DNA of 64,000 nt from positions 682,001-746,000 of the forward strand of contig NZ_PHND01000001.1 of the NCBI RefSeq assembly GCF_002930155.1. The letters run 5' to 3'. Positions 1-64,000 of the stretch are shown in pieces. Position 1 is the first letter of the stretch. Each line of letters starts with the position of its first letter. Under the pieces are notes generated by a model, which worked only from the letters and a program-made list of their open reading frames with translations, did no database searches and was not told the DNA's origin. A program made the position numbers and the translations under genes. This stretch comes from Entomoplasma ellychniae. GTDB taxonomy: Bacteria > Bacillota_I > Bacilli_A > Mycoplasmatales > Mycoplasmataceae.

Positions 1-68
1 AAGCTTTGCGTTTAGCAATGCATAAACTTCCAGTTCGTTGCAAATTCGTTAAGAGAGGTGAAGAGTAA
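1..68 (+). CDS. rplP: 50S ribosomal protein L16, C-terminal end only
   Basis: The first 65 bases read in one frame as the last 21 residues of L16, ending VKRGEE before a TAA. The rest lies left of the window. L16 sits in the large subunit near the A-site tRNA and the peptidyl-transferase centre. Its stop overlaps the ATG of the next gene (TAATG), the usual L16-L29 coupling in the S10 operon. Identification rests on this short tail plus position. Confidence 0.85.
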   Translation, partial: ALRLAMHKLPVRCKFVKRGEE

Positions 69-484
69 TGGCTAATAAATTAATGGACGAAACAAGAGCA
101 TTATCAACAAGTGAATTACTTGAAAAAAACGAAGCTAAAAAAGCTGAGTTATTCGCTCTTAAATTTCAAGCTGCTGTTGGTAGCTTAGAACAAACTCACC
201 AAATTAAAATTATCAAAAAAGAAATTGCAAGAATTCAATTAGTATTATCTGAAAAAGCAAAAGCTGGAGAAAATGTTAATACAAAAGTGAAAACTGATTA
301 CAGTAAAGCTGTTCAAGAAGCAGAAAAATCTGGAAAAGAAGTTAGAGCTAAACAACGTAAAATGATTGAAGAATTACAAGCACAATATGAAGGTGGAGTA
401 AATGGTGAAGAAGACGCTATTGCTGCTGCAATGAATAGTGCTGAAGAAGAACAAATAAACTCGCCTGAAGGAGAAACAAAATAA
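68..484 (+). CDS. rpmC: 50S ribosomal protein L29 with long C-terminal extension
   Basis: L29 binds 23S rRNA at the exit of the peptide tunnel, close to where SRP and trigger factor dock. Residues 1 to about 65 carry the two-helix L29 domain (helix starting [10 protein letters not shown], then the basic IKKEIARIQ segment). Typical L29 is about 65 residues. This one has 138, with a charged tail of about 70 residues rich in Lys, Glu and Gln that ends acidic. Long L29 tails are known in mycoides-group mollicutes, so this is lineage-typical and not a fusion artefact. It overlaps rplP and rpsQ by one base on each side, implying translational coupling. Confidence 0.93.
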
Positions 485-741
485 TGGAAAGAAATAGTAG
501 AAAAATACTAGTTGGTAAAGTTGTATCTGACAAGATGGAAAAAACAATTACTGTATTAGTTGAAACTTACAAAAACCACCCAATTTATAAAAAACGTGTT
601 AAATATTCTAAAAAATATAAAGCTCATGATGAACAACAAATTGCTGCAATAGGTGATAAAGTTCAAATTATGGAAACACGTCCTCTTTCAAAAACAAAAA
701 ACTTTAGATTAGTTAAAATTGTAGAAAAAGCAGTTTTATAG
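484..741 (+). CDS. rpsQ: 30S ribosomal protein S17
   Basis: S17 is a primary 16S rRNA-binding protein of the small subunit. The 85-residue product has the expected OB-fold features: a start segment [17 protein letters not shown], the central [16 protein letters not shown] stretch and the C-terminal [14 protein letters not shown] motif. Length is normal. Its ATG shares one base with the rpmC stop. The next gene, rplN, starts 13 bases downstream, in standard spc order. Confidence 0.96.
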
Positions 742-754
742 AAGGTACACAGAA

Positions 755-1123
755 ATGATTCAAACATTATCAAAATTAAAAGTAGCTGACAATTCGGGTG
801 CTAAAGAAGTCCGTGTTATTCGTAATCTAGGTGGATCTGTTAGAAAGTTTACAGGTATTGGAGACATTATAGTTTGTTCAATTCAATCAGCAGCACCTGG
901 CGGGGCTGTTAAAAAAGGTCAAGTTGTTAAAGCAGTTATCGTAAGAACTAAAAGAGAATTAAGAAGAGATGATGGAACTTACATTAGATTTTCTGAAAAT
1001 GCTGTAGTTATTATTAAAGATGACAAATCACCACGTGGAACTCGTATTTTCGGTCCAATTGCACGTGAAATAAAAGAAGCTGGTTTTGTTAAAATTGCAT
1101 CACTAGCTCCAGAAGTATTATAG
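755..1123 (+). CDS. rplN: 50S ribosomal protein L14
   Basis: L14 lies at the subunit interface, forms an intersubunit bridge with 16S rRNA and contacts L19. The 122-residue protein has the family signature almost complete: [19 protein letters not shown] at the start, the [17 protein letters not shown] region and the C-terminal [11 protein letters not shown] motif. Length matches the family. It starts 13 bases after rpsQ behind an AGAAGGTAC-type Shine-Dalgarno sequence. Confidence 0.97.
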
Positions 1124-1135
1124 GGGGAACTAGAA

Positions 1136-1465
1136 ATGAACAAATCAAAAATCTTAGTTGGTGACGTAGTTAAAGTTATTGCTGGTTCTCACAAAGGTGA
1201 AATCGGGCCAGTCACAAGTATATCAAAAGACAAAAGGACAGTTTCTGTTCAAGGAATTGATGTTGTTAAACATGTTAAACCTTCACAAACTGATCAAGAA
1301 GGTGGGATTAAACAAATTCCTGCTAACATCAATATATCAAACATCGCATTACAAGATCCGAAAAATAAAGAAAGAATATCAAAAATCGGTTATAAAATTG
1401 AAAATGGTAAAAAAATTAGATTAGCTAAAGCTTCTAAATCACCTTTAAAAAAAGCCGGAAAATAA
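1136..1465 (+). CDS. rplX: 50S ribosomal protein L24
   Basis: L24 is an assembly initiator for the large subunit and sits near the tunnel exit. The 109-residue product contains the KOW motif near the N terminus (GDVVKVIAGSHKGEIGPV) and the downstream IPANINISNIALQDP strand typical of L24. A GGGGGAAC ribosome site precedes the ATG. Length is normal and the C terminus is strongly basic. Confidence 0.96.
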   Translation: MNKSKILVGDVVKVIAGSHKGEIGPVTSISKDKRTVSVQGIDVVKHVKPSQTDQEGGIKQIPANINISNIALQDPKNKERISKIGYKIENGKKIRLAKASKSPLKKAGK

Positions 1466-1483
1466 GAAAGGAATAGATTTAAT

Positions 1484-2026
1484 ATGAAATCAAGATTAGA
1501 AACTAAATATAAAGATCAAATTATTCCTGAATTATTTAAGGAATTAGAATACAGATCAATTATGCAAGTCCCAAAAATTACTAAAATAGTAATTAATATG
1601 GGAGTAGGGGATGCGACAACAGATCCTAAAAAATTAGATGCAGCAGCTATTGAATTGCAACAATTAGCTGGTCAAAAACCTTTAATTACAAAAGCTAAAA
1701 AATCATTAGCTGTATTTAAATTAAGAGAAGGAATGCCAATTGGTACAAAAGTAACTTTAAGAGGTAAAAAGATGTATGACTTTTTAGACCGTTTAACTTC
1801 AGTTGCTTTGCCACGTGTGCGTGACTTCAGAGGAGTTCCAAAAACTTCATTTGATGGATTTGGAAACTATACTTTAGGAATTAAAGAACAAATCATATTC
1901 CCAGAAATAGATTATGATAAAGTTGCTAAACTTCGTGGTATGGATATAACAATTGTAACTAGTGCTAATACAAATGAGGAAGCTTTCAAATTATTAGAAA
2001 AATTTGGAATGCCTTTCGCGAAATAG
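1484..2026 (+). CDS. rplE: 50S ribosomal protein L5
   Basis: L5 binds 5S rRNA and forms part of the central protuberance, contacting P-site tRNA. The 180-residue protein has the family landmarks: [19 protein letters not shown] near residue 30, the basic [19 protein letters not shown] segment, the RDFRGV motif and a C-terminal DITIVTSA strand. Length is typical. Spacing to rpsZ is 12 bases. Confidence 0.97.
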
Positions 2027-2038
2027 GGAGATCGAATT

Positions 2039-2224
2039 ATGGCAAAAAAATCATTAAAAGTTAAACAAGCCAAACATCAAAAGTTTGGTGTAAGAAATTA
2101 TACAAGATGTCAAAAATGTGGTAGACCGCATGCTGTGCTAAAAAAATTCGGAATTTGTCGTTTATGCTTTAGAAAATATGCGTATGAAGGGCAAATCCCT
2201 GGAGTTAGAAAAGCTTCATGATAA
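2039..2224 (+). CDS. rpsZ: 30S ribosomal protein S14, zinc-binding type
   Basis: S14 belongs to the small-subunit head. This 61-residue short form carries the four-cysteine zinc ribbon (CQKC near residue 24 and CRLC near residue 40), so it is the type Z variant and not the long zinc-free form. Under the standard code it would stop after KAS at a TGA. Read as Trp, it ends in KASW followed by TAA. The 61-residue SW ending is the normal length of this family and supports UGA=Trp. Confidence 0.96.
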
Positions 2225-2253
2225 TAGGAATAGAAAGATAAAAGGATAAAAAT

Positions 2254-2643
2254 ATGACAACAGATGTAATTGCAGATATGTTAACCAGAATCCGTAACGC
2301 AAATCAAAGAATGTTAAAAACAGTTTTAGTGCCTTCATCAAAAATGAAAGTAGAAATTGCTAAAATTCTTAAAGATGAAGGATTCATCGTTGACTTCACT
2401 GTTGAAGGTGAAGTTAAAAAAACTATTACTATTGAATTAAAATATCATGGAAAGCAAAGAGTTATATCAGGACTTAAAAAAATCTCTAAACCAGGATTAA
2501 GAGTATATGCACCAGCAAACGAAATCCCTCAAGTATTAAACGGATTAGGAATATCAATAGTTTCAACATCACAAGGAATCATGACAGGTAAGAAAGCACG
2601 ACTATCAAATTTTGGTGGAGAAGTGTTAGCTTTTGTCTGATAA
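2254..2643 (+). CDS. rpsH: 30S ribosomal protein S8
   Basis: S8 is a primary 16S rRNA binder in the central domain and in other bacteria a translational repressor of the spc operon. The 129-residue product starts [16 protein letters not shown] and ends in the family motif with [13 protein letters not shown] and GGEVLAFVW. The terminal W is a TGA codon at 2638-2640 followed by TAA. Bacterial S8 normally ends in Trp, so the final UGA is read through. Confidence 0.97.
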
Positions 2644-2662
2644 TAGAAGGGAAGATTAGAAT

Positions 2663-3205
2663 ATGTCACGTATAGGAAACAGAGTTTTAGCAATCCCTGC
2701 AGGAGTTGAAATAAATATTGATGAAAAAAACACAGTTACAATCAAAGGTTCAAAAGGAACTTTAATTCAAACATTTTCACCTTTAATTTCAATTGGAGTT
2801 GAAGGAACAGAATTAACAACTAAAAGAGAAAATGAATTAAAACATACAAAACAACTTCACGGAACAACCAATTCTTTATTACAAGGAATGTTAGTTGGAG
2901 TACATGAAGGATTTAAAAAAATATTAGATATTAATGGGGTTGGTTATAGAGCGGCATTAAATGGTGCTAAATTAAACCTGTCATTAGGTTATTCTCATCC
3001 AGTAGAATATGATATTCCTGAAGGCATAACAATTGAAGTGCCTAAGGTTACACAAATTATTGTTACAGGAATTGATAAACAAAAAGTTGGTCAAGTTGCA
3101 GCAGAAATTAGAGCATATAGAAAACCTGAACCTTATAAAGGAAAAGGTATTAAATACTCTGATGAAATTATTATTAGAAAAGAAGGGAAAGCAGCTGGTA
3201 AGTAG
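2663..3205 (+). CDS. rplF: 50S ribosomal protein L6
   Basis: L6 binds 23S rRNA near the factor-binding centre. The 180-residue protein shows the two-domain repeat of the family: [16 protein letters not shown] at the start, a [19 protein letters not shown] segment in the middle and the signature [11 protein letters not shown] near the C terminus. Length is normal. It starts behind an AGAAGGGAAG Shine-Dalgarno sequence 20 bases after rpsH. Confidence 0.97.
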
Positions 3206-3229
3206 TATCACGCTTAAGGTTATTAAATT

Positions 3230-3577
3230 ATGAAGTACACTAAACAAGAAGCCAGAAAAAGAAGACACTTTCGTGTTAGAAGTAAAGTAATTGGTACAGC
3301 TGAAAGACCTAGATTAAATGTATTTAAATCTAACACTAATTTCTATGCACAAATTATTGATGATATAACAGGAAATACTTTAGTTTCAGCATCATCATTA
3401 AAACTTGGTTTAAAAGCTGGTAATGTAGAAGCTGCAAAAAAAGTTGGGGCTGAAATTGCAAAACTAGCAGCTAATAAAAAAATTATTGATGTTGTGTTTG
3501 ATCGTGGTGGATATTTATATCATGGTAAAGTTAAAGCTTTTGCAGAAACTGCAAGAGAAAATGGATTGAAATTTTAG
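3230..3577 (+). CDS. rplR: 50S ribosomal protein L18
   Basis: L18 binds 5S rRNA together with L5. The 115-residue product has the arginine-rich N terminus ([20 protein letters not shown]), the NFYAQIIDD strand and the C-terminal [14 protein letters not shown] signature. Length is typical for bacteria. Upstream Shine-Dalgarno pairing is weak (AAGGTTATTAA), which is unusual among its neighbours. Translation may rely on the coupled flow from rplF, which ends 24 bases earlier. Confidence 0.95.
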
Positions 3578-3594
3578 GAAGGGTGAATAAGATT

Positions 3595-4287
3595 ATGATA
3601 GAAAATAAATTAGACACACCAGTTGTGGAAACTACAATTACTACTGAAGCTGTATCAGCGCCAATAGTTGCTACATCAAATGATCAAACTCAACCTGAAA
3701 AAAGAAAGTTTGATAGAAAACCAAATAACAGCCGTGGTAATGGGCCAAGACAGTTTCAAAAACAAGATGATTTTGAAGAAAAAGTTGTAACAATTAGACG
3801 TGTTACAAAAGTTACAAAAGGTGGACGTCACTTTAGATTTGCAGCAGTTGTTGTTGTTGGAGATAAAAAAGGACGTGTTGGTTTAGGAACAGGAAAAGCA
3901 AACGAAGTTCCTGAAGCAATTAAAAAAGCAATTAAAGAAGCTAGAAAAAATGTTATTAGAGTACCTTTAAGAGGAACCACTGTACCTCATGAAGTACTTG
4001 GTAAATTTGGAGCAGGTCAAGTATTAATTAAACCTGCAAAACCAGGAACTGGAATTATTGCTGGTGGACCAGCACGTGCTGTTATTGAATTGGCTGGTAT
4101 TGCTGATGTTTATGCTAAATCATTAGGTAGAAATAATCCTATTAATATGATTAGAGCTACACTTGATGGTTTAACATTAATGCATACTGGTAAAAAAGTA
4201 AATGATTTAAGATTCGCTAAACCAGTTATTAAAAAAGAAGCAGCATCAGTTATTGTTGAAACAAATAAACAAGTAGAAGCTGAATAG
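3595..4287 (+). CDS. rpsE: 30S ribosomal protein S5 with N-terminal extension
   Basis: S5 lies at the mRNA entrance and affects decoding accuracy. I chose the ATG at 3595 over an in-frame GTG at 3583, because the GTG lies inside the Shine-Dalgarno sequence AGGAAGGG (3576-3583), which is well placed for the ATG. The 230-residue product has the S5 double-stranded RNA-binding domain from about residue 60 ([19 protein letters not shown], then [17 protein letters not shown]) and the C-terminal RDA-like fold. The first 60 residues are a Pro/Thr/Gln/Asn-rich, probably disordered extension absent from typical S5 (about 165 residues). Confidence 0.94.
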
Positions 4288-4302
4288 GAAGGAAACCATA
4301 CA

Positions 4303-4740
4303 ATGAAATTACATGAATTAAAATATACTGAAGGTAGTCATAAAGATGCTACTAGAGTAGGTAGAGGTATGGCTTCTGGAAAAGGAAAAACTTCTACAAG
4401 AGGTCACAAAGGTCAAAATTCTCGTTCAGGTGGGGGTGTTAGACCCGGATTTGAAGGGGGTCAAACTCCTTTATACAGAAGATTACCAAAAATTGGTTTT
4501 ACTTCAATTAATCAAAAACAATACATCATATTAACTCTTTCTGATTTAGAAAATTTAAACTTAAGTAATATTGATCATAAAACTTTAATAGAAGCAAAAG
4601 TTATTAAAAACGAAAAACAATTAGTTAAAGTTTTAAATAATGGAACATTAACTAAAAAAGTTAATGTAAAATTAAATAAAATATCAAAACAAGCTCAAGT
4701 TATAATTGAACAACTTGGAGGAAAAGTAGAGGTGATTTAA
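4303..4740 (+). CDS. rplO: 50S ribosomal protein L15
   Basis: L15 is a late-assembling large-subunit protein. The 145-residue product opens with [20 protein letters not shown] and the glycine/arginine-rich [19 protein letters not shown] segment that threads into 23S rRNA. It includes the [14 protein letters not shown] motif and ends in the globular [11 protein letters not shown]. Length is normal. It precedes secY with 2 bases between stop and start, the standard spc arrangement. Confidence 0.97.
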
Positions 4741-4742
4741 TA

Positions 4743-6215
4743 ATGGCACTAAAAAAAACTGAGAAAACAAAATATTCAAAGTTAGCCAAAAAATCACTTA
4801 ATAAAAGCGATTTTGCTAATAAGAGCTTCTTTATTAAAAATAAAGATCTTATTAAAAGAATCGTTTTTACTTTAATCTTATTAATAATTATTAGGATTGG
4901 TGTTTATATAACTGTTCCAGGAATTAAATTAACAAGTGATTTTCAAAGCTCAATTGATAATTCACAGTTCTTTCAATTGCTATCAACTTTAGGTGGTGGT
5001 ACCATTGGAAGATTCTCAATATTAGCTTTAGGGGTTTCTCCTTATATTACTGCTTCTATTATTGTTCAATTATTATCAACAGATGTAATACCTATTTTAA
5101 CTAGATGAAATAAGTCTGGTGAGCGAGGTAGAAAAAAATTAGATAAATTAACTAAAGTATTAATGATTCCTTTTGCTTTAATGCAAGGTGTTGCAACTAT
5201 ATTTACTTTACAACAACAAGGAGTAATTGAACCTGGTTGAGTTTCAACAAAAGTTTTAGCCAGTCCTGCTTTTTATTATATATTAGTGCCTCTAGTTATG
5301 TTAGCTGGTTCATACTTCATGTTATGAATAGCAGATCAGATAACTATTAAAGGTGTTGGTAATGGAATTTCTATTGTTATTTTTATAGGTATCATTACTC
5401 AAATGCCAGTAAATATAATTCAAACTTGAACATGGTGAATTCCAGACAAGGGAGAAAGTATAAATATTTTATTTAGTGGAATTATATTTTTTACTATTTA
5501 TATGGGTATTTTTTTAATTGTTATATTTTCTGTAGTTTTAATGAATGAAGCTGAAAGAAAAATACCTATTCAACAAACTGGTAGTGGATTAGTAGATGCT
5601 AAAGACCATACTCCTTATTTACCATTGAAGTTAAATAATGCTGGAGTTATTCCGGTTATATTTGCTTCTGCAATTATTTCAACACCAATTACAATTGCTC
5701 AAATTTTAGATCCAACAGCAGCAGCATCATTAGCGTCAAGTGGAATTTACTCTTCAAATGGTTTTGTTAAGTTTACTCAAATGTATTTATCTTTTAGTAA
5801 ATGATGAGGAATAGGGATTTTTTCAATCATGGTTATACTATTCACATTTTTATATGCACAAGTTCAAATAAATCCAGAAAAAATAAGCGAAAATTTTCAA
5901 AAATCAGGGACATTTATCCCTGGAATTAAACCAGGAATAGACACAACCAATTTTTTACAAGCAACAATAAATAGACTTTCTTTATTTGGTTCAATTTTTT
6001 TAGCAGCAATAGCGGCATTACCATATGTTATATCTAAGTTAATAGATTTACCAAGTAATTTAGCAATTGGTGGGACTGGACTAATTATTTGTATTTCTGT
6101 TGCGATACAAACAACACAACAAATACAAGGCCGTATACAACAACACAAGTTTATCGAATCTAAAAAACAAAAGTTTACAGATGAAAACCAAAATTCATCA
6201 ACTCATATATGATAA
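4743..6215 (+). CDS. secY: Protein translocase subunit SecY
   Basis: SecY forms the protein-conducting channel of the cytoplasmic membrane with SecE and SecG. Six or more in-frame TGA codons are read as Trp, giving 490 residues ending at TAA 6213. Visible landmarks are the first membrane helix at about residues 38-58, the plug and TM2 region with FSILALGVSPYITASIIVQLL, a cytoplasmic RWNKSGERGRKKL stretch, and the conserved ERKIPIQQTGSG loop followed by LPLKLNNAGVIPVIFA. A lysine-rich N-terminal extension of about 35 residues precedes the first helix. It is the last classical spc-operon gene and sits next to cdd and adk. Confidence 0.96.
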
Positions 6216-6259
6216 TAAAAGCAAAAACTTTTTTGTTTTATAATATTTAAAAGGACGTT

Positions 6260-6664
6260 GTGAAAAAAGAAGAATTGTTTGAAAAGTTATTAAACTTAAA
6301 AAATAATGCATACTCTCCATATTCTAATTTTAAAGTTGCTTGTATAATTAGATTAAAAAATCAAGATGTTGTTAAAGGTGTAAATATTGAATCTGCTTCA
6401 TATTCACCAACTATTTGTGCAGAAAGAGCAGCAATATCTCAGCTTTACGCTTTGGGGTGAAATGAAAAAGATATTGAAGAGTTTTCGCTATATACAGATA
6501 GTGAAAATTTAGGCACACCATGTGGAGTTTGTAGACAAGTAATGAGCGAATTGTTAAATCCACTACAAGAAATTGTGATTTTTAATAAGCACGGTTATAT
6601 TAAAACTATTATTAATCAAGAGTTGTTACCATATGCTTTTTCATCTAATGATTTGAAAAGCTAA
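6260..6664 (+). CDS. cdd: Cytidine deaminase
   Basis: This enzyme deaminates cytidine and deoxycytidine to uridine forms in pyrimidine salvage, essential in an organism lacking de novo synthesis. The 134-residue product has the zinc site Cys53-Ala-Glu55 and the PCGVC pair (Cys88, Cys91), with Glu55 as proton shuttle. The N-terminal YSPYSNFKVAC substrate motif is intact. It starts at GTG 6260 behind AAGGAC. A TATAAT at 6239-6244 could be a promoter with a very short leader. Insertion of cdd between secY and adk differs from the textbook spc operon and suggests a local salvage gene captured into it. Confidence 0.93.
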
Positions 6665-6682
6665 AAAGCATTTTGTTATAAT
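6653..6682 (+). promoter_or_regulatory. Predicted sigma-70-type promoter for adk-map-infA
   Basis: TTGAAA at 6653-6658, an 18-base spacer and TATAAT at 6677-6682 match the mollicute consensus. The -35 lies in the last codons of cdd. Transcription would begin near 6689, about 20 bases before adk, with AAGGAG in between. This would give the adk half of the operon its own transcription. Inferred from sequence only. Confidence 0.6.
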
Positions 6683-6709
6683 GACATAGTTAGAATAAGG
6701 AGAATCAAA

Positions 6710-7348
6710 ATGAATATAATGTTGTTGGGTGCACCTGGTTGTGGTAAAGGAACTTTAGCTGAAAAATTAATTAATAAAAAAGGTTTTACACAGTTGTCAA
6801 CTGGTGATTTGATGCGCAAAGAAATTTCTAAAAAATCTGTTTTGGGAATTCAATGTATTGAATACATAAATGCAGGCAAACTAGTACCAGATGAAGTGAC
6901 AAATGGTATTGTTAAAGAATTTTTAAAAGAAAAACACAATGGATTAATTTTTGACGGATATCCAAGAACTTTAAATCAAGCAAAAGCTTTGGAAGAAATT
7001 TTAAAAGAATTAGGATCAAGCATTTCAAAAATTATTTATATTGATGTTGCTAAAGAAGTTTTGTTATCTAGAATAAGTGGAAGATTAATTTGCCCAACTT
7101 GTAAAATTAGTTATCATACAATTAACAGAAAACCTAAAATTGAATGAATTTGCGATAAAGATCAAACAGAATTAATAAGAAGAGTAGATGATGAACCAAA
7201 CAAAGTTGAAGTTAGATTAAAAGCATATGCAAAACAAACAGCACCATTAATAAAATATTTTTCTACAAATTCTGGATTTTTAAAAATTGTGGATTCAGGT
7301 ACTTTGACACCAGAAGAAACATATCAAAAAGTTATGGAAACATTTTAA
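6710..7348 (+). CDS. adk: Adenylate kinase
   Basis: Catalyses ATP + AMP to 2 ADP. The 212-residue product begins with the P-loop GAPGCGKGT (residues 7-15), has the NMP-binding TGDLMRKEI segment, the FDGYPRTLNQAKAL motif and a long LID domain. The LID contains CPTC and, after a UGA-coded Trp, ICDKD, consistent with a zinc-binding LID of the Gram-positive type. The stop overlaps the map ATG (TAATG). Length is typical of the long form. Confidence 0.96.
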
Positions 7349-8115
7349 TGGCCGTTAGTATTAAATCAAATGCTGAAATTCAAAAAATGCGAATAGCATC
7401 AAGTGTTTTATCAGACGCTATTAGCATGCTAAAAAAAATGATAGTACCAGGTGTTAATTGCTTAGATTTAGATGAAGAATTTTATAAATTCATAAAAGCA
7501 AAAGGATGTCAATCTAATTTTAAAAATTACCATGGTTTTCCAAAAACTATTTGTATTTCAATCAATGAACAATTAGTACATGGTATACCTGAAGACAGAA
7601 TTTTGCAAGATGGTGATATTGTTTCTGTTGATACTGGATGTATTTTTCAAGGTTATCATGCTGATAGCGCTTTTACTATGATTTGCGGTATTGCAAAAAA
7701 TGAAAAACATGATATACTTATTAAAGTCACTGAGGAGTGTTTGGAATTAGCAATTAAAGAAGTTAAACCAGGAACTCGTATAGGAACTATAGGTTACATA
7801 ATTCAAAGTCATGCTGAAAAACATGGATTTGGTGTTCCTAGAGATTATACAGGACACGGTATTGGAACTCAAATGCATGAAGACCCATATATACCTAATT
7901 ATGGTATTTATGATACTGGAATGCGTTTAAAAGCTGGAATGGTTATTTGTATTGAACCTATGATTCAAATCGGAACATACAAAACTAAATTAGCTTCTGA
8001 TAACTGAACTGTCTTGTCAGCTGATAAAAGCATGGCTGCTCACTTTGAACACACAATTCTAGTAACAGATAGCGGTTATGAAGTATTAACCAAATCAAAA
8101 GTAAAGGAGTTGTAG
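7348..8115 (+). CDS. map: Methionine aminopeptidase type I
   Basis: Removes the initiator methionine from nascent proteins after deformylation. The 255-residue product carries the metal ligands of the pita-bread fold: Asp in VDTGC, Asp in GYHADSAFT, His in [10 protein letters not shown], Glu in IEPMIQIG and the last Glu in HFEHTILV. One UGA-coded Trp lies near residue 220. There is no Shine-Dalgarno sequence of its own, and the 1-base overlap with adk implies coupling. The stop is two bases before infA. Confidence 0.96.
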
Positions 8116-8117
8116 TA

Positions 8118-8357
8118 ATGGCAAAAGAAGCAGAAATGGAATTTGAGGGAACAGTTGCTGAAGTGTTAGCAAACGCGCAATTCAAAGTTAAACTGGAAAA
8201 CGACATAGTTATTGATGCACACGTGTCAGGTAAAATCCGAATGCACCACATTCGCATCTTACCTGGAGATAAAGTAACAGTCGTGATATCACCTTATGAT
8301 ATGACACGTGGAAGAATTACCTACAGAAGAATTCAAAAAAAACCTGAGAGTAATTAA
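8118..8357 (+). CDS. infA: Translation initiation factor IF-1
   Basis: IF-1 occupies the ribosomal A site during initiation. The 79-residue product is an S1-type OB fold with the family motifs [35 protein letters not shown] and [10 protein letters not shown]. It follows map by two bases behind AAAGGAGTTG, inside the map coding end. GC content is a little higher than its neighbours, as expected for a highly expressed gene. Confidence 0.97.
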
Positions 8358-8374
8358 AAAATAAACAAAATAAA

Positions 8375-8399
8375 TTAAATCAGCTAAAAACTGATTTAA
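8375..8399 (+). promoter_or_regulatory. Hairpin in the infA-rpmJ spacer
   Basis: A perfect 9-bp inverted repeat (TTAAATCAG at 8375-8383 and CTGATTTAA at 8391-8399) with a 7-base loop sits in the 71-base spacer between infA and rpmJ. There is no following T-run, so it is not a standard terminator. It may be an mRNA processing or stabilising structure within the operon. Function is inferred. Confidence 0.4.
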
Positions 8400-8428
8400 A
8401 CTATTTTAAAAGAAATACGGAGGTTGTG

Positions 8429-8542
8429 ATGAAAGTTAGATCATCAGTCAAAAAAATTTGCGACAAATGTCGTGTTATTAGACGTAAAGGCCGTGTAATG
8501 ATTATTTGTGCACAACCAAAGCACAAACAAAGACAAGGTTAA
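8429..8542 (+). CDS. rpmJ: 50S ribosomal protein L36
   Basis: A 37-residue protein that binds 23S rRNA near the peptidyl-transferase region. The sequence is typical: start [18 protein letters not shown], end [11 protein letters not shown]. It has the zinc ribbon ligands CDKC (about residues 11-14), Cys27 and His32. Too short for most gene finders. It has a strong CGGAGG Shine-Dalgarno sequence and the usual position between infA and rpsM. Confidence 0.96.
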
Positions 8543-8586
8543 TTTAAACAGTCTAAATTAAAAAATAAAAGAAGGGAATTTTAAAA

Positions 8587-8952
8587 ATGGCTCGTATTAG
8601 TGGAGTAGAAATACCAAACGAAAAAAGAGTTGTAATCTCACTAACATATATTTATGGTGTGGGACTATCAACTTCACAAACTATTTTAGCTAAGTTAAAT
8701 ATAAGTGAAGATCTTCGTACAAAAGATTTAACTGAAGAACAAATTAAATTAATATCTGCTGAGGTTTCGAAATTCAAAGTTGAAGGAGAACTTCGCAGAG
8801 AAGTTTCATTAAACATCAAACGTTTAATGGAAATTGGATGTTATAGAGGATTAAGACATCGTAAAGGATTACCTGTAAGAGGTCAATCATCAAAAACAAA
8901 TGCAAGAACAGTTAAAGGTCCAAGAAAAACTGTAGCTAACAAGAAAAAATAG
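8587..8952 (+). CDS. rpsM: 30S ribosomal protein S13
   Basis: S13 is in the small-subunit head and contacts P-site tRNA and the L5 bridge. The 121-residue product begins [14 protein letters not shown], has the helix-two-turn-helix [16 protein letters not shown] and the conserved [17 protein letters not shown] motif followed by a basic tail. Length is normal. Confidence 0.97.
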
Positions 8953-8972
8953 AAAGTAGAGGAATTTTAAAA

Positions 8973-9362
8973 ATGGCTAAACCAAAAACAAGTACAAAAA
9001 AACGTATTAAAAAAAATATACCAAAGGGTATTGCACACATTCACTCTACTTTTAACAATACAATTGTTACTATTAGTGATGAACAAGGTAATGTTCTTTC
9101 ATGATCAAGTGCTGGAGCTATCGGGTTTAAAGGTTCTAAAAAATCTACACCGTATGCCGCTCAATTAATTTCAGAAGCTGCTGCAAAAGGAGCTATTGAT
9201 CAAGGTATTAAATCTGTTCAAGTTGAAGTTAAAGGACCAGGACCAGGACGTGATGCTGCTGTTAGAGCATTATCAATAGCAGGTATTGAAGTAACTTCAA
9301 TTAAAGACTGCACTCCCGTTCCACATAATGGAGTGCGTCCAAGAAAACGCCCAAGAAAATAA
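8973..9362 (+). CDS. rpsK: 30S ribosomal protein S11
   Basis: S11 is on the small-subunit platform next to the E-site mRNA. The 129-residue product has the family motifs [52 protein letters not shown] and a C-terminal [11 protein letters not shown]. One Trp is coded by TGA (SWSSAG), where S11 normally has Trp. The gene is therefore intact although it looks split under the standard code. Confidence 0.96.
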
Positions 9363-9387
9363 TAAAAGAAAATAGGAGTTATAGCGA

Positions 9388-10344
9388 ATGAAACAATTTA
9401 ATAAACCAGAATTCGGAATCATACAAGAATCACCAAGTAAATTTTACGGAAAGTTTTCAGCTTCACCTCTTGAAAGAGGTTTTGCCATTACTTTAGGTAA
9501 TGTTTTAAGAAGAACTTTATTATCATCAACACCAGGTGCAGCAGTTTACGCAATTAAAATTGCTGGAGCTCAACATGAATTCATTTCGATTCCTGGTATT
9601 GAAGAAAATGTATCTCGTATAGTTTTAAATGTTAAAAAAATAGTGTTATCAATAAATTCAAAAATGTATAAAGATGATGAACATATTGAAATAAAGATTT
9701 CATCAACAACAGTTGGGCCTATTAAAGCTAAAGATTTAGTTTTACCAGCAGGGGTAGAAATTTTAAATAAAGATTTAGTCATTGCAAATATTGCTGAAGG
9801 TGGAAGTCTTGACTTAGTTTTATATGCTAAAAACTCAAGAGGGTATAGAACTTTTAAAGAAAACAAAGATAACAAAAACATTGAACCTGGAATGATTACT
9901 ATAGATTCAAATTACTCACCAATTATAAGAGTTGCATATAACTCAGAAATAATTAACTTGGGTAAAGCTCAAGATTCTGAAAAATTGATTTTAGAAGTTG
10001 AAACTGATGGTTCAATTCTTGCATCTGATGCAGTTGCTTTAGCTTCAAAAATACTTATTTCGCATTTAGAAACTTTTACAGAAATTATTGATAAATCAAT
10101 TGATGATGTAGTGGTTATGGGTGAGGATGCTGTTGAAGAAAAAGAACTAGACAAACCAGTTGAAGAATTAGAATTCACTCAAAGAAGCTTAAATTGTTTG
10201 AAAAGAGCAAACATTGATACTTTAAGAGAACTAGTTTCAAAAACAGAAGATGAAATAAAAGAAATCCCAAACTTAGGAAGCAAATCTTTATTAGAGATCA
10301 AACAAAAAATTGCTTCTTTAGAATTAGAATTCAAAAAAAACTAA
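9388..10344 (+). CDS. rpoA: DNA-directed RNA polymerase subunit alpha
   Basis: Alpha dimerises to nucleate RNA polymerase assembly. The 318-residue product has the N-terminal dimerisation domain (residues 1 to about 230, with [19 protein letters not shown] and the GAAVYAI segment) and the C-terminal domain of about 60 residues ([20 protein letters not shown], then [13 protein letters not shown]). That domain binds upstream DNA and activators. The interdomain linker is acidic. Presence of a full C-terminal domain means activator contact is still possible in this lineage. Confidence 0.97.
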
Positions 10345-10368
10345 TAAAAATTAAAAAGGAGAAAAGCA

Positions 10369-10728
10369 ATGTCATATATTCAAAAACGTGGTAAGAACAC
10401 AGCTTGAAGAACAGCTTTAATGAGAAATTTAACAACTGAACTTATTATTTCAGAACGTTTAGAAATTACTGAAACTAGAGCTAAAGAATTAAGAAAACAT
10501 TTTGATAAAATGGTAACTTTAGCTAAACGTGGTGATTTACATGCACGTAGACAAGCTGCAAGTTGATTAAGAAATATAGAAGCTTCTTCAAAAGAAGATG
10601 TTCTTCAAAAATTATTTACAATTACTGCAAAAAGATTTAAAGATAGAGATGGTGGTTACACACGTATCTTAAAATTAGATAATCGTAAAGGTGATAATGC
10701 ACCAATGGTTATTATTGAACTAGTTTAA
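10369..10728 (+). CDS. rplQ: 50S ribosomal protein L17
   Basis: L17 is at the back of the large subunit near the tunnel exit. The 119-residue product, read with two UGA Trp codons, starts [20 protein letters not shown] and contains the [20 protein letters not shown] segment and the C-terminal [12 protein letters not shown]. The family usually has Trp/Arg at the first UGA region. It is the last gene of the ribosomal cluster and is followed by a terminator. Confidence 0.95.
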
Positions 10729-10740
10729 TATTTGAAAATT

Positions 10741-10765
10741 ATGAGACATTTGTCTTATTTTTTTT
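10741..10765 (+). terminator. Intrinsic terminator after rplQ
   Basis: ATGAGACA and TGTCTTAT form an 8-bp stem (one G-T pair) with a two-base apex, followed by a run of seven or more T. It closes the long ribosomal operon. Confidence 0.75.
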
Positions 10766-10791
10766 GAATTTTAATTTATAATTATTATAAT
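10764..10791 (+). promoter_or_regulatory. Predicted promoter of the ECF module
   Basis: TTGAAT (10764-10769), a 16-base spacer and TATAAT (10786-10791) lie directly behind the rplQ terminator and 19 bases before the ecfA1 start. The GTGGAGG Shine-Dalgarno sequence follows. Sequence-based prediction. Confidence 0.6.
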
Positions 10792-10810
10792 TAACAAGTG
10801 GAGGAATAAT

Positions 10811-12031
10811 ATGCCTGAATCATTAAAAAAATTCCAAAGTACTAAATTATCCGAAAAAGATATTAACGATTTTAAAAAAGAATTACATAATGCTTATTTA
10901 GAATTTTTAAAAGCTAATAACGAGTTTTATAAAATAAATCAAAAGTATAAACAAAAACAAGTAAACAAAAAAGAAGTTGCTAAAGTAGTCGAAATTAAAA
11001 AACAAAAAAGCAAAGCATTTAAATTAATTTTAAAAGAAAAAAAATTTAAAGAAAATTTGAAATTTATTTCTAAAGTGAACAAAAACCTATCAACAAAAAA
11101 TTCAAGTATAGTTTTTGAAAAGTCTAAAGAAGAATTAATAGAAGCAAAAAAAATTTATAAGGAGTTTTTAGCTTCAGTTAAAGAAATGGGCCGCGGTGCT
11201 GAGTTAGATCAGTTAAATGATATAGCGATTAAAGCAGAAAATATAAATTTTAAATATAATTTTGATTTGCCTTATGTTTTAAATGATGTTAGCTTTGAAA
11301 TTAAAAAAGGCGAGTATGTAACAGTTATTGGTCATAATGGTTCAGGTAAATCAACGCTTTCAAAATTATTAATAGGTGCACTTCAACCAGAATCTGGTCA
11401 TTTATCTTTGTTTGGTAATTACGTTACTATTGATACTTTAGATCAAGCAAGAAGATTTTTGGGAATTGTTTTTCAAAATCCTGATAATCAGTTTATTGGT
11501 TCAAGTGTTGAAGCTGATATTGCTTTTGGCTTAGAAAATAAACGTGTTGAACCTAAGCTTATGCATGATCAAATTTATGAAGCAGCTAAAAAAGTTGGAA
11601 TGGAAAATTTCTTAGATAAAGAACCACTAATGTTATCTGGTGGTCAAAAACAACGAGTTGCTATCGCTAGTGTGCTTGCCTTAAGTCCAGAAATATTAAT
11701 TTTTGATGAAGCAACAAGTATGTTGGACCCAAAAGGTAATAGAGAAGTAAAAGAAATTATGGTTGATCTTAGAGATAATATGGGGAAAACAGTTATTTCA
11801 ATTACTCACGATATGGATGAGATTTTAAATGCAGACAAAGTAATTGTCATGAATAAAGGACAAATGGTTAAATTTGGAACCCCAGAAGAAGTTTTAAAAG
11901 AAAAAGAATTTTTAAGATCTATTAAATTGGATGTACCATTTTTATCTTTAGTTGAAGAAGCTTTAGAAAAAGAAGGTATTAAAATTAAGCACAGCAATAC
12001 AATGGATGAGTTGGTGAGTCAGATATGTTAA
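10811..12031 (+). CDS. ecfA1: ECF transporter ATPase A1 with coiled-coil N-terminal extension
   Basis: One of two ATPases powering energy-coupling-factor vitamin importers. From about residue 140 it is a complete ABC domain: Walker [10 protein letters not shown] (about 174-182), Q-loop VFQNPDNQF, signature LSGGQKQR, Walker [14 protein letters not shown] and switch His in SITHDMDE. Family members are about 280 residues. This one has 406, because about 140 lysine/glutamate-rich helical residues precede the domain. It overlaps ecfA2 by 7 bases and is followed by ecfT, the standard A1-A2-T order. No substrate-binding S component is in the window, so the module is probably shared by several S subunits. 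Confidence 0.93.
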
Positions 12032-12972
12032 CAACTAAAAAAGAAATTAAGCAAAATTTAAAAGAATGAAAAAAAATAGAAAAAGAAACAAAAGAGTTTG
12101 ATTTTACTGGTGATATTATTTTAAATAATGTGAGCTACACATATTCAAAAAAAACCCCTTTTGAGTTTAAGGCTTTAGATTTTGCTAATGTTAAAATTAA
12201 AGATCATAAAATTACATGTGTGATAGGAACTACTGGTTCTGGAAAATCTACTATAATTCAATTAACTAATGGACTATTATTAACCGAAACTGGTGAGACT
12301 ATTATTGGCAATTATAAAATACCTGCAGGAACTAAAAAAATTAAAGATGTTAAAAGATTAAGAAAAGAAGTTGGGTTGGTTTTTCAGTTTCCTGAGTACC
12401 AATTATTTCAAGATACAATTGAAAAAGATATAGCGTTTGGACCAATTCATTTAGGAGAAAACAAAGCATCTGCTTTGAAAAAAGTTCCTAGTTTATTAGA
12501 ATTAGTACAATTACCAGTTGATTATATTTCAAGGTCTCCATTTGAATTATCTGGTGGGCAGAAAAGAAGAGTAGCTATCGCAGGTATTATTGCAATGGAT
12601 GGTAAAACTTTAGTTTTAGATGAACCAACTGGAGGATTAGATCCAAAAGGTGAAGAAGATTTTTTAAACTTATTTATACATTTAAATAAAGAACAAAACA
12701 AAAGAATCATTATGGTTACTCATAACATGGATCATGTATTAAAATCAGCTGATGAAGTTATTGTTATGCATGAAGGTAAAGTTATTGAAGTTGGTTCGCC
12801 GTTTGAAATTTTTTCTAATCAGCAATTGTTGACAAGTATACAAATTGAGCCTCCTAAAGTTTATAAACTTTTATACAGCTTAAAAGCAAAAGGAATTGAT
12901 CTTTTAGATAAAAAAATAAGAACTATAGAAGAGTTTGCAAAAGAATTTAAAAATTACAAGAAAGGAAAATAA
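12025..12972 (+). CDS. ecfA2: ECF transporter ATPase A2
   Basis: Second ATPase of the ECF module. The start at ATG 12025 overlaps the ecfA1 stop and is in frame with the ABC domain through one UGA Trp codon. Reading from a later GTG would lose 35 residues. The 315-residue product has Walker [11 protein letters not shown]-loop [10 protein letters not shown], signature LSGGQKRR, Walker [13 protein letters not shown] and MVTHNMDHV. The N-terminal 35 residues are charged, resembling a shorter version of the A1 extension. Membership follows from adjacency to ecfA1 and ecfT. Confidence 0.94.
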
Positions 12973-12974
12973 AT

Positions 12975-13991
12975 ATGAGAGTTACATTTGGTAGATATCA
13001 ACCTAGAAATTCTTTAATTCATGCAATGGATGGAAGATTTAAAATGATTATTATTATTTTATTAATGATTACAATATTTTTACCAATAGGTTTATCAGGA
13101 TACATTATATGTGGAGCGGTTATACTTGGTATGTTTGCTTTGTCTAAATTAAATTTTAGAATGCTTTTAGGTTTATTTCCACCAGTGTTATTTGTTTTTG
13201 TAATTATTTTATTTATGAACTCTCTTATATCTCACCCTGAAAGTAGTGATGAACTACTTAAAACATTAGATAAAATAGACAAACATAAAAATTTATTTTT
13301 GACTAATCACGGTTGGTATTCTGTTGGTAGATTATTTGTATCTCCTAAAGAATGAGAAAGTTTAGGTCTTGTTTCAAAAGATTATTATGTCTTGGGTTCA
13401 TTTTTTAAAGTAGGTGGATTTTGATTTAGTGAAAAATCTTTTTATATGGCAACAATGATGGGTTTAAGAATTTATTTTATGATTACTTTAACTTGTATTC
13501 TAACTGGTACAACATCACCTCTTCAATTAACATTGGCAATTGAAGACATATTAACACCTTTAAAATTTATAGGAATACCTATTTATATAATATCTATGAT
13601 TATTTCAATAGCTTTACGTATGATTCCAACCTTGATTGACGAAGCAGGAAGAATTATGAAAGCTCAAGCAAGTAGAGGAATTGATGTTAAAAACGGTAAA
13701 TTAAAAGATAAAGCAAAAGGAATGGCTTCTTTAATTATTCCTTTATTGGTTTCATCATTTCAAAAAGCTGAAGACTTAGCATATGCAATGGAGTCTAGAG
13801 GTTATAATCCATATGCTAAAAGAACAAGATATATTCAATTTAAATTTCATGTATTTGATTTATTATTATTAATATTTTCTGTAGCATTTTTAATATTTAT
13901 GATTTTAGTTGCATTTCAAATACTACCAATCAGTATTAAAATTCCAGCTTTAGGTTCAATAGATAAAATAATAACAGGAAATGTTAAATAG
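12975..13991 (+). CDS. ecfT: ECF transporter transmembrane subunit EcfT
   Basis: EcfT is the membrane scaffold joining the two ATPases to exchangeable vitamin-binding S components. Three TGA codons are read as Trp near residues 127-151, joining two apparent ORFs into 338 residues. Features are an N-terminal RNSLIHAMDGRFKM motif, several hydrophobic helices and the two conserved Ala-Arg-Gly-type coupling helices, of which AQASRGID (about residue 234) and AMESRGYNP (about 273) are clear. The middle region between helices 2 and 3 is longer than usual. Starts 2 bases after ecfA2. Confidence 0.93.
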
Positions 13992-13995
13992 ATAA

Positions 13996-14751
13996 ATGTA
14001 TAGAATCCTTATTAATCTACAATATGATGGCTCATCTTATTGTGGTTGAATCAAACAAAAAAATCAAAATTCTATTCAAGGAGTTTTAGAAAAAACTATA
14101 TTTAAAGTAATTAAGTCAAATAATTTTAAAGTTTATGGTGTTAGTAAAACAGATGCAGGAGTTCATGCGCTTAGTCAAAAAGTTATAATTGAAATTAACT
14201 TTCAACCAACATTAAATAAATTTATATGAGCCTTAAATAAGGCTCTTCCTTCTGATATACATATATCAGAATTTGATTATGTTAGTGCTTCTTTTGAACT
14301 ACATGATGTCAAGTGTAAAACATATGTATACACATTGAATAATAGCATTTGAGATCTTAAGAACAACAGATATGAATTAGAATGGTCTAAAAACTTAATT
14401 AACATAAAACAATTACAAGATATTTGTAATATTTTTGTAGGTGAACATGATTTTAAATTATTTTCAGGTTTAAGTGAGAGCGAAGTAAATAGTGGTAATT
14501 TTAAAACAATAAGAAAAATAGATTCAATTAAAGTTTTTAAAAAAGCTGATAAAATTGAAATTGAGTTTATAGCTAAAGGGTTTATAAGACATCAAATAAG
14601 ATATATTGTTCAGTCAATTTTAAATTGTCAATATAATAAAGTATCTCAAAGTACACTTAAAGAAATGCTTAATGGGAATGGTAAAAAGCTTCCTTTTAAA
14701 GCAGAAGCAAAAGGATTATTATTAAAAAGTGTTGTTTTTAATAAAAAATAA
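13996..14751 (+). CDS. truA: tRNA pseudouridine(38-40) synthase
   Basis: TruA isomerises U38-U40 in the anticodon arm of tRNAs. The 251-residue reading (three or more UGA Trp) shows the start YRILINLQYDGSSYCGW, the catalytic motif SKTDAGVHA with the aspartate nucleophile, the KTYVYTL strand and the C-terminal FIRHQIRYIV segment. Length is typical. It lies 4 bases after ecfT; truA linked to the ECF genes is common in Firmicutes and mollicutes. Confidence 0.95.
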
Positions 14752-14767
14752 ATGTAAGATTTATCAC

Positions 14768-14914
14768 ATGGGTATTATTAAAACAATATCAAATAATTAG
14801 TTAATTGATAAATGTAACATTTTTTGAATAAGTTTAACGAGAAGAAAAGTGTAATTTCTATGAATATAGCTAAAGTTTAATACCCATAAAAAATGGCTTT
14901 AATGCCTTTTTTTT
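14768..14914 (+). other. Structured intergenic element with long-range stem and terminator
   Basis: The 215-base truA-permease gap contains ATGGGTATTA (14768-14777) and its exact inverse TAATACCCAT (14878-14887), enclosing about 100 bases. A GGC/GCC hairpin with a T8 tail follows (14888-14914). The enclosed part includes TATCAAATAATTAG, GTTAATTG, GAATAAGT and CTAAAGTT. These recur with nearly the same spacing in the element at 44145. It may be a 3-prime UTR or small-RNA element, or a leader. A promoter with an AAGGAG Shine-Dalgarno sequence for the next gene must lie in the remaining 50 bases or upstream. Confidence 0.4.
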
Positions 14915-14966
14915 ATGTCAAAATGTTAAAATTATAAAGAACTTATTTATTTTTATAAGGAGAATT

Positions 14967-17900
14967 ATGGGACTTAAAAAATTTAAACATATGTTTAAAA
15001 ACTCATACAAAAATGCAACAAAGAATAAAATGCAGCTTTTTGGGGTTATTGTTTTAGTCTTCTTTTTATCTTTAATATTAACAACTGTAGTTTCTTTAAA
15101 TAATCGAGTAATTAGTCAATATTCATCGATTCTTAAAGCTTCAAGACAACATGATGCAGTTATTGATTTAAATCCTTATGATGTAGTTGCTACAGGTGAT
15201 TCAAAAGAATCAAAAAATGCACCTAAAAATCTAATAGAAGCTCAACAATATTGAATTCAAAAACTACAAGAACAGTATGAAAGTGAAAAACCTGAATGAA
15301 GTTTTGATTGATCAAGAACTGAAGCAAGGGAATTTGCTCAAGTGCAAAACAAAAATACAAATATTACTTTAAAAGCATTGGTTAAAACAACACAATCATT
15401 TGAAAGTAATATTTTAAACTCTGATGGTGTAGATAAACTAACAATATTTGAAGGTAAAGATATTGAAACTAGACATCAAATTGTTATAGATAAAAACTTT
15501 GCTAAATCAAATGATATTCAAATTGGTAATATTATAAGAATTCAAAAAGATAAATTTGGTGATTCTTTACTTGTTAAAAACAGTAATGATTATGAAAACT
15601 TGTTGAAAAATATTAATACCATTGAATCTGAATTAGAGTCTGGAATAGATAGTGAAAACAGCACATACCAAACACTTTATTCAAATTATCAATGATTTCA
15701 AGTAGTAGGTTTTGGTTCATCAGCTGATTTTGTAACACCAATCATAAATGAATCTACAGCTTTGCCTAATAGAAAAACAGAAGCTTTAATTTATTTACAC
15801 CATGAAGCATTTGGGTTAACAAAAAATGAAGATAATGGACTTTATAGTTATGAAGTCAATGCAAATGGAAATTTAAGTGTAAATAGTAATACAGAACAAG
15901 AATCTTTTTACTCAATTAAATTCAAAAATAAAATACCTTCAAAAAAAGATTTAGAAGAAATTGAAATTGATTTCAGAGAATTAATAAAAAGAAATATTAA
16001 TAATAAGCTAGTTTTTGCAAAAAACGATGGTGAATATCGTTTTTCAGAAAGAATTAGATTTTTAAACAAAACTATTTTGAGTTATTCGATAGCCGCATCT
16101 ATTATATTTGTACTAACGCTTATTGTTGTATTATATTCAGTTGCTTTAATTACAAAAAAACAAATAGAAAAATCAGCAAAACAACTGGGTACTTTAAAAG
16201 CTTTAGGGTACAGGAAAAGAATACTTGTGTTTAATTTTGTTATGCTTCCCTTGTTTACATCACTAATTGGTGGTGTTGCTGGTTATTTTGGTTCAGTATT
16301 ATTATCTAATCTTATAACTTTAGGATTTTCCAATTACTTTAATTTAAATTATTCTGCATTTAATATTGATTGAATTTCATTCTTGACTATGATTGGTGTT
16401 ATTTGATTAATACTAAACATTATTTCATTTTCAATTTCTATATCTTTAATGAGAAAGTCAGCTTTAAGTTTAATATCAAAGTTACAAGATAAAAAAATGA
16501 ACGGTTTCAAAAAATTCGTTAAAGCCATAAGAGTAAGAAGAGGTTTTGGTGCAAGAGTCAGAAAAGCTTTATTAGTTGATGCTTTAGGTAAGATGTTTGG
16601 TATAGGTTTAGTTGTTTTATTATCATCTAGTTTATTTACAATATCTTTTATAGCCCCAAACATCTTAGAAGAAAATAAAAAATATAGCTTTAATGGGATT
16701 AAATATAAACAAATTGTGGAATATAATGACCCTAGTTATAATAACCCAATGAGTTTTTTAAAAACTTTTGAAAATAAAAATGATCCTTCACAATTAATTT
16801 ATGGCAAAGAAGCAAAAGGTTGAACGTCTTTAAAACTTACTGATAATGGTGCTATTGATATGGATCAAGTAATGAGTGACTATTATAATGGGCATATTAC
16901 AAATGACTATTATTCAATGTTTATTGACTCTTACATAAAAAACGGCAATGTTATACCAAGTGTTTTAGATTTTGCTTTTGCTAACACTAAAATGCTTAAT
17001 TTAGAAAGTGTTATATTTGATACTAACTATTTTAAAGAAATAGCTAAATATGGAATCCCATCAATTCAAAAAAATGATTTAATAGGGGGGTTATTAGCCC
17101 CAAATGTGCTAACTCAGTGAACAGATTACAAAGATTTAATGGCTAATATTGATGCTAATGATTTAAATACACAAGAAGATGTAAATAAAATCATTATACA
17201 AAATGCTAAACTAATGCAAGCATTTTATAAAAAACTAACTTCTTCTATAGGAATGTCCATAACAAATGATTTTAGAGTTGGTGAATACAGACAAGTAACT
17301 GATCAAAAATGAACAGAAATGTCTAATAATGAAAAAATAAATATTTTTAATGCTGAATCAGAAGAAAATGAACAATTGAAAAAAAATTATCTTTCAAACA
17401 GTGAAGATATTATAAATAAATTGTTAAAACAATCTAGTGAATATGACACTAGTTTTGCGTTAACTAATGATAATTGAAACATGGGTTCATTTAGAATTAA
17501 TGATATTCATAATGAAAAATTGTCATTAGAAGATTATTATGTAATAAGCAATTTTGATGAAGCTAAACCTGATAATGAAGCAGATATGCAAAAAGTTAAA
17601 GATGCCATTTTACAGTATTGAAAATGATTTACTTTCACTTCATATAATCGTATTGACCAAGCTGTTATTCAAGCAGGTATTTCAAGACCACCATATTTTG
17701 TAAGTCAAAATATTGCAAGTGCTTATCAATCAGAAGATAAAAACTATAGTATGGCATTTAATCTTATTCAGTATAATTCGAAAGTAGAATCACTTGGAAC
17801 AAAACTAAATGCATCTAAAAATGGAAATGATTTTAAAATTTATGGGATTCAAAACGAAGATAGATTTTTAAATTTATTTGATTCTAAAAAAAATGATTTA

Positions 17901-19262
17901 ATGAGTATTTTATTTAATGATACTTCAGAAAATGGAATTATAATAAACCAATCATTAGCTAAAGTTTTAAATATAAAAGAAAACGATGAAGTTGATTTTG
18001 ATATCATTCAAAATGAACTACAAGATGCAAGTGATGGTGAAAACAAACCTTTCAATCTTGATGATTGAGACACTACTGGTTTATGAAGTGGAAGTAATGG
18101 TTTTAAACAAAATTCTAGAATGCAAAAATTTGCAAATATAACCGTTAAAAGACCAGTTTATGGTGATTCAAAAGCAATTAACTTTTTAAATAGTATTAAT
18201 TCGCCAACTAATTATTACAGAAGCGTTTTAAATGGCGAAACTGTGGTAGGAACCAAAACTCAAAATACTAAATTTAAAGTTTTAGGTATTCATGATGGTT
18301 ATGGAACATCCCAAGCTTGAATTAAAAATGATGATGCAAATGCAATTTTAAAATATGATATTGTACAAAATTACATTTGAAAAAATATTTTTACTAGACA
18401 ATGAAATGATGCATTTGGATATTCTAATGGACTAATTGCAGGTAAAACCGACATTATTTTAGAAGATCAAATCAACGAGACTGTTAAAGTAATTCCAAAA
18501 ATATCGGGTCTAGATTTAACTAAAAATAATAATTGAGACTTAGATACATTTAAAGAAAAATTCTTAAATTCAAGTGATAAAAATAAGAAAGAAATAGGAA
18601 CTTTAATATACTCAATATTTAAAAATCAATACCCAGTATTTAACTATAAATATTCTAATTCATCAGATATTGGTGACTTTGGTACATCTTTAAGTATAAG
18701 TAGTGTTTATGGTGATTACTCACCCACAGCTTTAAATGGGTTAAGTGCTAAAAACAGTGATACTGGTCAATCTTTTGATGGAACAGGTATTGGTTCAACA
18801 TCTTGAATTCTTCCTGTTGATACTTATAAAGAAATAATGGATGAAATTTCAATCATAATAGTGATCATATTAGCGTTAATTATTGTGTTAATTGTAAGTA
18901 TTGCTTTTGTTATAATATTACTTACTACTTCAATTATTATTAACGATAACATTCAATTTATTTCAACTATGAGAGTACTTGGGTATTCAGATAAATATGT
19001 TGTTAAAACTGTAATGGGGATGTATGCAATTGTAATTACTATAATGTTTGTGCTTGGATATATTGGTGGGTGATATGCATGTATAGGAATTGTTAATGTG
19101 TTAAAAAACGCAGGACTAATTGTCCCATTAGTTCACCCTATATGATTACCATTTATAGTCTTTATTGGTGTTGTTGGAATTTATATTGTAGCTATTTATA
19201 CAGGATATAGAAGTATAACAAAAATTAATTCTATAAAAGTATTACAAGATTCAGAATTATAG
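14967..19262 (+). CDS. Very large FtsX-like ABC transporter permease
   Basis: Reading many UGA as Trp gives one 1431-residue protein that the standard code breaks into about eight pieces. An N-terminal membrane helix (about residues 23-43) is followed by a large outside domain. Then comes a first FtsX-type membrane block at about 370-490 with the cytoplasmic motif QLGTLKALGYRKR. A new helix at about 550 starts a second half with a roughly 700-residue outside domain, ending in a second FtsX block from about 1291 (MRVLGYSDKYV). This duplicated layout resembles MacB/FtsX permeases of lipoprotein transport or mechanotransmission. No ATPase gene is adjacent. It is followed 11 bases later by an exported protein, a likely partner. 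Substrate is unknown. Confidence 0.8.
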
Positions 19263-19273
19263 AAAGGAGTTTT

Positions 19274-21949
19274 ATGAAAAAAATATTAATTAGTATTTCA
19301 GCACTATCTTTAAGTGTTGCACCAGTCACAGGTTTTTTATATGTATCAAAAACACAAGTGACCAATCAAATAACAAAAGAAATTCAACAATCAATCGAAG
19401 AAACTTCTTTGATGTTTAAACAATCAATACTTTCAAGATCAGCTAACATGAATGCTGGTGTTGTATCTAATGTTTTAGATGAAACTAAGGTTAGTGATTT
19501 ATCTTCAATTAAATCAGATCTAAATTTAAAAGATTATAATAAACAAAATTATGATTATATTAATGCTGAAAAATATATAAATAAAATTAATAAAACTTCT
19601 GGATATGTTCATTCAGATGAATATTTTGCAAAGCAAACTTTGTATTCAATAGCATCAGATTTCACTTCATCTTTAAAATCATCTTATAATGAGAATGGTC
19701 TTACACTTGATGGAACTAATGATTTATTAAATAAAATTTCATACATTGGTGCTGTTGCTAATGCTTTAATATCACCAAGTAAATTAAATGAACCGTTAGC
19801 AAAGATAGCATCAAAATTAAGTTTTTTAAAAAACTTACCAACTCCTCCAACATATGATGACGTAGTTAACAAATATGGTATAGAAACATATGGAGATATG
19901 CATAATGTTATATTAACTCAAGTTGCAAATATCATTACAAGTTTTTTAAATAAAGAAAATGATAATAACAAAATTGAACCGCTAAATTATAAAGATATTA
20001 AACAAAATAATCCGATCCAACAACTGTATAATTATGTTTTTAACTCAATTAAGAAATACTTTTCAAAAATTCAATTAAGTGATTTTGTAACAGTTAATGA
20101 TTTGGGAAATCTTGATGATAATTCTCCTGAAACAATTTTAAAAGCTGTTTTAAACAAAAATCCCAAAGCATCACAAGACATGTTCAGTGTTATAGAGATA
20201 CGCAAAGAATCTCCTATAAATTTTTTCAGTAACTTATATCAAGCAACTTTAAAAGGAGTAAAAGATTATTCAAATGTTACTGTAAGTTTTAAACCTAAGA
20301 ATAAAGTTGAAATCGTTGAAAATAATGTTGAAAATAATGTTGAAAATAATGAAGGTACTAATGAACAGCAAGAAAAACCTACATTATCCAATCTATTAAA
20401 AAAAATTGATTTTAAAGAACTTGTTAATTTAATATACTTTATTAGTTGATATATAAGTTCTTTTGACAAATATAAAAATCCAAATTTTACAAAAGAAGAA
20501 AACATAAATTTGTTCAGTGATTCGCTAAAAAACACCGAAGTTTTTGCACAAAATAAGGAAAATAAAGTGCTATGAAATGATGTGCAAGACACTTCTCTTA
20601 AGGGTTTTTTCTCTATTTTTAAAAATATCTTTTTACCAGAATCAGAAGATAAAGATTCTATTAGAGCTTTAAAAATACTATTTCAAACAGATGATGAATA
20701 TACCCCATCATTTAGTAAATTGGGTTTGGTAGCAGTCCCCCCACTATCTTTTAATGGAGATTGAACAACACCATACTACCAAGACCAAAGTTTCGTTCAA
20801 AATGGTTTTGCTATTTTATTTCAACCATTAGTTGAGGGCCTTGTATTATCAGACACAATTCAAAAAATATTGCCTTATGTATATGTTCCAGTTACTGGTT
20901 TAAAATGAAACTTAACTGGAGCTGGTAATGCTTTAGGTGTACTAATAGCAAGTGTTTTAGCAAATAATGATAACACTGATTTTTTTGCAAAAGGTTTAAC
21001 TGAAGGTTTCATTATGAACATTTTAAAGTTAGTCCCATCAGTTTCAAAATATATAGATCCTATAGTGGCGAGTGCTAAGGCTGGAGCTTTCAATCAAATG
21101 ATGACCCAGATATTCTTTTCAAACATTAAAACTGAATTTATACCTAAATTACAACCCATATTAGATGGTTTTGGTATAACATTACCAGAAAATATCCCTG
21201 ACATAAATATTTCAGAACTTATGAATAAAAAAATAGGTCCAACTACAATTGGTTCTGCAATATGATTAATCTTGCCAAATGTTGTTCCTGTTTATATGAC
21301 CATAAAACCTTTCGCTGATACAGTTAATTCTATATTTAATGATTCTGCTATTGATAAATATAATTTTTATGACCAAGAAACAGGTCAAATTATACCAAAA
21401 GAAGATGTTTTAACTAAAATTTTAGGGTATAAAGAAGAAACAACTCAACCAGATTACATAAGTGATTTATCATTAGTTTTTGGAATGATGAAGTTTAATG
21501 GTGTTGGTAAATCAATAGGAATAAGATCAAAAGATGATGATTATGGAAAAATATTATACGCTGATAAAGCTTGAAAATTCATTTTAGGTTATAATTACGA
21601 TGATCAATATTTTGAAGATAAATCACTTTTAGGAAATTTAAATAAAGTCTTACAATATAAAATAGTTTATATTTTAGTCAATACAGTAACTACTTTGTTA
21701 GATGATAAAGTTGAAAATAATTTATCTCAAATCATATATGATAAAAAGAAATTAGTAACTCTTAGAGCGGATAAATCTAGATTTGAAAATAAATATGTCT
21801 CATACAAAACAGAAAATAATCAAAATATTCTTGAGTACAATATTAGTTATAAAATAAGTTTAGGTGTTTATGATAATTATAGAGTCGTTGTAACACAAAA
21901 TTCAGTTAATAAATGATCAATTCAAAATTTTTTTTATATTGAAAATTAA
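19274..21949 (+). CDS. Large exported protein of unknown function
   Basis: 891 residues when UGA is Trp. The N terminus is a signal sequence (Lys-Lys, then hydrophobic LISISALSLSVAPVTGFLYV) but has no cysteine lipobox, so it is probably membrane-anchored or secreted rather than a lipoprotein. The body is Asn/Lys/Ser-rich with helical segments and contains three VENN repeats near residues 348-359. The architecture, and the location just after a double-FtsX permease, recall the large MOLPALP-type lipoprotein families of Entomoplasmatales. That similarity is only an impression. It starts behind AGAAAGGAG, 11 bases after the permease, so the two are probably co-transcribed. It ends upstream of a terminator element. 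Confidence 0.75.
20315..20350 (+). repeat. Three tandem 12-bp repeats coding VENN
   Basis: GTTGAAAATAAT occurs three times without change inside the exported-protein gene. The unit is a multiple of three, so gain or loss of copies would change protein length but not frame. It probably forms a flexible linker. Confidence 0.85.
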
Positions 21950-21967
21950 TAAATTCAAGATCAAAAG

Positions 21968-22046
21968 GTAAATAAATATGCCGTAAAAGTTTAATCTGTT
22001 TTAATACTAAATTTAAGTGTGAAAGAATGTTCTTCACACTTTTTTT
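21968..22046 (+). repeat. Intergenic element copy A ending in a terminator
   Basis: The stretch from GTAAATAAAT to the T-run closely resembles 44189-44266: shared blocks are GTAAAA, TTTAATCT, ATACTAAA and TTAAGTGTG.AAGAAT. It ends in a hairpin, AAGTGTGAA pairing with TTCACACTT (22015-22040), followed by seven T. It lies immediately 3-prime of the exported-protein gene and probably terminates it. The stem sequence differs from copy B but still pairs. Confidence 0.65.
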
Positions 22047-22487
22047 GTTTTGCCTTTTGTTTGAAACACAAAAGTGGGTGATAGAGTAATTCAAAGTTGA
22101 TTCATCAATAAATGCATGAAATGCTCATTTTGCTGTCAACTCAGTTATGAATTGGACCATAATTGGCATATTTTTTTTAAATTTTTTACTCCTATGATCC
22201 TTATAAAACAGTTTAAATAACTACAGTTTTTTTCTAAGGCCTTTTCAAAAATTGATGAATAACTTAAATGGACTCATCTGTATACTTGGCCTCTATTCTC
22301 ATTTTGGTTATTTAACTATAATATTTAAGGTTTATAATATTTCTATCAAAATATTTATTACTACATTTTTTTTACAATTTAAAACTTTTTTGAAGTTTTT
22401 TCATAATAAAGTGTTTTTAATACAGGTTATATTATATAATTACTTATGATTAGTTAATTTTAATTAATTGGAAAAGGAAAAATCTAA
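22047..22487 (+). other. Gene-poor spacer with possible decayed sequence and lipoprotein promoter
   Basis: I see no convincing gene in these 440 bases. On the minus strand about 22150-22320 reads as an open frame of about 57 codons using UGA as Trp, without a start or recognisable family; it could be a gene remnant. TATAAT at 22435-22440 is a candidate -10 for the following lipoprotein, whose Shine-Dalgarno sequence is AAAAGGAAA. A short open frame at 22252-22449 on the plus strand looks like AT-rich noise. Confidence 0.35.
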
Positions 22488-23759
22488 ATGAAGAAATTAT
22501 TATTATCATTAGCATCTTTGAGTGCTATAGTCGTTCCAGCTGTAACAGTTATTTCATGTCAAACTTCAGTTGACACCAATAAAGTTGGTAAAACTGTTGA
22601 AAGTTGATTTTTAAATGGTAAAGACGCTGCTGAAATTCAAACACTTTTAAATAACTATTTAAAAGATCATAAAATTAAAGGGGTTGTTTCTTTTATTGTC
22701 ACTAGTATATCTAATAGTAATGATGTTGATGTAAAAATTGTGTTAGCAGAAAAAGCAAGTTTTAAAGATTCTAAAGCAACTTCATTTACTTTATCAAATG
22801 CAATTAAAAAAGGAAACGGTACAACATCTGGATCTGAAACAGTTATAATTACAGATGCGAAAATTGAAGCAGTTAAAGAACAGATTCCAAAATTATTAAG
22901 ACCTTTCGATATTAATCCTCCCATTGATCCAAGTTTACTAGGATTAGCAAATGGGTTTGGTGCATCATTAGTCAAAGATGCTATTAATAAAGCGTTAGAA
23001 GTAAAAGATGCAATTGCATCAAGTCAATTAAGTGCTGATAGTGAAGTTCCTTCAACTGTTGTTTTAACTGTTACTTTAAATGACGGATTTGAATTTGAAG
23101 ATGAAACTAATACAAAATCAATTAAAGTTGAAAACTTTTTATTGATTCCATTGAATATTAGTGAAATTAAAAATAATGATTTAATACAAGAAATTAAAGA
23201 TTTAGCAGGAATTGATGAGGTTAATGCTAAATTAGCCGAAATTAAAATTGAACATGTTGTAAGCATGAAAGCTGAAAGAAAAGGTGGTAACTCTTTAACT
23301 GATGTTACTGTAACAGTTGTAGCAAGTGATGGTTATGTAGGTACAAGTTTTGATATTGAAGGAGCAATTAAAGCTCAAGAATCTAAAACACAACTTTCAA
23401 GTATATTTATTGAAAATATTGTTAATGCAAATGGAGAAATTAATTTTGATTCAAAAACTAATTATAATGATTCAGAATTTGTTCAAGGTGAAGAACATGA
23501 TGATGAAGCATATTTAGAAGCGTTGACTATGGAAACAATTAATTATCTAGTGGATAGTGTCCAAGAAAAATATCAAGTTGACTTTAAGAGTGATTTAGAC
23601 AATGATTATTTAACTTATGGTGGCTCTTATCTTAAAGAACAAATGCAGGGTTTAAGCTCAAAAGAACAAATAAAAATTAAATTTATAGTAAATCCTGAAA
23701 CACCTTCGAATCTTTTTACAGGAGAAATTACTGTTAATGTTAAAATTTTAAAAAGTTAA
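22488..23759 (+). CDS. Lipoprotein with three related beta-rich modules
   Basis: 423 residues. The signal peptide MKKLLLSLASLSAIVVPAVT is followed by the lipobox VISC, so Cys24 is the likely lipidated residue and the protein is surface-exposed. One UGA Trp (SWF) lies near residue 42. Three segments share a pattern of alternating Val/Thr, an aromatic/Gly turn and a Ser/Ile ending: about residues 77-108 (DVDVKIVLAEKASF), 187-215 (VVLTVTLNDGFEF) and 268-300 (DVTVTVVASDGYV). This suggests an internally repeated beta domain. Flanked by spacers, it appears to be a single-gene unit with its own terminator. Function unknown. Confidence 0.85.
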
Positions 23760-23915
23760 ATAATTTTTTAAATTTATTAATTTTTGTTAGATTTTTTATA
23801 TAAAAAAATCATGTACTTGTTATATTAAATATTGTAAAAAAATTAATAGTTGAAATAATTAGTTAAGACTAAGCAAATAAAGTTGGAAAAATAATTCTAC
23901 ATTTATTTTATATTT

Positions 23916-23940
23916 AATGCCAGTTAATGCTGGCATTTTT
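23916..23940 (+). terminator. Strong terminator downstream of the lipoprotein gene
   Basis: AATGCCAG and CTGGCATT form a perfect 8-bp stem with loop TTAATG, followed by five T. It lies 157 bases after the lipoprotein stop, so the transcript would carry a long 3-prime UTR. That UTR contains AAATAATTAGTTAA (from about 23854), a 14-mer shared with the element at 14768-14914. Confidence 0.7.
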
Positions 23941-24007
23941 CAATCTAGAACTTTTTATACTTGTAAGTTAGCTTTTAAATTAATATGCACTTATATTTTA
24001 TTAAATT

Positions 24008-24180
24008 TAATTTTTAATTAACTTTTTTATCTTCAAATTGAGCATAAAGATATTCAAGTATTTTTTGAACAAGTGAAAAATATAATAAATAATAGGACCT
24101 GTTTCTCCATTTCATAGTTGAGAAAGATTAAATAGAAATTATCAGTTTTCCTATCATTTCTAAGTCTTGTTCATTTTTTT
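24008..24180 (-). pseudogene. Possible remnant of a minus-strand gene
   Basis: On the minus strand, protein-like stretches fall in different frames: EQDLEMIGKLIISI near 24165-24125, SQLWNGETGPI near 24125-24090, and LVQKILEYLYAQFEDKKVN ending at a TAA near 24018. Two frame changes would be needed to join them. This looks like the decayed C-terminal end of a gene, but I do not recognise the family. The 467-base gap between the lipoprotein and ligA otherwise holds only a terminator and the ligA promoter (TATAAT 24195-24200). Confidence 0.3.
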
Positions 24181-24226
24181 ATTTTAATAAAAGATATAAT
24201 ATAAAAAGATTAAACAAGAGGTTAAA

Positions 24227-26227
<2,001 letters not shown>

Positions 26228-26229
26228 TT

Positions 26230-26517
26230 ATGGAAAAAAAAGATTACTATAAATCATTAGCAAATGATGTTATGTTGGATTTTGACAATAATCATTATGA
26301 TGATATTGATAAAAATTATGCGGAACTAAAAGAATTATTCAAAAAAGTAACTTCCATTGACACTGAAGGTGTCAAACCATTATTTTATCCATATGATGAT
26401 ATTCACACTTATTTAAGAGACGATGAATTTATACAAACGATGAATCAAGAAGATATTTTAAAAAATGCCCCAAGTACAGATGGTGATTTTGTGACTTTAG
26501 TAAAGGTGGTTAAGTAA
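26230..26517 (+). CDS. gatC: Aspartyl/glutamyl-tRNA amidotransferase subunit C
   Basis: GatC is the small belt subunit that holds GatA and GatB together in the complex making Gln-tRNA(Gln) from Glu-tRNA(Gln). The 95-residue product is weakly conserved, but it has the DTEGVKPLFYPYDDIHTYLRDD segment matching the GatC pattern of VEPL-like and LREDE-like motifs. It lies directly before gatA with 2-base spacing and has an AAAAGGAGAA site. Identification relies on both context and this motif. Confidence 0.88.
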   Translation: MEKKDYYKSLANDVMLDFDNNHYDDIDKNYAELKELFKKVTSIDTEGVKPLFYPYDDIHTYLRDDEFIQTMNQEDILKNAPSTDGDFVTLVKVVK

Positions 26518-26519
26518 TT

Positions 26520-27974
26520 ATGAAATATAATACACTTTCAATTGAACAACTTCATGAGTTATTAAAAAATGGTAAAACAACACCATCAGAAATAGCAAAA
26601 CAACTATTATTTTTGTGTGAACAAGAAAAACATAGTAATGCAATTAATTTTTTGAATAAAGAAGTTTTAAAAGAAGCTGAATTATTAGAACTAAAACAAG
26701 CTGATAACAGTTTGTTATTTGGTATTCCTTACGCTGCAAAAGATAACATTTCAACTAAAGGCATACCAACTTGTGCTTCATCAAATATTTTGAAAGGTTA
26801 TATACCATCTTTTGATGCAACGATTATAAGTAAATTAAAAGATAATCAAACTTTAATGTTATGCAAAACAGCTTTAGATGAATTAGGGATGGGAGGAGTT
26901 GGTCTTTACTCAAGTAATGGTGAAATATACAACCCATATGATTCAAAAAGAATAGTTGGAGGCAGTAGTAGTGGTAGTGCTTATTTAGTTGCTAAAGGAA
27001 TAGTGCCTTTTGCTATTGGAACAGATACTGGTGATTCAATTAGAAAACCTGCTTCATTAAATAATATAGTTGGTTTTAAACCATCATATGGTGCTATTAG
27101 TCGATATGGTTTGTTGCCATATTCGCCAAGTTTAGATACCATTGGTTTTTTCACAAGAAATGTTAATGATATTGCAATTTTGTGTGATGCTACTTTTGGA
27201 TATGATAAAAGAGATGCCACTAGCATAGTTATAAACGAATCGGATTTTTACAAAAATATTAATTCAATAAAAAAAACAAAAAAATATTGTTACATTAAAT
27301 ATGTTATTGAAGCCTTGCCAAATGAATTAAAAGAAAAATATTATTCATTCTTTAATCAGTTAAAAAAACAAGGTTATGAAGTAATGGAAGTAGACTTTCC
27401 AAAAGAATTATTATTAGCTGTATCTCCAGTTTATATGATGATATCATATAGTGAATCAGCTTCAACAAATGCTAACTTAGATGGTATTAAGTTTGGAGCA
27501 AGAGTTGATGGTGATGATTATGAAGCGGTGATTAAAAATACTAGAAATGCTGGTTTTGGTGAAGAAGTTAAAAAAAGATTTTTAATAGGGTCATTAAACT
27601 TAAACAAAGATAAACAGTTACTCTACTTAAACCAAGCTAAAAAAGTTAGAAGATTAATTGTTGAACAAATGAGCAAAATTTTTCAACAAGCAGATATTTT
27701 AATAGTCCCACCATTTTATGATATTGCTCCATTAGTTAGTGACATTAAAAAGCCATTAACTGAAGAACAAGAAATTATTACTGATATTTTAATTTTAGCT
27801 AATATGAATGGTTCACCATCAATTACTATCCCATTTACCAAAAAAGCAGGAATGGGTATTGGAATAAATTTTATAACTAAACCCAAAAGTGATTTGTTAT
27901 GTTTACAAGCAGCAAAAGTTGCTGAAAATATAATTGGGATTAAAAACCAAATAGTAGGAGAAAACTATGAATAA
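26520..27974 (+). CDS. gatA: Glutamyl-tRNA(Gln) amidotransferase subunit A
   Basis: GatA liberates ammonia from glutamine. The 484-residue amidase-signature protein has the catalytic lysine in PYAAKDNIS, the cis-serine region GGSSSGSAYLV and the nucleophile region GTDTGDSIRKPAS. The usual sequence there is DTGGSIR, so one Gly is Asp here. GGSSGGS likewise appears as GGSSSGS. The N terminus is slightly short. It overlaps gatB by 8 bases, indicating coupling. No glutaminyl-tRNA synthetase is in the window. Confidence 0.94.
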   Translation: MKYNTLSIEQLHELLKNGKTTPSEIAKQLLFLCEQEKHSNAINFLNKEVLKEAELLELKQADNSLLFGIPYAAKDNISTKGIPTCASSNILKGYIPSFDATIISKLKDNQTLMLCKTALDELGMGGVGLYSSNGEIYNPYDSKRIVGGSSSGSAYLVAKGIVPFAIGTDTGDSIRKPASLNNIVGFKPSYGAISRYGLLPYSPSLDTIGFFTRNVNDIAILCDATFGYDKRDATSIVINESDFYKNINSIKKTKKYCYIKYVIEALPNELKEKYYSFFNQLKKQGYEVMEVDFPKELLLAVSPVYMMISYSESASTNANLDGIKFGARVDGDDYEAVIKNTRNAGFGEEVKKRFLIGSLNLNKDKQLLYLNQAKKVRRLIVEQMSKIFQQADILIVPPFYDIAPLVSDIKKPLTEEQEIITDILILANMNGSPSITIPFTKKAGMGIGINFITKPKSDLLCLQAAKVAENIIGIKNQIVGENYE

Positions 27975-29403
27975 TTTTGAAGTTATAATTGGTATTGAAA
28001 ACCATATTGAATTAAAAACTAAAACAAAAATGTTTTCACCAGCTCCTGTAAGTTATGGACAAATACCTAACACTCAAGTTCATGAAGTTGATATGGCTTA
28101 TCCAGGAACTTTACCCACTGTTAATAAACAAGCAATCAAATTAGCTATTTTAACTTGCAACGCACTAAATTTAAAAATTGATTCGCTTTTAAAATTTGAT
28201 CGAAAAAACTATTTTTACCCTGATTTAACAAAAGGATATCAAATCACTCAACAATATAATCCCATTGGTAAAGACGGTAAATTAGAAATTGAAGTTAATG
28301 GTGAAAAAAAAATAGTCGAAATCGAAAGATTACATATAGAAGAAGACACCGCTAAACAAATTCATAAAGATAATTTAACTTATATTGATTTTAATAGAGC
28401 AGGAACACCATTAGTTGAAGTTGTAACTAAACCTGTTATGCGAAATGCTGATGAAGCTTGTGCTTATGTTGAAAAATTAAGAGAAGTATTATTATTTTTA
28501 AAAGTTTCTGATGTAAAGATGAATGAAGGAAGCTTAAGAACTGATGTGAATATTTCAATTAGGCCATTTGGTGTTACTGAATTTTCAAATAAAGTTGAAA
28601 TTAAAAACTTAAATTCAATATCAAACATTAAAAAATCTATTGATTATGAAATAGATAGACAAACCAAATTAATGTTAAATAATGAAATTATAAAGCAAGA
28701 AACAAGAAGATTTGATGATCAAACAAATTCAACTGTTGCAATGCGTTCAAAAACAGATGCATTAGATTATAAATATTTTAGAGAACCCAATATTGCACCA
28801 ATTCAAATTGATAAAAGTTGAATCAAAGAAATTATTAATCAATCACCAGAATCACCAGATGTAAAAAGAGTCAAATATCAAGAAGTATATGGATTATCTT
28901 TATATGATACAAATAACTTACTTGCTAATCTAGAACTGAATGACTTTTTTGAAGAAACAATTAAACTAACTAATGACTATCAAAGAGTTGCAAACCTTTT
29001 AACAAGTGATATACAAGCGATTCTTAATGACAGAAACACAACTATTGATACTTTAAAAATAACTCCTCAAAATTTAAGTGAATTAATCACTTTAATAAAA
29101 GAAGGAATAATTTCATCAAAACACTATAAAACACTTATTCCTATAATGGTTGATAGTGAAGTTCTACTTCAAGATTTAATCGAAGAGTTAAAAATTAAAA
29201 TTATTTCTGATGAAGCTACAATTGTTAAGCTATTAAACCCAATAATTGAAAATAATTCTGAGTTAATTAAAGAATATAATGAAAGACCAGAAAGAGTTAC
29301 TAAAACTATTATGGGACAATTAATGAAACAAACTGGTGGAAATGTTAATCCAGAAAAAAGCATGCAAATTATTATAGATATCATAAAAAACCAACTTATT
29401 TAA
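27967..29403 (+). CDS. gatB: Aspartyl/glutamyl-tRNA amidotransferase subunit B
   Basis: GatB binds Glu-tRNA(Gln), phosphorylates the glutamyl group and amidates it with ammonia from GatA. With one UGA Trp the product has 478 residues. It opens with FEVIIGIENHIEL (usually GLEVHVEL), includes the FDRKNYFYPDLTKGYQI motif and the zinc/kinase-core region LHIEEDTAKQIH, DFNRAGTPLVE and the NLNSI motif. It ends with the helical YqeY-like tail (GQLMKQTGGNVNPE). A terminator follows at once. Confidence 0.96.
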
Positions 29404-29408
29404 TTTTT

Positions 29409-29433
29409 AATAACACTATGTGTTATTTTTTTT
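29409..29433 (+). terminator. Terminator after gatB
   Basis: AATAACAC and GTGTTATT form a perfect 8-bp stem with a three-base loop and a run of eight T, starting 6 bases after the gatB stop. A TATAAT at 29472-29477 then begins the next unit. Confidence 0.8.
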
Positions 29434-29527
29434 GCTAAAAAAACCATTAAACATTTATTTTATTTTTGTAGTATAATTTACAAAATATAAATATTTTTAA
29501 AATTTATAAAGCTATTAAGGAGGAATT

Positions 29528-31165
29528 ATGACACTAAAAAACAAAAAAAATTCTAAATCAGATCATAAAATTAGTATTAGAAATGGCGTGTGAATGCTTT
29601 TCAGTTATGTTGCAGGAATAACTTTTATTATGCATTTTGGTGTTTTTAATGGTGAAAGATCAGAAAACGGGCATGAAATAAGACTTGGTTATCATATTGT
29701 TTGAATAATGGCTGTTATATCAATAACTATTTTTATAACTGCTTGAGCTTTTATAAGGTTGATAAGATCACATCCCTCAACAACTGGTGGTGGTGCTCAG
29801 TACACTAGAACTGCTTTTGGAAAACAAATGAGTATTTTGTATAGCGTTTTTTCAATTTCAGTTATAAGCCTTTTGTTTGTATCTATGATAGTAACTTTAA
29901 GAACAACTTTGTCAGTTGATAATTGATTATATGAAAATGTTTTTGGTGACTGAACTAATTTTATTTTAGATTTTGGTGGTTTAATTTTTGCTTTAATTGC
30001 AGGCATAACTTCATATTGAGGAGTTAAAAGATTTAAAAAAGTTTCTACATTATTATCTTATGCTTCTTGAACTATTACTGGATTAATAACAATAATAGCT
30101 TTTATTTTAATTTTTGGTGGAAGAACTGATGTTGATGGTAGTGGTAAAAAAATCGAACCAATAGTTTCAGAATTTAAATTCAGTTCATTCCAATATGCTT
30201 TTATTGTTTTCTTTTTTAGTTATGGTGGGTTTGAAACATTTATTAGTACAGGTAAAGCTATTAAAAACAGAAGAAAAAATTTACCAATAATAATCATGAT
30301 TTCATTAATAATGACTACTTTATTTTTTATGATATTTTCAGCATTATTTTTGTTTACATTAGTCGGAACTTTTACAGACACTCCCAATTTAGAAATTTTT
30401 AAAAGGTTAGATATCTTATTTAAAACAAAGCAACATTACTTTTTTGGGTTTGGTGTAACAATCATCATCATCTATATGTTATTTAACCGTTTTAATTCGT
30501 TAACTCAAATGTCATATTATGGATCTAACAGTGTTGATTCTTTAGTGCAACAAAATTTTTTACCAAGTAAAATTGGTTTAACTAATGCAAATAATGTTTC
30601 AACAAAAGGGTTATTAATAAGTCTGGGTTTGAGTTCATTTTTATCAGTATTTTTCTTATTAATTCCAGACTTGATTCAAGGTTTTACTGGTTCGCAATCA
30701 GCATTCAATTTTGATTCGGTTGCTGGGACTGTTGGGTTTACATATATTTCAATGTATTCAATAGTTATTCTTTGTGCAGTCATTTTAACTTTTAAAAAGA
30801 AAATAAAATCAAAATGGTGGGAACTCACATTATGAATTGGGACTATAGCGTTTTTGATTTTAATGTTAGTTTATCAATTTTATAACTTATTTGATCAAAT
30901 GATTCCAAGAAAAGAACAAGAAACTTTTGAATATTTACAATCATTAATCGGTTCTTTAATTCAAATTATATTTTATTTTAGCATGATAGGTGTTTCTATT
31001 ATTATCCGCTTTGTAGTTCACCCAAAACTTGAAAAAAAACTTACTGAACTTGAAAAAAACAAATTAGAAGAATTTATTTTAAATCATTATTATGCATCAG
31101 ATAATGTTGATGAAAAAAGATTAAAAGACGAACAAAATAAAGGAGTAAAAAATCATGAGAAATAA
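29528..31165 (+). CDS. APC-type amino-acid permease, first of a pair
   Basis: A polytopic membrane protein of 545 residues with about 12 hydrophobic segments and many UGA-coded Trp codons. Features of the amino acid-polyamine-organocation superfamily are the unwound-helix glycine run STTGGGAQYTRTAFGKQ near residue 85 and the GFETFIS segment in helix 6. A charged cytoplasmic C-terminal tail of about 40 residues ends the protein. It has a strong AAGGAGGAA ribosome site and its own promoter (TATAAT 29472-29477). The stop overlaps the second permease by 11 bases, so the two are made together. Substrate cannot be inferred. Confidence 0.85.
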
Positions 31166-32720
31166 AAGTTTTACAAAATCAGCTCTAGTTTTTTTAGTTT
31201 TTGCTATTGTTTTTAGTTTTAGAAACATTATTAATAACCAATCACAATTTGGCATAATGGGATTATTTTTATTTTTAGTAGGTGGAATTATTTATGCAAT
31301 TCCGATTACTTTTGTATCAATAGAATTTAATTCAATCAAAAAGTTAAAAGATAACGAAGCAGGACTAGGTGGGTGGTGTATTTATTCTTTGGGTAAAAAA
31401 AATGGTTTTATAGCTAGTTGAACATCTTATTTTGCAAATGTCTTCTTTTTTGCAACATTAGCCCCATTTGCAGTTATATCTATTTCATTTGTTCTGATGG
31501 GGGATAATGGATTTGATATGTTAGCAAAACATTTAGTTATGCAAGGATATAGTGAAAATAATGCCACTAGATATTCCACTATGCTCTTATCATTGTTTGC
31601 CATCATATTATTTTGATTTACAACTTATTTGTCAAAAAAAGGTCCCAATTGAATAAAATACATAACCAATATTGGAGGTACAGCTTCATTATTTTTAGGT
31701 TTAATATTTATTGTAATAGGACTATTTGTAACTGTACCTTTTATTCATAAAAGTGTCAGTCCTACATGAAGTTGAGAGTTTTTTGACCCATTAAATTCTA
31801 ACTTTTTTAATGGTAACACTTGAGCATTTATGTCTGCAGTACCGTGAGTATTTTTCGCATATAATGGTATTGAAACGATTGCAGTATTTCAAAAAGATCT
31901 AAAAGGTGATTATAAAGCGTTTAAGATTGGCGCTATATTAGGAAATGTTTTTACAATTATTATAATGGTAATTTGTGGATTAACTATGAGTCTTGCAATT
32001 GATCAAAATCTTATAACAGAATGAGGAATATCAAATTCTTATTATAAAGTTTTTCCTGCATTATTTGGTTTATCAGAACAAGGCGAGGGTGTTTGATATC
32101 AACTAATCCTTAGATCAATAGCTTTCATTTTCGCTATTAATAGTTTTGGAGCATTAGCATTTTGAACAGTTGGACCAGCAAAAGTATTTTATTCAGAAGT
32201 TCCTTATGAAGCTGCTGGAAAAATTTTATCTAAAACAGATCATAATGGAATCCCAAGAAATGCTTTAAACTTTCAATTCATAATTGTTGTGTTGTTGCTA
32301 GTTTTAGTAGGAACAACAACTAAAGGAGCTGTAGGGCAAGGGACATCAGAATTTTTACAAACCATAACTCAAGCCACAACTTCATTAGCAATAATACCAT
32401 TTATCTATTTATTTGTTGGGTATATAAAAATTAGGTTAAATGAAGAAATTGATAAACAGATATGCTTTATTAAAAATAAATATGTAGCAACTTTATTTGC
32501 AATATTCATATTATTTATTTTAATAATGGCATTATTTTTTGGAATAATACCATCACCTGAATCCTGAAAAGATGATTGATCAAGTGCTATTGTCGCTTTA
32601 TCTTTATCATTTTTTGGAACTGTTGTTTCCATGGGTTTTGCTTATTTTATGTGATATTGAAACGTTGATAGAATTAAAAATAACCAATTAAAAAATACTT
32701 GAAGCAAGTCAAAAAAATAA
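31155..32720 (+). CDS. APC-type amino-acid permease, second of a pair
   Basis: A 521-residue membrane protein with about 12 hydrophobic helices, joined across roughly ten UGA Trp codons. The N-terminal helix block, the EAGLGGWCIYSLGKKNGFIAS segment (equivalent to the GG-containing helix 1/2 region) and FAYNGIETIAVFQKD in helix 6 fit the APC superfamily. It resembles glutamate/GABA-antiporter-like branches in layout. It starts within the end of the first permease behind AAAGGAG. The pair may act as separate transporters of different amino acids, since APC members usually work alone or as homodimers. Confidence 0.85.
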
Positions 32721-32742
32721 ATCTTAAACACACAAAAAATAG

Positions 32743-32774
32743 AAAAATCTACGCTATTCAACGTAGATTTTTTT
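32743..32774. terminator. Bidirectional terminator between convergent genes
   Basis: AAAATCTACG and CGTAGATTTT form a perfect 10-bp stem, with A-runs on the left and T-runs on the right. It can therefore stop transcription both from the permeases and from the minus-strand gene ending at 32810. Confidence 0.8.
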
Positions 32775-32809
32775 AATCAAAATTTAGAATTTACTTCTTT
32801 AATATTTTA

Positions 32810-33247
32810 TTATTTTTTAATAATTGGTGCAATAAACATTGATGAACCAATTAGTATTAAAATATAAAAACCAACTATACTTAACACACTAACTGACATT
32901 CCACTAGTACCTAATAAACCAAAACTTAAAACTATTAATAAAACAATGCTTATAACGTTTAAAATAATTGTTGCTAAATTAAATAATCTTGCAAAAAAAT
33001 CAATTGTTAATATTCCTAATAATAATCTAATTGCAACTGGAACAATACCAATTATTGATAAAATTAACGCTCAAGTAGCTAAACCATATGAACTAGTGTC
33101 TTGCAAATCATTCATAACCAACACACCGTTTGTTGATTTAACCCCATAACCAATTACAAAACTAATCAATATAACTATTAGTGCTCAAACAACTGCACCA
33201 ATAACCGAAGCTAAAGATGCTAAATTTTTTAAAGCTCATTCTTTCAT
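32810..33247 (-). CDS. Small four-helix membrane protein of unknown function
   Basis: The minus-strand frame reads 145 residues with three UGA Trp codons, which is why a standard-code scan misses it. It starts MKEWALKNLASLASVIGAVV behind a strong AAGGAGGAGAA site and ends in IAPIIKK. There are about four hydrophobic segments: residues 12-34, 60-80, 85-108 and 116-140. No signal for export or known motif is seen. It is tandem with ktrA, 62 bases downstream of that gene's stop on the same strand, but with its own ribosome site. Function unknown. Confidence 0.75.
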
Positions 33248-33309
33248 TTTTTCTCCTCCTTGTTATGTATATAATTATAACAATATTGTTTAGTGTCAAG
33301 TCAAAAATA

Positions 33310-34167
33310 CTATTTTTTAGTAGTTTTGCTTTGCTTTGTATCATCAAATATTATTGAGTCAAAAATAGTTTCAACATCTTCAGCATTTTTTAAATTATCT
33401 GTTAACTGACCAGTATTTGAAATATTTTCAAGTTCTTCAAAGATTTCAAATTCATCATCATCTTGTTTACTATCTTTTGCTTGCCCTTGGATTTTATTTG
33501 CAAGTTCATTAATAATATTTATTTTAGCAAAAACAACAATTTCATCATTTTCTTTTAATTCTGTATAATCATCAGGGATTAAAATTTTATTATTTCTTCT
33601 TAATTGAATAATATTAAATTCTTTTGTGCTTGATAAACCAACTTCTGCAATTGTTTTACCAAAAATATCAAAATTAGTTAAAACAAGTGAAGTTGAGATG
33701 TAATCTTGATCAACTGAATTAACTTCAACATCAAAAGCAATATTAAAAACTGCTCTAGCTGCAACTATGTTTCCTGATATGTCATCAGGTATAATAATTT
33801 GGTTTTCATTTAAACCAAGCGCAGTTAATAAACGCTTATGTTTGTTATCTTTAGCTTTAACAATAATATTTTCACAACCTAAATCTAATAAATTTAAAAC
33901 CGTCATTAATCCTGATTCCATATTATTACTAATACCTATGATAACAACATCAAAAGCCCCAATACCGTTTCTTGCTAATGCAGTTTTACTTGTTGCATCC
34001 AATATTGTTGTATCAACACCATAATCAAACTCTGAAAGATGTAAGTTTAGTTTATCTTCGTCATAATCAAAAACAGTTACGTATTGTTTTTTATCAACAA
34101 GTGTTTTAATAACAGATAAACTAAAGTTAGAAATTCCAATTATTGCTATACTTTTTCTTTTTGCCAT
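33310..34167 (-). CDS. ktrA: Potassium-uptake regulatory subunit KtrA/TrkA-like
   Basis: RCK-type gating ring protein for the KtrB channel encoded divergently next door. I chose the ATG at 34167 because AGAGGA lies just upstream; the frame extends 13 codons further without a ribosome site. The 285-residue product has a Rossmann-like RCK_N domain (residues 1-125) and a TrkA_C domain (about 140-220, ending DEIVVFAKINIINEL), then an acidic tail. The nucleotide glycine motif, usually GxGxFG, is GISNFS here (about residues 10-15), so ligand binding may be altered. The acidic residue after strand 2 (FDYDEDKL) is kept. Confidence 0.9.
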   Translation of the reverse strand: MAKRKSIAIIGISNFSLSVIKTLVDKKQYVTVFDYDEDKLNLHLSEFDYGVDTTILDATSKTALARNGIGAFDVVIIGISNNMESGLMTVLNLLDLGCENIIVKAKDNKHKRLLTALGLNENQIIIPDDISGNIVAARAVFNIAFDVEVNSVDQDYISTSLVLTNFDIFGKTIAEVGLSSTKEFNIIQLRRNNKILIPDDYTELKENDEIVVFAKINIINELANKIQGQAKDSKQDDDEFEIFEELENISNTGQLTDNLKNAEDVETIFDSIIFDDTKQSKTTKK

Positions 34168-34257
34168 TTTTAAAGTATCCTCTTTACTATTAACATAATT
34201 ATACATTTGATAATATATAAATTGTATAATATCTAAAATATAAAGGATCCAGCGAAA

Positions 34258-35889
34258 ATGGAAAATAAAGATCGTAAAGCGAAAAAAGATTTAAAAAAAG
34301 TCAGAACTCAAGATTTCTTTTTCAAACTCAAAAATGCATGACCTCTTTCTAAAGTTTCAGGAAGAATTTTTTTAATATATTTACTTATCGTTTTAGTAGG
34401 TGGACTTTTTTTGTCTATTCCAGGGTTTGTTAAAAGCGATAAATTCCAATGAGATTTTATAACAGCTGTATTTACAGCTGTTTCAGCGTTTAGTGATACA
34501 GGAATAACAATATCTAATGCTGCTCAAGATTATACTTTATTAGGACAAATAGTTTTACTCATATTAATTGAAATAGGGGGTATTGGTGTATTAACCATTA
34601 AAATAGTTATTTTTATTATTATTAATAAAAAAATATCACTTGATGACACTATAATTGCTCAATCTGAAAGGGGTGGGAGTGTTAAGTCATCAACTATTGA
34701 AATGATAAAAGATGGTTTTGTATTTATTTCTTTTGTTCAAATAATTTCAGCTGCTATTTTATTCTTTTTATTTTTTTATTTAAAACCAAGCGAATTTTCA
34801 GATAATATGGCATTGATTGATGGTGAATACAAAACTGTTGACTTATCTGTTGTTTCACCTTATAAAAATTTTTCACAGTCATTTTGATTTTCTATATTTC
34901 ATTCAACATCTGCTATTAATAATGCAGGTTTTGATATAGTTTCAGGAAATTCCTTACAACCATACAATGTAAATAATGCTCACCATTACTCTATTCAAAT
35001 AGTTTTTTTAATGGAATGAGTAATTGGTGGTTTAGGGTATCCAACATATCATGACATTAAGAAAAAAATAAAAGCTAAAAATACTGGTGAAAAAGTAAGG
35101 TTTAGTTTATTTACCAAGCTTAATTTTTGAGTTTATATACCACTTTTAATATTAGGTCCATTAGCAGTTTATTTTTCAGAGTTTGCTCATAAAGATACAT
35201 CTTTAATTTTTAATAATTATTCATATGAAGTTGATCCGCTAACAGGGCAAGCTATCAACATAAAATCGCTTGTTTCCAAAACTAACACAGCTGTTATAAT
35301 GGATGTTATTTTCAACACAACTTCATGCAGAAATGCAGGTTTTTCAACTGTTCCAATGAACGATTTTAATTCTAGTTCAAAATTATTATTATCAACATTT
35401 ATGTTTATTGGTTCAGCACCATCATCAACAGCTGGAGGAATTAGAACAACAACTTTTGCAATTATTATTTTATCAACCATTGCATTAATTAGAAATAATC
35501 AGCATACAAGTGCTTTTAGAAAAACTATTCCAGCAGAAAATGTTAGAAGAAGTTTTGCAGTTTTCTTTATTTCAGTATTTATTGTATTTATGACTTTATT
35601 TGGAATTTATGTTGATTCATATTCATCTTTTACAACAAAGGTTAGTTTGCAAACCAATGATGATAGTGTGATTAAATTACTTTTATTGATTACAAGTGCT
35701 TATGGAACTGTTGGTATGAACCCATTCACTCAAAATCAAATGTTAACTTTTGGAACATTATCTAAATTATTACTTTTATTATGTATGTTCTTAGGTCAAT
35801 TAGGTGTTTCGAATACTTTATTAGCTTTCATTAAACCAAGCAGAAAAACTAATTCAAAGTTTTTAGACGAAGATGTTACAATAGGATAG
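34258..35889 (+). CDS. ktrB: Potassium transporter membrane subunit KtrB/TrkH-like
   Basis: Potassium-translocating subunit of the superfamily with four pore loops. The 543-residue product, joined across several UGA Trp codons, shows four filter-like segments: AFSDTGIT, SAINNAGFD, SCRNAGFST and SAYGTVGMNP. The central Gly of each is present. It also has GSAPSSTAGGIRTTTFA, the gating-region motif of the family. It is divergent from ktrA across a 90-base promoter region (TATAAT 34225-34230). The N terminus carries a Lys-rich cytoplasmic segment of about 35 residues. Confidence 0.93.
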
Positions 35890-35898
35890 GTGGTTAAA

Positions 35899-36741
35899 AT
35901 GATATTAGATGGAAAAAAAATAGCATTAGCTAGAAAAATAAAATTAAAAAAAGAAATTGAAGTTTTGATTCAAAAAAACCAAAGACAACCTAGTTTAAAA
36001 GTACTTATGGTTGGAAATGATCCAGCTAGTGAGACATATGTAGCTCACAAACTAAAAGTGGCAAATGAACTAAACATTAAAGCAGAACTAATAAGATTTG
36101 ATTTTGATGTAAAACACGCTGAGCTTTATAGAAAAATTGATGAACTAAATCTTGATGAAAATGTTGATGGAATATTATTACAACTACCATTACCAAAATC
36201 ATTTAATGAAGAAGAGTATCTACAAGCAATATCACCTAGTAAAGATGTTGATGGTTTTCACTACATAAATCAAGGTAGATTGTTGCAAGGTTATGAAACT
36301 ATTTATCCATGCACACCACTTGGAATAATTAATTTATTAGAGGATTACAATATTAAATTAGATGGTCAAAATGTAACAGTTATTGGAACATCAAATATTG
36401 TAGGAAAGCCCTTAGCATTAATGTTGTTAAATAAAAAAGCAACTGTAACGATGTGTAACAAAAATACAAATGACATAAAAAAACATACAAAATCAGCTGA
36501 TATTTTAATTAGTGCAACTGGTAAAAAATTTATTATTACTGAAGATATGGTTAATTCTAATTGTACTGTTATTGATGTTGGTATTATAAGAGATCTAACA
36601 ACTAATAAATTAGTTGGTGATGTTGATTTTGAAAATGTTGCTAAAAAAGTTAAAAACATCACACCAGTTCCAGGTGGTGTTGGTCCTATGACTGTGATTA
36701 CTTTGATGGAAAATACTTTAAAATTATATAAAAATAAGTAA
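35899..36741 (+). CDS. folD: Bifunctional methylenetetrahydrofolate dehydrogenase/cyclohydrolase
   Basis: Interconverts 5,10-methylene-THF and 10-formyl-THF, supplying formyl groups for initiator tRNA. I prefer the ATG at 35899 over the GTG at 35890, which lies inside the GGATAGGTGG ribosome site. The 280-residue product has the FolD signatures SETYVAHKLKVANELNI (with the catalytic Tyr and Lys), DGILLQLPLPK and the C-terminal PVPGGVGPMT motif. It also has an NADP-binding GTSNIVGKPLALML segment. It abuts the ktrB stop, so it may be co-transcribed. Confidence 0.96.
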   Translation: MILDGKKIALARKIKLKKEIEVLIQKNQRQPSLKVLMVGNDPASETYVAHKLKVANELNIKAELIRFDFDVKHAELYRKIDELNLDENVDGILLQLPLPKSFNEEEYLQAISPSKDVDGFHYINQGRLLQGYETIYPCTPLGIINLLEDYNIKLDGQNVTVIGTSNIVGKPLALMLLNKKATVTMCNKNTNDIKKHTKSADILISATGKKFIITEDMVNSNCTVIDVGIIRDLTTNKLVGDVDFENVAKKVKNITPVPGGVGPMTVITLMENTLKLYKNK

Positions 36742-36759
36742 GGTGAATACCTTATTTTT
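36736..36759 (+). terminator. Terminator overlapping the folD stop codon
   Basis: TAAGGT (containing the TAA stop) pairs with ACCTTA around a GAAT loop, extended by A-T and one G-T pair, then a T-rich tail. Compact placement at the stop codon is also seen for the HAD phosphatase and rsmB genes. Confidence 0.6.
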
Positions 36760-36788
36760 ATTAAAGTTCATAAAATGCAAAATATTTA

Positions 36789-36817
36789 TTTACAATATAA
36801 AAAATATATGTTAATAT
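36789..36817 (+). promoter_or_regulatory. Predicted promoter of the tRNA cluster
   Basis: TTTACA (36789-36794), 17-base spacer and TAATAT (36812-36817). Start would be near 36824, about 50 bases before tRNA-Asn. Confidence 0.5.
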
Positions 36818-36875
36818 TTTATTTGTCTTTCACTAGATAATAATTTTTTAAATATTTAACCAATATTATGTACAT

Positions 36876-36951
36876 GGCTTTTTAGCTCAGTTGGTAGAGC
36901 AACCGGCTGTTAACCGGTTTGTCACAGGTTCAAGTCCTGTAAAAGCCGCCA
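36876..36951 (+). tRNA. tRNA-Asn(GTT)
   Basis: The 7-bp acceptor GGCTTTT/AAAAGCC, D arm, anticodon loop CTGTTAA with anticodon GTT, T arm with GGTTCAAGTCC and an encoded CCA end are all present. First gene of a six-tRNA cluster in the order typical of mycoides-group relatives. Confidence 0.96.
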
Positions 36952-36959
36952 TTACATTT

Positions 36960-37035
36960 GGCCTGTTGGTGAAGCGGTTAACACACACGGTTTTCATCCG
37001 TGGATACACGGGTTCAAACCCCGTACAGGCTACCA
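36960..37035 (+). tRNA. tRNA-Glu(TTC)
   Basis: Acceptor GGCCTGT/ACAGGCT (terminal G-T), anticodon loop TTTTCAT with TTC, T arm with GGTTCAAACCC, encoded CCA. This tRNA is also expected to be mischarged onto the amidotransferase route only as Glu-tRNA(Gln), so it is distinct from the GatCAB substrate. Confidence 0.95.
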
Positions 37036-37042
37036 TATTTTC

Positions 37043-37118
37043 GGGATGCTAGCTCAGTTGGGAGAGCTCCTGCCTTACAAGCAGGCGGTCAGCGGTTCGA
37101 GCCCGTTGCATCCCACCA
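37043..37118 (+). tRNA. tRNA-Val(TAC)
   Basis: Acceptor GGGATGC/GCATCCC, anticodon loop CTTACAA with TAC, T arm with GGTTCGAGCCC and encoded CCA. Confidence 0.96.
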
Positions 37119-37134
37119 TTTTTTATTTTTTAAT

Positions 37135-37210
<76 letters not shown>

Positions 37211-37222
37211 TTAAGAGATGAT

Positions 37223-37242
37223 GGCACCGCTGGGTGCCTTTT
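37223..37242 (+). terminator. Terminator inside the tRNA cluster
   Basis: GGCACC/GGTGCC stem with a GCTG loop and a short T tail, 12 bases after tRNA-Thr. It separates the first four tRNAs from the last two. Confidence 0.65.
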
Positions 37243-37261
37243 ATTTATCATTTTAAGGTTA

Positions 37262-37290
37262 TTGAAATCAATTTATTTAAGTGGTAATAT
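37262..37290 (+). promoter_or_regulatory. Internal promoter for tRNA-Lys and tRNA-Leu
   Basis: TTGAAA (37262-37267), 17-base spacer, TAATAT (37285-37290); start predicted near 37297, 14 bases before tRNA-Lys. Confidence 0.6.
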
Positions 37291-37310
37291 TTTAATTGCC
37301 TTAACAATAT

Positions 37311-37386
<76 letters not shown>

Positions 37387-37391
37387 TTTAA

Positions 37392-37475
37392 GCGGGATTG
37401 GCGGAATTGGCAGACGCACTAGACTTAGGATCTAGCGTCTTTGACGTAAGGGTTCGAGTCCCTTATCCCGCACCA
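37392..37475 (+). tRNA. tRNA-Leu(TAG)
   Basis: 84 bases with the long variable arm of leucine tRNAs (GCGTCTTTGACGT). Acceptor GCGGGAT/ATCCCGC, anticodon loop CTTAGGA with TAG, T arm with GGTTCGAGTCC and encoded CCA. Confidence 0.96.
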
Positions 37476-37486
37476 TTCTTAAAAAC

Positions 37487-37512
37487 AAAACCGGACTAAC
37501 TCCGGTTTTTTT
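37487..37512 (+). terminator. Terminator ending the tRNA cluster
   Basis: AAAACCGGA and TCCGGTTTT form a perfect 9-bp stem with loop CTAAC and a T tail. Confidence 0.85.
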
Positions 37513-37548
37513 ATAAAATAATGTAAAATAATAAACAAGGAGATGTCT

Positions 37549-38385
37549 ATGGATAAAAAAATCTTAATTTTAACAGATTGTGATGGTACTCTTTTAAGCG
37601 ATGATTACAATTTTTCAGAGTTTACAATTGAAACTACAAAAGAAATTTATGAAAAAGGTCATTTATTAATTCCAATTACTGCAAGAACCTTAAAAAACCT
37701 TAAAAATATTTTAAATCAACTTAATTTAGAAGAGTTAAAAGGAATAATAGCTGCAAATAATGGAGCTCAAATTTATGATTTTAAAAATAAAAAATTTATT
37801 TTAAATTCAGTTTTAAATAAGAAAATTATTCAGGATGTATTTAATATGTATTATAAATCAAAATCAGATCAAAAAGAAGACAAGGTAAATTTCACTTCTG
37901 AGAATTATGTTTACTCATTTGGTCACTCTGAAAATACTTTAAAATGATCATCTATCATGGAACAACAAAATTGTGTTATTTCATCACCTGATGAAATCAA
38001 AGAAGAAATAACAAGTATTTCAATAATAACAAAAAAAGGTACAACTATACAAGAATTTGAAACTAAACTTAAAAAAATTAATGAACAGTTTGGAAGTGAT
38101 TATAAAATTGATGCATATCACAATAGAGTTATTTCAATAGCTCCTAAAAATATTGATAAAGGTTATGCTGCAAAATTAATAATAGAATACTTAAAACCAG
38201 AAGAATATATAACTTATGGATTTGGTGATAGTTATAATGACATTTCTTTATTTAACAATGTGGATAATCCTATAGCAATGTTAAATGGTATTGATGAATT
38301 AAAAAAAATAAGCAAAGACACAACCAAATTTGACAACACTCAGGATGGTGTTTGTAGATATTTAAAAGATAATAAAATTATTTAA
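37549..38385 (+). CDS. HAD-superfamily Cof-type sugar-phosphate phosphatase
   Basis: 278 residues. Motif I is DCDGTLLS (the first Asp is the nucleophile), motif II the TARTLKNL region, motif III a Lys near residue 205, and motif IV GFGDSYNDISLFNNV. The cap between is of the C2B type seen in Cof/YidA proteins, which dephosphorylate sugar phosphates, FMN or PLP. I chose the second ATG, since the first (37543) directly abuts AAGGAG. One UGA Trp is at residue 133. Exact substrate is not inferable. A terminator overlaps its stop codon. Confidence 0.9.
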
Positions 38386-38407
38386 ATCACTATTATGTGA
38401 TTTTTTT
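38384..38407 (+). terminator. Terminator after the HAD phosphatase gene
   Basis: AAATCAC/GTGATTT stem with loop TATTAT and a seven-T tail, beginning inside the TAA stop. TATAAT at 38414-38419 just beyond is the likely -10 for pfkA. Confidence 0.7.
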
Positions 38408-38446
38408 ATTTAGTATAATATATTATAAATAAATTAAAATACATAA

Positions 38447-39442
<996 letters not shown>

Positions 39443-39497
39443 CAGTTATTTATTTACAAAATAGAATATAATGTTAATTGAGAAACAGGGAGAAAAA

Positions 39498-40934
39498 ATG
39501 ACTAAAAAAGAAATACAAGAGCGTATTAAACGCACTAAAATTATAACAACAACTGGTCCAGCAACAAATGAACCAGAACAAATCAAAGAATTGTTCTTAA
39601 AGGGAATGACAACTATCAGATTAAATTTTTCACATGGTGATAATGCTGAACAAAAATACAGAATTGATGGTGCAAGAAAAGTTGCTGCTGAATTAAATAA
39701 ACCAATTTCTATTCTTTTAGATACTAAAGGACCAGAAATTAGAGTTGGAAAATTTTTAGGTGGTAAACAAGAAATTAAAGCTGGTCAAAAAATTATTATC
39801 AAAACTGATCCAGAATCATTTAGAACTAAAGAATGTGGTCAAGGTGAAATGACTGTTGCTTATGACATGTCAGTTGACTTAAAAGTTGGAAATACAATTT
39901 TAATTGATGATGGAAAATTAGAACTTACAGTTGATAAAGTTTCACCAGGTGTTGTTGAAGCTACAGCTTTCAACAGACATTTAGTTAAAACTAATAAACG
40001 TGTTAATTTACCAGGTGTGGAATTTTCAATGCCTTTCTTAGCTGAAAAAGATGTAGCTGATATTAAATATGGTGTCGAACAAAAAGTTGATTACATAGCT
40101 GCTTCATTTGTTAATACAGCTGAAAACGTTAAAGAAATTAAAAATATTTTGGCTGCTGCAGGTGGTTCAGAAATTCAAATTATTTCAAAAATTGAATCAC
40201 AAGTTGGAATTGACAACATTGATGCAATTATTCAAGAATCAGATGGAATTATGGTCGCTCGTGGAGATTTAGGCCTAGAAATTCCTTATTATGATGTGCC
40301 ATACTGAGAAAAAGTCATTATTAGAAAATGTAGAGAAGCAGGAAAAATTGTAATAGTTGCAACTCAAATGCTAGAAACTATGACTGATAACCCAGCTCCA
40401 ACAAGAGCTGAAGTGACTGATGTTTACTTTGCAACTGAGTTAGGTGCAGATGCAACAATGTTATCAGGTGAGTCAGCAGCTGGAAGTTATCCTGCAATCA
40501 CTGTAGAAACAATGGCGACTATAAACAAACGTGCTGAAATAGAATTTTATAAAAAAGGATACTATCAAGAACAATTAGAAAGTGCCATTAAGTCATCAAA
40601 AGGACCAAGAGCTGATATTGCTGTTGATCTTGCTGAAAGAACTAGAGATGGTCAATATGAATTTGCTATTGTGTTATCAAGAACTGGTGCTTTATTAAAA
40701 ACTATTTCAAAGTTTAGACCAAATGTAGCTATTCTTGGCGTTAGTGAATCAGAAAGATTATTAACCGCTTTTGGAGCATGACATTCAATCTTTATGAGTA
40801 AGACTAATGACTTAACAGCTTTAGAAGAAAATGATGTTGAATTATCAAAAATAGCTTTACATTGAGGAGCTAAATCAGGACAAAAAATCTTAATCGTTAG
40901 AAATAAAGATATAAGAGAAACTATTGTTAAATAA
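39498..40934 (+). CDS. pyk: Pyruvate kinase
   Basis: Makes ATP and pyruvate from phosphoenolpyruvate, the main ATP source in a fermentative mollicute. I start at ATG 39498 behind AGGGAGA. The frame reaches further up, but without a ribosome site. 478 residues with TTGPATNEPEQ, the RLNFSHG active-site motif, the LDTKGPEIRVG segment, IISKIESQ (catalytic Lys), and the Mg-binding VARGDLGLEIP. The C-terminal domain ends without the extra PEP-utiliser domain. Several UGA Trp codons. Confidence 0.97.
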
Positions 40935-40945
40935 TTATTAAAAGT

Positions 40946-40971
40946 TGCAGTATTTAAAACTGCATTTTTTT
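40946..40971 (+). terminator. Terminator after pyk
   Basis: TGCAGT/ACTGCA stem, loop of seven bases, and a T7 tail. Confidence 0.75.
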
Positions 40972-41097
40972 GTTCTAAATACAACAAAATACAAGAAAAT
41001 ATATAAAAAAAATTGTTATCATATATTTAGTGTGTTTTTTAAGACATGTTGAAATAATAAAATTTTTAAAACCATATAAAAAGGAGAAATGATTTTT

Positions 41098-42651
41098 ATG
41101 AAAAATAAAGATTATAAAGCCTCTGCTCAATTATTTATTGAAGCAGTAGGTGGTAAGTTAAATATTCAATCATATATGCATTGCGTTACAAGATTACGTA
41201 TAAATGTTATTAATAAAGATATTGTTGATATAGCTAAAGTTAAAACATCTAAATTAACTAAAGGTATTAACTGATCATCTAATCAATTTCAAATTATATT
41301 AGGAACTGGTGTTGTTGAAGCAGTTTATGCTGAAGTTCAACAAATCTTAGATGATCCAAAAAAAGAAATAACAGAAAATAAATCAAAAGATAAAAGCCTT
41401 GAAGATTTTAAAACGCAAGCAAAAAACAATAAAGAGAGATTGAGAAATGCTGGTGGAGTTTTAGGGGTGATTCAAAACGCCATGAAAGGTTTAGGAGAAA
41501 TATTCCTACCAATTATCCCTGCTATTGTAGCTGCTGGTATGGCGATGGGGTTTGCTGCATTATTTAAAAATTTAGGAGTGCTTAAACCTGGTTCTCATTT
41601 TACAGATATTGTTGATATAGTAACAAAAACAGCATTTGATTTTTTAATAGTTTTAGTTTGTTGATCAACAGTTAAAAAATTTGGTGGTAATCCAGTTTTA
41701 GGAATTATTGTTGGATTAATGTTTGTTTCACCAATATTGCCAAATAAGGGTGAGATTGCTTCTTATGAGGCTTGATTAAAATTTCAAAATAATGGAGGAA
41801 CAGAAGAACAGTGAAAGCAGGCATTTAATAAATTGCCCGAACTTGTAGAACCTTGAAAAATAGGATTTATTAAAATAACAGGTTATCAAGGTTCTGTTTT
41901 ACCTGGATTATTTATTGGAATAATTATTGCATATACAGAAAAGAATCTTAAAAAAATTGTTCCGAATGCAGTTAATATAATAATTACACCATTTTTAACA
42001 ATTGTAATTTCGTTCACAATTGGGCTAATGATTCTAGGACCAATATTATTAATTATTGAAAGTGGGGTTTTAATTGCAGTTAAAGCCCTTCTAAATATAC
42101 CATATGGTTTTGGAACAGCACTTGTTGCTGGATCACTACAAGCTATTGTTATAACAGGTTGTCACCAAATTCTGCAAGGATTAGAAATGCAATTAGTTGT
42201 TGATGGTAGAACAGGCACTGGAGCAATGAGCGGTTCAATCTTTAATGCTATTTGAACTGTTTCAATTATTTCACAAGGTGGGGCAGCTCTTGCTGTAGGT
42301 GTAAAAGAAAAGAATAAAGATGATAAAAGATTACATATGTCTTCATTTATATCAACATTGTTTGGAATAACTGAACCAGCAATTTTTGGGAGTAACTTAC
42401 CAAAAATAAAACCATTTTTATATGGTTTAGCTGGTGGAGCTATTGGTGGGTTCTTTGTAGGAATATTTAATGTTAGATGTTCTGGTATGGGGGTAACTGT
42501 ATTACCTGGTTTATTACTTTATGCTGATAGTGTTAAAAATTTATTACTAATTATAGCAGGAAACTTTATAGCTTTAGCATCAGCATTTACATTAACTTTC
42601 TTTTTATTTAAACAAAAAAATAAAGAAAAAATTGAAAAAGTAAAGATATAA
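41098..42651 (+). CDS. PTS permease EIIBC, sucrose/beta-glucoside family
   Basis: Imports and phosphorylates a sugar. I start at 41098; the in-frame ATG at 41089 is 2 bases from AAGGAG and so too close. The 517-residue product has an EIIB domain at the N terminus with the phospho-cysteine Cys29 in MHCVTRLR. A linker of about 40 charged residues leads to a ten-helix EIIC domain starting VIQNAMKGLGEIFLPIIPAI and including the conserved GITEPAIFGSNLP motif. There is no EIIA domain; Crr encoded at 56.3 kb is the plausible donor. Sucrose is the inferred substrate because a sucrose-6-phosphate hydrolase gene follows 8 bases later. Confidence 0.9.
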
Positions 42652-42659
42652 TAATTAGT

Positions 42660-44087
42660 ATGTGAGAAAAATACAGTTTAATAAATAATTCAAATTTAAA
42701 TGAATTTGAAAAAAAACATGAAACTAAAATGAAGGATTGATACAATAATCAATTCCATTTAAGTGGGTACAGTGGGTCAGTTAATGATCCTAATGGTTTA
42801 GTTTACTATAATAACCAATATTACATCTTTTTACAAAGTTGTTTGTTTAGTATCGAACACCATAATAAATCTTGAGGGTTATACACAACAAAAGATTTTA
42901 TTAATTATACATATGAAGGAATTGTGATAACACCAAGTTGTGAATGAGATAAACATGGAGTATTTTCTGGAAGTGCTAAAGTAAATAAAAATGGAGAATT
43001 AGAATTCTTTTATACAGGTAATATTAAATTAGATACTATAAATAGAACAGCTACAACAATTAAAGCTTTGGTTGATCTTAAAAAAAAAATAGTAACAAAA
43101 GAATTATTGTTTACAGCTGATTTAACTAAATACACAGGCCATTTTCGTGATCCGATTATTTTTGAAAAAGATAATAACTTGTATATGTTAAATGGTGCTC
43201 AAACTTTAGACATTAAAGGAATTTTGAGTGTTTATAAATTTAATAACAATAAATGAGAATTTTTTAAAGATATTGAATTAGATCAAAACGATAAACAAAA
43301 ATCTTATATGGTTGAGTGCCCTAACTATTTTGAATTAGATGGTAAAACTTTTATTTTTGCTTGTTTTGAAAAAGAAGGTCCTATTGCCACAGGAAGTCAT
43401 TTTGTGAAATATTTGGAAGTAGAATTTGATAAAGAATTAAACATAACATCAAACAGTACTTTAAATAAAATTGATTTAGGTTTTGATTTTTACGCCCCAC
43501 AAGTATTTGACAATACTGGTAATAGAAAAATTATGCTTGGTTGATTAGGAAATTCAAAATCAAATGTATTCCCACCAGAGTTAACGACTTGATCAAATCA
43601 ACTAACAGTTCCAAGAGAATTATTTGTTAAAAATAATAAACTTTACCAATTACCAGTTAAAGAACTTGAACAACTAAGAGTTAAAACCATTGATGGTAAA
43701 TATGAAAATGGTACTGTTGAATTACTAGCTAATAATATTAGTGACAAAGATTTCAATATTGAAATTAAAAGTGACAGTAAATCAATAGTTATGAAAAATG
43801 TAAATAAAACTTTAATAATTGTTCGTAGTAATGTTGATTATGCTGATGAAGAAAATTTACCTTCTATTTTGAAATTTGAAGATTTAAAAGTACAAGATAT
43901 ACAAATTTTAATTGATAGAAGCTGTATGGAAATATTTATTAATAAAGGTGAACATGCAATAAGTGTTAGATTTTATTTAAAAAATCACAATCAAATTATT
44001 ACAGATTTAACTAATACTCAAATTTTCCAATTAAAAGGTTATGAGTATAGTTGAAACAATATCATATTTGAAAATAAAACAAAGTAG
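42660..44087 (+). CDS. scrB: Sucrose-6-phosphate hydrolase
   Basis: GH32 enzyme splitting sucrose-6-phosphate into glucose-6-phosphate and fructose. Read with UGA as Trp it has 475 residues, starting MWEKYS. The three catalytic motifs are intact: NDPNG (nucleophile Asp), FRDPIIF (transition-state stabiliser) and MVECPNYF (acid/base Glu). A C-terminal beta-sandwich with DRSCMEIFIN follows. No clear Shine-Dalgarno sequence precedes the ATG, so coupling to the PTS gene 8 bases upstream is likely. Under the standard code the gene looks shattered. Confidence 0.95.
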
Positions 44088-44144
44088 AAACTTGCAGTTT
44101 AATTTATAAACTGAATATATTTTTGAAAGTATAGAAAAAGTTTT

Positions 44145-44266
44145 TATCAAAAATGGTTAATTGTAAATGATATTGTCGTCACGAATAAGTAAATAGCAGT
44201 GTTGTAAAAATTTAATCTAATTGATACTAAAGTTAAGTGTGGAAGAATATCTTCCCACTTTTTTAT
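44145..44266 (+). repeat. Intergenic element copy B ending in a terminator
   Basis: Lies 57 bases after scrB. The 3-prime half matches copy A (21968-22046) closely. The 5-prime part (TATCAAA, GGTTAATTGTAAATG, GAATAAGT, CTAAAGTT) shares block order and near-identical spacing with 14787-14877. It ends in a hairpin AAGTG(T)GGAAGA/TCTTCCCACTT and a T-run (44235-44266) that probably terminates the sucrose operon. The rest of the 630-base gap (44267-44448) is AT-rich with no gene that I can support. Confidence 0.6.
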
Positions 44267-44448
44267 AATAAATTCAGTCATGTTTTATTTATTACTAATT
44301 GTTTAATTTTTATTAATTTTTACAAACTTTAATATTTATATTTTTAAAAAATTTTGATAATTTAAATTCTAAAATAAACTTACAATTGAAATATTAAAGA
44401 TTTCAAGGTCGTTTTTATTTCTGCCAAATATTATGATTCTTTTATTTA

Positions 44449-44477
44449 TTGTTTATCAAGCAAAAATGTAATATAAT
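44449..44477 (+). promoter_or_regulatory. Predicted promoter for thrS
   Basis: TTGTTT (44449-44454), 17-base spacer, TATAAT (44472-44477). It lies directly in front of the T-box leader, with the transcript starting near 44484. Confidence 0.65.
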
Positions 44478-44503
44478 ATTTTTATAAATAAATATTAAAT
44501 AAC

Positions 44504-44697
44504 ATTTGGACAAAATGTTGCTGATCCTTTAAAGAGAGTTGCTGATGGTGTGATAACAATAAGGATAAGCAATTATTGCTACCATATTATATGTTACGTG
44601 TAAACGTGTTAAGTTTGAATTGAGGTAACTGTGAAAAGTTATGAATTAGGATGGTACCGCGTTAGAAACGTTCCTAAATTAAAGGGCGTTTTTTATT
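44504..44697 (+). promoter_or_regulatory. Threonine T-box riboswitch leader of thrS
   Basis: The conserved T-box AGGATGGTACCGCG (44648-44661) is followed by a terminator (AACG..., CGTT and T-run, 44666-44697). An alternative antiterminator has TTAGGA pairing with TTCCTAA. The TGGT in the bulge would pair with the ACCA end of uncharged tRNA, and the tRNA-Thr in this window ends in ACCA. A stem I of about 70 bases ends with GCTACCATA, where ACC (44581-44583) is a plausible threonine specifier. Low charged tRNA(Thr) should therefore allow read-through into thrS. The class is certain; the specifier position is inferred. Confidence 0.9.
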
Positions 44698-44718
44698 TAT
44701 TTACATGGAGGTATTATT

Positions 44719-46653
44719 ATGAAAATAAAATTATTAGATGGGACAATTAAAGAGTTTAATTGCTCTTTAACTATTTTAGAAATTGCAGAAAATATTGCAA
44801 TTAGTTTAAAGAAGAATACTATTGCTGCAAAAGTAAATGGTAAATATGTTCCAACTGATTATATTATTGAAAAAGATTGTGATTTAGAATTAATTACAAG
44901 TCATCATGAAGACTATTTAAAAGTTTTAAACTACACCACAGCTTTTGTAGCTGGTGCTGCTATTGAAAGCATTTTTAAAGATACAAAACTAGCAAAAATA
45001 TTATATAAAAAAGACGAATGTGAATTTGGTGTAACTTTTGAAATAGAACCAAGAATTGGTTTAGATCAATTATCAGTTATCCAATCAAAAGTAATGGAAT
45101 TGTTGAAGAATAACTCAATTACTTGAACAAAAGTTTTATGAGATGAAATTGAAAAAAGTGAAGAATATAATGAATACCAAAAATATATTGCAAAAGAAAT
45201 GTATGGAACATATGGGGAAGTTTTTTTATATAAAATAGCTAACACTAAATTTATAACCCCTCATCCCATTACGTTAAATACGAAGTTAATTAAAGCTTTA
45301 GAGATTCAACAGTTATCTGGTGAATATTGATTAAATGATGCAAAAAACATTATGTTACAAAAAGTTCATGGTATTGTGTCTGATAGTCAAGCAAGTCTTG
45401 ATGAAATAAAAGTTTCACTAGAAGATAGAAGAAGTAGAGACCATAGAATAATTAATAAAACTCTTAATGTGTTTGGAATTGATAATCTAGTTGGTCCGGG
45501 TTTACCTTTATGAATGCCTAATGGAACAATTATTAAAGAAGAAATCAAAAGATACTTAAAAGAAAAAGAATGAGAGTATGATTATATCCATGTAACTACT
45601 CCAGTTATTGGGACTATTGATTTATATAAAAAATCAGGTCATTGAGATCATTATGGAGAAGATATGTTTCAACCATTTAATGGTGGTGCTGGTAATGAAG
45701 AACAATTTATTTTAAGACCAATGAACTGTCCACATCACATCGCTGTTTATAAACAAGAACAAAGAAGTTATAGAGATTTACCTTTAAGAATAGCAGAACA
45801 TGCTTTACAACACAGATATGAGTCAAGTGGCAGTTTAACTGGTCTTGAAAGAGTTAGAGCTATGGAATTAACCGATAGCCATATTTTTGTTAGACCAGAT
45901 CAAGTCGAACAAGAATTCAAAGCTATCTATAAATTAGTAACTGAAGTTCTTGATACTTTTAAAATTGAAATTGATTATTTAAGTTTAAGTTTAAGAGACC
46001 CTGAAGATAAGATTAAATACTATCAAGATGATAAAATGTGAAACGAAGCTGAAATAGCTTTAGAAAATGTGTTAAAAGATTTAAATCTTGATTATAAGAA
46101 ATGTATTGGGGAAGCTGCTTTTTATGGTCCTAAATTAGATATCCAAATCAAAACAGCGCAAAATCATGAAATAACTGTTTCAACAATTCAATTAGATTTC
46201 TTATTACCTAAAAAATTTGATGTTACTTATATTGATCAAAATCAAGAGTATAAAGCTCCAATTATGATTCATAGAGGATTAATCGGAACTTATGAAAGAT
46301 TTGTAGCGACTTTATTAGAACAAACAAAAGGAATATTGCCTTTATGATTAGCTCCAACTCAGGTAGAAATTATTCCTATTGGTGATGAAACTAATGAAAG
46401 TTATGCTAATGAAGTTAGAAATGAATTAAAAAAACATTTCATTAGAACTCACATTGATAATAGAGATGAAAGATTAAGTTATAAAATAAGAGACGCGCAA
46501 ATTAAAAAAATACCTTACCAACTAGTTATTGGTGAAACTGAAAAAACAAATAAAACAGTCACTTTTAGAATGTATGGCAGTGAAGAACAAATAACAATTT
46601 TGTTAAGTGAATTTGTCAATAACTTAATTAATAAAATAAAATTAAAAAAATAA
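44719..46653 (+). CDS. thrS: Threonyl-tRNA synthetase
   Basis: Charges tRNA(Thr). With about nine UGA Trp codons it has 644 residues. Order: TGS domain (1-60), SAD editing-type domain (about 65-220), class II catalytic core with RPMNCPHH (motif region with zinc-binding Cys), [18 protein letters not shown] and motif 3 [13 protein letters not shown], and a C-terminal anticodon-binding domain. In the SAD domain the editing histidines (usual RHSCAH pattern) read NYTTAF at 71-76. The later Cys-x3-His motif reads ITPH, so the zinc/editing residues are largely lost. The ribosome site is GGAGG. Confidence 0.96.
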
Positions 46654-46681
46654 AATAAACCAAAATAAACCAAAATAAACC
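46652..46681 (+). repeat. Three tandem 10-bp repeats, putative FruR operator
   Basis: AAAATAAACC occurs three times back-to-back (46652-46661, 46662-46671, 46672-46681), beginning inside the thrS stop codon. The spacing is one helical turn. TATAAT lies at 46701-46706 and the -35 position lacks TTGACA, as expected for an activator-dependent promoter. The product of the next gene is the natural candidate binder. Confidence 0.6.
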
Positions 46682-46723
46682 ATTAAAGTTATTTTAGGTT
46701 TATAATTTTTATGTGGAGGTAAA

Positions 46724-47422
46724 ATGATTAAATTTGAAAGAAAAAAACTTATTATAGATTTTTTAAAAGAAAAAGGAATATCTTATAATGAAGTTTTATC
46801 AGAAAAGTTAAATATACCAATGTCTACACTAAGGCGTGATTTGAATGAATTGCTTAAAGAAGGTTTAATCAATAAAATGCATGGTGGTGTTGAATATAAC
46901 GATTCAAGTTTGGTCATGGAAGACTTTTTTGAAAGTAAATTAAACAATAATGTTGATGAAAAAATTTTAATTGCAAAAAAAGCAATCAAATTAATTAAAA
47001 AAAATGAGTCAATTTTTATTGACTCAGGTTCTAATGGTTTTTATGTTTGCAAATTTTTACCAAAAGATTTGAATTTAAAAATTGTAACTAATTCAGTTTA
47101 TAACGTTTTAGAACTAATGAAGCAAGGTCATCAAAAAGTTTATTTACTTGGCGGCAAATTTAAGCCAGTAACTGGGGCTATTATTGGTTATGAAGCTATT
47201 CAATCAATAGCTAATTATAGTTTTGATAAAGCATTTATTGGAATAAATGCTATTGATGATCAATTCAACCTCTACACAACAAATTCAGAACATGCTCAAG
47301 TAAAAATAGAGATTATAAAATGTTCAAAACAAACTTATGGGCTTGCAGATTCAAGTAAGTTTAATAAAAAGTCGTTTTACTTATTTGCGAGAGAAGATAA
47401 AGTAAATTTGATAAGAAAATAG
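46724..47422 (+). CDS. fruR: DeoR-family regulator of fructose genes
   Basis: 232 residues with an N-terminal winged helix (RKKLIIDFLKEKGISYNEVL, then STLRRDLNELLKEGLINKMHGG) and a DeoR sugar-phosphate sensor domain with the ribose-isomerase fold (IFIDSGSNG, LLGGKFKP, DKAFIGINAID, ADSSKF). The effector in relatives is fructose-1-phosphate. It is first in fruR-fruK-fruA, 11 bases from fruK. In Spiroplasma citri FruR is reported as an activator, which fits the weak -35 element here. Direction of regulation is inferred. Confidence 0.9.
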   Translation: MIKFERKKLIIDFLKEKGISYNEVLSEKLNIPMSTLRRDLNELLKEGLINKMHGGVEYNDSSLVMEDFFESKLNNNVDEKILIAKKAIKLIKKNESIFIDSGSNGFYVCKFLPKDLNLKIVTNSVYNVLELMKQGHQKVYLLGGKFKPVTGAIIGYEAIQSIANYSFDKAFIGINAIDDQFNLYTTNSEHAQVKIEIIKCSKQTYGLADSSKFNKKSFYLFAREDKVNLIRK

Positions 47423-47433
47423 AACGAGGAAAA

Positions 47434-48366
47434 ATGATATATACAATTACATTAAATCCTGCCTTAGATCACACAATAGAAACTAATGGGTTCAATTTAA
47501 ATGAAACTAATTATTACCAAAGAGATTATAAAAAAATTGGAGGTAAAGGAATTAACACTGCAATAATTTTGAATAATTTAAATGCAAATGTAATTTCTGT
47601 TGGAATATTAGGTGAAGAAAATAAACATATATTTATTGAAGAATTTAATAAAATAGGTTTATCTAATCATTTTATTTTAAATAAAGGTGTAACAAGAACA
47701 AATTTCAAAATAAAAAATCTAGCCAAAAAATCCGAAACTGAACTTAACGGTGTTGGGTCTGAAGTTAGTAAACACACTATTCATCAATTATTAGAATTTT
47801 TAGAAAAAAAAATCCAACCAGCTGATATTGTTATAGCTTCTGGTAGTTTACCAATTGGAATAAATAATAATATTTATAATGAAATTGGAAATATAGTGAA
47901 TGATAAAAAAGGTATGTTTATATTAGATACTTCAAAAGAAAACATGGTTAATGGTTTAAAAGCTAAACCATTTCTAATTAAACCTAATATTGAAGAGATT
48001 TGTGAAATTCTAAATGTTAAATTTAAAGAATATTCATTTGATGAAATTCAAAAAATGATTCAACAACTAAAAGATATGGGTGCTAGAAACGTATTATTTA
48101 GTATGGGTTCAAAAGGAAGTTATTATTTTAGTGAAAACAACGAAATATTTCATACAGGTATAGCTGCAGGTAAACTAGTTAATTCGGTTGGATCTGGAGA
48201 TAGTATGATAGGTGGTTTCACTTATGGACTTTCATTAAATCTAACTATTGAAGAATCTTTACAATACGCTTCAGCAGCTGGGGGAGCTACTGCTTTTTCA
48301 GAAGGTTTAGGTTCAAAAGATGAAATCGAAAAATTATTTAAAACAATTCAAGTAAAAAGAATATAG
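47434..48366 (+). CDS. fruK: 1-phosphofructokinase
   Basis: Phosphorylates fructose-1-phosphate, the product of the fructose PTS, to fructose-1,6-bisphosphate. PfkB-family fold, 310 residues. N-terminal ITLNPALDHTIET and GGKGINTAIIL, ASGSLPIGI, and the C-terminal GSGDSMIGGFTYG with the catalytic Asp. A tagatose-6-phosphate kinase role is possible in this family, but linkage to fruA favours fructose. Confidence 0.95.
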   Translation: MIYTITLNPALDHTIETNGFNLNETNYYQRDYKKIGGKGINTAIILNNLNANVISVGILGEENKHIFIEEFNKIGLSNHFILNKGVTRTNFKIKNLAKKSETELNGVGSEVSKHTIHQLLEFLEKKIQPADIVIASGSLPIGINNNIYNEIGNIVNDKKGMFILDTSKENMVNGLKAKPFLIKPNIEEICEILNVKFKEYSFDEIQKMIQQLKDMGARNVLFSMGSKGSYYFSENNEIFHTGIAAGKLVNSVGSGDSMIGGFTYGLSLNLTIEESLQYASAAGGATAFSEGLGSKDEIEKLFKTIQVKRI

Positions 48367-48374
48367 GAGAATAT

Positions 48375-50417
48375 ATGGAATTAACAAAGTTATTTCAAAA
48401 TAAACTTTCTTTCTTTGATGCTGATTTAAAAACAAAAAAAGAAGTAATTGATTTTTTAGTTTCAAAATTAAAAACTGAAAAAGTAATTACAGATGAAAAA
48501 GTATTTAAAGAAGCAATTTTAAAAAGAGAAGGTGAATTTTCAACTGGAATTGGTGATGCGATTGCAACACCACATGCAATAAATGAAGTTGTAACAAAAC
48601 CAACTATTGCATTTATGAAATTAAAAAATCCTATCGAGTGAGGAAGCATGGATAATAAACCAGTATCATTGGTATTCATGATTGCAACAAACGACACAAG
48701 TGGTGATACACATTTAGCTGCTATTGGTGAACTTTCAACAGTATTAGTTAAAGAAGAAATTAGATTAGCATTAATGGAAGTTAAAAACTTTAAAAGTTTT
48801 ATTTCAGCTTTAGAAGTTAAAGTGGAAAGCAAAAAAATTGCACCTAAAGATGGAGTTTATGATGTTGTAGGTATTACTGCATGTCCAACAGGCATTGCAC
48901 ATACATATTTAGCAGCTGAAAAACTTGAAGAATATGCTACTAATTTAGGTTTAAGTGTTAAAATTGAAACTCAAGGTAGACGTGGAACTGAAAATAAACT
49001 TACACAAGATGAAGTTGATAATGCTAAAGTTATTATTTTAGCTCGCGACAAAAACATTGCAGGTATGAATAGATTTTCAGGAAAACAAATTATTGAAACT
49101 TCAACCAAAGATGGTATTTACAATGGTAAAGAACTAATTGAAAATTTTGGAAAAGATGGTAAAACAATTACTGGAAAAAATGTTTCAGGAAATGATGAAG
49201 AATCAGGTGGTGAATTTTCACTGAAAAAATTTGCTGAAGTTAAAGGTAATTTGTTAGCCGGGGTTTCAAGAATGTTACCATTTGTTGTTGCTGGTGGTAT
49301 TATATTAGGAATTGGGTTCTTAATTGATTTTGCAGCCGGTAATGGTGAAGCTGGTGGTAACTTTGGTACAGTAAGTCCAGTTGCTGGTTGATTCTCAGCT
49401 ATTGGCAAAACTTCAATGATGATGATGGTACCTATTTTATCTGCATATATTGCATATACAATTGTTGGTCCACAAGGTTTAATGCCAGGAATGATTGCTG
49501 GTTTATTAGCAGATGGGACCGGTGGATTTGCATATTCAGATACTCATTCAGGATGATCAGGTCTTTGGTCAAAATTAATACCAAATAATATACCAATGAA
49601 TTCAGGATTTATTGGTGGTATGGTTGGAGCTTATGCTGCAGGACTTATAGTATTTGGTCTAACAATGGCATTTAAAAAATTCAATAAAAGTTTTCATGGA
49701 GTTAGAGATATTGTTTTAATTCCTGTGTTTTCATTATTAGGTATTTGTTTAACAATGTTTGTAATCAATATCCCATTAGGTTATACAATGTATGGTATTA
49801 AATCAGGATTAATTTGATTGTCAAAACAAAATCTATTAATACTAGTTGCTATGATTATCGGGTTTATGATGTGTGTTGATATGGGTGGACCTATAAATAA
49901 AATAGCATATACTTTAGGTACTTTATCAGTTGGTGGGGGTTTAGGTTCATTAAATGATAATCCTCAATTAACAACAATAATGGCAGCTGCAATGGCAGCT
50001 GGTATGATTCCACCTCTTGGAATTGCTGTTTCAACAATTATGTTTAGAAAAGTTTGAACTTTAAAAGAAAAAGATGCTGCAAAATCTAACTGATTATTAG
50101 GTGCATTTTTCATTACAGAAGGTGCAATTCCATTTATGATAACTGATCCAAAACGCATAGCTGTTTCAGGAATGGCTGGTGGAACAATCACTGGACTTCT
50201 TGTTGGTGCTTTCAAAATTACTCTTGGTGCACCTCATGGAGGAGTTGCTGTATTCCCCCTTTTAAAATCTTATTTGGTTAGTTCTTCAAGTGCTGCTATA
50301 GGATTAGGAATAAGTTTATATATCTTAGCAATTGTTGTAGGAACTTTCACAATGGCTACTATTTTAGGTTTATGAAAAACAATAGATGTTAAAAAAGGTA
50401 AATTAGTTATTGCTTAA
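48375..50417 (+). CDS. fruA: PTS fructose permease EIIABC
   Basis: 680 residues in order EIIA-EIIB-EIIC. EIIA (1-145) has the active histidine in ATPHAINE. EIIB (about 155-250) has the phospho-cysteine Cys170 in ACPTGIAHTYLAAEKL. EIIC (from about 285) has eight or more helices and GGAIPFMITDPKRI-like and GAPHGGVAVFP motifs characteristic of fructose permeases. Phosphate flows from HPr through all three domains, so it needs no separate EIIA. Trp residues are UGA-coded. It starts 8 bases after fruK. Confidence 0.95.
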
Positions 50418-50476
50418 TAAGACAAAACTTTTGTTATTGATATAAAATATTAATATATAAAAAGGAGAATTATATT

Positions 50477-50785
50477 ATGGCAGAATTAATAAAAATAAAA
50501 ACTGTTGAAGAATTTGATGAGTTGGTTGCTACAGGTAAAACACTAGTAGATTTTAATGCTGTTTGATGTGGGCCATGTAAAATGCAAATGCCTATTGTTG
50601 ACTTAGTTGCTAAGCGAACACAAGGAGTTAAATTTGTTGATTTAGATGTTGATGTAGTACCTGATATTGCAAAAAGATATGAGGTTATGTCAATACCAAC
50701 TTTAATGATTTTTGAAAATGGTGAAGCTAAAAATAAAAATGTAGGATTTATGGATCCTGTAAAGTTAGAAGCTTTCATTAAATAA
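50477..50785 (+). CDS. trxA: Thioredoxin
   Basis: A 102-residue disulfide reductase. The active site is Trp30-Cys31-Gly-Pro-Cys34, with Trp30 coded by TGA. Conserved DFNAVWCGPC and the cis-Pro region SIPTLMIFENGE are present. A standard-code start at 50582 would lose the active site. It has its own AAAAGGAGAA ribosome site and terminator, so it is probably a single-gene unit. Partner is presumably a thioredoxin reductase outside the window. Confidence 0.96.
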
Positions 50786-50792
50786 AAATGAA

Positions 50793-50824
50793 AAAAGAAT
50801 CTGATTTAGATTCTTTTTTTTATT
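50793..50824 (+). terminator. Terminator after trxA
   Basis: AAAAGAATCT and AGATTCTTTT form a perfect 10-bp stem with loop GATTT and a long T tail. Confidence 0.85.
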
Positions 50825-50865
50825 TTTAGGAATAAAATATATGTTATATAAAAGGTAATATAAAA

Positions 50866-52146
50866 ATGCAAGATAGAGATATAAAGGTAATATTTGATAA
50901 AAAAAACATAGTTGAAGTTGAAAATATTTCTAAGGTTTATGATAAACACACTTGAGCTTTAAAAAAAATTAATTTAAAAATTGGCCGTGGTGAATGTATA
51001 TCATTACTTGGTTCTAATGGTAGTGGGAAAACTACTCTTTTAAGAATACTTGCTAACAATCTTGAAAAAACTACTGGAACAATAAAATATAATTTTAAAG
51101 AAGAAAATATTTTAAAAAGTATTGGTTTTCAAAAAAGAGAACAGGCTTGACCTGTTGGATTTAAAGTAAAGGATATCAATCAATTATGATATAACATTTA
51201 TCAAGTTGAAGATTTAGAGTGAATTAGTATTTTAAAAGATGTTTTTGGAATCACCGAAATTGAAAATAAACAATTATCAAAATTATCTATTATCAAATTG
51301 CAAATGTATGCAATATTTTTAGCATTAATCAACAAACCTGAATTATTATTAATTGATGATCTTTCATCAGGGATTGATTTCAAATACGAGGAGAAAATAT
51401 CTAGATTTTTAAAAGATTATATTAGCAATGGCAATACTGTTGTTTTAAATTACCCAAGTAACTATTTTTTAGAAAATACAACCACAAGAATTATTTATAT
51501 CAATGATGGAGAAGTTTTTGATGATAAATCAATTAGTGATGTTAGAGGGGAATTTAGAACTATTTCTGACTATACTAAATCTATTTTTAGAGAAGAGATT
51601 ATTAAAGAGAACAGAATTAAAAATAAATCAAAATTATTTATTAACATTAATTCTAAGTTAGAAGAGATTATTAGTGTTATACAAGGGATTATTGATGACT
51701 TAAGTCGTGAAGAACATCCAAATGCTAAAATTAATAACACAATTAATAATTCTTATGCAGCAGTTTTAGATTTAAAAACTAATATTGATAATTTATCAAT
51801 ATCATATATTGACAGTGCTGGAATAAAAATAATATCTACTAAAATTAAAGCAACAATTAAAACCTTTAATAAAGTTTACCTTGTTTCACCATATCAAAAA
51901 TATGAAAAGACTTTTAGAAATATTGAAAAATATTTACAAAAAGAATTAAAAAGAACTTTTAATAATGAAATGGTTATTGTTAAAGGTGATACATTAAGTT
52001 CGACTATTTCTGAAAGTGAAAAAAAACAATTAACTAAACTGAAAGAAAAGTACATAAAAGAAGAACAAAAAACTATTAGAAAAAAAATTTTAAAACAACA
52101 ATTTAAAAAAATTGAGTCATCTACTTTTAAAAAAGGAAATGACTAA
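50866..52146 (+). CDS. ABC-2 type exporter ATPase with long C-terminal extension
   Basis: 426 residues. Residues about 20-225 are an ABC domain: Walker A GSNGSGKTT, Q-loop IGFQKREQAW and Walker B ELLLIDDLSSGID. Several key positions deviate. The LSGGQ signature is replaced by QLSKLSIIKLQMY, the catalytic Glu after Walker B is Asp, and the switch His is not evident (LNYPSNYF). The last 200 residues, from about NRIKNKSKLFIN, are Lys/Glu-rich and helical and unlike standard ABC-2 ATPases, which are about 300 residues. Two permease genes follow within 2 bases each, giving a complete A-B-C exporter. Substrate unknown. Confidence 0.88.
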
Positions 52147-52147
52147 T

Positions 52148-53170
52148 ATGAAATCTAGCAAATTGAGAGTTGTATGTAAATTATTAAAAATCCAAACAAT
52201 CAATTATTTTTCTGACCCTGTTAATATAGTTTTAGGTTTTTTACTATGTAGTGTTACTATGCTTTGTTGAGTAGCTTTTAAGCCAACAGAAGGAGGTATA
52301 TCAACTGATGCGTTTGTTTTAGCTTCAGCAATCGGTATATCAACTATTAGAAATGCCGAATACAATTTGAATTGTACTCTTGTTGAATGAAGAGAAACAA
52401 GATTTATTAGAAATATATTAACAACTCCTATTTCTAAAAAATTATTCTACTTTACAATTCTTCTTTTTAACTGAATTGTTAATATAGTGATAGCTTTAAT
52501 TTTGTTTGCTTTAGCAATGATGTTTAGTTCACAAAGAGTGATATTGGAAAATGTCCAATGAGCACCTTTTTTAGCTGGGTTTTGATTAAATATTATTTTG
52601 TCAAACATTATGGCTTTATGATTGTCTGTTGCCTTTAAACAAAGAGACTATGTATTGATTCTGTCATCAATTTCTTATTATATAGCTATGTACTTATTAG
52701 GATTAGGAATTCCATGATCAACAGTTGGACAATACAAAGTTATATACTATGTTTCATATTTATTCCCGCACAGATATGTATTGAATATTATGCAAGCAGC
52801 TTGAGTTGGAACTTCTGGAAATATGTCACTACCAATACCTTTACATCCAGGTGAAAGTTGAGAAGGTTCTTGATTAGAACAACAAAACTTTGGTTATGGT
52901 GATAATGGGTGATGATTACCATCATTAATATCTGTATTTTTTATAATATTTTTTACGCTATTATTTATGATAGCTATGAACAAAAAATATAGATTTGGAA
53001 CACGTAGGTATGCAAAATATAAAGGCGTAGCTATAAACTTAGAAAATATTGAAATGATTAAAAAGTCATCATCAGTTAATGAATTAAAAGAATTTATAAG
53101 AATATCTGAGATAGATAAAATTCAAAATGACTTTAAAAGTAAAAAAGTTAGAAAGCGACCAGGTGATTAA
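52148..53170 (+). CDS. ABC-2 type exporter permease, first
   Basis: 340-residue membrane protein with about six hydrophobic segments and about twelve UGA Trp codons. N-terminal amphipathic region, then helices at about 25-45, 55-75, 105-130, 150-175, 180-200 and 275-300. A loop rich in Trp, Gly and Pro (PIPLHPGESWEGSW near 235) lies before the last helix, and a 55-residue basic cytoplasmic tail ends it. It resembles the neighbouring second permease in layout (both start with a short basic segment and a CW in the second helix). They probably form a heterodimer. Confidence 0.85.
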
Positions 53171-53171
53171 T

Positions 53172-54116
53172 ATGCAAAAGCTACTAAAAGAATATAAAGT
53201 ATTTAGTATTTTATTTGTGATACAAGCTAAAAACTGACTTGCTAGCCCAATGAACATTTTCTTAGGTGTGTTTATTACTTTTTATACCGTTCTTTGTTGA
53301 TTAACATTTAAAGATGGAGACAACTTTTTAATGATATCTGGAATTTGTGTTGCTATGACCAGAAACTCTATGTATATATATTTAAGAACTTTACTTGATT
53401 GAAAAGGAAAAACCTTTAGAGATAAATTACAAATGACAAATATTAACGGAGTTACTAAACAAGCATCGTTATTAGCATTTAACTTTGTTTCAACATTAAT
53501 TATATGTTTGGTACTAGTTATTATATCTGTTTCTTTTTTTCCAGGTCAAATTACTTGAACAGCTAATTTACCAATGTTAATATTTGGTTTAATTATGTGT
53601 TGAGTTACTTGTTGTGCTACTGCAATAGCTATTTATTTAATAATTCCCAATGCCAAATGATCATTAATGTTTGGATTATTAATTTATTTTTTTTCAACTT
53701 ATTTTTTGGGTTTAGGATTTCCATTTTCAACCATCACAGATCATCAATGACTAAATATACTTATTTATTTTCACCCAATACGCTATTCAATTAATATTGT
53801 ACAAGCTGGATATGTTGGTGCTACTGATTTTAAATATGTTATTGATGGAAATATGATTGTTGACTTTAAGTATGCTGGTCAAACATGAATTCCTATTGTT
53901 GCTGCAATTGGAGTTATAACTATATTAATAGTTATTATTTTATTAAAAATAAATCATGAAAGAGGATATAAGTTTAGATCAAATAATAGTGTAAAAATAA
54001 TGAAATCTAAATCTAAAGCATATATTAAACAAATTAAAGAAACAAATGATATAAACTTATTAAGAGAGATAAGAGAAGACAGAATGGGAGAACTAAAAGA
54101 TGAAATGCTACATTAA
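53172..54116 (+). CDS. ABC-2 type exporter permease, second
   Basis: 314-residue membrane protein with six hydrophobic segments and many UGA Trp codons. It shares the pattern of the preceding permease (LCW in helix 2, a GLGFPFST motif comparable with GLGIPWST, and a following FHPIRYSINIVQA region comparable with FPHRYVLNIMQA). The two therefore look like tandem paralogues. A basic C-terminal tail ends EMLH. It starts 1 base after the first permease's stop and overlaps the next small gene by 17 bases. Confidence 0.86.
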
Positions 54117-54285
54117 AGATTGTGAACAAAGTGCATCTGCTTCATTTGCTGAAAGAGTTTTAGATATGAATTCAACAAATAATCAATGAACAACTGCTGA
54201 ACCAATTTACAAAAAGTTTACTTGATACTTTTGCTCACTGCATATTAACGAAAAACTCGAAGAAATTCAACAACGTCAAAAGTAA
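54100..54285 (+). CDS. Small Cys-rich protein overlapping the exporter operon
   Basis: A 61-residue frame missed by standard-code scans because of two UGA Trp codons. It starts within the second permease gene (ATG AAA TGC, +1 frame, 17-base overlap) and ends at TAA 54283, right before a terminator. A GGGAGAACTAAAAG stretch serves as ribosome site. The sequence starts MKCYIKDCEQSASASF and later has FCSLHINEKLEE. Cys3, Cys8, a C-terminal Cys and His therefore give CX4C and CX2H pairs suited to a small zinc-binding or redox site. I do not recognise the family. The overlap suggests coupled production with the exporter. Confidence 0.72.
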
Positions 54286-54288
54286 TAT

Positions 54289-54315
54289 AATCTATGTAAG
54301 AGCATAGATTTTTTT
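54289..54315 (+). terminator. Terminator of the ABC-2 exporter operon
   Basis: AATCTATG/CATAGATT perfect 8-bp stem, loop TAAGAG, T-run. Confidence 0.8.
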
Positions 54316-54363
54316 ATTATCTGAAAAAGTGATAGTATATAATTACTAATAAAAAAGGAGAAT

Positions 54364-55059
54364 ATGAGAACATGTAACAAACAACATCTTTTAAAAGAAG
54401 AAAAAACATTTGAAAAAAAATTAAAAAGAAGAAATGTTGGGTTAATCATGAATCTTTTTGGATCATCATCATTAATTTTTTTGACAATATTTTTAGTAGT
54501 CATTCTTGGACTGATTTACTTTTGAGCTGGTAAAGAAAAAATTCAAACTGGTTTAAATTCAACTGTTTCTTATTTAGAAAACAAACTAAAGTCTTTTATT
54601 GATGAAATTAAGCAAAGTTTTAATCCTGATGAAATGTATGAAGAATTAATGAAAAAAATTAATACCGAAGGCATAACAATAACAATAGATGGTCAATCTC
54701 GCACACTTGATGCTGATCAAATAAGAGAATTAGTTGAAAAGATTTTACCAAAACAAACTTTTGTTGATATGGTTAATCATTATTTAGAATTTGGTGATAT
54801 TAAACTACCCAGTGAATCAATAAAAAAATTAATTGATAAATTCCCATGAGAATCATTTGATAAATATTTAATCATAGCCTTAGTTACAGCTTCTTCATTA
54901 ACTGTTGTTAACATTTTAAATATTATCTTTGCATCAAGACTTGTAATTGCAAATGGGATTATTGCCAAAGTTGGTTTCATAATTACTTCGATACTTTCTT
55001 TTAACCTAATCAATTGAATTGGTTTATCAGTATTTAGTGTTAATGATAAAAAAGAATAA
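54364..55059 (+). CDS. Membrane protein with amphipathic middle, unknown
   Basis: 231 residues with three UGA Trp codons. A cytoplasmic basic N terminus (about 28 residues, with KKLKRRN) is followed by a hydrophobic helix at about 30-58, containing a Trp. A long charged region at about 60-160 is probably coiled or extracytoplasmic. Two to three hydrophobic segments at about 167-225 lead to a short NDKKE tail. No known motif seen. AAAAAAGGAG site, own terminator. It may relate to the neighbouring exporter, but nothing in sequence proves it. Confidence 0.75.
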
Positions 55060-55073
55060 ATAGTTAGTTTATA

Positions 55074-55107
55074 AAAAATACCAATCAAGCGGGATTGGTA
55101 TTTTTAT
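55074..55107. terminator. Bidirectional terminator between convergent genes
   Basis: AAAATACCAATC and GATTGGTATTTT form a 12-bp stem with loop AAGCGG; A-runs and T-runs flank it on both strands. It ends both the membrane-protein gene and the minus-strand FNT gene. Confidence 0.8.
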
Positions 55108-56145
55108 TTATTTTGATTTTAATCTTAAAACTTCTTCTCTTAAAAATCTTAATTTTGCTTCTTTAACTAAAAGTGCGTCAAATTCTTTATTAAATATTCC
55201 CATGAAATAACCAATTATTAAAGCTCCAACTCAGTTACCCAATATTGAAGGAAGAATGTTTATTAATAAAAAAATCCAAACTAAATTATTATCAATCTGT
55301 TGGTAAGCAAGAATAGCATTAGTTATAATCATTCAAGCAATAAACCAGTTAGCTACACAATGTTGATATCCACCAATAGCAAAATAAAATAAAATAAATA
55401 AATACATAATCATTGACGCTACAGCATTTCCTTTTGTAGATTTAGACCCTTGAGTTGCTAAACAAACTAAGAAGTTACACAAAATAGCACTCATGAATGT
55501 TCATAAAACTGCTTGTAAAATAATTTTGCTTGTTAAAGCACTTAAACCAAAACCTGCAATCATTACATGCCCAACATTATAGAGTTTTTTTTCTATAAAA
55601 TTATGCAAAAAGTATTCTCATATTAAGTTACCTTCACCAGTCATTGTTCCTGATAATTGAAATATAATAACAACAATAAACATTCCTATTATATTTCCCA
55701 AATAAACAAGACCACAAGCTTTCATAAAGACTGTTCAGCGTTCTACACCTTTAAACATTGTCCTGTTATATCACATGTGTGCTGTAACAAATCCTCCTCC
55801 AAGAAAACTTATTAATACAATAACTATTGCAAAAACTGCACTAAATACTATTTTACCCAATGAAGCTCACGCATCCCCACCTAAAGAATATGATGCTAAT
55901 ATAGCCCCAACATAAGCCAAAGATATTCAAAACCCAGCTAAAATTCCTGCTGAAAACTGTTTTACATTTTGTAATCTCAAACCATCAGATATTGTTCTAA
56001 AAGTGTGAACATAACCATAATTGTGATATGAAATATCTTGATTATATAACGAAGAAAAATCTTCTTGTTCTAATCGTTTTATCTCTTCATCATATTTTTG
56101 TATTTTTACACTATTGTCTTTTTTCCTAAAAAATTTTAAAATCAT
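55108..56145 (-). CDS. Formate/nitrite-family channel
   Basis: 345-residue minus-strand membrane protein with about 10 UGA Trp codons. A charged N-terminal region of about 60 residues is followed by six helices. FNT-family motifs are present: NFLVCLATQ in helix 4 (the family's Asn/Val-Cys-Leu-Ala motif), YLGNIIG in helix 3, a conserved QHCVANW (His of the pore) and LPSILGNWVGA near the end. FNT proteins carry monovalent anions such as formate, nitrite or lactate. In a fermenting organism export of lactate or formate is the reasonable role. Ribosome site AGGAGAAAAAA. Confidence 0.88.
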
Positions 56146-56314
56146 TTTTTCTCCTATATTTAAATACTTCTATGTTTTTTTCAACTAATAATTATTTTAT
56201 CTAAAATATTATTTTTTATTCTACTTTTTAAGAAAATATTTATCATTAAAATTAAAAAGTATTTATAATTAATTACATAAAAGCAAATAAAAATTAAATT
56301 CTAAAGGAGAAAAA

Positions 56315-56788
56315 ATGGGATTATTTGGTAAAAAAAATAAAGAAATAAATATTTATGCTCCAGTTAATGGTGAAGTTGTTGGTCTTGATAAAGTTGATGA
56401 TGAAGTATTTAGTCAAAAAATGATGGGTGATGGTTTTGCTATTATTCCTGCTGATGGAGAATTTGTTTCTCCTATTGATGGAAAATTAGTAAGTGTATTT
56501 CAAACAAAGCATGCATATGGCATTCAACACTCATCAGGTGTAGAGTTATTAATCCACATTGGTTTAGATACAGTTACTCTTGACGGAGAAGGTTTTGAGT
56601 TACATGTATCTCAAGATCAAAAAATTAAAACTGGAGAAAAATTAGTTAATGTTGATTTAGCTTTTGTAAAACCAAAAGTGCCTTCAATCACTACTCCAAT
56701 TATTTTTACAAACCAAGAAGGTAAAGAAATTAAAATAATTAAAACTGGAAAAGTTGCTAAAGGTGAATTAATCGCTCAATTAGTTTAA
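56315..56788 (+). CDS. crr: PTS glucose-type EIIA (Crr)
   Basis: 157-residue phosphocarrier that accepts phosphate from HPr at a histidine in LLIHIGLDTV and passes it to EIIB. Conserved features are MMGDGFAIIPADGEF, the second histidine region HAYGIQHSSG and the C-terminal GKVAKGELIAQ. No membrane segment. Stand-alone EIIA here matches the absence of EIIA in the sucrose-type EIIBC. Predicted -10 TATAAT at 56264-56269. It has its own terminator. Confidence 0.96.
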   Translation: MGLFGKKNKEINIYAPVNGEVVGLDKVDDEVFSQKMMGDGFAIIPADGEFVSPIDGKLVSVFQTKHAYGIQHSSGVELLIHIGLDTVTLDGEGFELHVSQDQKIKTGEKLVNVDLAFVKPKVPSITTPIIFTNQEGKEIKIIKTGKVAKGELIAQLV

Positions 56789-56793
56789 TTACT

Positions 56794-56816
56794 AAAAACC
56801 AAATTTGGTTTTTTTT
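56794..56816 (+). terminator. Terminator after crr
   Basis: AAAAACCA/TGGTTTTT stem with loop AATT, then Ts. Confidence 0.7.
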
Positions 56817-56889
56817 ATTTTCATTTTCATGTCAAAATAATTCACAATAATAAAAAAATTGATATAATTAAATGGTTAAAAGAAAAAGA

Positions 56890-56996
56890 AGCACAAGCTC
56901 ACCACCAATTTTTTGAAGTGGTAATAATAAACTTATTTTTAAAAATATTATTTTATTATGTGTGCTATCTAATTTTTGACGGCACACATTTTATTT
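56890..56996 (+). promoter_or_regulatory. L20-type leader of infC-rpmI-rplT
   Basis: The spacer contains a hairpin ACCAC/GTGGT (56901-56922) and a terminator-like hairpin ATGTGTGC/GCACACAT (56957-56988) with a T-rich tail. AGCACA at 56890-56895 can instead pair with TGTGCT at 56960-56965, the left arm of the terminator. Two mutually exclusive folds are therefore possible. This is the arrangement used by the autoregulatory L20 leader in Bacillus. Whether L20 binds is inferred from position. Confidence 0.6.
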
Positions 56997-57016
56997 ATCT
57001 AAAAAGGAGATCATTA

Positions 57017-57559
57017 ATGGATCAAAGAAGAAACAATACAAAACCAGTTAAAATTCAAGAGCCTATAAATAACTTTATCAGAGCTAGAGAAGTACTAATC
57101 ATTGGCGACAATGGAGAAAAATTAGGACCTATTTCAAAACTAGACGGAATTCGTTTAGCAGAAGAAAGAGGATTAGATTTATTTCAAGTAGGTCAACAAG
57201 CTGATGGAATTGCGATTTGTAAAATTGTTGATTATGGTAAATTTAAATTCCAACAACAAAAAAAACAAAAAGAAGTTAAAAAGAATCAAGTTAAAGTAGA
57301 AAATAGAGAAGTTAGGCTTACTGTTAATATTGGTCAACATGATTTATTAGTAAAAGCTAAGAAAGCTCGTGAATTTTTAGAAGCTGGAGATAGAGTTAAA
57401 GTTTCTCTAAAATTTAGAGGTCGTGAAATTGCTTATATGGATCAAGGTATGGAGACAATAAATAAATTTTATTTAGAAATTGAAGATGCTGCTAAAATTG
57501 AAAAAGAAGCAAAATTAACTTCAAGATTTTTAGATATGTATTTAGTGCCAAAAAAATAA
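57017..57559 (+). CDS. infC: Translation initiation factor IF-3
   Basis: IF-3 splits ribosomes and checks the start codon. I begin at ATG 57017 behind AAAAAGGAGA. The frame extends upstream into the leader, but that part crosses the hairpins. 180 residues: N domain (INNFIRAREVLIIGDNGEKLG), LDLFQVGQQADG, linker with basic FKFQQQKKQKEVKK, and C domain with DRVKVSLKFRGREIAY. The start here is AUG, whereas IF-3 often uses AUU. First gene of infC-rpmI-rplT. Confidence 0.96.
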   Translation: MDQRRNNTKPVKIQEPINNFIRAREVLIIGDNGEKLGPISKLDGIRLAEERGLDLFQVGQQADGIAICKIVDYGKFKFQQQKKQKEVKKNQVKVENREVRLTVNIGQHDLLVKAKKAREFLEAGDRVKVSLKFRGREIAYMDQGMETINKFYLEIEDAAKIEKEAKLTSRFLDMYLVPKK

Positions 57560-57590
57560 TTAGAAAGAGTATTGAAAGGAATTATATATT

Positions 57591-57785
57591 ATGCCAAAAA
57601 TGAAAAGTAAAAAATCATTAGCAAAAAGAGTTACTGTTAAGAAAAATGGTACTTTAAAAAGAGGTAAGGCTTATAGATCTCACCGTGCTACTGGAAAAAC
57701 AACAAAACAAAAACGTCACTTAGAGAAATCAACAATAGTGCACACAACAGACATGAAAAGAATTAAAGGATTACTTCAAAAGTAA
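57591..57785 (+). CDS. rpmI: 50S ribosomal protein L35
   Basis: A 64-residue basic large-subunit protein with the usual [20 protein letters not shown] start, the [20 protein letters not shown] core and the KRIKGLLQK end. Length is normal. It lies between infC and rplT in standard order with a GAAAGGAAT ribosome site. Confidence 0.97.
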
Positions 57786-57805
57786 GAAAGGGATAGGGAT
57801 ACAAA

Positions 57806-58663
57806 ATGGCAAGAGTAAAATTTGGTAAAGTTACCAGAGCAAGAAGAAAGCGTTGAATTAAACGTGCTAAAGGTTATTATGGAACTAAAAAATCTTCATA
57901 TAAGAAAGCTCATGAACAAGTAGTACGTTCTATGGCTTATGCTTTTGTTGGTAGAAAACAAAACAAACGTAATTTTAGAAAACTATGAATTGTTCGTATT
58001 AATGCAGCTGTTAGACCTTATGGTTTATCATACTCAAAATTTATGAATGGTTTAAAATTAGCAAATATTGATGTTAACCGTAAAATGTTATCAGAATTAG
58101 CTATTAATGATGCAAAAGTTTTTCAAGGATTAGTTGAAGCTGCAGATAAAGCATTAAATTCAGGAATAACAACCATTAATAAAGTTGAAATTAAAGAAAA
58201 AGTTAAAGCAGAACCTAAAAAAGCAGAAGTTAAATCTGCTCCTAAAACAGCAACTGTAAAACCAGTTGAGAAAAAAGTTGAAAACTTAGCATCTAAACCT
58301 GAAGTTTCACATGAAGAAGCTAATGAATTCTTATCAAAAATGGAAGCTAAATACAAAGAACATTTAGCTGAAGAAGTTGAATTTGAACCTAAAAAAGCAG
58401 AAGTTAAATCCGTACCTAAACCCCCAACTGTAAAACCAGTTGAGAAAAAAGTCTCAGCTGATGAGCGTGCTAAAATAGATGGATCTGAAGTAATTGAAGA
58501 AGAAAGACATGAATTGCAAAAATACTCAAATAAATTGAGAGAAGTAGCAATTGAAAAAGAACTAACTGCAAAATTACAAAATGTTAATTTACGTGATATG
58601 ACTAAAAAAGAACTTATTGAATATATGAGAAAAGTTCGTACAGCAATTCAAAATAAAAAATAA
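57806..58663 (+). CDS. rplT: 50S ribosomal protein L20 with a 165-residue C-terminal extension
   Basis: Residues 1-118 are normal L20, essential for large-subunit assembly: [35 protein letters not shown], and [19 protein letters not shown]. Two UGA Trp codons are in the core. The frame continues to 285 residues (usual length about 118). The tail is Lys/Glu/Pro/Val-rich with a duplicated EPKKAEVKS...VKPVEKKV unit (about residues 136-158 and 194-216). It ends in a charged helix and a [15 protein letters not shown] stretch that loosely recalls SAP/HeH nucleic-acid-binding helices. The reading frame is intact to a clean terminator. Confidence 0.93.
58211..58278 (+). repeat. First copy of 68-bp repeat in rplT
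   Basis: Starts GAACCTAAAAAAGCAGAAGT and ends at GAGAAAAAAGT; codes for a Pro/Lys/Val-rich unit. The second copy lies 174 bases (58 codons) downstream, in the same frame. Confidence 0.9.
58385..58452 (+). repeat. Second copy of 68-bp repeat in rplT
   Basis: Matches 58211-58278 with changes confined to about 20 bases in the middle; the flanks are identical. Points to a recent in-frame duplication within the extension. Confidence 0.9.
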
Positions 58664-58669
58664 AAAATA

Positions 58670-58711
58670 TTATAAAAAACACAGTTCAAGCAATAACTGT
58701 GTTTTTTATAA
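58670..58711 (+). terminator. Terminator after rplT
   Basis: ACACAGTT/AACTGTGT 8-bp stem, loop CAAGCAAT, with outer A/T runs able to pair after a 2-base bulge. It also suits the convergent trpS transcript. Confidence 0.8.
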
Positions 58712-58738
58712 TTATTAAGTAGATGTGTCTTCAACTTT

Positions 58739-59740
<1,002 letters not shown>

Positions 59741-59828
59741 ATAATGATCTCCTTAATTTTTAAATATATTATATATGATTTTTATGTATATTTTAGGTAA
59801 GATATTTATAAAACATAAAGGTGGATAC

Positions 59829-60611
59829 ATGAGATATACAATTGTTAAAAATGAATACAAAGATTCATTAAAAAAAGCAGAAAAGATAATAAAAGTTCTT
59901 AAAGACTACAACTGAATTGAAGATAAACTTAATCCAGAAGTTATTTTTGTTATTGGTGGTGATGGAACCTTTTTAACAGCTGCTGAGCAGTATAATCATA
60001 TTTTAGACAATGTTTTATTTATACCAGTTAAATCTGGTGGGATAGGTTTTTATACTAATCACAACAGAATTGAAGATATCAAAAAAAGAATTGATGGTTT
60101 AAAAAGAACAAAACCCTTACTAATACCTTTATTAGAAGCAAATCATTATAAAGCTATAAATGAAATTAAAATATTAAATAGCAAAAGACCATTAAGAGCT
60201 TCTGTTTTGATTAATGATGAATTATTAGAAGAGTTTAAAGGAACAGGATTAGCATTTACAACCCCAAGTGGAAGCACTGGTTTTTCAAAATCTCAAGGTG
60301 GAGCTGTTATTATTGATGAAACTAATATCTTCCAAATGCTAGAAATGGCACCAGTTTCTAATAATATTTTTAGAACTATACACGCACCAATTATTCTTTC
60401 AAAGAATCATCATATTAAAGTTATTCTTGATGGGATAAAGGATGTTGAGATAATTGTTGATGGAGTTAGTAATAAAGTTCCTGAAAACGGAATAGTTAAT
60501 GTTTGTTTAAGTAGTAAACATGTTAAGTTAGTTTCCGCACAAAATGAACACACAACTAAAATTCAAATATTAAAAGATATGTTTACTTTAAATAAGAAAT
60601 TTGAGGATTAA
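59829..60611 (+). CDS. nadK: NAD kinase
   Basis: Makes NADP from NAD. 260 residues with the GGDGT motif (VIGGDGTFLTAA, near residue 45), the NE-like adenine pocket and the TPSGSTGFSKSQGGAVI loop. Start ATG 59829 behind AAAGGTGG. Followed at 3 bases by rsmD, then gmk and rsmB, so a four-gene run on the plus strand is likely. Confidence 0.94.
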
Positions 60612-60614
60612 AAT

Positions 60615-61172
60615 ATGCACGTTATATCTGGAAAATATAAAGGTATGAAATTGCAATCTTTGAATGGGATGAATACAAGACCCACTTTAACAAGAATTAA
60701 AGAAGATGCATTTAATATATTGAGTAACTATTTTTTATTTGAAAATAAAAAAAGCTTAGATATTTTTGGAGGATCTGGTGCTTTAACTATTGAAGGTTTA
60801 AGCAGAGGAATTCAAGAGGCTTGAATAAATGACATTTCAAAAGAAGCTATTGAAGTAATAAAAATAAATTTAAATAAGACCAATAATGAAAAATATAATA
60901 TCACTAATTATGATTACATTTTTTTATTACAAATCTTGCAATCAAATAAGCAAAGTTTTGATTTGGTTTATTTAGACCCGCCTTTTGCAAAAGTTGAATC
61001 TTATAATCAAGTAATTGATTCGCTTTTAAAAAACAAAATTTTAAATAAATGAGGAGTTATCATTTTAGAATCAGAAGTTGTTTTAGAAATAGAATTACTA
61101 AAAGAGTTTGTTTTAATTAAACATAAAGGTTATAATAAAAAAAATCTATACATATTAAGACTGGAGAAATAA
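60615..61172 (+). CDS. rsmD: 16S rRNA (guanine966-N2)-methyltransferase RsmD-like
   Basis: 185 residues with UGA Trp codons. Starts MHVISGKYKGMKL, has the SAM-binding DIFGGSGALTIEGLSRG segment, an acidic loop and the catalytic DPPF (VYLDPPFAK), the usual RsmD pattern. The C terminus is a conserved GYNKKNLYILR strand. It starts 3 bases after nadK. Target residue is inferred from the family. Confidence 0.9.
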
Positions 61173-61173
61173 A

Positions 61174-62073
61174 ATGTCAAACAAAAAAGGTAGAATAGTT
61201 ATAATATCTGGACCAAGTGGAGTTGGAAAAGGAAGCGTTAATGAAAAACTACTTCAAGATAAAAAATTAAATTTGGAATACTCAATATCAATGACAACTA
61301 GAAAACCTAGAAATGGTGAAGTTGATGGAGTAAATTATTACTTTGTTTCAAAAGAAGAATTTGCATCAGCAATTGTAAATAATGAATTAATAGAGCATGC
61401 TTCATTTGTTGGTAATTCATATGGAACTCCTAGAAAATATGTAGAAGAAAAGCTTAAAAACTCAAAAAATGTAATATTAGAAATTGAAGTTGATGGTGCA
61501 ACACAAGTGCTTCGAAATGAAGCAAACGTTCTTTCAATTTTCTTAATGCCCCCAAACATAACAGAATTAGCTACAAGAATTAAAGGTAGAAATTCGGAAA
61601 CTGATGAAGTTATTAAACAGAGACTTGATAAGGCTCTTTTAGAAATACCTTTAAAACATAGTTATGATTATGTTGTTGAAAATGATTCAGTTGAAAATGC
61701 TGTTGCCAAAATAACAGATATTTTAATAAGAGAACAATGTATTGTTAGTGGTGAGGCTTCTAAATACGAAAAACTTGTTGAAATAGTAAATGAAATAGTA
61801 GAAGAAAAATATTTATTCTTTGTTGACCACTGGAAAGAAAATGTTCAAACTGCAGCAAATAAAAAAGAAGATATAAAACAAGCTGATTCTTTTGATGCAA
61901 AAAGTAAATTAGTTGAAATACTTTCAAACAAAGTTTACAAGAAAGTTTTAGCCCATGGTGATTTTAATAAAATTAATTCAAAAGAGTTTATTGATTTTAA
62001 AATTCAAAAATTAATGTTTAAAGTAAATTTTTTTAGCATAAATCAAAGAAATGATGCAAATGATGAAGACTAA
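61174..62073 (+). CDS. gmk: Guanylate kinase with a C-terminal extension
   Basis: Phosphorylates GMP to GDP. Residues 1-205 are complete: P-loop SGPSGVGKGSVNEKL (usually GKGT), SMTTRKPRNGEVDGVNYYFVS (GMP-binding), EIEVDGA, and IKGRNSETDEVIKQRL. Family length is about 205; here it is 299. The extra 95 residues (after ILIREQC) are charged and helical with no recognised motif. The extension is uninterrupted and coding, not read-through of a stop, because UGA is Trp and no frame change is seen. It starts one base after the rsmD stop and overlaps rsmB. Confidence 0.92.
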   Translation: MSNKKGRIVIISGPSGVGKGSVNEKLLQDKKLNLEYSISMTTRKPRNGEVDGVNYYFVSKEEFASAIVNNELIEHASFVGNSYGTPRKYVEEKLKNSKNVILEIEVDGATQVLRNEANVLSIFLMPPNITELATRIKGRNSETDEVIKQRLDKALLEIPLKHSYDYVVENDSVENAVAKITDILIREQCIVSGEASKYEKLVEIVNEIVEEKYLFFVDHWKENVQTAANKKEDIKQADSFDAKSKLVEILSNKVYKKVLAHGDFNKINSKEFIDFKIQKLMFKVNFFSINQRNDANDED

Positions 62074-63331
62074 TAATTCAAGAGAAATAGCTTTTGAATG
62101 TTTGCAAAAAGTTTTTAAACATAAAGCTTTTTCAAATATTTTATTAAATGAAATTTCAAAAAAAGATATCCCCCAAAAATTTAAGAATCTTGTTTTTGCT
62201 ATTGTTCATGGAACAATAATTAATAAGATATTGTTGGAAAAAACTGTTAGTAAATTAATTGATAATAAAAAAACTAATTTAGATATACAAATTCTTTTAT
62301 GAATGAGTGCTTATCAAATAAGGTTTTTAAAAACTATTCCTTTATATGCTGTTGTTAATGAAGCTGTAAGTATTGCTAAAAAAATTAATCCAAGACTTTC
62401 TGGTTTAGTAAATGCAACTTTAAAAAAAGTTATTAATAATGAACAAGAGCTATTTTCATTTAATGAATTATCTGAAGAACAAAGAGTAATTATTGAAAAT
62501 TCTTTACCAGAATCATTTTATAATTTATTTAAAGAACAATACGGATCAAAAATTGCAATGAAATTAGCAAAGGATTCTACTAAAAAACCATCGATATACT
62601 TTAGAGTCAATACTTTAAAAATTTCTTTTGAAGACTTTTTTCAAACTTATAAACAAGAATTATCTTTAATTAAAACTTTTACAAAAGATTGTTTAATAAC
62701 TAAAGTTCCTATAGTACAAAGCCGTATGTATGCTGAAGGCTTGATTACTGTTCAAGACGCAGCATCTATTAACGTTGTTAATATATTAGATCCAAAACTA
62801 AATGATCATGTATTAGATATGTGTGCAGCACCTGGTGGTAAGGTAACACATATATCAAGTAAATTAAAAAATACTGGTAAAGTAATTGCTTGTGAAATTA
62901 ATGAAAGTAAAATAAAATTAATTCAACAAAATATTGATAGATTAGGTTGTAGTAATATAGAACTAATTTGCAAAGATGCGACATCTATGAAATTCGAAGA
63001 AAAGTTTGATTGCATATTACTTGATGCTCCTTGTTCTGGATTTGGTGTTTTTAAAAGAAAACCCGAAATTAAATTAAAAGGGTATACAAAAAATAAAATT
63101 AATGAAATTATTCAACTTCAATCAAACCTGTTAGATAATGCATATCAAAATTTAAAAGTAAGTGGAGAAATGGTGTATTCCACTTGTACTATCAACAAAT
63201 TAGAAAATCAAAATCAAATTGAAAAATTTTTAAGTAGATATTCTAATATGAAAAAAATATATGAAGAACAACTTTTTGGTTATGAAAATAATACTGATGG
63301 TTTTTATGTTTGCAAAATGATTAAAGAATAA
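62051..63331 (+). CDS. rsmB: 16S rRNA (cytosine967-C5)-methyltransferase RsmB
   Basis: 426 residues. N-terminal NusB-like RNA-binding domain (residues 1-140), with one UGA Trp at 84, then a Rossmann methyltransferase: VLDMCAAPGGKVTHIS (SAM site), LDAPCSGFGVFKRKPE (catalytic-pocket Cys in PC), and STCTINKLENQ (second Cys). Four in-frame ATGs lie in 62051-62063 without a clear ribosome site; I take the first. It overlaps gmk by 23 bases, so translation is likely coupled. Confidence 0.93.
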
Positions 63332-63351
63332 AACTAAGTTTTATTTTTTTT
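63327..63351 (+). terminator. Terminator overlapping the rsmB stop
   Basis: AATAAAAC/GTTTTATT 8-bp stem, loop TAA, T8 tail; the first arm includes the TAA stop. Confidence 0.75.
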
Positions 63352-63406
63352 ATGTGATTAAAACAAAGATATTTGTTATAAAATATAAATAATAAAAAGA
63401 GGTAGC

Positions 63407-64000
63407 ATGGCAAAATTACAATCTAGAAATGAAATTTTCAAGAGTGAAATTGAGAAAAAAAATAAGTTTATAAGTGAAAACAGTGGTATTTTTAATTTTG
63501 ACACTTATGTAAACTCTTCTTTAGATGAACTTATTAAAATTGATAAAGAGTATTATACAAGTTTAAAAACTAAACTAAGTACTGAGTATGAAAATATAAA
63601 GTTTTATTTAGATCACGATATTATGTCTGACTTTAATAATTATGAGTTGATTGAATCAATTGATGAAGTTTTAAGTGACTTAAAAGATTTAGAAACAAGA
63701 GATATCAGTTTATTTGACGGAGAACAATTAGGTGCTCATTTTAATGAAAGAAACTTTTATTCAGCTGAATTAAAAGATATGTTTTATAAGTTAACAGAAA
63801 TTAATAACAAATACATAACAGATTATAAAAACAGTAAAGTTTTGCAAACTAATTATGCAGGATTTAATAATAAAACATTGGCAAAGAATTTATTATTACC
63901 AGAACAAGAAAAAGCTATTTCAGATAAAATTTTAGCAATTAAAAATAAATCTGAGATTATTCAAAAAATACAATCAGAACAAAACGGTGCAATGCATGAG
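63407..64000 (+). CDS. Unknown coiled-coil-like protein, 3-prime end beyond window
   Basis: At least 198 residues, open to the edge, from an ATG behind AAAGAGGTAGC. Composition is Lys/Glu/Asn/Ser-rich with long helical charge patterns (ELIKIDKEYYTSLKTKL, DVLSDLKDLE-like), suggesting coiled coils. There is no signal peptide, membrane helix or catalytic motif in the visible part. It starts after its own promoter region (AT-rich spacer), so it may be a separate unit from nadK-rsmB. Confidence 0.7.
   Translation, partial: MAKLQSRNEIFKSEIEKKNKFISENSGIFNFDTYVNSSLDELIKIDKEYYTSLKTKLSTEYENIKFYLDHDIMSDFNNYELIESIDEVLSDLKDLETRDISLFDGEQLGAHFNERNFYSAELKDMFYKLTEINNKYITDYKNSKVLQTNYAGFNNKTLAKNLLLPEQEKAISDKILAIKNKSEIIQKIQSEQNGAMHE

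Follow-up and report, generated by a model that had tools for sequence, protein, structure and literature searches.

CsfB, also named Gin, is a point of comparison for small bacterial zinc-finger proteins. It is an anti-sigma factor of Bacillus subtilis that inhibits sigma factors as a dimeric treble clef, with one pair of Cys residues in the knuckle and a second pair in the first helical turn (Cys at 11, 14, 30 and 33; PMC5890618). The protein described here is likewise small and bacterial, with one predicted zinc finger whose ligands would be placed in a knuckle and in the first turn of a helix; CsfB acts by protein contacts (PMC5890618), and by analogy we propose that the small protein may do the same. 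CsfB is a homodimer with two hairpins and a C-X2-C knuckle (C11/C14; PMC5890618). In the small protein a C-X4-C pair, present in 13/13 aligned rows of its family, is separated by 36 residues, among them a conserved W-T-EP loop, from a closing C-X2-[H/C] pair. Gin was absent among the Pfam matches, both for the 61-aa protein alone and for all 13 rows up to an E-value of 5.

Near-minimal mollicutes, e.g. Mesoplasma florum, serve as models in synthetic genomics, a field in which their conserved genes without a name are the part still open. M. florum L1 has no known pathogenic potential (PMC5893858). According to the authors of a transposon map of M. florum, chance misses mostly hit small genes (PMC5893858). 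The gene reported here is short enough to be overlooked easily and is under purifying selection. It makes a clear prediction for biochemistry, one bound zinc per protein, and poses a clear question for genetics, namely whether it is linked to the exporter. An unnamed, probably zinc-binding microprotein family is useful for minimal-cell annotation. A literature search found no description of the 61-aa protein, although one may still exist; the prefix Mfl18 is absent from the main texts of PMC5893858 and PMC7745072, and Mfl19 from that of PMC7745072.

The window analyzed is a stretch of 64,000 nucleotides from Entomoplasma ellychniae (contig NZ_PHND01000001.1, positions 682,001 to 746,000), with a G+C content of 27.4%; the whole genome comprises 900,037 bases on 3 contigs. 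The gene for a 61-aa zinc-finger-like microprotein with the pattern C3-X4-C8-X36-C45-X2-H48 occupies positions 54100..54285 on the + strand, as identified from its ORF, homologues, alignment and dN/dS. It begins with ATG at 54100 and closes with a TAA ending at 54285 under translation table 4, in which W30 and W42 are encoded by TGA, and its first 17 bases (54100..54116, + strand) are shared, in the +1 frame, with the 3' end of the second permease gene. These coordinates were re-derived and match the sequence-only reading, which had also correctly claimed the two UGA Trp codons and a CX4C near the N terminus with a later CX2H. A Shine-Dalgarno-like GGGAG (54086..54090, + strand) is present in the sequence 9 nt before the ATG, within the permease gene. 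An SD-like match lies 5-10 nt before the start in 14/14 intact copies of the gene, being AGG alone in 5/14 by raw count. Downstream of the gene is a hairpin (arms at 54289-54297 and 54302-54310) followed by a T-run (54289..54315, + strand), and folding of 54270-54330 gave z = -2.85, with 2/200 shuffles folding as well. An operon terminator had been proposed at this place, and we grade the hairpin and T-run as a likely one. A simple terminator scan left the hairpin off its list; counted by hand, the stem has two G-C pairs, and the rule demands three.

The small gene is found in 14 of the 60 genomes of the taxonomic family, counting its own genome and one frameshifted copy (genome G011). In that search, 15/60 genomes matched at E <= 0.1, and G049 was dropped for its two partial matches (E 0.08-0.09). 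A profile search of the order returned 15/320 genomes at E <= 0.01, among which G210 was dropped (23 residues, E 0.005); the same 14 were left, and zero members beyond those of the taxonomic family were accepted among the 320. In the class, 395 genomes taken by even draw gave 25 matches at E <= 0.1, of which 9 are family members; the other 16 were partial (E 0.0055-0.092) and were dropped as members. The genus search covered a single genome, that of the window. When named genome contigs were searched with a profile from the family alignment, two loci were recovered, in Mesoplasma grammopterae (L048) and M. seiffertii (L049); none of the viral contigs matched the family alignment and none of the named genome contigs matched the first permease. 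In G009 the gene is at about 215,683-215,868. There are 14 intact copies across 13 genomes, G054 having a tandem pair (L027 5998-6470), the second copy of which encodes a 64-aa protein identical to that of the single copy in G055 despite a pS of 0.71. The gene tree is poorly resolved (1/9 inner branches starred, 7 open, and long branches) and gives no direction for a move relative to the exporter.

No sequence family fits the small protein, and in the libraries searched (Pfam, NCBIfam, PHROGs and PDB sequences) its family appears to be unnamed. The 61-aa protein alone had zero Pfam or NCBIfam matches up to E 1, and two matches to PDB sequences (E 0.3 and 0.55). When all 13 aligned rows were compared with Pfam up to E 5, a scan in which the HMMER filters discard most matches above E 0.1, weak matches were obtained to GFA (5 rows, best E 0.029), DUF6757 (3 rows, 0.0039), TtuA_LIM_N (2 rows, 0.03) and Lin-15B (1 row, 0.089). 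Two PHROGs were also matched weakly among the 13 rows scanned, by 4 rows at best 0.031 and by 2 rows at best 0.076. The family profile reached uS14 among PDB sequences at E 0.41. Its match to two PDB chains of gamma-tubulin complex component 6 (E 4e-6) was rejected as chance, because the E-value sums several poorly scoring repeats that mostly lack the Cys positions.

The family alignment comprises 13 rows, G010 being left out because its protein is identical to that of G009 and G011 because its copy is broken. C-X4-C-X36-C-X2-[H/C] is kept in 13/13 rows; position 48 is H in 8 rows and C in 5. The invariant columns are M1, C3, C8, S13, L21, D22, N28, W30, T32, E34, P35 and C45. Zinc sites tolerate a His/Cys swap at one ligand. 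The metal binding suggested by the sequence-only reading, which had tied it to conservation of the Cys/His pattern in relatives, is thus well supported as a prediction by the four-ligand pattern in every row, the H/C exchange at the fourth ligand and a treble-clef-like model; the protein is probably zinc-binding. Within genus g6, the small gene is under purifying selection, with dN/dS of 0-0.13 in all 15 pairs from 6 intact genomes. Across genera, dN/dS is 0.1-0.97, with most pairs near synonymous saturation, and for the window gene against others it is 0.33-0.62. Net charge ranges from +3.5 to -5.4 across members: those of g6 are basic (pI 8.4-9.0), and acidic members (pI 4.6-5.6, net -3.3 to -5.4) are encoded in G059 and by the four copies in g11.

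AlphaFold was run twice, each time with another sequence in first place, and predicted the same elements, namely strands at 14-21 and 37-44 and a helix at 46-60. The best models had pLDDT values of 81.1 and 73.6, with single models down to 61 and 52. In the models, a predicted hairpin is followed by a helix with ligands 45 and 48 at its start, and the N-terminal knuckle would hold the other two ligands, C3 and C8, which are invariant in 13/13 rows. A knuckle, then a hairpin, then a helix that begins at the final ligand pair is the succession seen in treble clefs, as in CsfB (PMC5890618), and from it we infer a treble-clef-like fold. In Foldseek searches, neither model had a match in the PDB at E <= 0.001, and the first model likewise had none in a viral fold library, in which a circular-virus replication protein ranked first (E 0.44, probability 0.95, TMq 0.63). 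As no fold match is significant, the fold call draws on the predicted topology and on the ligand positions from the 13-row alignment. The best matches by VIA-align 2 (VIA) were a ribosomal small-subunit chain for the first model (Z 3.2) and the Lsr2 dimerisation domain for the second (Z 4.7), neither of which was relied on. Ribosomal protein eS26, found in eukaryotes and archaea, aligns weakly and not significantly as 7osm_eS26 to the two models (Z 2.5 over 54 residues at 4.8 A, and 2.6 over 58 residues at 6.2 A); other ribosomal rows with the chain range 21-99 are presumably eS26 too. T4 endonuclease VII and the PHD-type fingers of JADE1 and BRD1 matched the first model weakly and without significance (Z 2.4 over 48 residues at 3.4 A, 2.4 over 35 at 1.6 A and 2.0 over 46 at 4.3 A, as a group), and zero sequence relation to them was found in the PDB-sequence and Pfam searches.

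Upstream on the + strand, the exporter operon encodes a 426-aa ABC ATPase with a non-canonical signature motif (50866..52146), a first ABC-2-type permease of 340 aa (52148..53170; Pfam ABC2_membrane_3 at E 0.0016, a score of 18 bits where the cut-off is 31.6) and a second permease of 314 aa (53172..54116), which has no Pfam family of its own and forms a pair with the first, to which it bears a distant similarity. The ATPase was aligned in 23 genomes, a subset of the 43 exporter genomes. Read by eye, the alignment lacks the LSGGQ signature in 23/23 genomes (LSKLSIxxLQ in the window), and has the Walker A pattern in 21/23, Asp-Glu in Walker B in 16/23 and the switch-position His in only 2/23. 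By its motifs, this is a conserved non-canonical ABC ATPase.

The position of the small gene relative to the exporter varies. It lies directly 3' of the second permease gene in 10/14 genomes; 1-4 nt separate the two genes in nine of these (G011 included), and in the window they share the 17-nt overlap. In G055 it is 270 nt downstream of the exporter, with an SD-like site of its own; a suspected relic of an exporter-coupled copy between the permease and this gene is not supported, its local score of 106.5 falling short of the value at the 95% point of shuffled sequences (109) and of the reverse-strand score (110.5). In the remaining three genomes it lies elsewhere, following the type III pantothenate kinase gene (coaX) in G057 and G058 and a MATE-family gene in G059. 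The exporter genes of these three genomes stand apart and lack a small gene downstream; in G057 the gene that follows them encodes a class I tRNA synthetase. The first permease matched 49/60 genomes at E <= 0.001, and after six weaker matches were dropped (G013, G015, G018, G022, G023 and G026), 43/60 genomes have the exporter at E <= 1e-25. The small gene is missing from 29 of these 43, and genera g8 and g9 have the exporter with no accepted small-gene match. All 14 genomes with the small gene have the exporter; among the 16 genomes of g1, g6, g11 and g12, these 14 carry the two together, the small gene being frameshifted in one of them, and two (G053 and G056) carry neither. Over 60 genomes, this co-occurrence has a one-sided Fisher p of 0.0045, a value that ignores shared ancestry.

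The reading that we favor, with confidence poised about midway between acceptance and doubt, is a zinc-stabilised, cytosolic, treble-clef-like adaptor or regulator that is co-expressed with the exporter yet separable from it. The small protein would fold around one zinc through C3, C8, C45 and H48, with an N-terminal knuckle, a beta-hairpin whose long loop is conserved (N28, W30, T32, E34, P35) and then the helix, and would bind a protein partner through the W-T-EP loop and helix, much as CsfB acts through contacts with proteins. Across most of the lineage it would be made from the exporter mRNA, its translation putatively coupled to that of the permease gene, yet the exporter would not depend on it as a subunit. 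That it is instead a subunit or regulator dedicated to the ABC-2 exporter, cytosolic and stabilised by zinc, seated on the ATPase or on the permease tails and perhaps tuning the transporter to zinc, is possible but doubtful. The tight spacing behind the second permease in most genomes speaks for it, and the joint absence from G053 and G056, together with the presence of the exporter wherever the small gene occurs, suggests a functional link. Against it, most exporter genomes do without the small gene, G057-G059 keep it beside coaX or a MATE gene, and G011 retains its exporter genes while its small gene is frameshifted. Loose linkage and dispensability thus argue against an exporter subunit, and the nested occurrence argues for some functional tie. 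The sequence-only interpretation is partly supported, through the predicted metal binding; its exporter-accessory role is a possibility, with the gene at the exporter in most of its genomes, elsewhere in three, and missing from 29 exporter genomes. Nothing among the neighboring ORFs favors the immunity factor that was also suggested. We consider very unlikely the narrower proposal of a lineage-specific, zinc-responsive regulatory subunit that would gate an altered cycle of the conserved mollicute exporter ATPase lacking canonical LSGGQ.

Treble-clef and zinc-ribbon folds are common among ribosomal and nucleic-acid-binding proteins, ribosomal chains (one labelled eS26) make up many of the weak structural matches, and the g6 members are basic, all of which would suit an RNA- or DNA-binding zinc-finger regulator. 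We judge this to be unlikely, as the proteins of G059 and of the four g11 copies are acidic and zero fold matches are significant; the spread of net charge among members is more in keeping with a protein partner than with a nucleic acid. The reading that the frame behind the operon is open by chance is in effect refuted and has a negligible probability. In a first-order Markov control, a frame stayed open for at least 60 codons after ATG in ~2% of trials, a figure that is weak evidence by itself, but homologues in 13 other genomes, fixed ligand spacing and the low dN/dS within g6 show the gene to be real. Reading frame and homologues together confirm 54100-54285 as a protein-coding gene, with translation predicted.

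Several features of the surrounding loci were also recorded. Between the small gene and a formate/nitrite transporter gene, the window encodes a 231-aa protein (54364-55059) with no Pfam family (best E 0.04). Its gene is missing at this place in the loci of 13 relatives; homologues occur elsewhere in 6/7 g6 genomes, broken in G006 and G011, and four more genomes have weak matches. A zinc-binding dehydrogenase gene stands just after the small gene in G007 (L020 6538-7575) and in 0/12 of the other relatives' loci. In G011, the genome with the frameshifted small gene, the formate/nitrite transporter gene is in at least three pieces (L024 4902-5956).
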